A stretch of 48,427 nucleotides of DNA, taken from contig CALSCO010001968.1 in NCBI GenBank assembly GCA_943704415.1, positions 1 to 48,427 of the forward strand, written 5' to 3'. A model generated the notes under the pieces. The model was not told where the DNA came from and ran no database searches. It saw only the letters and a list, made by a program, of their open reading frames with translations. This document shows positions 1-48,427 of the stretch, piece after piece. Positions within the stretch are counted from its first letter, which is position 1; each line of letters begins with the position of its first letter. The translations under genes were made by a program, and so were the position numbers. The stretch is from Parvularia atlantis. Lineage: Eukaryota; Opisthokonta; Rotosphaerida.

Positions 1-59
1 TAGCGCTTGCGGATCTCCTTGCCTGATAGGAACACGTGTGTGGTCGTTGATGCAGACAT
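1..59 (-). CDS. Start of an unrecognised gene (partial, cut by window edge)
   Basis: Read on the minus strand, an ATG at 59 opens a frame giving MSASTTTHVFLSGKEIRKR up to the window edge without a stop. The adjacent 236 bp toward the next plus-strand gene are clearly richer in A and T than the coding DNA around them, as expected of a shared divergent promoter, which supports a start here. Too little protein is visible to name a family. It could also be part of an untranslated leader. Confidence 0.35.
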   Translation of the reverse strand, partial: MSASTTTHVFLSGKEIRKR

Positions 60-295
60 GTTTGCAGATCAGAATAGCATAATGGTTCATGATGGTTGGA
101 AAGACACAAGGCGCGCACTTTTATACGCACCTGTAAAGCCGAATTGCAAACATTTTGTGCAAAAGCAAACAAAGCGGAGTCGCTCACTGGAGCAGAGTGC
201 GCAGACGGAAAAGAGAAAATGGAGAGAAGTGGGTACTTTGCTTCTTCATAAAGCGCGAAAAGGTCTCTACGGTTTGTTGCCAGCGCCGAACCACC
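60..295. promoter_or_regulatory. AT-richer divergent intergenic region
   Basis: This 236 bp stretch lies between two outward-facing starts (59 on minus, 296 on plus). It is visibly AT-richer than the flanking genes and includes a TATA-like TTTTATAC near 119-126 and A-rich runs around 150-230. I see no RNA gene in it. It probably serves as a bidirectional promoter and 5' UTR. Confidence 0.4.
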
Positions 296-756
296 ATGGC
301 CGCGGCCACGTCATGTGCCGCGATGGTGCGGCTGGTGCGGCGCCGGTTCTCGAGCGCGCCTGGGCAGCCGCCCATCGAGCCCGCGACCGGCCCTATCGAG
401 CCCGCCGCATCGTCGTCCGCGTCGGCGTCGTCGCTGGCCAAGCGCGACAAGCCCGAGGCGCTTGAGACGGCGTACGCGAACGTGAGGTCTGGGCGCACTC
501 GGCGCACGCGCACGGCGGCGATGCTGACAGGCGCGGGCGCAGCGGGGCTGTGGCGCTCGCGATGCAGCACCGCGACCCGGACGACATCAACCGCGCCAAG
601 CAGCTCGCGAGCAACTTTGTCGAGCTGTACAGCGACGCGTACCGGCGCCTGCCGCCCGAGCGGCAACAGGCGGTCGAGCAGGTGTTTGGGGCGCGCGTGC
701 GCGAGCTCCGGGCCGACCTGCTCACGTTGTACAAGACGCGCACGTTTGACGAGTAA
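296..756 (+). CDS. Small putative mitochondrial protein, unknown function
   Basis: ATG at 296 in good context (CCACCATGG). Exon 1 (296-481) encodes an arginine-rich, acid-poor N-terminus with RRRFSSAP, which resembles a mitochondrial presequence with an R-x-F/S cleavage site. A phase-0 intron is proposed at 482-567 (GTGAGG to ATGCAG). Exon 2 encodes a hydrophilic helical stretch beginning HRDPDDINRAKQLASNFV and ending LYKTRTFDE. The product is about 125 aa. I recognise no family. An alternative reading begins at 550 and uses only the second part. Its stop is 36 bp from the convergent glutaredoxin stop. Confidence 0.5.
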
Positions 757-792
757 GCACACAAAGGGCTGGCCCGAGGCGCGCGCGCGCGC

Positions 793-1164
793 TCAGATCT
801 TGCTCAGCAGCGGCACGAGCTTGCCCTGTGCGTGCAGCGCGTGCAGGTCGTCGCTGCCACCGATGTGCTGCTTGTTGATGAAGATGTTGGGCACGGTGCG
901 TTGCTTGGTCATCTCGAGCAGCACCGCCTGGTATTGCGCGCCGTCGTTCATCGTGTCTAGCTCGAGGACGTGCACGGGCTTGCCCTTGGCCACCTGTGCG
1001 TGCGCGGCCGTGAGCGGGCGTCTGCGGCGCGCGCGCAGGCGTGTGCGACGCACGTCGCTGAGCAGGCGCTTGGCCTTGGCGCAGTACGGGCAGTACGTCT
1101 TGCTGAAGACGACGATCGCGTGCGAGTCGATGATGCCCTGCACGGCGGCGCGGTTGACGCTCAT
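793..1164 (-). CDS. Dithiol glutaredoxin
   Basis: A glutathione-dependent thiol-disulfide oxidoreductase of about 103 aa with no presequence, so probably cytosolic. From the N-terminus it has VVFSKTYCPYCAKAKRLL (CPYC active site, where the first Cys attacks glutathionylated substrates), then TVPNIFINKQHIGGSDDL (the cis-proline TVP motif and the GG-D glutathione-binding loop), ending in LVPLLSKI. A 60-nt phase-0 intron (994-1053, GTGCGT to CACAG, with CTCAC upstream of the acceptor) separates LLSD from VAKGKPVHVLELD. This intron is a clean example of the window's splice signature. The gene is divergent from the glycosyltransferase at 1307, 142 bp away. The class call is firm. Confidence 0.9.
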   Translation of the reverse strand: MSVNRAAVQGIIDSHAIVVFSKTYCPYCAKAKRLLSDVRRTRLRARRRRPLTAAHAQVAKGKPVHVLELDTMNDGAQYQAVLLEMTKQRTVPNIFINKQHIGGSDDLHALHAQGKLVPLLSKI

Positions 1165-1306
1165 GGTGGGGCTCGGGTGACGAGGCGGGCGACGCGGCGG
1201 GTGCGGCGGGTGCGGCGGTTGCTGCGGAAGCGGAAGCGGGAAATCAGCCGCGTGAAGCCGCACTCGGAGGACTGATCGGCTCATAATCACATCATGCCCG
1301 CAAAGG

Positions 1307-3034
1307 ATGACGCATCGCCCGCTCCACGCTCGGCGCGCGCTGCTCGAGCGCGCGGGGCCGCGGCGTGTCGCGCTCGCGCTGGCCTTGCTCGCGCTGGCCC
1401 TGATCGCCGTGCTGATCGTCGTGGGGCCCAACCGGCTCGCGCGCCCGCCGCCGCCGCCGCCGCCGTCGCCACAGCGCCGCCTCGGCTTTTGGGTGCTCAC
1501 GACCGGGCGGCGACCTGAGCAGCTGGCGCGGCTGCTGCGCAAGCTGCGGGCGCAGATTGCCGCGCTGCCGCCATCCGCCGCGGGCGCAGCGCTGGACGTG
1601 ACTGTGGTGAACGACGCAGCGACGTGGCGCGACGCCGCCAGCGCGATGGACGTGGCGCGCACACACAGCGCAGCGATCGAGGCGCCCGCGCTGCCCGTGC
1701 CCGCGCTGGACGCGGCGCTGCAGCCACCGAGCGTGCATCTCGCGCACGTGTTTCGGTGGACGCTGGACCGCGCGCTGGTGGGGCGCGGTGACGATGCAGC
1801 GGTCGTGCTCGAGGACGACCTGGACCTGGCGTGGGACGCTGTCGCTTACTTTGCGGCGAGCCTGCGCGTGCTCGAGCGGGATGCGTCGCTCTTTTGCGTC
1901 TCGGCCTGGAACGACAACGGGTTTCTGACCACGAGCGGCGACGACATGGCCGTGCTGCGCGGCGAGCACTTTATGGGCCTCGGGTGGATGATGGCGCGCC
2001 ACGTCTACGTCGCGCACGTGCGCAAGCACTGGCCCCCGGACGCCTTCTTCGAACGCAACCCTCGCTTCCCAGCGTTTGCGCAGGAGTGGGACGATTACTT
2101 CCGGCGCGTGTTTGCGCACGAGCTCGAGGGCCACGCCATCGCCTGGGAGTGCGCCTACCCGGAGGTCCCGCGGACGCATCACACGCTCGCAAAGGGCACC
2201 AATGCGGCCTACACGACGTCCCTGGCGGTGCAGCGCACGCGTTTTGACAGCATGCGCCTGCACGCGATGCCGCCGCCTGCGTCCGCCGCGACGGCCGGTG
2301 AGCGCGTGGCGCAGCTGGCCGCGTCCTTTGGGAGCGTGGAGCTGCGCGAGTACGACCGGCAGCTCGAGCGCGCGGTGCTTGACCCGTCAACGGTCGTGCT
2401 GGCAGCCATCGAGGACGCTGCGCGCTACCGGCACCGGACGCTGGTGTTTGTCTGCGGCGCGTGCCTGCGTGCGCGCCACCACTTTTCCATGCACGAGCGC
2501 GACGACGGCTGGAACGACCTGCTGCAGCACCGGCTCGGCCTGCTGGCCCGCGGGGCGGACGGTGTGTGAGCGCAGACTGCGGGGGCCGCCCTGACCGCGT
2601 GCTCACGTCGGCGCCTCTCAGGCATCGTTCGCGGCGTGCACCGCGGCGCCGTCGTGCTGTCGTTGCTCACGAACCGTGTCATTATCCTCGCCGGCGACAC
2701 CGATCTCGCCGCGCGCGTGCTGCAGCGCCCGCCAGCTGCCGAGCACGCGGGCAGTGCGCAGACCGAGACGCTGCTCACGGCGCCGGCCGGGCAGAGCTGC
2801 GACGAGGCCTGCCGCGGGCGCGCCCTGGCCTGCGACGAGCGGCTGCTGCCCCTGGTCAACTCGTGCGTGTCTCTCGCGGCAGCCGGCCTGTGCGCATCCG
2901 AGCCGTGTGAGCGCCACGAAGGTACGGCGTGGCCCGCGCGCGACGGCAGCGGGCGGTGCGGCATCGGGTGGACGCGATCGCTGTCGTGCGCGGCGGCGGT
3001 CGTCGGGTGGCAGCGGTTGTGTGTGTGTGCGTGA
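1307..3034 (+). CDS. GnT-I-family (GT13) Golgi N-acetylglucosaminyltransferase with Cys-rich C-terminal domain
   Basis: A type II Golgi protein of about 555 aa: a short basic cytosolic tail, a hydrophobic anchor (about residues 20-40, LALALLALALIAVLIVV), a proline-rich stem, then a GT13 catalytic domain related to MGAT1 and POMGNT1. Visible motifs are VVLEDDLDLAWD (the EDD that binds metal and UDP-sugar), SAWNDNG, GLGWMM and PEVPRTHH. A 60-nt intron (2562-2621) hides a false stop and joins the domain to GIVRGVHRG, matching the end of the GnT-I fold. After that comes a Cys-rich tail (GQSCDEACRGRALACDE to LCVCA) like the cysteine modules of MGAT5-type enzymes. Family knowledge predicts transfer of GlcNAc to a glycan mannose; the exact acceptor is not visible. 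The stop is 16 bp from the convergent gene at 3051. Confidence 0.82.
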
Positions 3035-3050
3035 CAGACACAGGGGCACC

Positions 3051-4188
3051 TCACAGCTTGCTCGCGCGCTTCTGCCGCATAAACTCCATCATGCCCTGCG
3101 CCGTCTCGCCGTTCTCGCGCCGCAGGTCGAGCACGCTCGCCTCCATGTTGAACACGGCCTCCATGTCCTTGAGGCGGCTCGCGTGCCGGACCATGCCCTT
3201 GAACAGCGGCAGCGTCTGGCCCGCACACCTCAGCAACGAGACATGTGCGTCGCAGCGGGGCACGGGCGGCGAACCTTGCCGGCCACGGGGAAGGCGCACA
3301 TCTGCGTTGCCATCTTGATCGCGGCGGCCACGGTCGCCTCGGGCGTGTCGTACACCTCGCTCACGAGGCGGGCGCGCAACGCCTCGTCGGCCGTCAGCCG
3401 GCGCCCGGCCAGGAGCATCTCGTTGGCAATGGACGGGCCGACGATCTCAGGCAGGATCATCGAGCTGACAAACTCGGGCGCGAGCTGCGTGCGGCGGTGT
3501 CAAAGAGGGAGCCGACAGCGAGAGGCGCGTTCCACCGACCGCGATGCGCGCAAACGGCGTCATGAAGTACGCGCGCTTGCACGCGTAGACGATGTCTGCC
3601 GCGTTGGGTCAGCCGTCCGCGCGCGGTGCACGGTCGGACTTGCAGCGCACCGCAGTGCAGCAGCAGCGTCACGCCCACGCCGACCGCGCCGCCGTTGACC
3701 GCGGCGATGATCGGCTTGGTGAAGTGCAGCCAGTCCCACCTGGGCGCCGCCGCCGTCAACCGCCAGCCGCCGCGCGCTGTGCGCAGCACCCGCGCACATG
3801 AGCACGCCCATTGGCGAGTTGCGGAACGGGCCGTGGCTCATAGACGCGCCGCCCGACAGGTCGGCGCCACTGGAGAACAGCTCGCCGGCACCAGTGAGCA
3901 CAATCACGTGCACGTTATCGTCGTCCTTGGCCGTGCGCAGCGCCGTTGTCACGTTGGCGATCTGCGCGTTTCCGTGTCGGCGCGGGGCCGCGAGCGCGCG
4001 CTTGCTCGTTGGCGCACCATGTCGTCGGACCACGCGTTCAGCGTGCGTGGCTGGTTCAGCCGCAGCAGCAGCACGCCGGGCGCCGGCGCCTCGGCCTGCA
4101 CCGCGCGGAAGTCGGCTGGCGGGCGGCGAGCGCGCGGTAAGAGCGGTGAGGCGCGTGCACGTCACGTGCCGTAGCGCTCAAGCGTCAT
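3051..4188 (-). CDS. Peroxisomal enoyl-CoA hydratase/isomerase (crotonase family)
   Basis: A crotonase-fold enzyme for fatty acyl-CoA beta-oxidation, with a C-terminal SKL that is a textbook PTS1 signal, so probably a peroxisomal matrix protein. Spliced pieces in order: MTLERYGT, then DFRAVQAEAPAPGVLLLRLN, LNAWSDDM, HVIVLTGAGELFSSGADLSG (oxyanion-hole loop), KPIIAAVNGGAVGVGVTLLL (second oxyanion hole), ACKRAYFMTPFARIA, APEFVSSMILPEIVG and ENGETAQGMMEFMRQKRASKL. The MILPEIVG segment and the acyl-CoA context resemble delta3,delta2-enoyl-CoA isomerases (ECI2 type). At least six introns of about 50-60 nt; the first is 4116-4165. One donor (GTCGG) is less typical. Only 26 bp separate its start from the divergent JmjC gene. 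Confidence 0.85.
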
Positions 4189-4214
4189 CGTGGTGAACCG
4201 ATGAGTACATAGCG

Positions 4215-5495
4215 ATGCTGACGGCTGTCGAACGCGTCGCGGCCGCGCCGCCGCCCGTGCACGCGCGCTTCCGCATGGGCACGCCGTGTGTGGTGGCGTT
4301 TGGCGACGCGCGTGGCGAGCACGCGCTTGTGCAGGAGCTGCGCGATTTGCTGGCGCCTGACGTGCTCGAGCGCCGCTTCGGTGCGCCCGACGCGCCGTCC
4401 GGCCAGCCGCACCGCCTCCGCGCTGACACGCCGCGGCCCCAGGCGATCTGCGCTGTCTCGTAGCCGACATGGCCGGCGGCGTGGACGAGGTCGCGGCGCA
4501 GCGCGGTGTCGACGTGCCCGTGCGCGACTACTTTGAGCGCCGACGCCGACACAGCCCCGACGCGCCGTGCTCGCTGTACCTGACCGAGCTGTACATGCGG
4601 CACATCGTTGAGGCTGCGGGCCGCCCGCGGCGACCGTACGCCGCAGCCGTCGCGGGCCTCGTGTGCGAGGAGGCCAACTGGTACCAGACAGACCGCCCGG
4701 GCCGCCTCGAGTCGGTCTTCCTCGGCGACAGCGGGACGTTTGGCACGCTGCACCGCGACACGCCTGTGCGTCATGCAGGCGGCGTGCGTCTGGGGTGCGC
4801 ACGCAGCACTGATGCGTGCTCGCCGTCAAGCTCGGGTGGGGTTGGATCCTCGTGCTGAGCGGGTGCAAGCGCGTGCTGCTCTTCCCGCCCGAAATCCCAG
4901 ACGACGGCACCGTCCTCGCGCCCGCGTTCGACTCGCACCTGCGCGGGCACAAGGCCTTCCGCGCCACGCTCACGCCGGGCGACGTTGAGCTGTTCCGGCG
5001 GTGGGGCGCGCAGGAGGCCGTTCTGCGCGCGGGCGACCTGCTCGTCATCCCAAACGGGTGGTACGCGCACCGCTCGCTGCGCCGTCCGCTTGCCCAACAC
5101 GCGCGTGCGCGCCTGGCAGGTGGCACCAAATCACCAACCTTGCGGACGACACGCTCTCGTGCGTCGATATGGTGCTCGAGCCGTGGCTCATCCACGAGCT
5201 GTGCACGTTCGAACCCGACCCGTACCGCCACGCCGTGCCCGATGTCCTGCGCGAGATCGCCCCGCACCGCGCCGACGAGACGCTCGTGCTCGCGCGGCGT
5301 GTGCAGGCCGGCGGAGCGGACGCGGCGGCGGCGCGCGTGCGTTTGTGGGAGCAGACGGCCGGGCTCGTGCAGCTGCTGTACGGCATCGAGTGCCTCGCCG
5401 CGCGCATGCACCCGCGCGACCGGCCCGAGTTTGCGGCCCTGCACGCACGGACGCGCGAAGCTCTTTCTGTAGCACTAAACAGCAGTGTGATGTAA
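4215..5495 (+). CDS. JmjC / cupin-8 Fe(II)-2-oxoglutarate oxygenase
   Basis: A JmjC-fold oxygenase. Splicing gives RRFGDLRCLVADMAGGVDEV, YLTELYMRHIVEAAGRP, a core with GTFGTLHRDT (HxD iron ligands, where H and D sit in LHRD), then ILVLSGCKRVLLFPPEIPDD, DLLVIPNGWHQITNLADDT (distal His created exactly by splicing GG to GTGGCACC) and a helical tail. The first intron hides an in-frame stop (ICAVS). The intron near 4769-4830 is the least certain because its acceptor is CAAG. The intron joining NG to WH restores the canonical PNGWHQITNL motif. JmjC proteins of this type hydroxylate proteins or demethylate lysine; the substrate cannot be told. No other chromatin or RNA domain is seen. Confidence 0.8.
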
Positions 5496-5751
5496 AGGTT
5501 GCAAGGTGATTGGACCACGTGCATGAAGGACAGCGGGATGTGTTTGGCCTCTTTCGTCAAAAGCCAACAGGCACGCCACCCAACCCGCTCGCGCCCGCCC
5601 TGCCCGCGCCCACGCGCACCCTCTCGCACCACGCACACGGACTGATAGATGAATGGATGGGTGGATGGAAGAATGGATGGATGGGTGGATGGAGACGAGC
5701 GCGAGCTCACTCCCGCGCGCACGTTCACAGACCCCGTTCTCCCGCACAAGA
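5496..5751. promoter_or_regulatory. RPS2 upstream region with E-box and tetranucleotide-like minisatellite
   Basis: This 256 bp gap is one of the longest in the window. It begins AT-richer, contains a palindromic CACGTG at 5516-5521, then a C-rich stretch, and ends in a GGAT/GGGT tandem array at 5648-5692 just before the RPS2 start. It probably holds the RPS2 promoter and 5' UTR. I see no separate RNA gene here. Confidence 0.4.
5648..5692. repeat. GGAT-type short tandem repeat
   Basis: About 45 bp made of ATGG/GTGG units (for example GAATGGATGGGTGGATGG occurring in degenerate copies). It lies 60 bp upstream of the RPS2 start codon, probably in the promoter or 5' UTR. Confidence 0.8.
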
Positions 5752-6964
5752 ATGGCCGATGCCGGTGGCGATCGTGGCGGCCGTGGCGGCTTTGGCCGCG
5801 GCCGTGGGCGTGGCAAGGACGACCGCGGCGACCGTGGCGGGCGTGGCGGCCGCGGCGGCCGCGGTGGCCGTGGCGGCGCGGGCAAGGACGAGGACAAGGA
5901 GTGGGTGCCCGTGACCAAGCTGGTGCGTGCCGTCGTGTGCTGCGCGTGCCGCGCCCCGGCGCCTGAGCGGGTGCGCAGGGCCGCCTCGTGAAGGAGGGCA
6001 AGGTCAAGACGATCGAACAGGTCTTCCTGTTCTCGCTGCCCGTGAAGGAGTACCAGATCGTCGACCTGTTCCTGCCCAAGCTCAAGGACGAGGTCATGAA
6101 GATCACGCCCGTCCAGAAGCAGACGCGCGCCGGCCAGCGCACGCGCTTCAAGGTGCGCCAGGCCACACCCCCGCGGCCCTGCGCCCGCTCAACGTGCGCG
6201 TGTGCACGCACGCACAGGCGCACGTCGTCGTGGGCGACTCGAACGGCCACGTCGGCCTCGGCTCCAAGTGCTCGAAGGAGGTCGCGACGGCCATCCGCGG
6301 CGCCATCATCGGTGCGTCTGGGCGGCGGCGCCGCGGAGGGGGGCGCGCGGGCGTGTCTGGGCGATGAGAGGCTTGGGGAAGGGCACGGCTGTGTGCCCGC
6401 CCGATTCGCCGCCGTCGCGCGGCGCTGAGGAAACCGCTTCCAACACTTCTTTACATTCCAATGGTTCCTTCTGACAGACGCTCCGTCCACGCGCGGGGGG
6501 GGGGGGGGCTTATGGGCGCCCGGGTGTGCGTGTGCGTATGCGTGCGTGCTGACGCCGTTACGCGTGCAGACGCCAAGCTCAACGTGATCCCCGTGCGCCG
6601 CGGCTACTGGGGCAACAAGCTCGGTGAGCCCCACACGGTGCCGGAGAAGGTCTCGGGCAAGAGCGGCTCGGTCCGCGTGCGCCTCATCCCCGCGCCCCGT
6701 GGCACGGGCATCGTCGCCGCGCCCGTGCCCAAGAAGCTGCTGCAGATGGCCGGCGTGCAGGACTGCTACACGGCCTCGTGCGGCTCAACGCGCACCCTCG
6801 GCAACTTTGTCATGGCCACGTTCCAGTGCATCCGCCTCACTTACCAGTTCCTCACGCCCGACATGTGGAAGGACGTGCCCTTCACCAAGGCCCCCGCGCA
6901 AGAGTTCTCCGACTACCTCGCCAAGACGGCCGACAAGGCCGGCAAGGCCGTTGGGAAGTACTGA
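5752..6964 (+). CDS. RPS2: 40S ribosomal protein S2 (uS5)
   Basis: Spliced protein of 277 aa. An N-terminal RGG-rich tail (about residues 7-45) is followed by [108 protein letters not shown] and [15 protein letters not shown], all hallmark eukaryotic uS5 segments. It sits at the mRNA entry side of the small subunit and supports decoding accuracy. Introns: 5923-5978 (56 nt), 6153-6217 (65 nt) and 6312-6569 (258 nt). The third is several times longer than normal here and contains a box C/D snoRNA candidate, annotated separately. The RGG tail matches the metazoan arrangement and probably carries arginine methylation. Confidence 0.97.
6353..6481 (+). ncRNA. Candidate intronic box C/D snoRNA in RPS2 intron 3
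   Basis: Inside the 258-nt third intron of RPS2. Box C-like GCGATGA at 6361-6367 (one mismatch to RUGAUGA) and box D CTGA at 6471-6474 are bracketed by a terminal stem GTCTG (6355-6359) with CAGAC (6475-6479), extendable by a G-U and a G-C pair. An internal CTGA at 6425-6428 can serve as D'. The 20 nt before box D, ending AATGGTTCCTT, are complementary to SSU rRNA of the type GAGGA-x-CCATTGGA. The box-D-plus-five rule puts T6466 opposite the A of GAGGA, the yeast A541 / human A590 position. From memory that site is methylated by snR41 and SNORD62. The C box is imperfect and expression is unproven. Confidence 0.72.
6495..6508. repeat. 14-nt G homopolymer in RPS2 intron 3
   Basis: A run of 14 G inside the long intron, between the snoRNA candidate and the branch/acceptor region (CTGAC at 6549-6553, CAG at 6567-6569). 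Its length may be inaccurate in the assembly. It is purely intronic and does not affect the protein. Confidence 0.85.
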
Positions 6965-7078
6965 GCCGCGCCGGTCAGTGAGACTGCCCTGCCGGGGGTG
7001 TCTTGTGCCACCTCCCTGTTGGCTGTGCACGGACAACGACACGCACGACTGCAATCACACATGGCACATGCGCGCGCC

Positions 7079-9385
7079 CTACATTGGCGGGAACTGCTGC
7101 AGCGCCGCCGACAGCTGCGCAGCCACCTGCGCGGGCTGCGTCAAACGCGCGCCCCGCACGCCACCGCGCGCACAGCCACGTACGTAGAGGTGGTGGTTGA
7201 TGTGCGACGTCAGGAACGCGCGCATCATCCGGTTGAAGTCCTCGCGCCGCTCGTCGTGGAACCGGTTCATCTCGGCCAGCGTCGCGTTAAACACGCGCTC
7301 GGTCTTTTTCACCACGGCCGGGTCCGTGACCTGTACGCGCGCGCGCTGCTGAGCGGGGTGCGCCGCCGGCAAGCCCACACCGCGCACGCACGTCCTTCAA
7401 CTTGCGCACGCCGTTCGCGTGGAAGTCGAGCACGGGCTGCAGCGGCGGCGGCAGAGTGAGCGCCACGGTCGGCGGCACGCGGCCTGAGCACGCACGGCAA
7501 ACTGCGGGATCAGCCCGACCCAGTCGCGCATGTCGTCGATCAGCGGGTGCACCGTTGCCGCCGGCTGCGAGGCGCGCGGCGTCAGCGGCGACGGGCGGCA
7601 CCGGCGGCCGCGCGTGCCTCCTTGGTCCACGCTTCGGCCACTTGCTTGAACGCCTTGGACGTGTCGGCCATGGCCATGGTCAGCTGCGCGTGCTCTGACG
7701 CTCTTGTCGTGAGCAGGCGCGCTGTGCCGTCGCCGCGCCCGCGCCACGCGCGCACCCGTGTTGCCCTCACGCGAGTCCCAGCACTGCTGGTTGTTGAGCA
7801 CGCTCTCCTCGCCCCGGTGCGGCACCGCGCCCGCCAGCAGGCCGATGACAAAACTGAGGCGGTCGTACTGCCGCGCGACGGCTGTCGCACGGCTGGTGAG
7901 CCGACCGGACGTGCGCGTTGCGCACACGCGCACCGTCGGCCGTCTTGTTGAACGATTCGAGCGCGTTGAGCGTGCTTTGCAGGTCCTTCGACATCGTCTT
8001 GGCAAACTTGCCGAAGCGGTTCATCGACTCGATGTCCCTGCCGGACGCGCGTCAGCCCAGTACACAGCGCGCCAGCACGCCACCCGTCGTAGCCAAAGCT
8101 GTTGGTGTCGGGGCACACCACGGTCAGAAACATCTCCGCGCCCTTGATCGGGTCTTTCTCTGCCTTGCGCTTGCCAGCCTTCCAGGCCTGTCGCGCTCGC
8201 TGTGTCAGGCGCGCCGGACTCGCCACCAGACGGCAGCGCGCGCACAGTCTCCTCTGTGATTGTGAGAAAGTGCTGCAACAGCTCGCTGTTGCGCAGCACC
8301 GGGTGCCGCACCACGCGGTTCATCCACCGCTCCAGCAGCGCGCGGCGCCGCTCGACAAACACGTCCTCGAAACGCCCTGGTGCAGAGCGCGTTGAGCATG
8401 GCGGCGTGCGGTCTGCGCTCGTGTGCACCAGCGAGTTGCTTCTCGGGCAGCGGCGGCAGCGCGAGGATCTGGAACTTGCTCGCCATGCGGTCGCTGAGCC
8501 AGTCAAAGTGCTTGTAGCGCCGCTCGACCGAGTGGCCCTGCCGCGCGGCGCCTCGGTCAGGGCGCGTGCATGTCACCCGTGCGGCGCGCACGTTGGACGA
8601 CGTGATCGTGTACGCGATAAACTCCTTCATCCCGGCCAGCTTGGACCGCTTCTCCGGGTTGCTAATCGCGACCGTGAACAGCTCGGCGTTGAGCCAGCGC
8701 GGGCCGGGCTTACCGCATTGTGTCAGCAGCCACACTGTCCCGCACACACGCACGCGCACACGCACCAAGACAACGTCGAGCTTGCGCGACAGCTCGATCT
8801 CGCGTGTCTTGGCGCTCGACAGGTTCACACTAAAGTAGTCGTCTGCGCCGCGCGTGGTCGATAGGATGCTCATGCGCGCGAGCGGGTTGCCACCGCGCAT
8901 TGACCCGCCTGGCCGCGCGGCGTCAGATGCTGTGCTCAAGGGCCCGCCCGCGCCACGCACGCACCCGGACGCGGCGTCGCCGCGCCAAAGCCGCCTCCGC
9001 CTGCACCGCCGCCAAAGCTGCCAGCGCTGCCGCCAAAGCCGCCATAGCCTCCCGCCGCGGCGTCGGCGGCGCCCGCCGCGGGCACGCCAAAGTCCGGGTC
9101 GGCAAAGTCGGCGTCGCTCGCGTACGGCGTCGCGGCCGGCGCGACGTCCTGCACGTAGTTGGACGGGAACCAGCCCACCGCGCCCGTTGCGACGTTACGC
9201 CCGTTCTTCCAGCCGTCGCCTTCGCCCTGGCGCCGCGGGCCCGCGTCATGGCGCCGTGCCGTGCGGGCCGCGCACAGCGTGCACACGCGCACCTCGTCCA
9301 GCACATCGATCTGCGCGCCCTCCGCGAACGACAGCTCCGACTCGTTTGAGCCCGAGTAGCCGAAGAGAGCGACGACACGCCGCAT
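7079..9385 (-). CDS. SH3-PX-BAR sorting nexin (SNX9/18/33 family)
   Basis: Domains in order: an N-terminal SH3 (MRRVVALFGYSGSNESELSF, then GWKNGRNVATGAVGWFPSNY with the ALYDY-like and WFPSNYV signatures), a Gly/Ala/Phe-rich linker, a PX domain (AELFTVAISNPEKRSKLAGM, then SVERRYKHFDWLSDRMASKF and LPPLPEKQ, binding phosphoinositides), and a helical SNX9-type BAR region (VFVERRRALLERWMNRVVRH, FAKTMSKDLQSTLNALESFN, KAFKQVAEAWTKEARAA, VFNATLAEMNRFHDERREDF). The last exon ends AAQLSAALQQFPPM. Family members bend membrane at clathrin-coated pits and recruit dynamin and WASP. About ten short introns, several hand-placed. It begins 79 bp from the divergent NEDD8 protease. Confidence 0.85.
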
Positions 9386-9464
9386 GGTGTATACGCGACA
9401 CGCGCGTGTTGATGGTGAACACTCTGTCGGCGATTTTGTGACGTGAAACAATCAGGGCCAGTTC

Positions 9465-10579
9465 ATGGCGTTCCTGAGCGGGCGGCTGCTGCAGCCACAG
9501 CCGCAGCCGGCGTTCAACGTGGGCGACGTGTCGATCACGCAGGAGGCGTTCGCGTCGCTGCGACCCGGCGACTACGTGATGGACCTCATCTTCGCCTACT
9601 GGGCGCAGTGCGTGCGGCCAACGCGCACGGCCGCGCCTGAACCGGCAGCGGCGGCGGCAGGCGGCTGAGCCGGCTGTCGGCGCGGCTGCGCGTGGAGGGC
9701 ACGGAGCGGCGTCTTGTGGACTTTGTGGCACCGTCGCTCGTGCAGCTCGTGCACCTGGTGGCCGGTGCGCGGGCGCGGCCCGGGCGCGCCGTGCTGCGCC
9801 GAGCCGGCCGAGCGTGACGCACGCGCATGCGCCCGCAGACGAGGACGTTGTGCGAGACGCGCTGGGCCCACTGCTCACCGCGCCGCCGCGTTTCCTCGTC
9901 CTGCCCGTGAACGACAGCACCGACATGCACTCGTTCGTCAGCGGCAGCCACTGGTGCGCGCGGCCTGCGCCGACGGGCGATGCGATACGCGAGCGGGCTC
10001 TCACCGCCCGCTGGGGAGCGCCAGGTCTGTGCTCGCGTGCGACCTGATCAAGCAAAAGTGCGTGTACTACGACTCGTACCTCAACCAGGGTAGCCCCAAC
10101 TGCGAGGCCGCGCGCGACATCGGCCGCACCGTCGCGCGCCTGCTCGCGTGGACCGAATGTGCGCCGGCCGGCTGCCGCGCGCGGCGTGCTGACGCGTGGC
10201 TGCGCGCTTCCAGCCAACCCCAAGATCGTCTTGGCGCGGGTCTCGCAGCAGCGCAACGGTGCAGCGGCGCGCGACGCCAGGTCGACCCGCGTGCCTGACG
10301 CACCCCGCCGCAGGCTCCGACTGCGGGCCGTACAGTATGATTGTGATGGAGACCATCTACGAGTCGCTGCAACGGCCCGCGCGCGGCACATTCCGCCGCG
10401 TGCTTGACTACGAGCTCCCCAGGCGCGTCGAGACCGACGCGGACGCGGCCACGCGGCTGCGCGTGCGCCTGCGCAGCCTCATCGTGCACGACGCCCAGGC
10501 CGAGATCGACAGCCGCGTTGTGCAGGCGCGTGAGACTGAGGCCGCAACCGCGCGCGCCCGCCCGCCCGTGAGTGTGTAG
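9465..10579 (+). CDS. SENP8: NEDD8-specific cysteine protease (C48, SENP8/DEN1-like)
   Basis: Ulp1-fold protease with the architecture of SENP8: DVSITQEAFASLRPGDYVMD with LIFAYWAQ, RLVDFVAPSLVQLVHLV, then FLVLPVNDSTDMHSFVSGSHW (catalytic His in SHW), CDLIKQKCVYYDS (catalytic Asp in YYDS), and QQRNGSDCGPYSMIVMETIY (oxyanion Gln and catalytic Cys in DCGPY). The QQRNGSDCGPY block appears only after removing an intron from AAC-G (donor GTGCAG) to the CCGCAG acceptor, giving the same layout as SENP8 QQ-N-DCG. Such enzymes process NEDD8 and strip it from cullins and other proteins. A charged tail of about 60 aa follows. Fucokinase begins only 30 bp downstream on the same strand. Confidence 0.88.
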
Positions 10580-10609
10580 GAGCTTAGCGCATGCAATGCA
10601 TCTGCACGA

Positions 10610-13406
10610 ATGACGCTCGTCATCGTCGTCGTCGTCTGGGGCGCGGGTGATCGGGTGGGAGTTGCGCGGCAGCTGCGCCGATGTGCGTCGTCGCCGGCTC
10701 TCGTTGACGCGGCACTCACCCGGCGCACAGTGCTGCCGGCCGCGGTGGCGGTCGATGTGAGCGACGCGCAGGGCCCTGGTGCGGCCGTGCTGGACGCGCT
10801 GTTGCGCGCGGCCGAGCATCTGTCCGGTGCGCGACGGCAGTCTCGCTGTCGTGTCTCACGCGCGTGCAGGCGTCGCGGACCTGCCGGCGCTCGACCCAGG
10901 CGTGCTGCGCGCGCCCACCGAGCGCATCGTGCTGCTCGCGGTCGACGTGCCGCGCGGCGTGCTGGCGCCGTGCCTGCGGCGCGCCGACCCGGCGGCCTCC
11001 GGGCTGCCGCCGAAACGTGCGATCGAGCGCGCACTGGACAAGATGGCCACGGCGCCGCCGGCGGCCGTGCACGTCTGGACGGGCGACGCGCACTTTGCGC
11101 TTAGCGGCGCCGAGGCCGCCCGGCTCGCCCAGATGGCGATGCTGCCGCCGCTGGACGCGTGCACCTTCTACGGCGCCGACGCCGCCGGGCAGGTCTCCGC
11201 GCATCCGCTCGGCCTGGCGCAGCTGCTGGCGCTGCTCGACCGGCCCGCTCCTGCCGCGGCTCCCGCCGACACCGCCGCGACCGCCCATGACAGCTCAACG
11301 GCCGATGTGCTGCTGGCTGCGCAGGACCTCGGCGCGGCGCTTGACGCGATCGTGACCGGCAACGCCGCGGCACTTGTGCCACTCCTCGGCGCGTGCTTCC
11401 GCCACGTCGAGACGCAGCTGGACGCGATGCACGGCGTCTTTGTCGACTTGCTGCTGAGGCGCGCGCTCGGCGGGGCCGGCGACGACGAGGCGCAGCGCAC
11501 GCGACGCTTCAAGTATGTCGTGGTGCGTCTCGCCTCACAACGCGCGCGCCGACGCACGCCTCACGAGGACGCGCAGGCGGCACTGGCCGAGTATGCAGCC
11601 ATTGGCGCGGGCTCGCCACTGCGCCAGGTCCGCTTGGGGCCGCAGCACATGCCACCGAGCGTGCGCCGACTGCCGCGCGGCCTGCCCAAGCTGGACGCGA
11701 TCTGCGAGCATCTGCGGCACCTGTGGCCCGCGATGGGCGGTGCGTCAGCGGCCGTGCGAGGCAGCAAAGCTCAACCCAGCGCGCGACTCGCTGCAGACTC
11801 GGCGCACGGCAGGCTGCGCTTCGCGCGCCAGTGCGACGCCGTCTTCTATCACCTCGTGAGTGAGGAGGTGCTCCTGCTCGCCGCGCCGGAGCAGCCGCTG
11901 GCCCAGCCGCCGCTAGCTGCGGTCGAAACGACCTGCCCGGTGCGCATCGACCTCGCGGGCGGGTGGTCCGACACGCCGCCGATCAGGTGCGCCGCCGCCT
12001 GCCTGCACGAGGCCCGCAGAGCTGACTGCGCGCAAGCTATGACGCAGGCGGCATGGTGGTCAACCTGGCCGTGCGCGTGGACAGGGCGCGACCGGTTGGT
12101 GCGCGCGTGACCCGCCTGGCCGACCCGGTGGTGCGGCACCGTTCGCGCGGCGCGGCGCATGGTGACCTCTTGGTGCAGATTGTTGTGGAGGCCGGCGCGG
12201 CCCTCCCGATCACCTGGCACTCGCTGGACGACCTGCGCGACTACGACCAGCCGACGCGGCCGGCGGCGCTTGTCAAGGCCGTGCGTTGTGCATCCTGCGT
12301 CTGCCTCTGCCGCCCATGCGACGCGGCGCGTTGCAGGCGGTGATCGTTGCAAGCGTCGTGCACCTCGACCAGGACGCGGCCGGCACGCTGGCGACGCAGC
12401 TGCGTGCGGCCGTCGGAGGCGGCCTCTGCATCCGCACGTGGTCACATCTGCCGCAGGGCTCAGGTCTTGGCACGAGCAGCATCCTCGCCGCGGCGCTGCT
12501 GGATGCGGTGCGTGCGCGAGCGGGTACGGCTGGCGAGCGAGACCTGGACGCACCTTTGTGCACAGCTCGCGTGCATCTCGGGTCGCGGACAGTGGGACCG
12601 TCGCGAGCTGGTCCACCGCGTGCTGGTGCTCGAGCAGCTGCTGACCACGGGCGGTGGCTGGCAAGATCAGGTCGGCGGCATCTACGGTGGCGTCAAGCGC
12701 TGTCGCAGCGCGCCGGGCCTGCCGCTGCAGGTCGACACGGACGCGCTCACGCCTGCGCCGCCCTTCACGCGCGAGCTCGAAGTGCGCGAGGCGACAGTGC
12801 GGAGCCAGCTGCTCACATGACCTGCGCGCCAAACCTGCAGAAGCACCTCGTACTGGTCTACACCGGGACGACGCGGCTCGCGCGCGACCTGCTGCAGTCG
12901 GTCCTGCGCCGCTGGGGCCTGCAGGAGCCAGCGACGGTTGCGACGGTGTGTGACCGCTCCTCCTATGCGCACCGGCGCGTGACGACGCGCGCGACACAGA
13001 TCCGTGCCCTTCGCGACAACGCCCACGCGTGCGCCGCCGCGATCGGGAACGGCGACGTGGCCACGCTGGGGCGCTGCGTGAGCACGTACTGGGAGCAGAA
13101 GAAGGCGCTGGCCGGCACGGCGTGCGAGCCGCCGCACGTGACCGCGATCATGGATCTGCTGCGACCGCACGTCTGGGGTGCGCGCGGGCCGCGTGTGGTG
13201 GTTGCTGCTGAACGGTGAGTTACGGGCCGCGCCCAGGGCAAGCGCTGGCAGGCGCGGGCGGCGGCGGCTTTCTCTTTGCGATCACGAAGCGGCCCGACGC
13301 TGCCGCCGAGCTCGAGGCACTCGTGCGCAGCGCGCCAGCCCTCGCCGAGGTCACGTTCCATCGCGTCGAGATCGACACCGACGGCCTTTGTACAATACCT
13401 ATCTAA
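10610..13406 (+). CDS. FCSK: L-fucokinase (FCSK-type, GHMP kinase)
   Basis: Phosphorylates L-fucose in the salvage route to GDP-fucose. The C-terminal GHMP kinase is unmistakable: CPVRIDLAGGWSDTPPI, DLRDYDQPTRPAALVKA, WSHLPQGSGLGTSS (ATP-binding motif 2), LTTGGGWQDQVGGIYGGVK, HLVLVYTGTTRLARDLLQSV, YWEQKKALAGTACEPP and GAGGGGFLFAITKRP, ending DTDGLCTIPI. The N-terminal part keeps the end of the fucokinase domain (LPPLDACTFYGADAAGQVSA), spliced onto VADLPALDPGVLRAPTER. At roughly 800 aa it is shorter than the animal enzyme (about 1080), so the N-terminal domain looks reduced or the start lies elsewhere. Many short introns. Its stop is 12 bp from the convergent ClpB stop. Confidence 0.85.
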
Positions 13407-13418
13407 CGCAAATCCCCG

Positions 13419-16400
13419 CTACAGAGCGCCCTCCTTCTTCTGCCGCCCCGTGGCTCCCGCGGAGGGCGGCGGGGTGCTCGTGGGCACGGGTGCCGGGGAG
13501 CGCTGAGCCTCGACGATAAGGCGGTCGGCGCCGAGGGACACGTTGACCTGAGCGCGGGCGTCAGGGTGCGCCGCAGCGGGGAGGTCGACGCACCGTGTCG
13601 CCGTCGTGCACTGAGCCGTCAATGATGGCCCGCGCGAGCGGCTGCAGCAGCTCCTTGTTGAGCAGGCGGTTGAGTGGTCGTGCGCCGTACGCAGGGTCAA
13701 AGCCGGCCTGCGACGGCCCGTGAGCCCCGCGATTGCCTCGCGCGAGCCCCGCGATTACCTTGCCCAGCCAGCGCTTGACGTCCTTGGGCACGTCGAGCGT
13801 GAGCTTGTGCTTTAGCTCGACCATCTGGTAGATCTCCTTCAGGCGCACGTCGACGATCGACTGCATGTTGTTCTCGCTCAATCGGTTGAAGATAATGGTT
13901 TCTGCCGCACAGGAGTGCATCAGGCCCTGCGCACTGGGCCGCGATGCGCGCACGGCTGCACCGTCGATGCGGTTGATAAACTCAGGCGGGAACGTCCCGC
14001 GCATGATCTCGAGCACGTTGGCCTTCTCGACCTCGCTCAGCTGCTCTGTAGCGCGCACACAGTTCGGCTCGACGCCCGCGAAAGCACGCGCACGCACCGC
14101 TGTTGTCCGCGCCCTCGACCAGCGGCGCGCGCGCAAACTGCGACGCGCCGACGTTGCTCGTCATGACGATGATCGTGTTGCGAAAGTCGACCTGCGCCAG
14201 ACGTGAGCACAGCGGCCTCGCGGGCGCTCGTGCAGACTTTGTTGCCCTTGCCGTCCGTGAGGATGCCGTCGTCGAGCACCTGCAGCAGCACGTTGCACAC
14301 GTCGCGGTGCGCCTTCTCAAACTCGTCCAGCTACCCCGCGTGGTGAGCCTGGCGCAGGCATGCATGCAGCAGCACCGCACCAGCACGACAGAGTACGGCT
14401 TGCGCCGCACGGCCTCGGTCAGCTGCCCGCCCTCCTCGTAGCCGACGTAGCCGGGCGGCGCGCCGATCAGACGCGACACGGCGTGCTTCTCCATGTACTC
14501 GCCCATGTCGATGCGGATGAGCGCAGCTGCCGAGACGGCTGGTGAGCGACGGTGTGCGACGCGCGCGCACAACCGCGACGCACACTCCGAGTTGAACATG
14601 TACTGCGCGAGCGCCTTGCACAGCTCCGTCTTGCCCACGCCGGTCGGGCCGAGGAAAAAGAAGGTCGCGATCGGGCGCCGCGAGCTGCTGAGCCCTGCAC
14701 GCCGCGCGCTGTCAGGCGGGCACGCGTGTACCGTCGCGCACGGCGTACGCACCCGCACGAGACAGCCTGATCGCGTCGCTCACGGCGCGCACGGCGTCCG
14801 GCTGCCCGACCACGCGCTCGCCCAGCTTCTCCTCGATCGACAGCAGCTTGTCCTTCTCCCCGCGCACGAGCGCCTGGGTGCACGCGTGCACGCCGTCAAG
14901 CCGCGGTGCAGCCACGCGCCCGCACGCGCGCACCTGGATGGGAATGCCCGTCGCACGCGAAACCACGTTGGCAATGTCGTTTGGCGTCACGGCGTCGCTC
15001 AGCATCGGCGCAAACTCGTCCGCGCGCTCGTCACCGAGTTCGGTCAGCGGACGGTCGCCCTCCTTCGGGATCATCTTTTCAAGCTCTGCACTCGCGGTCA
15101 CCGGTCACGCGGGCAGCCTTCCATGGGCGCGCGCGGCGTCCGCACCGGGGATGATGCCGTAGCGCAGCTCGCCGGCACGAGCCTGCGCAATGCGTGGCCG
15201 GGTGAGCCCGCCCGCACGTGCAGACTGGTGCAGCGGGCGCGCACCAGATCGCCGCGTCGCTGAGCGCGCTCGAGCTCGCTGCGCGCGTTGTCGAGCTCGG
15301 CCTTGTACTTTTTGATCTGGCGCAGCTTCTCTCTGCGGCGGGCATCATCGAATCTGGGTGCGCGTGAGCACGGGGTGCGCACTTTTCCTGCTCCCAGCGG
15401 TACGTCAGCGCCTTCGACTGGCGCTCCTTCTCGGCCAGCTCCTCCTGCACTGTCGCCAGGCGCTCCTTGGACGCGCTGTCGTTCTCCTGGCGATTTCGGC
15501 GCAGCCGTGAGCATGCCATGCGCACGCTGTTGCCGCGTGCGCCGTGCCTTGGCAAGCGCCTCGGCCTCGATCTTGAGCGTGATGATCGTCCGATCGAGGT
15601 TCTCGATCGCTTCGGGCTTGCTTTCCTGCTGCAGGCGCAGCCGTGACGCCGCTTCGTCCACCAGGTCGATGGCCTGCGCACCGAGAGCGTCAGAGCACAA
15701 GCGTGCACCGGATTTGCTCTTGCTTTGTCGGGCAGGAAGCGCTCGGTTATGTAGCGCTTGGCGTTGATCACACTCGACACAAGCGCGGCGTCGGTGATGC
15801 GCACGCCGTGGTGCACCTCGTACTTTTCCTTGACTACGCCGCGCCATGTCGCGCCGGCACACGTCAGCGTGCGCCCCAATCTGCAGCGGCTTGCGCACGC
15901 ACGGCCGCGCATGATCGCGATCGCGTCCTCCACCGACGGCTCGGACACAAGTACCGGCTGGAAGCGCCGCGCAAACGCCGCATCCTTCTCAAAGTACTAG
16001 CGTGCGCGCGCACACGCCGTCAGCGAGCGCACGCCGTCATGCGAAAGCCAGGGCGCGCTCTGCGCAGCGTGCCTTGCGGTACTCGTTCACCGTCGTCGCG
16101 CCGCAGCAGCGCAGCAGACCGCGCGCGAGCGCGGGTTTGAGCATGTTGGACGCGTCCATGCTCCCTTCGCCCTGGGCGCGGTCAGCGCGGCTGCGCGGGA
16201 CGCGCCGTGCACGCCCGGCACACCGCCCCGAGGCCGAGCAGGGCGTGGATCTCGTCGATGAACAGGATGATCTCACCGCGCGACTCCTCGACGTCACGCA
16301 GGACGCTCTTGAGGCGCTCCTCAAACTCGCCGCGGAACTTGGCGCCGGCCACGAGCGCGCCCAGGTCGAGTGCGACCACGCGCTTGTTGCTCATCGAGTC

Positions 16401-16657
16401 GGGCACGTCCTGCCGCCACGGTCGCAGACGACGACGACGCGTGAGAGCCTGCAGTCGCAACAGGGCTTCGCGTGCGTGCCTTGTTGACGATGCGCTGCGC
16501 GAGGCCCTCGGCGATCGCGGTCTTGCCCACACCCGGGTCGCCGATGAGGATCGGATTGTTCTTGGTGCGGCGCGACAGCACCTGTTGGCGTCGCCCGTCA
16601 GCGCCGCCGAGCGGCGTCGGCACACGGCGTGCCTGGATCGTGCGCCGAATCTCCTCC

Positions 16658-16688
<31 letters not shown>

Positions 16689-17065
16689 CGCCGGCCAGCG
16701 CGGTCAGGTCGATCTGTGCAGGGCACGTTCGATCAGGACGATGCGGGCCACAACGGGCCAGGCACGCACCGCGTACTTCTTCAGGGCCTCGCCCTTGCCC
16801 ATCGGCTGCTGCATCCACGGAAAGATCGAGCCCAGATTGCCGCCACCGCCACCGCCGCTGTCGTCGCCGCCGCCGCCCCCGCCGCCGCGAGGCGGGCCTG
16901 CGTGCTGTCAGCATTTTCGCGCGACGTGCGGTGCACGGCACCTTGCGCGGCGTAGGCGCGGGCCGGCACGGGCGGCAGTCGCGCGGGCACGCGTCGCAGC
17001 AGCACCGGCCGCATCAGGGGTGCGGCGCGGCTGCGCAGGGGCGTCTGGCGAAGCAGTCGAAGCAT
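13419..17065 (-). CDS. CLPB: Mitochondrial ClpB/Hsp78 disaggregase
   Basis: Hexameric AAA+ protein that pulls apart aggregates with Hsp70. A basic presequence ([20 protein letters not shown], ending near RAYAAQ) and a glycine-rich linker replace the usual N-domain, as in Hsp78. NBD1: [40 protein letters not shown] (Walker A), [15 protein letters not shown] (Walker B). The M-domain coiled coil follows ([60 protein letters not shown]). NBD2: [20 protein letters not shown] (Walker A), [20 protein letters not shown] (pore loop GYVG), [38 protein letters not shown]. Well over ten short introns; one at 16582-16632 has a GC donor. The start is 253 bp from the divergent nucleolin gene. Confidence 0.93.
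16582..16632 (-). other. GC-AG intron in CLPB
   Basis: The frame requires removal of 51 nt between TIQ and VLSRRTKN. The donor is CAG/GCACGC and the acceptor CCAACAG, with CTGAC inside. The nearest GT alternative breaks the frame. Confidence 0.75.
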
Positions 17066-17318
17066 CGAGGCACGCGTCAGCCACAAGTTGTCACGAAAAT
17101 ATGGCTGCCGGTCACTGTGGCCAGCGGCACCTGGCCAGCGAGTGGCCATGTGGCGCACCGGGCCACGTGGCGGGCCGTCTTTCACCGTCTTTTCCCCCTC
17201 CGCGCACCCTCTGCGCCCGCCCGCCGTCCTCCGCCGCCCGACGTCACTGCGCTGCGCCGCCCGCGCGATTGCTGAACGCTCACTGGCTGTGCGCGCAGAA
17301 ATTCTCGCCGCCGACGCC
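17066..17318. promoter_or_regulatory. Divergent CLPB / nucleolin promoter region
   Basis: A 253 bp gap between divergent starts. It contains CACGTG at 17164-17169, followed by pyrimidine-rich tracts (TCTTTCACCGTCTTTTCCCC) and a CGACGTCAC element. The pyrimidine runs resemble initiator regions of highly transcribed ribosome-related genes. A CGCGCAG just before AAATTCTCG at about 17298 could be the acceptor of a 5' UTR intron, but this is not certain. Confidence 0.4.
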
Positions 17319-17519
17319 ATGGCCCCCAAGTCCGCCACCGCCGCCGCCAAGCCAGCTACCGCCAAGCCCGCCGCCAAGGCCCCCGCCGCGAAGGCCCCCG
17401 CCGCGAAGGCCCCCGCCCCGGCCGCGGCCAAGAAGACAAACGGCTCGGCTGTGCCGGCCGCCAAGAAGGCCAAGGTTAAGGAGGAGGAGGAGGAGGAGGA
17501 GGAGGAGGAGGAGGAGGAG

Positions 17520-17578
<59 letters not shown>

Positions 17579-19534
17579 GCCCGCCGCCAAGCCCGCCCCG
17601 AAGGCCGCCGCCCCGGTCAAGCCTGCTGCCGCCGCTGCCAAGCCTGCTGCCAAGCCTGTTGCTGTCGCGGCCAAGCCTGCTGCCAAGCCCGCTGCTGCCG
17701 CGGCCAAGCCCGCCGCCAAGCCCGCCGCCGCGCCCGCCAAGCCCGCGGCCAAGAAGGACGACGACGACGAGGACGATGATGAGGACGACGACGAGGACGA
17801 TGATGAGGACGACGATGAGGACGACGAGGACGAGAAGCCCGCCGCCAAGCCCACTGCGGCTGCCAAGCCCGCTGCCAAGTCCGCGGCTGCCCCGGCTAAG
17901 CCCGCGGCTGCTACGGCCAAGCCCGCGGCTGCTACGGCCAAGCCCGCGGCTGCTACGGCCAAGCCCGCGGCTGCTACGGCCAAGCCCGCGGCTGCCCCGG
18001 CCAAGCCGGCCGCCAAGCCCGCGGCCAAGAAGGACGACGAGGACGAGGACGAGGACGACGACGACGACGACGACGACGAGGACGATGATGAGGACGAGGA
18101 CGAGAAGCCGAAGGGTGCGTGCGTGCGCCTGGGGTTTGCTGTGCGGGCCCTTTGGGAGGAGTGGCGGGTGTCGGTGATGACACGCAAGCCTTAAAAAATG
18201 GAATTACCGTCAGAGCTTATGCATGCTGAGTGCTATGCTGGTACCAGACTGAGACACCCCGCTCCCTCTCGCCTCTCTTTCCTCTGCCCACGCGCGCGTG
18301 GTGCAACGGTGACTCACTAGGCGTGTTTGCAGCCGCCGCCGCCAAGCCCGCTCCCAAGGCCGCCGCGGCTCCGGCCAAGCCCGCCCCCAAGGCCGCTGTG
18401 GCTCCGGCCAAGCCCGTCGCCAAGGCCGCGCCTGCTCCGGCCAAGCCGGCGGCCAAGAAGGGCGACGACGACGACGACGACGAGGACGAGGATGATGACG
18501 ACGAGGACGAGGATGACGATGACGACGACGACGAAGACGAAGACGACGAGAAGATGGAGGTCGACGCCAAGAAGCCGCAGCAGGCCCAGGGCACGAAGCG
18601 TAAGGCGGAGGGCGACAGCCAGCTCGCGGCCAAGAAGGCGGCCGTGGCCGACGACGGCGCAAAGCATGAGGTCATGGTCCGCAGCCTGCCGTGGTCGGTC
18701 GACTCGGGCAAGCTCGAGCAGCTGTTCAAGTCGTGCGGCAAGATCATCAAGGCCGACGTCAAGATCGACCGCATGACCAACAAGTCGCGCGGGTGCGCTG
18801 CTGCGCTGGCCGGGTGGCGCGGCGTGCTGATGGCCGCGCGCAGCTTTGGCTTTGTGGAGTTTGCGACGGCTGCGTCGGTGCAGAAGGCGCTTGAGATGGA
18901 CGGGAAGGAGATCGATGGGCGCTCGATCAGCGTGAGCAAGTCGGAGCCGCAGCAGGGCCGCCAGAGCTTTGGCGGCGCCAACGGTGGCGAAATGTCGCAG
19001 CCGACGCGGACGCTCTTCGTCAAGAACCTGAGCTACAATGTCGACGGCGACGCGCTCGGTGAGCACTTTGGCGAGCTCGAGGGCTTCACGAACGCGCGCG
19101 TTACGACTGACGCCGAGACAGGGAAAAGCAGAGGGTGCGTCACCGGCCGTTCCCGTGCGTGCGCACACACGCTGACCCGCTCGCGCAGGTTTGGCCACGT
19201 CGAGTTCGACTCGGTCGAGTCGGCCAAGAAAGCGATGGACGCAATGAAGGACAGCGAGATCGACGGCCGCTCGATTACCCTCGACTTTGCATCTGAGCGC
19301 GCCCCGCGCTCGCCCGGCGGCGACCGGGGCGGCTTCCGCGGCGGCCGGGGCGGCGATCGTGGCGGCTTCCGGGGCGGTCGTGGTGGCGATCGCGGTGGCT
19401 TCCGCGGCGGCCGGGGCGGCAACTTCCGCGGCGGCCGCGGCGGCGACCGGGGAGGCCGGGGCGGGCGCGGCGGCCGGGGCGGCCGGGGCGGCTCGCCCGC
19501 GTTCCAGGGCAAGAAGACTTCGTTTGACGACTGA
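17319..19534 (+). CDS. NCL: Nucleolin-like protein: acidic/KPA repeats, two RRMs, RGG tail
   Basis: About 629 aa. The N-terminal half alternates KPAAKPA-type basic repeats with acidic blocks, including a run of 13 Glu followed by 18 Asp. Then [15 protein letters not shown] (nuclear signal-like), RRM1 ([40 protein letters not shown]) and RRM2 ([40 protein letters not shown]), both with good RNP2 and RNP1, and an RGG-rich tail of about 60 aa ending KKTSFDD. This is the nucleolin/Nsr1 plan, acting in rDNA transcription and pre-rRNA processing in the nucleolus. Introns: 18115-18332 (218 nt, holding a snoRNA candidate) and two short ones, each splitting an RNP1 motif after KSRG in phase 2. Confidence 0.92.
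17481..17573 (+). repeat. Trinucleotide repeats (GAG)13 then (GAC)18
   Basis: Pure codon repeats encoding 13 Glu then 18 Asp in the nucleolin-like protein. More mixed GAC/GAG/GAT acidic blocks follow at about 17757-17835, 18030-18105 and 18463-18555. Such pure repeats are prone to length change. Confidence 0.95.
17898..17981 (+). repeat. 21-bp tandem repeat, four near-perfect copies
   Basis: Four head-to-tail copies of a 21-bp unit (AAGCCCGCGGCTGCTACGGC plus C) encoding KPAAATA. The near identity at the DNA level points to recent expansion within the basic repeat region of the nucleolin-like gene. Confidence 0.9.
18164..18259 (+). ncRNA. Intronic box C/D snoRNA in the nucleolin-like gene
   Basis: Lies in the 218-nt intron 18115-18332. 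Perfect box C GTGATGA (18172-18178), box D CTGA (18249-18252) and an internal D' CTGA (18226-18229). The ends pair perfectly over 7 bp: GGGTGTC (18164-18170) with GACACCC (18253-18259), extendable by two G-C pairs around one bulge. The 13 nt directly before box D (TGCTGGTACCAGA, 18236-18248) pair with the universal SSU rRNA sequence UCUGGUGCCAGCA with a single G-U wobble. The +5 rule puts C18244 opposite the second G of UCUGG, equivalent to yeast G562. Vertebrate nucleolin introns also host snoRNAs (U20, U23, U82), so the host fits. The D' guide (GAGCTTATG) has a possible but weak rRNA match. Confidence 0.87.
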
Positions 19535-19715
19535 TGAGATCCCCAGCCCCATTGCCCGAAAAGAGAGCCCTAGTCATGTGTGTTGTGTCACCCCGGGCCC
19601 CGTTTGTCGCGCACGGCCGTGAAACAAGGCAGGTTTCAGGGGCGCTGCGCTAGCATACGATTGGTCGCGTCAACGTGTCAACTGAACGCGTGCCACGCGC
19701 CAGACACGCGCCGCG
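19535..19715. other. Intergenic region, nucleolin 3' end to glycosyltransferase start
   Basis: A 181 bp tandem gap. It holds the probable 3' UTR of the nucleolin-like gene and the promoter of the next gene, with moderately AT-richer patches (for example TTGTGTCACC, GTGAAACAAGG). I see no RNA gene or repeat in it. Confidence 0.4.
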
Positions 19716-22700
19716 ATGGGCGCCACGAGCAGAGGGGGCGCGCAGGGCCTGGTCGTGGCCACCGTGCTCGCGGCGGTGGCCGGCCTGGTCGCTGTGGCCA
19801 TGGTCTTGAGCGGTAGGTCTAGTCTGCCCGCCGCGCTAGGCTCACACGCCGCACACGCGCAGGCCCAGGGCGCACACCGGGCCGCAGCGCGGCTGCGCAG
19901 CGCTTCAACCGGCCCAGCAGCACGTCCAAGGCGACGCAGACGGCCGCGGCGACGCTCGACGTGGGCGCGGGCGCGGCCGAGCCGCTGCGCATCGTGCTGT
20001 TCTGGACCACGCCCGAGCACACGTTCCGCAGCCGCCAGTTCCTCGTGCTCGATGCGTACCTGCACCACCACCCGGACGCCGAGGTCGTCGTGTACGCGTC
20101 GCACCTGCCGGTGCGCTTCTTTGACGACTACGCGCGGCTCGGATACGACGTGCGCGTGGAGCGGCTGGACGACGCCTTCCTGCGCGAGCTGAGCGAGCAC
20201 TGCCCTGGGCGCGCATGGATCGACCAGATCGAGCGGTGGCGCAGCGGGCCGTACTTCTATTCGCACCTGACCGACTACCTCCGGTTCTGCATCCTCTACC
20301 GCTTTGGCGGGGTCTACAGCGACTTTGACGCGGTGCTGCTGCAGCCGCTGCCGGGGCATCTGCGCAGCTTCGTCGGCAAGGACCTCGCGGGCACGGACGC
20401 GGCCGAGTGCCCATGGTGCCTCGAGGGCGGGCAGCACTACCTCGCGCCGGGCGTGATGGGCCTGCGCGCGCGGTCGGACCTGGCCGCGCTCGCGCTCGTC
20501 GTAGGCTTCAACGGCACGTACGATCCGGCCGTGTTCAACGCCGTCGGCCCGCAGGCCATCACCAAGGCGTACCGTCTGCTGCACGCCGTGCGCCGGCCGG
20601 GCGGCGAGGCGGCGGGCGAGGCGGTCGAGCTGCTTGAGCCGGGCGTGCTCTACCCGGTGCCGTTCTGGCGCGCGTCGAGCCTGTTTGCGGCCGGCAACCA
20701 CTCGCGCAGCGTCGTTCACAAGCTGCGGCGTGAGTCGGCCTCGCTGCACTTCTTCGGGCACGTTACGCGCACGCTCGAGGTGGACCCGACCAGCGTCATC
20801 GCCGAGGCCGCACGCCAGCTCGGCATCGTGCACGACATCGTGCGCAGCGGCAGCCACGCGGCCGGCGAGCGGTGCCCCGCGCCGGTGCTGGACGTCATTG
20901 GCCCCGACTTTGTCGCCCTCACCCACGCCGGCCCGGCCGCGCTGGCGGCCCTGCGCGTGCGCGCCTACACGCAGTGCACGCGCGACGGCCTGGCGTGGGA
21001 GACGGAGCGCGCGGGCGCGGCCGAGCTCGCCGAGGCGGTCGCCGTCGATGCCGAGCTGCGCTTTGAGCCGGCGTCGGGCGCGCTGGTCCTGGTCCTGCCT
21101 GCGATGGTCGCACGAGACGGGTACGCGGACGGCGGCGGCGCGGCTGTCGTGTGCGAGGTGCCGCGCGACGTAGGCCTGCACGCGCACAATGGCACTGTGC
21201 TGCTCGCGCGGCACCTGCGGTGCGAGGGCCCGCGTGCGGGTGCGACTCGGCTGACAGTGCGGCGGATCACGGTCGCCGCGCTCAACCTGCTGCTGGCGCA
21301 GCTGGCAATCGAGGCGCGGCCCGTCGGCGGCGCGGCGCCAGGCGCGGACGTGGCGGTGCCGGTGCTGCACGTGCAGGTGGCGTACCACGTCGCGCGGCGC
21401 GGCATCGCCCTGCCCGTGCACCGCAGCGTGGCCGTGTACGACCTGGCGCGCCTGCTGACGATCATGGTCAAGACGGTCGATCGCATGCACAAGGTCTTCA
21501 GCCTGGTCGACAGCGTGCGCGAGCGCTACCCGGCGGTGCGCATCCTCGTGGCGGACGACGGCGAGAGCGCGCGGCCGCGGCCAAGCGGGGGCGCGGGCGG
21601 GTTTGACTACCTGGCGCTGCCGTTCGACGTCGGGCTAAGCGCGGGGCGCAACGCGATGCTCGCGCGCGTGCACACGCCCCTCTTCCTCACGCTCGACGAC
21701 GACTTTGTGCTGGGCACGCACAGCGACGTGGGTGTGCTCGTGCACGCCGTGCTCAGCGGCGTGACGGACCTCGCCGCGGCCAAGAACCCGAACGACGAGC
21801 AGCGCTACGGCTTTGACTTTGCCGGCCTGATCGAGGTCGACCGGGACGACGCCAGCCTGCGCCTCGTCAGCGGCGACCGCGGCCCGGCCAACGCCGACTG
21901 CACGCTGGTGGACATTGTGCCCAACCTGTTTGTGGCGCGTGTGGCGGCCGTGGCCGGCATGGGCGCGTGGGACGAGCAGCTCAAGGTGGGCGAGCACGAG
22001 GACTTTTTCCTGCGCGTGCAGCAAACCGGCCTGCGCGTGGCGACGTGCACCAGCGTGGCCTTCTACCACGACCAGTCGACTGGGTGGTTTTCGGCCGCCA
22101 AGAAGACCAAGTACGACGAGATGCGCGCGCGCGTGCACGCGTTCTGGCGCATGGCCCTGCTCAAGCACAACCTGCGCCGGCTCGTGTCCTTTGGCTCGGT
22201 CATGCTCGATCTGGAGCGTGCGTTAGCGTCCCGCGCCGCTCGCTCGGTGCGCCGCTCACGCGCCGTGTCGCAGCGCTCGCGGCAGTCCAGAGCGTGTGGT
22301 GCTCGGAGGTGCTCGACCAGTCGGTCTCGCTCACGTGGGAGCCCGTGCCGCACGCGCACCGCTACTCGGTGCACGCGCGGACGCTGGACGGGGCGGCCGG
22401 CGGCGGTGGCGGCAACGGCACACTGAGCGCCTCGGTCGAGCAGGCGCGGCTGCAGGTGCACCAGCTGGTGCCCGAGACGCGCTACGAGTTTAGGATAGCG
22501 GCCGAGAACGCGTTCCACGAGGCGACCAAGGCGCTTGGCGTGACGGTGCGGACGCTCTCGATCGAGCAGGGTGCGAGTCCTGGGCGTGCATGCAGCGGGT
22601 GCTGATTTGACACGCAGCCGAGGGCCTGCTGGCGAACGGCGACTTTGAGCGGGGCACGGTGTCGTGGCAGGCCGGCGTCGGCACGATGTTCCACACGGTG

Positions 22701-23132
22701 GCGGACGTGGCCCAGCGCGGCAACCTCACGGCGCGGCTGCAGATCCACTCGCGCGCGTACCTGAGCGAGACGCCGGCCCAGGCGTCGATCCGGCAGCGCG
22801 TGGAAGTGCCGGCGGGGACGGCGGGCGTGGTGGTGTCGGCCTGGGCGCGGATCGAGCAGCTCTTTGGCACGGCGAGCTCGGTGGCGATCCGGCTGCGGGC
22901 GGCGGTCGAGCGTGGTGGGCGCGAGGTGATTGCACAGACGGAGCACTACGCCGTGCATCTGGCCGGGTGGCAGCTGCGCCAGTTTACGCTGTGCGTGGAA
23001 CCGGCACCGGTGCCGACGTCGGTCGTCGTCACGTGCTCGCTCGACGGCCACCGCGGCGCGATCTACTTTGACGACGTGCGCGTCGTGCCCGTGCCCGAGG
23101 CGACCCTGCGCGACCTTGCGCATGGGGGGTGA
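19716..23132 (+). CDS. Golgi glycosyltransferase fusion: DXD sugar transferase, GalNAc-transferase-like GT, FN3 and CBM-like domain
   Basis: A type II membrane protein of about 1080 aa. A hydrophobic anchor (GLVVATVLAAVAGLVAVAMV) is followed by a Ser/Thr/Ala-rich stem. Domain 1 (about residues 70-330) has the Gly_transf_sug layout: RIVLFWTTPEHTF, YLRFCILYRFGGVYSDFDAV with the DFD (DXD) metal site, and NAVGPQAITKAYRLL. Domain 2 (about 540-800) resembles the catalytic part of B4GALNT (GT12): VRILVADDGES, FLTLDDDFVLGTHSD, NLFVARVAAVAGMGAWDE, VGEHEDFFLRVQQTGLRVAT. After an intron near 22217-22290 comes an FN3-like domain (VSLTWEPVPHAHRYSV, LVPETRYEFRIAAENAF), then a C-terminal beta-sandwich like a carbohydrate-binding module (LLANGDFERGTVSWQAG to GAIYFDDVRVVPVPE). 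The domain names are by motif; the sugars transferred are unknown. Confidence 0.78.
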
Positions 23133-23202
23133 CCTCTCCTGCATTCTGCATTTGCATACATGTGTTCACTGGTACGGTAGGCCTAGCTGCATTCGCATAA
23201 CG

Positions 23203-25094
23203 TCACACCTCGCGCATGTCGTCGCACGGCTCGGTCAGCAGCTCGACAATGTCGCTGTGGCCGACCTGCTGCGCCTCCGACAGCGGCGTGTGGCCCCAGC
23301 GGTCCTTGGCGGACGTGTTCACGCCCTTCTCGATCAAGTACCGGACAATGTGCGCCTGCGCAGCCCGTCAGCGAGCCGGGGCGCCCCCCAGCGCGACAGC
23401 GCACCCAGCCCTCGCACGCGGCTATGTGCAGCGCCGTCCGCCCGTCGTAGTCGGCGATGCCCAGGTCGACGTCGTGCGCAAACTGGTACTGGATCTCGGT
23501 CAGATCGCCTTGCTTGGCCGCGTTGAGCAGCCGCCCGACCTGGTCGCTGCGGTCGTACAGGGCTGTCCGGCGCGGGTCCTTCTTGTTACTCCCGACCATG
23601 CTGTCGTAGTTGTGGATGTTGAACTGCTTGACGAGGCGCCGGCAGAACTCGACGCCGCGGACCGAGTTGCCCATCGCGTCCAGCCGGGGCGACCAGACGG
23701 CGATGCCCATCAGGTTGGGCACAACGATCATCTACGCGGCGGGCGGTTGAGCGAGTGCGGCGGGCGAGTGCGGTCGAGCGACAGCACGAAAACCCGGCCT
23801 GACCAAACGCCAGCCTCCTCAATCACCGCGCCAGTCACGCACCAGGACGCCGCTGACGCCACTCTTGGCCGGGAGCCCGACCAGGAAGGCAAACTCGCCG
23901 CTGAAATCGTACATGCCGCACGAGTACATCAGGCTGAGGCAGTTCTTGACCGTGCTCTGTTTGAAGACGCGCTTGCCCGTGTACGGGTTGATGCCGCCGC
24001 TGGCCAGCGTCGCGGCCACGACCGACATCTGCCGCGTCGTGACCTGGATCGAGCAGCACTGGAAGTAGAACTCGAGCACGTCCTGCAGGTTGGTGTTGTC
24101 CGGGAACGCGCGGTGCTCGCGCATGAAGTACGCCAGGGCAAAGTTGCGGTCGGCCGTCGCGCGCTCGCTCAGGTACACCGCGTTGTCAAACTGAGCACGG
24201 CTGCCGCAGAGGTCGCTCCAGACGTTCATGACATAGTCAAACCTGTCGGGCGCGCGTGTCGGTTGGTCATGGCGCACAGAGTGTCGTGCTGCGGGCGCAC
24301 GCGCACCGGTCGGCCGCGGGCGCGCTCGGCAGGACGAGCGAGCAGCACATGATCGCGCCTGCGTTGATCATCGGGTTGTGCGGCTTGTTGTCGCGGTTGA
24401 GCGAGAGGTTGTTGAAGCCGTGGCCGCTGGGCTCGTGGCCGATGTGCTGGTGCACCTTGTCCTCGCCCATCGTGTCGAGCGCGATGCAGTAGGTGATCGG
24501 CTGCGGGTGTGCGAGCGGGTGAGCAAAAGCGCAGCGGCAGCGCGGCGGGAGGCGCACCTTGCTCGTGCTCTGCACACAAAAGCCCTCGTCCGCGTCGCCC
24601 AGGGCCATCTGCTGCCCGTCGATCGTGGTGATGGCGAGGCCCCACTTGGCCGGGTCGACACGCGCCAGCTGCGGGATGTACGATGCCACGTGCCCGCCCT
24701 CGAGCACGCGCACGCCCTCGAAGATCGGCGTCACGTCGTCGACAAAATCGCTGAACCGGCTCAGCACAAAGCTGCCCTGCAGCACGCGCTCGACCAGGAT
24801 CGCGTTGTCGCGCACGGCCGCCGCGAACTTGGTGTAGTCGAGCGCATCGTCGTCGCCGTAGTGCGCCAGGTGCGCCATCGTCTGCGCCATCCGCGGGTCG
24901 CTCGGTAGGATGCCACTGCGGCGGATCACCTCGACCAGCTGCGCCTTTGTCACGTGCTGGTCCTTGGCCACCGACGCGAAGAGCAGGGCCAGGCGGTCGG
25001 TTGTGCGGCCCATCTGTAGCAAGTCGCCGGGTCCCGATCGATCGCCGCCCAGAACGGCAATGTAATCGGTCGATCGAGCATAGCGCGCGGCCAT
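23203..25094 (-). CDS. GLS: Glutaminase (GLS/KGA type) with C-terminal ankyrin repeats
   Basis: Hydrolyses glutamine to glutamate and ammonia. About 530 aa with the animal-type plan. An EF-hand-like helical N-domain (KAQLVEVIRRSGILPSDPRM) precedes the beta-lactamase-fold glutaminase domain: HVASYIPQLARVDPAKWGLA, GFCVQSTSK (the catalytic S-x-x-K), GEDKVHQHIGHEPSGHGFNN, KPHNPMINAGAI, VAATLASGGINPYTGKRVF, CGMYDFSGEFAFLVGLPAKS and MIVVPNLMGIAVWSPRLDAM. The C-terminus carries ankyrin repeats (LLNAAKQGDLTEIQYQF, DYDGRTALHIAACEGW, HIVRYLIEKGVNTSAKDRWG). ATG at 25094 is the first in frame; no clear mitochondrial presequence. Four introns, one about 110 nt. It is head-to-head with the ankyrin-Rh gene, 206 bp away. 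Confidence 0.92.
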
Positions 25095-25300
25095 ACTCCG
25101 GGCGACCGAGTTGTTCTCTCTCACGAGTGGCACTAAGTTTCGCGGAACTGGCTGTGTCCCTCTCCGCACGCGTCGCGCACGACGCGCACTGGCGCTCTCT
25201 CCGCTGCACTTGTCCTTCCCTCCCCCCTCCCGCTGCGCACGCCGCCTGCGCCCCCCCCGCACTGCAGCGCCAGCCCTGACCAAATCGCGCACAGCAGGCG
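25095..25300. promoter_or_regulatory. Shared divergent promoter of glutaminase and ankyrin-Rh genes
   Basis: 206 bp between the two outward start codons. It includes a C/T-rich tract (TTGTCCTTCCCTCCCCCCTC, about 25210-25229) and a moderately AT-rich patch (GAGTGGCACTAAGTTTCGCG) near 25123-25142. There is no gene inside. Co-regulation of both genes is inferred from position only. Confidence 0.45.
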
Positions 25301-27899
25301 ATGGCGGGGCGCATGAGCGGCGAGGCGCGTCGCAGCACCGACGACCGCGTCTCGTCCGAGATCGAGATGGCGCACTTGAACGAGCACGTAACGGTCAACG
25401 ACGTGGCGGTGCGCGGCGTGCGCGGCGTGCGCGGCGTGCGCGGCGTGCGCGGTCTTGCTGACGGACGTGCGACGTGCCGTGCGCAGGTCGTGAGCCTGCT
25501 GTTCAGCGCGAGCAAGGGCGACCTCGTCGGCGTGCAGCGCTCGCTCGAGCAGAACGACCTGGGCCCGAACGTGGGCGACTACGACTTTCGCACGGCGCTG
25601 CACATCGCGTCGTCCGAGGGCCACGCCGATGTCGTCAAGTACCTGCTCTCGCACGGCGCCAACGTGAACGCGGTCGACCGCTTTGGCAACACGCCAATCG
25701 ACGGTGCGTGCGTGCGAGACGGCGCGGGGGGACGCTGACGCCGCAGGGCCGCGGACCAGACGCCATCCGCCAGGGCCACCACGAGATCACGTCGATCCTG
25801 ATCGAGCACGGCGCCGACAAGCCGTCGGCGGGATTTGAGCTGGAGCTGATCACGGCGTGTGCGTTGCGGCGCGTGCCCGGCGCGGGCTTGGTGCGGCTGC
25901 TTGACGCGCGGGGTGGGGCGTGGCAGCGAGCCACGGCGACGTCGACGCGGTCAAGCGCCTGCTGCTCAACAAGGTCGACCCCAACTGCCGCGACTACGAC
26001 AAGCGCACGCCGCTGCACCTGGCCGCGGCCGCGCACAGCGAGAAGATCGTGCGGCTGCTGCTCGCGGCCGGTGCGGACGTGGCGGCCGAGGACCGCTGGG
26101 GCAAGACGCCGCTGGCCGACGCTGTGCGCTCCGGTGTGCGCCTCGGTGACGACCCCGTCGTGGGCGTGCTGCGCGAGGCGTCGGAGAAGATGGGCATCGT
26201 GCTGCACGCGTCGACGATCCCGTTCTGGCGCGACGCGCAGGTGCTGATGCTGCTGGGGATGGAGGCGCTCATCCTCATCCTGCACGCCATCTTTGGCGGG
26301 TACGATGAGGGCGTGGACAACCTGCAACGCTACCCGCTCTTCCAGGACGTGCACGTGATGATTTTCATTGGTGCGTCCGCGCTTCCCGCCTGCCCTCGCG
26401 CGCCTTGCGCACTCACGCCGCTCGCCGGCGCAGGCTTCGGCTTCCTTATGACGTTCCTGCGCAAGTACGGCTACTCGAGCGTGGCGTTCAACCTGGCAAT
26501 CGCAGCGTTTGTGATCCAGTGGTACCCGCTCCTCGAGACGTTCTGGGCCAACGTGTTCAGCCAGAGCTGGACCACGCCCGTGCAGTTTGATGTGGGCATG
26601 CTCATCACGAGCGACTTCTGCGCCGGCGCGGTGCTCATCACCTTTGGCGCGCTCCTTGGCAAGACCTCGCTCACGCAGATGCTCTTCATCGCTTTTGCAG
26701 AGCCCTTCTTCTACACGCTCAACGAGCGCATCGCCTTGCAGTTTGAGATCGCCGACATCGGCGGCTCGATGATCATCCACACCTTTGGCGCCTTCTTCGG
26801 CCTGGCCGCGTCGCGCATGCTCACGCCTGCGGCCGCCCGCGGCCCGTCCGATAACGCCGCCGTGTACCACTCGGACCTGTTCTCGATGGTCGGCACGATC
26901 TTTCTCTGGCTGTTCTGGCCGAGCTTCAACGGCGCCTTTGCCGACGACACGGCCCTGACCCGCGCCGTCGTCAACACGGTCCTGTCGCTCACGGGCTCGA
27001 CCATGATGGCCTTTCTCTGCAGCTACTGGATCCGTGGCCACAACAAGCTCTTCATGGTCGATATCCAGAACGCCACCCTCGCTGGCGGTGTCGCCGTCGG
27101 CGCGACCGCCAACATGGTTATCCAGCCCGCCACGGCCCTCGCCATTGGCATGATCGCCGGCTCGGTCTCGGTCTTTGGCTACGCCGTGCTCCAGGCGCGC
27201 CTCGAGCGCCTCATCGGCCTGCACGACACGTGCGGTGTGCTCAATCTCCACGGCATGCCGGGCGTCATGGGCGGCGCCTGGAGCTGCATCGCCGCCGCCT
27301 TTGCCACGCCGGCCGTCTACGGCGCCACCATCGGCGCCGTCTTCCCGGCCATGGACCCGACCAGCGGCGACCCGCGCAGCGCGCAGTCGCAGGTGCGCGC
27401 TCCGTGGTCTGCCGGCACGCGTGCTCACAGCCCGCGCAACAGGCCGTGCACCAGTTCATCTACCTGCTCGTCACGCTCGGCATCGCCATCGCGTCGGGCG
27501 CCTTCGTCGGCTTTCTCGCCAGCCTCCTGCTGTACAAGCCGCCCAAGACCTACTTTCTCGACAGCGAGGAGTGGGAGGTGCCCGAGCTCGAGAAGCCTTA
27601 CTACTTTGACAAGCGCGGCGAGAACACGCATCAGGCCGAGAACCGCGACGGCCCGGCGATCCAGGTCTGTGCCGTTGCTCGTGCCGCGACTGTACTCACG
27701 CTCCCGGGCGCAGCGCAAGCTGCTCAAGATCCAGATGAACCAGTACCGCACAACCGACCTCGACACGCGCCTCAGCAACATGGAGGCGACCATGCGCAAG
27801 CTTCAGGCCGACAGCCCGTCCAAGGGCTCGTCGCAGCTCGCGACGACCCTGGCCGACCTGAACCAGAAGGTCGAGCGGCTGATGGCCAAGCAGGTCTGA
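25301..27899 (+). CDS. Ankyrin-repeat / Rh-type ammonium channel fusion
   Basis: About 745 aa. An N-terminal ankyrin block of four to five repeats (LLFSASKGDLVGVQRSL, DYDFRTALHIASSEGHADVV, VDRFGNTPIDGA, ASHGDVDAVKRLLLNKVDPN, DYDKRTPLHLAAAAHSEKIV, AEDRWGKTPLADAV) runs into a complete Rh glycoprotein channel: RYPLFQDVHVMIFIGFGFLM, LEIADIGGSMIIHTFGAFFG-like segment with the first pore His (IHTFG), YHSDLFSMVGTIFLWLFWPS, VDIQNATLAGGVAVGATANM, DTCGVLNLHGMPGVMGGAWS with the second pore His (NLHGMPG). The cytosolic tail has an acidic stretch and a coiled coil (LSNMEATMRKLQAD, LADLNQKVERLMAKQV). Rh proteins conduct ammonia (and possibly CO2). The ankyrin part resembles the glutaminase neighbour's. Seven exons; intron 1 starts with a repeated donor. 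Confidence 0.9.
25416..25451 (+). repeat. Four tandem copies of a 9-bp splice-donor unit (GTGCGCGGC)
   Basis: At the 5' end of intron 1 of the ankyrin-Rh gene the donor GTGCGC is repeated four times at 9-bp spacing. Because 9 is a multiple of three, use of any of the four donors keeps frame and adds zero to three VRG tripeptides. Confidence 0.75.
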
Positions 27900-28011
27900 G
27901 AGTTCTCTCGCGCGCATCTGCTCCTCTCGTATCTTTCAGTTTTTTTTTTCCTCGCCCTCCATCTGCGGTTGAGTGTGCATGTGTCTGTGCCCGTGATCGT
28001 ACGTACACACG

Positions 28012-29735
28012 TCAGACGAGCGCCAGCGCCCCCTGGTTGACCATCTTGAAACGGATGTTGCGCTGCAGCAGGTAGTTGATCACGGCCGGCCGGATCCGCG
28101 GCTGCCCGTTGGGGCTGTGCTTGCCCTGCCCCGTAATCACAAGCAGCTTGCGGCCCGGCACAATGTTGTCCTGCAGCACCGCCAGCGCCTCCTTCACACG
28201 CAGCCCGTGCAGGTCGATCGTGTCCATGCCGCGCGTCGCGTCCCGCTGCACGGCCCGCGCACCACGCAGCGCCGCGGCCCGCTCGCGGCACTCGCGCATG
28301 CGCTGGTCGTACACCCACGCCTGCGCCGAGTACGCCTGCGACACGTTGCGCTGCCCGTGTCCAAACGCGACTGCGGCCTGCCGGAACAGCTCGTTGCGCT
28401 TGCTTGCGTAGTGCTCCTCGAGCATGATTAGGCCGTCCAGGCTCTCGGGCATGCGCGCGCGCTTGATGGCCGGGGCGGCAACCTCGTCCGGCTCTGACTC
28501 GGGCTCGTGGTGCTCGGCCTTGGGTTGCGCGGCGTCTGGCACGATGCTCGGCTTCCGCAGCCAGGCGTTCTCGGTGACCTCTGCCGCGTGACGCGTCAGC
28601 TGTGCGCGTCGACCGCGCACACACCGCCCGGCAGCTCGCCCAGCGTCAGCTTGATCGTCCGCGCGGCTCGGCGCCGCTCGCGCCGGTTGACGTTGACTAG
28701 GTACACCTCGCGCAGCACGCGCTTGGTCTGCTCGACGTTGCGTCTGCGGGCGCCGTCGTCGTCGAGTTTGGTGCTGTGCGCGGCAGCCTCGCTTGCACGC
28801 ACTCGTTGGCCACGTAGACGTCGCGCACGACGTCGCGGTTGATGCTCTCGTACAGCAAGCACAGCTGCTCCAGCTGCAGCCGCTCGCGCTCGCTCAGTTT
28901 GACGGTGGCAGTAGACGCCGGCGCGGGTGCGGGCGCAGGCGCGTCGGCCTCCGCCGCGGTTGGGATCATCTCCTCGACAATGTTCATGGCCATGTCAAAG
29001 TCGTTGCCGCAGCTGCGCAGGATCGCCTCGAGCCAGGATGCGTCGGCCGTCGTGAGCACAGACTGCAGCGTCTCGAGCGCCTCGCGCGTGTCCTGCGCGC
29101 GTGCGCGCGTGTCAGCCCATGCGTGTCTCCAGCTCGCGTAAGCGCGCACCGCGCTGGTGTCGTTCTCGGCCGCGGGCGGTCCGGCCGTGGCGGGATCGGT
29201 CGACAGCAGGGCCATGGCCAGGTTGACGTCGCCCTCCGACTCTTGCCGCAGCACGCGCTCGATCGTCGCCGGGTCCACGGCTGGGAAGATGATCTGCAGC
29301 AGCGCGATGTTGTCCGCCTCGTCGGGCGGCGGCGTTGGCAGCTGCGCGGTCGCCGGGGCCGGCGGGGTTGACGGCTGCAACGCTTGTGCTGCTGGCCCAC
29401 CGTGAATGTCAACCTCGTCGTCGTCGTCGCTGTCCAACAACGCAATGGCGCCGTGCGCATCGAACGGCATGTGCGCGGTGGACTGCGCCAGCAGCACCGC
29501 AAACACCTCGTCCACGGCGCGCGTCAGGTCGCCATCACACCGCTCAACCAGCTCACGCGCGCGCTCGGCCAGCAGGTCGCCAAACACCTCGCACAGGAAC
29601 GCGACGGCGTCGTTCATGCGGCGGTCGTCGGCGGGGCCGTCCGTGCCCTCGGCCTCGTCCGCCACCTGCCACGGTATCGGCACCGGCATCGGTGCGACCA
29701 GCGGTGCAGCGAGCGGCGCCTGATCCGCGCGCGGC

Positions 29736-29767
<32 letters not shown>

Positions 29768-29998
29768 CGCTTCGACCACCTGCCACGGCATCGCGACGGG
29801 CCGGGCGGGAGTTGCCCCGGCAGCCGAGTCGGCTAGCTCGGCGAGGGTGTCGATGACGCGCTCGATCGCCGCGCCCGCCACCCCGGTGTCCACCGCGTGC
29901 TGCTGCTCCTGCTGCCCGCGGTGCGCGTCCCACACCGCCGCGACGACCTCGGCCTCGAGCGGGGGCACGAACATCGCGAGGAGCGTATCCAGTTCCAT
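28012..29998 (-). CDS. CUE-domain / DUF1771-Smr protein (N4BP2-like without kinase)
   Basis: MELDTLLAMFVPPLEAEVVA opens a CUE-like helix bundle; three more CUE-like segments follow (MNDAVAFLCEVFGDLLAERA, IALLQIIFPAVDPATIERVL, LQSVLTTADASWLEAILRSC), separated by Ala/Pro-rich linkers. After two introns (GTGCGTGCAAG near 28797, and GTGTGTGCGCG near 28622) come the DUF1771 helices (YASKRNELFRQAAVAFGHGQ, AYSAQAWVYDQRMRECRERA) and an Smr domain (MDTIDLHGLRVKEALAVLQD, LLVITGQGKHSPNGQPRIRP) with the DLHG and TGxGxHS motifs typical of Smr endonucleases acting in mRNA no-go decay. CUE modules bind ubiquitin. This layout matches N4BP2/Cue2-type decay nucleases that read ubiquitinated collided ribosomes. 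The start is 40 bp from the divergent SDR gene. Confidence 0.85.
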
Positions 29999-30038
29999 TG
30001 TCCTTGTAATACAGCCTACCCCCCGGGCGGGCGGACAC

Positions 30039-31253
30039 ATGTCGGTGCTGCGTGACTTCGGTCAGGTGCGCGCCGGCCGGCCGCGACGCAGCGCAGGGGC
30101 TCACGACGGCGACGCCAGTACCTGGCCAGCTGCGCCGTGGGCGCCGTCGCCGCGCTGCTGCAGCTCGTGCTCGCGCCCGTGCTCTTTGCGATCGAGCGCG
30201 CCCGCGCCGGCCCGCGCAAGACGTTCAAGTCGGTGCTCATCACGGGCGGCTCGAGCGGCCTCGGCGCGGCCCTCGCCGTGGCCCTGGCCGGCCCGGGTGT
30301 GCACATGGCTATCACCGGCCGCAACCAGCAGCGCCTGGACGAGGTCGCGGCGCGCTGCCGCGCCAAGGGCGCCGAGGTAGCGTGACCGCACGCACGTGGC
30401 AGGCGCTCGCCCACAGACGCGCACGCACAGGTCAAGATCGGCCTCGTCGACGTGAGCGACCGCAAGGGCATGAGCACGTTCATCGACGTGGTCGACGCGG
30501 CCGCGCCGATCGACCTCGGCATCGCCAACGCGGGCCTCGTCGGTTTCAGCGAGAGCGACGACGAGGCATACACGGCGCACGACAGGTTCTGGCGCCTCTA
30601 GCCGTGTGCGCGCGTGCTCACGCTCGCTCGCAGCTTCAACGACGTGACCAACGCCAACATGGTCGGCGTCGGCAACACCATCTTCCCGCTCGCGCGCAAG
30701 ATGAGCGCGCGCCGCGCGGGCCAGCTAGCCATCATGTCGTCGCTCTCGGGCAACTTCCCCTTCCAGGCCGCGCCCGACTACTCGTGCGGCGTCTGCCGCG
30801 CTCGTCGAGGGCGCACCGTAACTGACGCCGCCGTCGGCAGGGCCACCAAGGCCGCCGTGACCAGCCTCGGCCGCTCGCTGCGCAAGTACCTGGCCGTGTT
30901 CAACGTGGGCATGACGGTGATCAGCCCGGGCTTTGTGCGCACGGAGCTGCTGCAGAGCGAGAAAAAGTACCCGTTCGAGATCAAGCTCGAGCAGGTGCGC
31001 GCGCGTCCGCACCCGCACCCGCGCCCGCGCCGCTCAACCGGCGCCGCAGGCCGTCCCGGTCATGGTCGACGGCCTCGAGCGCAACGTGCCCGTGCTGGCC
31101 TTCCCGGGCGTGCCGAGCGTGATGACAAGCATGCTGGGTCACCTTGAGCCGGTGACGCTGCTCGTGCTCGGCCCGCTCTTTGGCACGCGCGTGGCACGCC
31201 GTGTGAGCATCGGCGTTACCGGCCAGAAGATCGAGGGCAAGAAGCGCCAGTGA
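30039..31253 (+). CDS. Membrane-anchored short-chain dehydrogenase/reductase
   Basis: An NAD(P)-dependent oxidoreductase of the SDR family. MSVLRDFGQ is spliced to a hydrophobic N-terminal segment (LASCAVGAVAALLQLVLAPV), then the Rossmann motif SVLITGGSSGLGAALAVALA (TGGSSGLG), VKIGLVDVSDRKGM, IDLGIANAGLVGFSE (NAG motif), QLAIMSSLSGNFPFQAAPDY with the catalytic Ser, and the Y-x-x-x-K rebuilt by splicing (PDYS + ATKAAV). A C-terminal hydrophobic region (VTLLVLGPLFGTR) is followed by a KxKxx-like end, GKKRQ. The membrane-anchored layout recalls 3-ketodihydrosphingosine reductase, but the substrate is not proven. Five short introns. The start is 40 bp from the divergent CUE-Smr gene. Confidence 0.82.
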
Positions 31254-31301
31254 GCACTGTGAGCGTGCTGCTTCGCCCCTCGCCCGCCGGTCGCACACAG
31301 T

Positions 31302-31899
31302 TCACGTGTCAATGAGCGCCTCGGCCACGCCGCGGTTGAGGTGCGTCGTCATGTTGAGCACGTGCAGCTGCAGCGTCCGCAACCGCTCGATCAGCTCGGC
31401 CGCGGCGCGCGTCTTGTGCGTCACCGTCTGCAGCGACGTACGCGTATTACGCGTACGCGGACACACACACGCGCGCGCCGTGCCGCACCGCCACGAGCTC
31501 GTCGTGCCGCTGCTGCAAGCGCTGTAGATGCCCCGGGTCATGCTCCTGCGATGCGCCGCGCAACTCAGCCGGGCATCGTCGCATGACAGCTCGCACCGCC
31601 GACGCCGACTGCGCCTCGGCTGCCTGCAGGGTGCGCACGTCCGCGTCCAGCTCGGCCAGCAGCTCGTCGTGCCGCTGGCGGGCGTGCGCGACCTGCGCCA
31701 GCGCCTCGTCGCTCTGCAGGCACCGGTGAGCAGCACCCGGCGCCCGCGCACGCTCGCCGGGGCCCCGCACCGCGCTCGCATCCGTGCCGCCGCCCGCCGA
31801 GTAGAGCGCGTCGCTGCCGAGCGCGTCCAGCAGCTGCTGCGCCGCGACGAGCACTTGGGCAAGCCGACGCTGCGCCGCTTCGACCCTGTCGACAGTCAT
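31302..31899 (-). CDS. Small coiled-coil protein, unknown
   Basis: Four exons give about 142 aa: [59 protein letters not shown] and TVTHKTRAAAELIERLRTLQ, ending LNRGVAEALIDT. All three introns are phase 0 with GTGCG donors. The protein is almost wholly amphipathic helix, rich in Ala, Gln, Arg and Leu, the size and character of small scaffold or Mediator-type subunits, but I recognise no family. Its ATG (31899-31897) overlaps the ATG of the divergent gene (31898-31900) in a single CATG. The third intron contains a 21-bp near-perfect palindrome at 31437-31457. Confidence 0.7.
31437..31457. repeat. 21-bp inverted repeat inside an intron
   Basis: CGTACGCGTA, a single T, then TACGCGTACG: two 10-bp arms that are perfect reverse complements. 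It lies in the third intron of the small coiled-coil gene and would form a strong hairpin in the pre-mRNA. Confidence 0.9.
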
Positions 31900-33293
31900 G
31901 GCTGCGATTGTCACCAAGCGGGACCCGTTCATGCCGCCCGCCACACCACTCGAGCTCGACGTCGCGCGGCTCAACGCGCACCTGGCCGGGCGCGGCGTGC
32001 CGCTGCGCATCGCGGCGGCGCGACGGCTGCGCGGCGGCCAGTCCAATCCGACCTACGTGCTCGGGGACGCGGATGGCGCACGCTACGTCCTGCGTCGGCG
32101 GCCAGACGGGGCAGCGCCGGGCGGCGCGGCGCACGCGGTCGACCGCGAGTTCCGTGTGCAGCGCGCGCTCGCGCCGGTCGCGGGCGTGCCCGTGCCCGAG
32201 ATGGTGCTGTACTGCGACGACACCGCGGTGCTGGGCAGCGACTTTTACATCATGCGCTTCGTCGACGGGCGCATCCTCGCCGACGCGGCGCTGCCGGGCA
32301 TGACGCCGAGCGGGCGTGCGGCCTGGTGCGCAGCCATGCGCAGCCACGCGCAGCCACGCTCAGTCACGGCTGCATCGCAGCTACCGCGCCGTCGTGACGC
32401 TGCTGGCGGCGCTGCACACGGCCGATTGGCGCGCGGCTGGGCTCGCGGGCTTTGGCAAGGAGACGGGCTTCTACCCGCGCAACATCGCCAACCTCACGAA
32501 GCTGGCGCACTCGCAGGGTGGCGGGCACGACCGCGTGCGCGCACACTGTGCTGACGGCTGCGCACGCGCTCACAGAGAGCCGCCACCCCGACGTGCCGCG
32601 GATTGAGCGCCTGGACGAGCTCTCGCAGCGGCTGCTGCGCCACCCGCCGCCCGAGCGCGTCGCCATCGTGCACGGCGACTTTCGCATGGAGAACATCATG
32701 TTCCACCCGACCGAGCCGCGCGTCGTCGCGCTGCTGGACTGGGAGATGAGCACGCTGTGCGTGCGCCCCGGCCCGCGCGCGCGTGTCCGGCTCAACCGCG
32801 CCCAGCGGCAACCCGCTCGCCGACCTGGCGTACTTCACGCAGCACTACCGCGTGCCGCACGGCACGGCCGACGGCGCGTTCAACGGCCTCATGGGCGCCG
32901 ACCTGGTGCAGGTGTGCGGGCGCGAGACGGGCATGCGAGGCGCTGACAGGTCGCGCGCACTGCAGCTCGGCATCCCGACCGAGGACGAGTTCTTGTACAC
33001 GTACGCTTGCCTCACGCGCACCAGCTGGCCCGACCCGTACTGGAACTTTCACATCGCATTCTACTACTTCAAGGCATGCGCGCGTGTGCGGGGGCGTGCG
33101 GGCGCCGCTGACACCGCCGCTGCTGCAGGGCAGCGTGATCGCGCAGGGCATCGGCATGCGCCTCGCTCTCGGCACGCACGTCAACGACCAGGCGGCGCTC
33201 TACGCGGCCGTTGCACCGGTCCTGGCCGATGCCGCGCGCGAGCGTGCAGCGCAGCATGAGGCAGCCATGTTGCTGTTGCAAGCGCGACTCTAG
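31898..33293 (+). CDS. Aminoglycoside-phosphotransferase-fold kinase (ACAD10/11 N-domain type)
   Basis: A protein-kinase-like phosphotransferase without an acyl-CoA dehydrogenase domain. Ordered motifs: [20 protein letters not shown] (nucleotide loop), [11 protein letters not shown] with the conserved Lys position as Arg-rich strand, [68 protein letters not shown] (catalytic HGDFRMEN), [12 protein letters not shown] with NPLADLAYF (metal-binding DWE), and [16 protein letters not shown]. This is the pattern of the APH domain found fused to ACAD10/11 in animals and free in many microbes; it may phosphorylate 4-hydroxy acids or acyl chains, but the substrate is unproven. Start 31898 overlaps the neighbour's ATG; a second Met at 31931 also fits. 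Confidence 0.84.
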
Positions 33294-33307
33294 CGCGCGT
33301 GCGCGCT

Positions 33308-34850
33308 CTACAGCGCGTACTTTTTGAGCACGACCTCGCTAAAGTCGGTGAAGGTCTGGCCAAACTCGTACTCGGGCGTGTCGATGCCCTCCTTCGTGCT
33401 CCCTGCGCGCGTGTGAGGCGCGGGCGGCGCGAGCACAAGGCCGCACGCGCACCCTCGATCGGGTCTAGGATGTACTCGGCCGTCGGTTGCTGTCGCGCGG
33501 GGGACGGATGAGCACACGGCGGCACCTGCACCGCAGGCGCGCACCATAAAGACGGCAAACGTGTTGCGCGCAACTCCGATCGCAGCAGGGCCGGCGGCGG
33601 CCTGGCACGGGCCGCATCAACCGATGTGGTAGGTCATCCGCGCACCCGGCGCACCTGCACGCTGTGCCACGTCGCGCGCAGCAGCCCGCCTGACTCGACC
33701 TGCGAGCACTGGCCCATCTGGAAGGCGATGCAGTCGGGCGGGATGACAGCCTGCGATTCGCGGGGGCTCAGGACGGCCGCACACATTCGCACACACGCGT
33801 GCGCGCGCGCCTTGACGAGGTTGCCCTGACGGTCGCGGATGTACAGGCCGGCCTCCAGGTCCGGGCAGGGGATCTCGTGCAGGTCGTCGCGCATGTACAT
33901 GGCGCTCGTGAGGCCTGCATCGTGCGCGCAGGTCGGCACAGGCGCCCGCTCGTGGCGGCCGCCGCACCCGTGAGAGCGCCGTGGTCGAGATGCCAGCCGC
34001 ACCACGAGGCCGGGTCGTCCGCGAGCTTGTCGCCGGCGTCCTGGCGCGGGAAGTAGTGCAGCAGGCGCGCCTGCGAGCGGCGTGTCGGCCGCGCTGCAGA
34101 CCGGTCGGCGCGCGAGCGCACCTTGCACGCCTTGGACGAGGCGATCATGCGATGCATCACATTGGGACGCGCCGACGGCTTAACCGACACGACTGCGCGC
34201 CCCGCGTGCGTGCTGAGCCCGAGCGCAGCGCGCGGGCGCACGCATGCACGCACCGTATGCGTCGCAGTGCCTGGCCAGCGCCTGGCCCACGCGCACGATG
34301 AGCCGGCCAAGCGCCTTGAACGCCGGCTGGAGCTGCGCGCAGTGCTCGGGCGCGGGCCACACGTTGGGCGCGTTGTACATGCCGGCTTTGGCCAGCACGG
34401 CCGGGTCGGTGCTGCGCGGGCCGCGGTCGGCCAGGCCACGCGTCTCGTCGGCGTCGCTCTCGTCCGGCCCGTCGTAGACCGGGTTGTTGTAGTACGAGCC
34501 CTTGGCCGTGTCCGGGCGCCCGTTGAAGATCTCCTTGCCGTGGCTCCACCCAAACGAGTAGAAGGCCTCGGGGCGCTCGTACTGGCGTTTGGCATCGTCC
34601 GGCAGCGCCGCAAAGACCGACGCCTGCGGCAGCAGCGCCGCGCGCAGCTCGGCGTACCCCGGCACGCCGGCCACGAGCACGATCCCGAGGCAGTCGGGGC
34701 CGTCGCCGAACGCGGCCTGTGTGGGCGGGGCGCGTCGGGTCGTGCGGTGTGCGCGCCGTGCGCACGCACAGCCACCGCCGCACGCAGGTCGCTCTCGGGC
34801 GCGGCCACGTCTGCCCAGTCGACCGTAACCACCTTCCCACGCTTGTCCAT
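33308..34850 (-). CDS. 2-oxoglutarate/Fe(II) dioxygenase, isopenicillin-N-synthase-like
   Basis: MDKRGKVVTVDWADVAAPES is spliced to GPDCLGIVLVAGVPGYAELR and LPDDAKRQYERPEAFYSFGW (DIOX_N-like), SYYNNPVYDGPDESD, ARLLHYFPRQDAGD, ASWCGWHLDHGALTG (HxD iron ligands), LTSAMYMRDD, then SQVESGGLLRATWHSVQ (distal His), and GVARNTFAVFMQPTAEYILD, ending VVLKKYAL. The FMQP motif appears only after removing a 55-nt intron from GTGCGCGCC to GCGACAG; the last intron joins IEG to STKEGI. The ligands look intact, so it is probably an active oxygenase with unknown substrate. The ATG lies 5 bp after the stop of the upstream Nudix gene on the same strand. Its stop is 14 bp from the convergent kinase. Confidence 0.83.
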
Positions 34851-34855
34851 GCCAG

Positions 34856-35659
34856 CTACAATCTCGCGCCTTCACTCCGGGCTGTGCTCGCCCGCACGTG
34901 CGCGCGCGTGCGCTCAAACCACCCAACTGTGCCTGGCGCGTCGACCTCGAACGGCACCGGCCCGAGCCCGCCCGCCTCGACCACGCGCAGCACGAGCGAG
35001 GCCGTCATGCCCCAGATAGTCTGGCCAGCGTGCTCGAACGCGTGCGACTTGCGCCGCTGCCCGTCCGTGTCGTCCGTCCAGTACAGTTCGCGGTGCACGG
35101 CCGGGTCGGTCGACAGGAACAGGCGCAGCGGCGCGCGAAAGACCAGCTGGACCTCGGCCGGGCTCGGGCGCGGCTGGAACGCGTGCGGAACGACGGCCAC
35201 AAACGGGATGACGAGGATCCCGAAGCGCGACAGCAGCGGCTCGAGCTGTGCCACAAACGTCACGTCGGCCGGCGGCAGCCCGACCTCCTCCTCGCTCTCG
35301 CGCTGCGCCGTGCGCCAAGCGACGTCGATGCCGCGCACGGGCCGCCGGGCGCGCGCACCAGCGCCGTGTCCCAGTCGCACGCGTCACCGCGCTCGCGCTT
35401 GCCGCCGGGCAGCGCGACCTCGCCCGGGTTGCTGCGCAAGTTGGCGGCGCGGACCTGCGAGCGCGCTGTCGGCACGAGGCGGCTTTGGCTTTGGCAAACG
35501 GCCCGTGCGCACCGTCAGCAGCACGTGCACCTCGCCCTGCGCGTCCTCCGACAGCGGCACGAGCACCGCCGCGCGCGGCCCCGGGTACCCGCGCGGCCCA
35601 TCGCGCTCGCGCCGCTCGGGCGGCCCGTCAGCGAGCGCGCGGACGAGCGCGGCCAGCAT
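34856..35659 (-). CDS. Nudix hydrolase, CoA pyrophosphatase type (NUDT7/8-like)
   Basis: MLAALVRALADGPPERRERD, then AAVLVPLSEDAQGEVHVLLT, and the split Nudix signature: RSNPGEVALPGGKRERGD, joined across an intron to AWRTAQRESEEEVGLPPADV (REx2EE core with EEVG). This fits the G-x5-E-x7-REUxEExGU box. Downstream are LEPLLSRFGILVIPFVAVVP and SHAFEHAGQTIWGMTASLVL. The SNPGEVALPGG form is typical of the CoA pyrophosphatase subfamily, which cleaves CoA and acyl-CoA to 3',5'-ADP and phosphopantetheine. No PTS1 is seen (ends SEGARL). Its start codon abuts that of the divergent EI24 gene (CATATG), and its TAG is 5 bp before the dioxygenase ATG. Confidence 0.85.
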
Positions 35660-37103
35660 ATGTATACGGTTGAATTGGCGTCTATGACAGAGCGTCGAGT
35701 GCGGTTCGCGGACGCCGACGCCGAGCCGCCACCGCGCGACGAGCCCCGGCGCGCGCGCGACACGCCCGGGGCACCGCCCGGCGCGCTGCACGAGGTCGGC
35801 CGAGCGCTGTGGTGCGTAATGCAGGGCGCGGCCGACGCGTTTGCGTGGCACGTCGCGCTGGCCACGACACTCAAGTGCGTCGTCACACGCTCGCGGCCAC
35901 GGCCGCGCGCACAGCTCACTGCGCGGGCGCACGCAGGTCGCCGCGCATCCAGCTGCGCACGGTCGAGTGCATCGTGCTCAACGGCGTCATCTTCCTCGGC
36001 AGCATCGCCCTGTTCAACGCGTGGCTTGTGCCGCTGCTGCAGTGGCTCCTCAGCGACCCGTTCCTCGTCTTCCCCAAGCCGGGCTCGCTCGTCACGCTCG
36101 AGGACGCCGTACGCCCGGGCTTCCGCGACCGGCCTTCGGGCTCGCCCGCGTTCGCGCCCGCCGTGCAGCACCTGTTTGACACGGCGCTCTTCGGGACCTA
36201 CTATGTGCCGTGCGGGCGCGCGGTGTGCGCTCTGCTGACGCGGGCCGCGCAGGTACTCTGGGTGTTTCCCGTCTACTGCCTCAGCTTTGTGCTGAACGGC
36301 ATCTGGCATCAGGAGATCGCCGACGAGGCGTTTGCGCGTCGCGTGGGCGCGCGCGTTGTGCTCCAGACGACTTTCGAGCAGTGCGGGCGCGCGCGGGTGT
36401 GCGCACGGCGACCCGGTTGACGGCCCCGTGTACGCGCGCAGGATCGTGCGCAAGATCGCTGACGAGATCTACCGCATCATCCTCTTTGCCATCTTCCTCG
36501 TGCAGGCCATGGCCGTGCACGTCATCCCCGTGATCGGGCCCTGGCTCAGCTTCGTGTTTATCAGCTGGCTCTACGCCTTCTACTGCTTCGAGTACGTTCG
36601 TGCCCGCGCACTGTGAACGTGCACACGCGCGGCCCACCAGAGCACGGCGCAGGTACAAGTGGATCAACAAGGGCTGGGACCTCGAGACGCGGCTGGACTA
36701 CTTTGAGCACCACTGGGCGTACCTGGCCGGGTTTGGTGCGCGGCCCGTGCTTGCGTCCTGCGCGCGCAGCACTGACGGCCGCGGCCGCAGGCGCGCCGTT
36801 CGCCATGTTCACCATTTACTTTCCCCAGTTTGTGAGCGGCGGCGTCTTTGCGCTGCTGTTCCCGATGGTGCGCAGAAGGGCGCGTCGTCGCTCGCCAGGT
36901 CAACGCGCGCGCACGCGCAGTACATCATCATGGCCATGGCGACCACGCCGCTGCCCGACGGCGACGGGCCGCGCGGCTCGATCGTGCCCGACCGCCTGCC
37001 CATCTTCTCGATCAGCCGGCGCGCGGCCTTCCTGTTTGTGCGCTCGCTGCGGCTCAACCAGCCACAGAGCGCGCCACGCTCCGCACGGCCCACGCGGCGC
37101 TGA
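35660..37103 (+). CDS. EI24: EI24 (etoposide-induced 2.4) family ER membrane protein
   Basis: A multi-pass ER protein with the EI24 signature: VECIVLNGVIFLGSIALFNA, WLVPLLQWLLSDP, VLWVFPVYCLSFVLNGIWHQ with EIADEAF (compare NAIWFQDIADLAF in human), IVRKIADEIYRIILFAIFLV, SFVFISWLYAFYCFEY with RYKWINKGWDLETRLDYFE and HHWAYLAGFG (compare YCFEYRWFNKG and NWPYYFGFG), then APFAMFTIYFPQFVSGGVFA. Known members act in ER-linked autophagy and apoptosis signalling. Several short introns (one just after ALFGTYY, one after CFEY, one after AGFG). Start at 35660 touches the Nudix ATG; a second in-frame Met at 35684 would leave a 24-bp gap. A basic tail follows the last TM. Confidence 0.88.
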
Positions 37104-37166
37104 GCGAACGATCCTCCCGTTTCCTTGCACATTAATTGTGATCAGCCCTGGACAGACGGTACGCCT

Positions 37167-38546
37167 TCACGGGGCCGCGGGCGCCGCCGACGCCGTTGTT
37201 GCCGCCGCTACCGCCGCCGCGTCGTCGTCCTCTGCGGCCACCAGCGCGGCCGTCGTGATCGCCTCCAGCACGGCGCGCCCGCCATCGCACTCGCGCTGCG
37301 TCAACACGGCCGGCTCGGCGAAGGCGTTGGTGATCCGGTTGGCCAGCAGGATCGCTGTCACGCCCGCATCAGCAGCGTGGCCAGCGCAGCGTACCCAACA
37401 CACGCACTCGTCGCGGCCGCGCGCACAGCGTACGCCGCTCGTGACGCGCGCGCGAGGTGCAGCAGCTGGTACGTCTCCATTTCAAGCGAGACCAGGTCGG
37501 GGTAGCGCTGCGTGAGGTCGTGCACGAGCGTCTCGTTGTGGTCCACAAAGTGCTTGCCGCGCCGCCCTACACAGTGCGCCGGTGGGGTGAGCAGCCACCC
37601 ACACCCAGTTGCTGCGCACGCACCCTGCGACGAGTAGAACGAGTCGGCCGTCGCGTTCAGACCCTCGATCACGCGCACGTCCGGCATCACTTGCGTGAGC
37701 GTCTCGCGCAGGTGCGCCGTCAGCGCGGCATCGGCCATGCACGGCTTGCTAAAGTGGTAGTAGGCGTCGTTGCTGCTGCGCGTGCGTCTGAGCCGCAGCC
37801 GGGCTCTCAAGCTGGGCGCACCCGCTCTTTGCCGCGTCATCAAACGCCTCGCACAGGCGCGTGACGGCGACCGAGCCCGTCGCCACGGCCATCGAGCCCA
37901 CGGAGATGTCGCGCTGCGGCGTGCCGGCCGTGCCGAGGCTGCCGCGTCGCCGCAGCGGCCGGTCAGGCCCGCGGCAAACGTCGCGCACGTGTCGTGCGAC
38001 ACGACACCGGACGATGAGCATCGGCCCGTCCACGACCGCGCGCGTCTCGCGCACAAGAAAGTCCATCATCGCCGTGCCCATGCCCGTGGCAACGATGCTC
38101 ACGGGCACGCCGTGGAAGCGTCCGGTGTAGGTCGTGAACCCGCGCTTGCTCGGGATCACACGCACAGATAACGGCAGCGTCGCGCCATCGGCCGTCAGCG
38201 CGCGCTCGGCGCCGCCGCCGTCGTCGTCGTCATCCAGGAACGTGGCGAGCAGCGCGGCACGCCGCGGGTCGCCGACGCTCACGACGCGGTTGGCCACTGG
38301 CGTGCGCGCGCGCGCCCGCGTCACAAACAGGCACCACGTGCACACGCGCCCACCGTCGCCGCGCTTGCATCCCACGTGGTACACGCGCCCCTGGTCGTCC
38401 AGCGGCATGTTGGCCTGGGCCACGCACAAGTGAGCGCGACGTGTGCGCATCGGGCCCTGCCCACGCACATCGTGGAAGGTCGACAGCAGGCTCGCCGCGG
38501 ACAGCGTGTCGCGCAACGTCGTGATGCTCGCAGGCGTCGGTGCCAT
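37167..38546 (-). CDS. Uridine phosphorylase-type nucleoside phosphorylase
   Basis: Phosphorolysis of uridine to uracil and ribose-1-phosphate. ATG at 38546 (MAPTPASITTLRDTLSAASL). Conserved pieces: ANMPLDDQGRVYHVGCKRGD, ANRVVSVGDPRRAALLATFL (phosphate-binding GDPRR), GFTTYTGRFHGVPVSIVATG, GMGTAMMDFLVRETRAVVDG, ISVGSMAVATGSVAVTRLCE, AYYHFSKPCMADAALTAHLR, KHFVDHNETLVHDLTQRYPD and LVSLEMETYQLLHLARA (the EMExYQLLHLA segment that binds the nucleoside), TAILLANRITNAFAE. The layout is nearest to fungal-type uridine phosphorylases. The C-terminus is an Ala-rich stretch; a further small exon is possible. It starts 23 bp after the LysM gene's stop on the same strand. Confidence 0.85.
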
Positions 38547-38569
38547 GGCAATGTGTACTGCACAGTAGG

Positions 38570-39714
38570 TTACAGACGGTAAAAGTCATCGGTGCGCGCG
38601 TCCTCGAGCAGCGGCGACGTCGTGCTGCTGCGCGGCACGGCCCCGCCGGCGCCCGTGCTCGTGCTCGCCGGGCTCGACACGCTCGTCCGGCTCAGCCACG
38701 ACGGCAGCGACAACAGCAGCAGACTGCGCTTCGTCCCCTCGGCGTCGCCCGATGCGCGCGGCACGGGCCGGCCAGGGGCGCGCCGCGGTGGCAGTGGCGG
38801 CGACAGTGCCGCACCCGTGGAGGATGGCCTGGCGCCCCCGCCGCCATCAGCGTGCGCACACGCGGCGCCCCCCGAGGGCGCACCCGACGCCAGCGGCCAC
38901 GTCACCAAACAGCGAGGCCTTGATCAGGTCCAGCTCCTCGTCGACCTTGCGCAGGTACGCGCCGTATTCGGACGGCCCGGCAGGCTTGGGCGACGCGGCC
39001 GCTCCGGCGATCTCGTCGACGTCTGTCCCTCGGGGTTCGCGCTGCCGTGAGCATCGCGCTGCGACGGACGGAGGCGAGCCAAAAATGCTCACCACGCCAG
39101 CGCTGTGCCGGCTGGGACCCGAGCGTCCGTGCCGGCGCCGCTCCCGCGCCCGCCGCGCCCGGGATGATGAGCGTGCGGCGCATGTGGATCGAATCGTTGG
39201 CCATGAGCTTGTTGGCGCGCTTGAGGTCCTCAACCTTTTTTTGGCGGCACGCGCGCACGTGAGTGACACTGCGAGGGCCAAGCTGCACGCGCACCCGCAC
39301 GCCAAACTGCAGCGCGAGCCCCTGCAGCGTGTCAGTCGGCCGCACGACGTGCAAACCGCCGGCCGGGTGATGTAGACCTGCGGCGGCCGCGGCAGCCGAC
39401 GCGCTGGCCGCGCTGTACGAGCTGACGGTGCTGCTGGTGCTGGTCATGCTGCTGCTCCGGCTGCTGCCCTCGCCGCCGTTGGCGCCGCCCACACCGCCGC
39501 CGCCGCCGCTGCGCGCCGCTGAGACAAACGCGCGCTGCTGCGCCCAGGGCAGGTCGTACGGGAGCGTCCCGGCCACGGCTGCCACCGCTGCCGCTGCCTC
39601 GGCGGCCGCCGCGGCGTTGTGCTCGTCCTCGGGCGCCGCGTACACGCGCTCCTTGCCCTTGCGCGAACGGCCGGGCGGCGGCGGCGGCGGCGCCGCGCCG
39701 GTCACCAAGTCCAT
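38570..39714 (-). CDS. LysM-domain protein (LYSMD-like)
   Basis: One LysM module, split by an intron: GLHVVRPTDTLQGLALQFGV, then KKVEDLKRANKLMANDSIHM ending TLIIPG. This is the intracellular LYSMD1/2 type rather than a secreted chitin receptor: there is no signal peptide. An N-terminal segment of Pro, Gly, Ala and Ser (VTGAAPPPPPPGRSRKGKER, SSRSSSMTSTSSTVSSYSA) looks disordered. After the LysM come GPSEYGAYLRKVDEELDLIK and ASLFGDVAAGVG, joined by an intron (GTGCGCCC to GCGCCAG) to a Ser/Pro-rich tail ending LLEDARTDDFYRL. Start 39714 is 43 bp from the divergent membrane-protein gene; stop 38570 is 23 bp from uridine phosphorylase. Confidence 0.8.
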
Positions 39715-39757
39715 CGCGCAGGGTGGCGCAGGCTGGGCGGCACGTAAAACACACAGC

Positions 39758-41493
39758 ATGTCCGCGTCCGGGTCGGGCGTGGGCGACGCGCCCGACGGCC
39801 TCGGCGACGTCTTCTCGCTCGTGCTCGCGGGCGGCTTCGCGCTGCTGCTACTGCTGGCCACGGCGCAGCTCGCGCGCATCTTCTGGCACCGCCACAGCAA
39901 GGGCTCGTTCCAGTTCCTGTGCGTGACGCGCTCGCGCGCCGCGGCACCGCCGGTCACGTCACGCTCATCAGCCACGCCGCCGCGCACAGCTTCCTCGTGC
40001 TGTGCATCGCGTGGATGTCGATGCGCCTCGCGCTCCTCGTTGCCGCCGTCGTGCTCGGTGGCGAGCAGAACGTGCCGCTGCCCGTGGCCCTCATCTTCGT
40101 GTGGCTGCCGCTCAATCTCGAGTTTGCGACCTACACCCTGCTCGTCGTCTTCTTCTGCCAGGCGCGGCGCGGCGCGGCCGGGAGCGCACGTGCTCACGCG
40201 CACAGACACAGGTCATCTACCGCACGCAGTGGGAGGACCACTACAAGCGGCGCTTCTTCGGCGTGTGGGGCGTCGGCAACGTGCTGTTCCTGGCGAGCAA
40301 CATCGTGTGGATCGTCCTGGCGTGCCTGGGCGTGATCACGCTCGAGAGCGACACGGCCATCTTTCTGCGCTTCCTCATCCCGGGCGTGGCCTTCCTCGTC
40401 CTGTCGGTCCTGCTGGCCGTCTTTGGCCTGATGCTGCAGGTGCCGCCACGCCTGCTCCTGCCGCCGCTGCAACCGCGTCGCTCACGTGGCCGGGCCCTGC
40501 GCAGCGCACGCTCAGGAATCCCGTCGCGCTCGTCCCGTTCAAGGCCAACGGCAGCAGCGTCACCGGCATCACCCTCATCACGCTCCTGCTCATGCTCGTT
40601 TTTGTCGGCCGGACCGTCTACAACTTTGTGATCGCGTTCGAGACGCTCTTCTACCAGTTCTTCCCGGTGCGTCGCGCTCCCCGCCGGCTCGCCACGCGCG
40701 CTGACACCGCCGGGCGCGCCAGGGCGAGCTGCCCGTGTACAGGTTCCTCTCGGTGCTGCTGTCGGAGCAGCTGCCCACCTTCTCGATCCTCATGTTCTTC
40801 CGGCACGTGCCGCGCAAGCGTGGCCTCGAGGCGCCGCGGCTGCCACCGGCGCTGTACAACTCGATCAACCAGGGCGGCGACAAGCCGTCGTCGTCGCAGC
40901 GGCAAAGCATGGCGGCCGGCGGCTTTCTCTTTGCCAACCCGCAGCGGTACGACTCGGACGACGAGGACACGGACGGGCTATACGGAGCGACGAGCCGGAG
41001 CGGCGCGCGTGTGGACCCGTCGCTGCCGGGTGCGCGCCTGGAGTCCACCGGGCGCTCGGGGGCTGACACCTGGGGCTCGCGCCAGCCACGAGCTCGGGCA
41101 TGCTCGGCAGCGGCGCGTCGTACGGGCGCCAGGTCGTGGACGACGCGCTGCGGTCCATCTTTGCGTCGCAGAGCCAGGCGCAAGGCGGTGCGTGACGCGG
41201 CTCTGTGTGCGCGTGCGCTGACGTGCTGGCGTCGCAGGGCGATCGAGCCCCCTGCCCGAGGTCGCCAGCCCGTCCGGGTCGTACCAGCGGCTCGGCAAGG
41301 TGCGCCGCTTGCCGATGCGTGCCGATGGGGGCCGCCACACCCGGCTGACGGGCGCGTCCAGTCGCACAGCTCGGGCGGGAGTCGCAGCAAGTACGAGCAG
41401 CTGGAGGACGACGCCGATGACGCCGACGACGTCGCCGACGCCGCGCTCATCTCCTCGCCCGACACGCCTCACCCGCCGCCCCTGTCCAAGTAG
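39758..41493 (+). CDS. Seven-pass membrane protein (GPR137/TOM1-like)
   Basis: Seven hydrophobic helices: FSLVLAGGFALLLLLATAQL, HSFLVLCIAWMSMRLALLVA, VPLPVALIFVWLPLNLEFAT with YTLLVVFFCQ, VGNVLFLASNIVWIVLACLG, FLIPGVAFLVLSVLLAVFGL, ITLITLLLMLVFVGRTVYNF and LLSEQLPTFSILMFF. The loop after TM3 (QVIYRTQWEDHYKRRFF) and the long Ser-rich tail (PRKRGLEAPRLP, YNSINQGG, SKYEQLEDDADDADDVADAA) recall GPR137/TOM1-THH1 lysosomal or endosomal proteins. The family is tentative; the seven-pass topology is firm. One intron (40162-40211) has a GC donor. The other introns are conventional GTGCG types of about 50-65 nt. Confidence 0.72.
40162..40211 (+). other. GC-AG intron in the seven-pass membrane protein gene
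   Basis: The reading frame joins VVFFCQ to VIYRTQWED only if 50 nt are removed from CAG/GCGCGG to GACACAG. CTCAC lies before the acceptor as in the other introns. No in-frame GT donor is available. Confidence 0.75.
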
Positions 41494-41546
41494 ACGCACC
41501 CGCCTGCTCACCCGCCCGTGTACATGTACATCGCCATGCCGCAGCC

Positions 41547-42219
41547 TCACGCGAAGATCAGGTCCAGGTCGGCCGGGAAGCGCACAAAGTCGTCAAAGTC
41601 TAGCGGCTCGTGCAGCGCCTCAACCGCTGCCGCGCGCACCGTCAGGCCGCCGCTTGCCTTTGACGCGCGCAAGCGTACCGGCGCAGTAGGCGTCGTAGCG
41701 GCTGCGCACGGCCGCCGGCGCAGACGCGTACCGCGCGCGAGCCAGGCGCTGCTTGGCGGCAGGATCGAGCGGTGCACGGCCGTCGAGCGTCTCCGCATCG
41801 CTGTCGCTACTGCTGCTGCTGTCGCTGTGCATCAAGCGGCGCGCGCGCTTGAGGCCGCGATCGGTGTTGTCGTCCGCATCGGCCTCGATCTCGGCCAGCT
41901 GCAGCGCCTCCACCGCGCTGAACTCGTGCTGCATCGCACGCAGGGCCGGCGACAGCGTCATCAGCGGGCGGCGCGCGGGTGCCGCCGCTGCTGGGCGCGA
42001 CGGCTGTGGCGCGCTCTGATTCGGTCGCGTAACGGTTTTTGGCGCGTCAAGCTCGCCGCTGCCGCGCCGCAGCCTGCGCGCGAATGTGCGCTGCGGGGCC
42101 GGTGCGGCGGGCGCTGGTGAGTGCGGCTCGTGCGCATCATCGTCGTGCGGGGCCGCGCGAGACGGCGACTCGCGGAAGACGGTCTTGCGCGAGAACGTTG
42201 TCAACCGCAGCCGAATCAT
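41547..42219 (-). CDS. Unknown basic, probably nuclear protein
   Basis: ATG at 42219 gives MIRLRLTTFSRKTVFRESPS, then Pro/Ala/Arg-rich low-complexity sequence, RGLKRARRLMHSDSSSSSDS (nuclear-localisation-like basic patch followed by a Ser/Asp acidic run) and, after a short intron (GTACGCTTG to GCGGCAG), AVEALHEPLDFDDFVRFPAD with the C-terminus LDLIFA. About 205 aa. I recognise no family. The start ATG shares its A with the TGA stop of the upstream gene (TGATG), so the two coding regions overlap by one base. An alternative is that this is a further exon region of the upstream gene. Confidence 0.55.
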
Positions 42220-45200
42220 CACAATTCTGGCTCGTCGCTGGCAAGCGGTGCGGGTGTGTGCACGGTCTCGGCGGGGCTGTTGACCGACAGGCCGGCAAAG
42301 TCGACGTCACCTGGCGGCGTGTGTGTGTGTGTGTGGTGGTGGGGGGGACGCGTGTGAGCGAGGTGGGCGGGCGGGCCGGCGTCGCGCACCGTTATCGCCA
42401 TCGACAAAGCTAAACGCCGACGGCTGGCTCGGGATGGCCGGGGCGGCGCTTGGGCTCGCGGCGGGGCTGTCGCTCGGGGTCGGGCTTGCCACGAAGCTGA
42501 ACGCGGACCCTTGTGTTGAGACGACGGCCTCGGTCTCGCCTGCGGGCTCGTTCGCCTGCAGGTCTAAGGCAGCCGGCGCGGGCAGCTCGAGCACGGCCTG
42601 CAGCAGCGCGAGCTGGGCCTTGACGCGCTGCTGCTCTGCGTTGAGCTCGTCTGCGGCGCAAGGACGTCAGCGACGCCAGCATCGAATGTGCCCGCGCACC
42701 GGCCCGATCGTAGTCCTCGCTGATCGCCGCATCCTCGATCTCACGGTCCAGCTCAGCATCGCGCTTGAGCAGCGCCTGCAGCAGCGTCGCCTTCGCCGCC
42801 AGCTCGGCCCGCTGATCCCCGACGCTCGCCGATGGCGAATCAAACTCGTCCTCGGCGGACGGCAGCTCGTCAGGTTGCGGCGCCGGTTCCTGCTCGACCT
42901 CCTCTGCCGGTGCTGGCTCCGCCTGCTCGGCCGGCGCCTGTTCCGCCTTCTCGACCGGCGCCGGCTTCGCTTCCTCGACCGGCGTTGGCTCGTCCACGTC
43001 GTCGATGGCGCTAGTCGCCACCGGCACGCGTACGGGCACAAACTGCCGACTGGGTCTGCGCGCATCGCCGTCAGCAGCCGCGGCAGGGCGGCGGCGACGT
43101 ACATGGGCGGCTCGGGCCCGACGCTGAACGTCTCGGTCACGGCCTTGTCCACGTTGATGCCGAGCTTGGCGCGCAGGCGCACAATGTCCTGCACCGGCGC
43201 CCCGTGAGTCGCACCCCACCGCCGCCGTGCCCGCACCGCCGCCGTCGCCATAATCTTGGAGCGCAGGAACACGGCTTCGTCGTACCGCTGCGGTTCGGCG
43301 CTCACGTTGGCGTACGACGCCTTGAGCTCGGTCAGCTGCGGCTCGAGGCGGGCAAGCTTGTCTTGTGCTGTGAGTGCGTGCTGCGCTGAGTGCGCGCAGA
43401 CAGCCACGCAGGCGCGACGCGCACCCATCAGCTTCTCGGCGTCGTCGGCCTTGCTGCGCCACTCCTTCTTGGCCTGGCGCGCGAGCTCGAGCTCGGCCTG
43501 CGCAGCGTCGAGAGCCTGCGTGGACACTCAGTCTACGAGCGCGCGTGAGGCACACACGCACCGCCTGCAGCTCGGCCAGGTCGTGCTCGCCGTCGTCCAG
43601 CGTCGTCTGCGCCGTTTTGATGTCTGACGCGAGCTTGCCGGCCTCCTTGAAGTTGCGCTCTGCCGCACGCGCATGAGCTGAGCGCGGGCTGCACACTGTG
43701 CGCGGCTGCGCACACACCCGACACGGCCACGTTCTTCTGCTGCGCCCACAACGCAACCTTGGCCTTGAGGTCGCCCAGCTGGTACTGCTTCTCACTCAGC
43801 GCGGTCGTGCGCAGCTCCAGCAGCCGCTCCTTGTCGCGCACGACGCCCTCTGCCTCTTCGACGGCCCTCGCGACCCTGGCAGCGCCGGCGCCGTCTCAGC
43901 GACCGCGCTCGCTCGCGCCGCGCACGGCCGCACTTGGCCAGCTGCAGCAGGTCGCTCTCGCGCCCTTGCGCGCGCAGATGGGCGTCGGCCCGGAACGACG
44001 CGATCGCCTGCTCCACCAAACGGTCGTGCTCGCGCCTGCCTCGCCGCGTCAGTCGGCCGCGCAACGGCGAGGGCTCGCGTCGACGCACAGCGACAGCGCC
44101 ATCTGCTGCTTGGCCGACGCCGTCTGTACGGCCACGGCGTGCTCCTCCTCCGACTGTGCGAGCGTTAGAGTAGTATGCGCGGCGCACGGACGCGCGTGCC
44201 TTGCGCAGGCTGTCGAGCGCGGTCTTGAACGACACCTCGAGCTCGCTCAGCGCGCGCTCGGCCGTGTCGCACTCGCCCTGCTTGCGCGCGAGCTCGGCCT
44301 TCTCGTGCTCGAGCCGCACGCGCTCGTCCGCAAAGTTCTCGGCGATGGCTTCGCGCGTCGTCAGCCACCGCTGCATTGTCGGCCCCCGGCGCAGACGCCG
44401 CACCGGCGATGCTGCGCTGCACCTGCGCCTTCTGGGCCACGACCACGCCGTGCTCCTGCTCAAGCGCGTCCAGTCGTCGCCGCAGCTCGGCAATCTCGTC
44501 CTGCGCGCATTGTTGGTGCGCAACCGGCAAGGGCACGATCGCACCGTCAGCTTGGCGTCCTTCTCTTGCAGCACTTCCAGCTCGGCAAAGTACGGCCGCC
44601 CCTCGGCCTTGATCTTGTCGAGCAACGACGCGTCCGACTTGTCCACGAGGTCCTTGTCGAGCTTGATGTGACTAAGCGCGTTTGCGCACCAATCAGGCCG
44701 CGCGACCAGAGCACCGGACGGACACACCTGCGCAGCCGCTCGAGCCGGTCGCGCTCGAGGTCGATCTTGATCTTTTCCTTCTGCCGGTGCGCGCTGATCT
44801 GCTGCCGGACCGTCTGCAGCGCAGCGTGCTCCGCCTTTGTCCGCTGCGACAGCTCGCGATCAAGGTCCGCCAGCAGCAGGCGCTTGGACGCGACGACGGC
44901 CTGCTTGCGCGTCTGCACCTCGTCCAGCGCGAGGTTGAGCCGGTCGACGGTTTCGGCCAGCTCGGCCAGCTCGTGCTGGTACCGCTCCAGCTCCTCGTTG
45001 AGCCGCTCCGCAAGCGCAAAGTCCTCCTGCGCACGCCGGCGGGGTCAGGTGGGCACCGGACAGACGCAGACCGGGGGGGCGCGGCGCACGCTCTCAACGG
45101 CTGCGCCCTGCCGATCCTCGGTCTGGCGCACAAGTACACTGCTCTGGGCGATGCGCCGGTGCGTCCGCTCGAGCTCCTGCAGCACCGAGCGCTGCTCCTC

Positions 45201-45317
45201 GTACACGACTGCGAGCTGCTCATCCAGCTCCTGCATCCTCTCCTCGCTCGTGCGCTCATGCGCCAGTGGTGCGGGTGCTGGCGCGGGCGCGGGTGCAGGT
45301 GCAGGTTCCGGTGCAGG

Positions 45318-45354
<37 letters not shown>

Positions 45355-46126
45355 GCGGGCTCGGGCGCGGGCTCGGCTGGCGGCGCGTCGTCTGGGCGCA
45401 CGCGCGGCGGCGTGGTGTGCTCGGCCGGCGGCGCGTCGTCCGCGCGGTCGTCGTCGTCTTCGTCGTCGTTGGCCGCGCCCGCGCCCGACTGCTTCTGGAA
45501 CTCAAACGCGTTCAAGCGCTTCTTCTTCTTCTTTGTGCCGCTGCCCGCTGCGGCCGGCTTGGTCGCGGCCACGGCGGCCACGGCGGCCACGGCGGCCGTG
45601 GTGGGCGTGGCTGGCGCGACGGTCGTGGGTGTGCCGGCAATGAATGCGAACGACGACCCAGCCGCGGCGCCGGTCGTGGCCGTCGTGGGCGTGGGCGCCG
45701 CCGGCGACGGTGCTGCCGCGCTGATGAACGAGAAGGCCGGGGCGGCGTCGGCCGCGGGCGGCGGCGGCGTCGGCTCGGCCTTGACCTCGAGGTTGTCGAA
45801 CATGGAGTTGCTCGCGGGCGCGCGACGCGGCGGCGGTGCCTTGGCCGTCGTGGGCGAATCTTGCTGCGCGCCGAGCGACGAGCTGGACGCGGCACGCGCC
45901 GTCGCGACGGCCGTGGGTGCGCCGGGCCGCGGTCTGCGCAATGCGGCGCGTGTCAATGGGCGTATCGCGAGAGCGGCGCGGCGCACTTGCGCCCGTTGGC
46001 CGCCGACGTGCCGCCCGCGCCGCCCGCTGCCGAGGGTGCGCCACCGCTGCCGCCGAGGCCGGCCGTGGGCGCGCCGGCGCTGTCGGGCTCGCCTGCGCCG
46101 CCGACGATCTTCTTGAGGAAGTTCAT
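42219..46126 (-). CDS. Long coiled-coil protein with FSF[I/V] short motifs
   Basis: MNFLKKIVGGAGEPDSAGAP begins a Gly/Ala/Pro-rich N-terminus with APAFSFISAA and GSSFAFIAG, then KKKKKRLNAFEFQKQ and EP-rich repeats. The middle is several hundred residues of coiled coil (ERMQELDEQLAVVYEEQRSV, EDFALAERLNEELERYQHEL, DKIKAEGRPYFAELEVLQEK, VRLEHEKAELARKQGECDTA, AELELARQAKKEWRSKADDA). A PVQDIVRLRAKLGINVDKAV segment precedes a Glu/Pro-rich block and, near the end, GSAFSFVAS and PSAFSFVDGDN; the C-terminus is ASDEPEL. The FSF motifs look like short docking peptides. I recognise no named family; it resembles a scaffold or golgin-like trafficking protein. Many short introns, including one with a (GT)8 tract at 42319-42334. 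Confidence 0.65.
42319..42334. repeat. (GT)8 microsatellite in an intron
   Basis: Eight GT units on the plus strand inside the last intron of the long coiled-coil gene (read as CA on the sense strand). They are followed by a short G run. No coding effect. Confidence 0.9.
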
Positions 46127-46191
46127 GGTCAATTGCTAACCGTGACGCAGTGGGTGCGGCCCACCAGCGAGCTCGAATGGCGGACTGATCG

Positions 46192-47549
46192 ATGCGCGGC
46201 CAGGCGCGCGGCAGGCGCTACAACGGCGGCAACAGCGAGCGCGACGACGACGGCGGCGACGGCGACGACGGTCGCCCCGGGCGCGACGGTCGGCGCGACG
46301 ACCGCGCAGAGCGGCAGGTCGCTGCGCCAGACGCTCGCCGGCGCCACCGCCGGATGCGTGTCGTCGCTCGTGACCTGCCCGCTCGACGTGGCCAAGACGC
46401 GCCTGCAGAACCAGGGCGCGGCGCCCGCGGGCGGCGGGCACTACCGCGGGACGATCGGTGTGCGCGGTGCCGCGCGCGCGTGGGTGGCGATGGCCTTGAG
46501 CGGGGCGACGCGCGACGCAGGCACGCTGCGCACGATCCTGGTCGAAGAGGGTCTGCGCGGGTGGTATCGCGGGCTCAACGCGTCGCTGCTTGGATACCTG
46601 CCCAACTGGGCCATCTACTTTTCGATGTACGAGCACACCAAGGAGACGTTGGCGCGGGAGGGGCTGATCGGTGCGCGCGGGCCGCGTTGCGCCGTCGCAC
46701 CAACACTCAGCGCGGCGCAGGCTCGGCGAGCGACCCGCGCACGCACATCCTGGCGGCGATGGTGGCCGGGGGCGTGAGCACCGTTGCGACCAACCCGTTC
46801 TGGGTGGTCAAGACGCGTCTGATGGTGCGCGGCGGGGAGGCCACCCGTCGCCGCGGCGCTGAGCGCCGCCGCGCAGACCCAGACGAGCAGGACGTCGTTC
46901 CAGTACCGCGGCATCGCTGACGCGTTCATCCAGATTGTGCGCAACGAGACGTGGCGCGGGCTGTACCGCGGGCTGGGCCCGTCGCTGCTGGGCGTGTCGC
47001 ACGTCGTGGTGCAGTTTCCGCTGTACGAGTGGCTCAAGGCCGAGTTTTTGCGACGCGGTGCGGGCCGTCCGCACTGGCGCGCGCGGCTCACACGGCCACA
47101 CGCACGCACACGCGCAGAGCAAGTGGCGCAGCAGCGGCCCGACGCCGTGCTGCACTCGTGGCACATCCTCGCGGCGTCGGCGCTATCCAAGATCTGCGCC
47201 AGCTGCTGCACCTACCCGCACGAGGTGCTGCGCACGCGCCAACACAACCAGACGACGCCGTCGGTCCAGTCCAAGTACCACGGCATCATCGACACGCTGC
47301 AAGTGGTCGTGCGCGAGGAAGGGCTGCGTGGGCTGTACAAGGTGCGCCGGGGCTGCTGACGACACGAGGGGGAGGGCTGACGGCGCGCGCAGGGGCTCGG
47401 GACAAACCTGCTGAGGGTGACGCCGTCCGGCGCAATCACGTTCCTGACGTACGAGGTGCGTACAGTGCGGTGCATCTGGCGCCGCTCACGCCGCGCGCGC
47501 GCAGCTCGTCCTCCGCAAGCTCAACCAGGTCGCACCAGCGCCCAGCTGA
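46192..47549 (+). CDS. Mitochondrial carrier (SLC25), NAD/FAD/pyrimidine-nucleotide type
   Basis: An inner-membrane solute carrier with three repeats and their PxDxxK/R signatures: SLVTCPLDVAKTRLQNQG (repeat 1), TVATNPFWVVKTRLM (repeat 2) and CCTYPHEVLRTRQHNQ (repeat 3). Further hallmarks: TILVEEGLRGWYRGLNASLL, GYLPNWAIYFSMYEHTK, NETWRGLYRGLGPSLLG and VVREEGLRGLYKGLGTNLLR, TPSGAITFLTYE, and a spliced end LVLRKLNQVAPAPS. NPFWVVKTR and YPHEVLRTR are typical of the NDT/SLC25A32/33/36 branch, so NAD, FAD, folate or pyrimidine nucleotides are likely cargo. The exact start is unresolved: the ATG at 46192 opens a frame that needs a further splice to join the carrier. The N-terminus is Thr/Ala-rich in the carrier frame. 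Confidence 0.82.
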
Positions 47550-47605
47550 CAGGCATCACGCATTGAAAAGTCTTCTGCTTTACAAAGCTGCACAGCGATC
47601 GATTT

Positions 47606-48427
47606 TCACACGGAGGCGGACGGGGCGCGGGCGACCGCCTGGGCCGCACCGGCGCTGGCCATCGCGCCGATGGGGCCGGTGAGGGCGCGGGGCGGGACGG
47701 TGGACTCGTGCCACATGTACGAGATGAGCGCGGCGACGACGTGCACGTTGAGGCTGTTGCCGAGCATCTTGTACTGCTGCTTGCGGCTGACGTTGGGCGG
47801 GAACGAGAAGGACGCGGGGAAGCCGAGCAGGTTGGCGATCTCGCGCGGCGAAAAGTAGCGCAGCTGCGCTCGGCTCGTGAGTGTGTATGCGAAGAGGCGC
47901 GGATGGCAGTGATCGCACCTCGAGCGCCGACAGCGGGCAGGGAAACAGCGGCGGCCAGGACGAGGGCGCGTTGCGCGTGCGCGCGGAGCGGTAGTCGCGG
48001 TACTTGCTGCGCGCGGGTGTGAGCCGCGCGAGCGCAAGGCGCGCAGGCCGCACCGGTACAGATCGTCGATGTCGGCGCTGTCGTTCTCCTGCAGCAGCGA
48101 GCCCGAGCCCTCGACGTAGTGCCCGTACGCTGTGCGCACGTGTCACGCCGATGGGTGCGCGGCCGTGGCGCCGCACCTTTGGTGAAGCAGCACGAGTGCC
48201 GCGAGCTGCGCTGCACAATGTCGCACACCTCGCCAGACTTCCACAGGACCTGCTCGGGCACACGCAGCGACGTGCGCTCCTGGCGGCAGCGACGCCGGCG
48301 CGTGAGCCCTGGCGCGTCGGGCGACGTGCGCCGCTTGCCTCCTCTGAGAGGCTCTCGAGAAAGTCGCCCACCGTGCGCGTCTTGGCCTTCTTGGGCGCAA
48401 CGATGGCCTGCGCCCGGCGCCCCCCCC
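47606..48427 (-). CDS. TRDMT1: DNMT2-type tRNA cytosine-5 methyltransferase (partial)
   Basis: The C-terminal half of a DNMT2 enzyme, cut by the window end, so the catalytic PCQ motif lies outside. Visible: APKKAKTRTVGDFLESLSEE, then TSLRVPEQVLWKSGEVCDIV, QRSSRHSCCFTK joined to YGHYVEGSGSLLQ (conserved CFTKxYGxYxEGTGS of DNMT2), LRYFSPREIANLLGFP with FSFPPNVSRKQQYKMLGNSL and NVHVVAALISYMW, the motif X region that completes the SAM pocket. DNMT2 methylates C38 of tRNA-Asp and a few other tRNAs. The intron 48280-48338 has a GC donor (GAGGAG/GCAAGC). Convergent with the carrier gene, 56 bp apart. Confidence 0.9.
48280..48338 (-). other. GC-AG intron in the DNMT2-like gene
   Basis: Frame and homology (SLSEE to ERTSLRVPE) require excision of 59 nt with donor GAG/GCAAGC and acceptor GCCGCCAG. 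AG/GCAAG is the classic strong GC donor context. The nearest GT breaks the frame. Confidence 0.75.

Follow-up and report, generated by a model that had tools for sequence, protein, structure and literature searches.

A predicted snR77-like box C/D snoRNA with two guides to the SSU 530-loop strand in a nucleolin-like gene of Parvularia atlantis

The first intron of a nucleolin-like gene in Parvularia atlantis contains a predicted double-guide, snR77-like box C/D snoRNA of about 96 nt (18164..18259, forward strand), recognized by its motifs and by a cmscan match to the snoR77Y model (RF01178). Judging from its sequence, this is very probably a functional intronic C/D snoRNA of the snR77/SNORD65/snoR77Y kind, which would methylate the small-subunit (SSU) rRNA nucleotides equivalent to yeast U578 and G562. 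It would most likely direct two methyl marks to the SSU decoding region, one of them widely shared in eukaryotes and the other known from yeast. In the mechanism we propose, splicing of the nucleolin-like pre-mRNA would release the RNA together with intron 1; after trimming to a length of about 96 nt, it would be assembled with fibrillarin. The guide preceding a D' box CAGA (guide 1) would direct 2'-O-methylation of the U578-equivalent U, and the guide preceding the box D CTGA (guide 2) would direct methylation of the G562-equivalent G. That the RNA is transcribed, processed, assembled into a snoRNP and active in methylation at both sites is inferred from the DNA. The window, meaning the whole stretch of DNA analysed, is the complete contig C471 (48,427 nt) of a 16.25-Mb assembly with 616 contigs. 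A first-pass annotation of this window had proposed an intronic C/D snoRNA with the 530-loop strand as its target; that much stood, while its D' box was wrong and both guide 1 and the snR77 family had been missed.

The host gene (17319..19534, forward strand) is an open spliced frame with a predicted product of 630 aa. Its predicted exons, at 17319-18114, 18333-18792, 18844-19134 and 19189-19534 on the same strand, leave three predicted introns between them, with lengths of 218, 51 and 54 nt; of four in-frame choices for the second, the 51-nt one was picked because it restores the RRM. The translation has an acidic, Ala/Lys-rich N-terminus, RRM domains and a Gly-Arg C-terminus. RRM_1 was found at 3.8e-32 in the overlapping ORF 18230-19534, and a protein search with the host product returned mammalian nucleolins at the top (best E 1.8e-50). 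The acidic N-terminus, RRMs and GAR tail that mark a nucleolin are thus all present. The protein carries long Asp/Glu runs interspersed with Ala-Lys-Pro repeats (17400-18110 and 18333-18560), where the DNA is nearly repetitive.

Intron 1, which hosts the snoRNA, runs from 18115 to 18332 on the forward strand (GT...AG) and connects the exon 1 and exon 2 frames, in agreement with the 218-nt intron that had been proposed for the nucleolin-like gene. Inside it, the exon-1 frame meets a stop at 18192 and the exon-2 frame one at 18227. Its ends are predictions only, since further GT (18119, 18123) and AG (18319) dinucleotides lie nearby.

Within the intron, and all on the forward strand, the 5' arm of a terminal stem, GGGTGTC (18166..18172), is the perfect 7-bp complement of the 3' arm, GACACCC (18253..18259). 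This 7-bp stem brings together a box C, GTGATGA (18174..18180), and a box D, CTGA (18249..18252), that is, the RUGAUGA and CUGA motifs by which box C/D snoRNAs are defined. The first-pass annotation had given the same boxes C and D and the same stem, and every letter it stated was confirmed. Between them are the internal boxes D', CAGA (18211..18214), placed by the position of guide 1 and the alignment to snoR77Y, and C', ATGCTGA (18223..18229), placed by sequence and spacing; each is one letter off consensus (CAGA against CTGA, and 6/7 against RTGATGA). Guide 1, TGGAATTACCGT (18199..18210), is anchored at D' and has SSU GCGGTAATTCCA as its predicted target, with 11 Watson-Crick pairs and one G-U. 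Guide 2, TGCTGGTACCAGA (18236..18248), is anchored at D and has SSU TCTGGTGCCAGCA as its predicted target, with 12 Watson-Crick pairs and one G-U. The antisense elements expected of such an RNA are therefore present against the SSU of other eukaryotes, with 13 bp adjoining D and 12 bp adjoining D'.

The D' box had earlier been placed at the CTGA at 18226-29. Those letters are there, but for the 19 nt that precede them, the best two matches per contig on 16 rDNA contigs gave no consistent rRNA match; in all 16, the matches differed between contigs and were weak, G-U-rich or off the box. From the sequence, this CTGA most plausibly forms the end of a putative C' box, ATGCTGA, with CAGA at 18211-14 as the better D' candidate.

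Folding gives no support to the snoRNA reading. The 98-nt piece had a z-score of -1.39, and its folding was equalled or bettered by 19 of 200 shuffles; the whole of intron 1 had a z-score of -0.32. In the minimum free energy (MFE) fold of the 98-nt piece, parts of both guides are paired internally. Positions 18238-18247, in guide 2, form a perfect 10-nt palindrome, CTGGTACCAG, which pairs with itself or with its neighbours in that fold; guide 2 has this palindrome because its target is nearly palindromic. The same base of guide 2 makes the G-U wobble with rRNA and completes CTGGTACCAG.

Both guides would select defined nucleotides in the SSU. The 13 nt before box D pair with SSU UCUGGUGCCAGCA with one G-U, as had been claimed for the 530-loop strand, and the +5 rule leads to the second G of UCUGG, the nucleotide picked out before. 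The 12 nt before CAGA pair with SSU GCGGUAAUUCCA, again with one G-U, and here the +5 rule leads to the U of CGGU. On all 16 rDNA contigs, the pairing of each guide begins at the nucleotide adjoining its own box. The selected U and G are 16 nt apart, which matches the spacing of yeast U578 and G562. From this spacing and the yeast sequence, we take the two positions to be the equivalents of U578 and G562. The D' guide would thus be directed at the SSU U578 equivalent, as in the snR77/SNORD65/snoR77Y group (CL00057). Gm562 is a mark of the 530 loop, close to the decoding centre.

The target letters were taken from 16 rDNA contigs in prokaryote genome records, so they represent the 18S of other eukaryotes and not the host's own. 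Because these contigs were retrieved with a pattern containing both target sites, their 16/16 agreement is uninformative on universality. The primers Euk516r, 515fB and TAReuk454FWD1 sit on the same SSU letters (PMC7918050). That widely used primers cover them supports broad sharing of the target letters, irrespective of how the contigs were chosen. The 16 contigs (L014-L029), which carry a eukaryote-type 18S 530-loop motif in GTDB species records, are apparently contamination; labels among these records include Blastococcus, Brenneria and Planomonospora.

Both guide-selected nucleotides are methylated in yeast, which we counted in favour of the two-target reading. In yeast 18S, Um578 is guided by snR77 and Gm562 by snR40 (PMC5199042), so the 2'-O-methyl G562 that the first-pass annotation had put forward with some hesitation is real. 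Um578 is common to Dictyostelium, human and Arabidopsis, and the Gm562 equivalent is absent from the 17 high-confidence Dictyostelium 17S sites (PMC8817022). This absence counts against the explanation we prefer. Of the two targets, Um578 is the better known, while a guide to G562 is the unusual addition.

The absence of the G562 equivalent from the Dictyostelium sites also favours the main alternative, a functional snR77-like snoRNA that would methylate the Um578 equivalent only, with D-side complementarity that serves binding or is fortuitous. Um578 is the widely shared mark, and the D guide varies within the group: Neurospora crassa CD24 is listed against U5 Am62 (PMC2780460), Arabidopsis SNOR77Y-1 against LSU C2340 (PMC6461891), and Trichophyton TRnc_4260 with Um565 and Am564 (PMC3890542). 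However, the selected G is an actual yeast methylation site in the account cited above (PMC5199042), and the 13 bp begin exactly at box D. When the D guide was shuffled for composition and required to give 13 bp anchored at the box with at most one G-U, 98, 53, 39 and 62 of 60,000 shuffles succeeded on four rDNA contigs, or 0.07 to 0.16% per contig. We therefore consider a single-target snoRNA unlikely, although it is the best of the alternatives.

The family relationship of the proposed two-target snoRNA was examined with covariance models. In a cmscan of 351 bases around the element, the best match was snoR77Y (RF01178) at 18168-18260, covering the full model with 31.6 bits and an E-value of 3.1e-4, compared to a gathering score of 52 bits. 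The alignment spans boxes C and D and includes the UGGAAUUACCGUC guide, which the first-pass annotation lacked. Because the gathering score is not reached, we call the element snR77-like, by its target and layout, rather than a member of the curated family. At gathering scores, the whole 48-kb window had no match in Rfam. A search of the element's own genome with RF01178 gave nothing at E<=0.001, and the same search gave no match in any control genome. Further cmscan rows, snoZ188 in the same place (E 3.8) and, in the acidic-repeat exon, sR53 (0.018) and sR34 (5), were taken as chance. The sub-gathering Rfam score, the degenerate D' and the use of target letters from other eukaryotes all count against our best explanation. 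That the element is a predicted double-guide relative of snR77, with a second guide covering the Gm562 equivalent, is nevertheless well supported.

The first two of these weaknesses, together with the mismatch in C', would also fit a decayed relic that has lost its processing. However, box C, box D and the terminal stem are perfect, and two intact guides of 12-13 bp are retained. The element also coincides with an AT-richer island in intron 1, where two 50-nt bins from 18150 have 50-52% GC in a contig of 70% GC. Box C plus guide 1, searched as an exact pattern, occurs once in 16.25 Mb, at the 18164..18259 element itself, so no second copy of that pattern is present in the assembly as a replacement. 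Taken together, these observations make a relic very improbable.

The earlier expectation that all elements would hardly align by accident was upheld in two kinds of shuffle. In the 48-kb window, counting both strands, there is one RTGATGA...CTGA candidate with a stem of at least 6 bp, and there was none in 100 dinucleotide shuffles. For the guides, the first shuffle rates were computed on one rDNA contig, L018, and the joint test was run on 4 of the 16. The shuffled D' guide reached 12 bp in 1060, 633, 271 and 459 of 60,000 trials on the four contigs, both shuffled guides matched in 1 of 240,000, and both matched within 40 nt in 0 of 240,000.

Single motifs of this kind are short, and similar pieces do occur elsewhere. 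In viral_contigs, box C plus guide 1 matched 7 stretches, about as many as a rough chance estimate, and we read them as chance rather than as snoRNA relatives; the two-guide pattern and the SSU motif each gave 0 matches there. The G562-type guide followed by CTGA occurs at two places in the assembly, the second being a 16-nt match on C342 with no TGATGA within the preceding 150 nt. Even so, a chance assembly of motifs in a long intron is extremely improbable, given that 100 window shuffles yielded no structural candidate, that none of 240,000 shuffled guide pairs matched neighbouring sites, and that an Rfam model recognizes the element.

Components associated with snoRNAs were detected in the assembly. 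Box C/D snoRNAs are stable RNAs bound by fibrillarin, Nop56/58 and the 15.5-kDa protein. For fibrillarin, a single contig gave three matches (the best at 8.2e-39), and U3 scored 63.3 bits against a cut-off of 34. Nuclear rDNA was not found in the assembly with the 5.8S model, nor was nuclear 18S found with a 1.4-kb 18S piece in a search run without a positive control. When the 530-loop motif was searched with no more than 2 mismatches allowed, the only match in the assembly was a mitochondrial SSU.

An AT-rich, mitochondrial-type contig of 13 kb (C530, with L009 and L010), assumed to be from the same organism, has its SSU rRNA in a stretch of 33% G+C. Translations of its ORFs were read as ccmC, rps3 (542 aa, Asn/Lys-rich), rps13, nad6 and cox1. 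For cox1, three of the 120 best of 8000 matches were organism-named, the highest at 79% (Mesostigma viride); another record matched at 98%. The ccmC translation matched Histiona aroides at 46%, the sole named eukaryote among the 120 matches listed, and another record at 100%. If C530 does come from the same cell, its gene content would place the host outside both fungi and animals, and a high-GC fungus was rejected as host for this reason.

An intronic double-guide C/D snoRNA is a known kind of RNA, and the element can be compared to several relatives. The group in clan CL00057 comprises snR77 of S. cerevisiae, human SNORD65 and AtsnoR77Y of Arabidopsis, with targets Um578, Um627 and Um580, respectively. 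SNORD65 is also known as HBII-135. The Parvularia element agrees with these RNAs in the target of its D' guide and in its boxes and their order, but differs in its D-side guide to the G562 equivalent, its D' box CAGA, and its length of about 96 nt compared to 85 for the model. Its host is a nucleolin-like gene, whereas yeast snR77 belongs to the snR72-78 cluster (PMC3596301). A published table that deals with C/D snoRNAs going back to the last eukaryotic common ancestor (LECA) includes this group; bold type in it marks the rows assigned to LECA (PMC3511168). The snR77 homologue CD24 of Neurospora crassa is likewise intronic and directs its D' guide to the equivalent U (Um575), but the target listed for its D guide is U5 Am62 rather than SSU G562 (PMC2780460).

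With snR40, the likeness is by target site, Gm562. Yeast snR40 guides Gm562, Gm1271 and 25S Um898 (PMC5199042), and one snR40 hybrid around Gm562 has been reported (PMC5464676). In yeast, the Gm562 and Um578 guides are on separate RNAs, snR40 and snR77, while here they would be on one. As for the location of the element, mammalian U20 also lies in an intron of a nucleolin gene, reportedly described by Nicoloso in 1994. U20 differs from the snR77-like element in target and family, and the nucleolin host common to both is taken to be convergent.

In the literature we found, Gm562 has so far been reported for yeast only, where an RNA other than the Um578 guide serves it (PMC5199042, PMC5464676). 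The open-access portions seen contained no Gm562 guide outside yeast and no single RNA guiding both Um578 and Gm562. A predicted Gm562 guide in a protist that is not fungus-like may mean that the mark is more widespread or that it was gained more than once. A simple route is suggested, in which a widespread snoRNA with a single target site had its unoccupied D side retargeted.

The arrangement of the two guides also permits a more tentative idea. Guide 1 is directed at the more 3' of the two sites and guide 2 at the more 5' one, so that both duplexes, being antiparallel, are formable together; with a gap of 3 nt between them, they take up 25 of 28 nt in the 530-loop strand. Because this order fits simultaneous antiparallel binding with 25 of the 28 nt paired, it is conceivable, though rather doubtful, that one snoRNP would engage the two arms of the 530-loop strand simultaneously and, besides methylating two sites, would clamp helix 18 during folding. 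If so, one RNA would do the job of yeast snR77 and snR40.

Elsewhere in the window, two other reading frames drew our attention. At 25920-27899 on the forward strand, one open frame begins with ankyrin repeats, followed by an ammonium transporter domain, representing either a fusion or two adjoining genes. On the reverse strand, an open frame at 28697-30040 has a match at 7.8e-7 to the DMRTA motif, which is best known from animal DMRT proteins.
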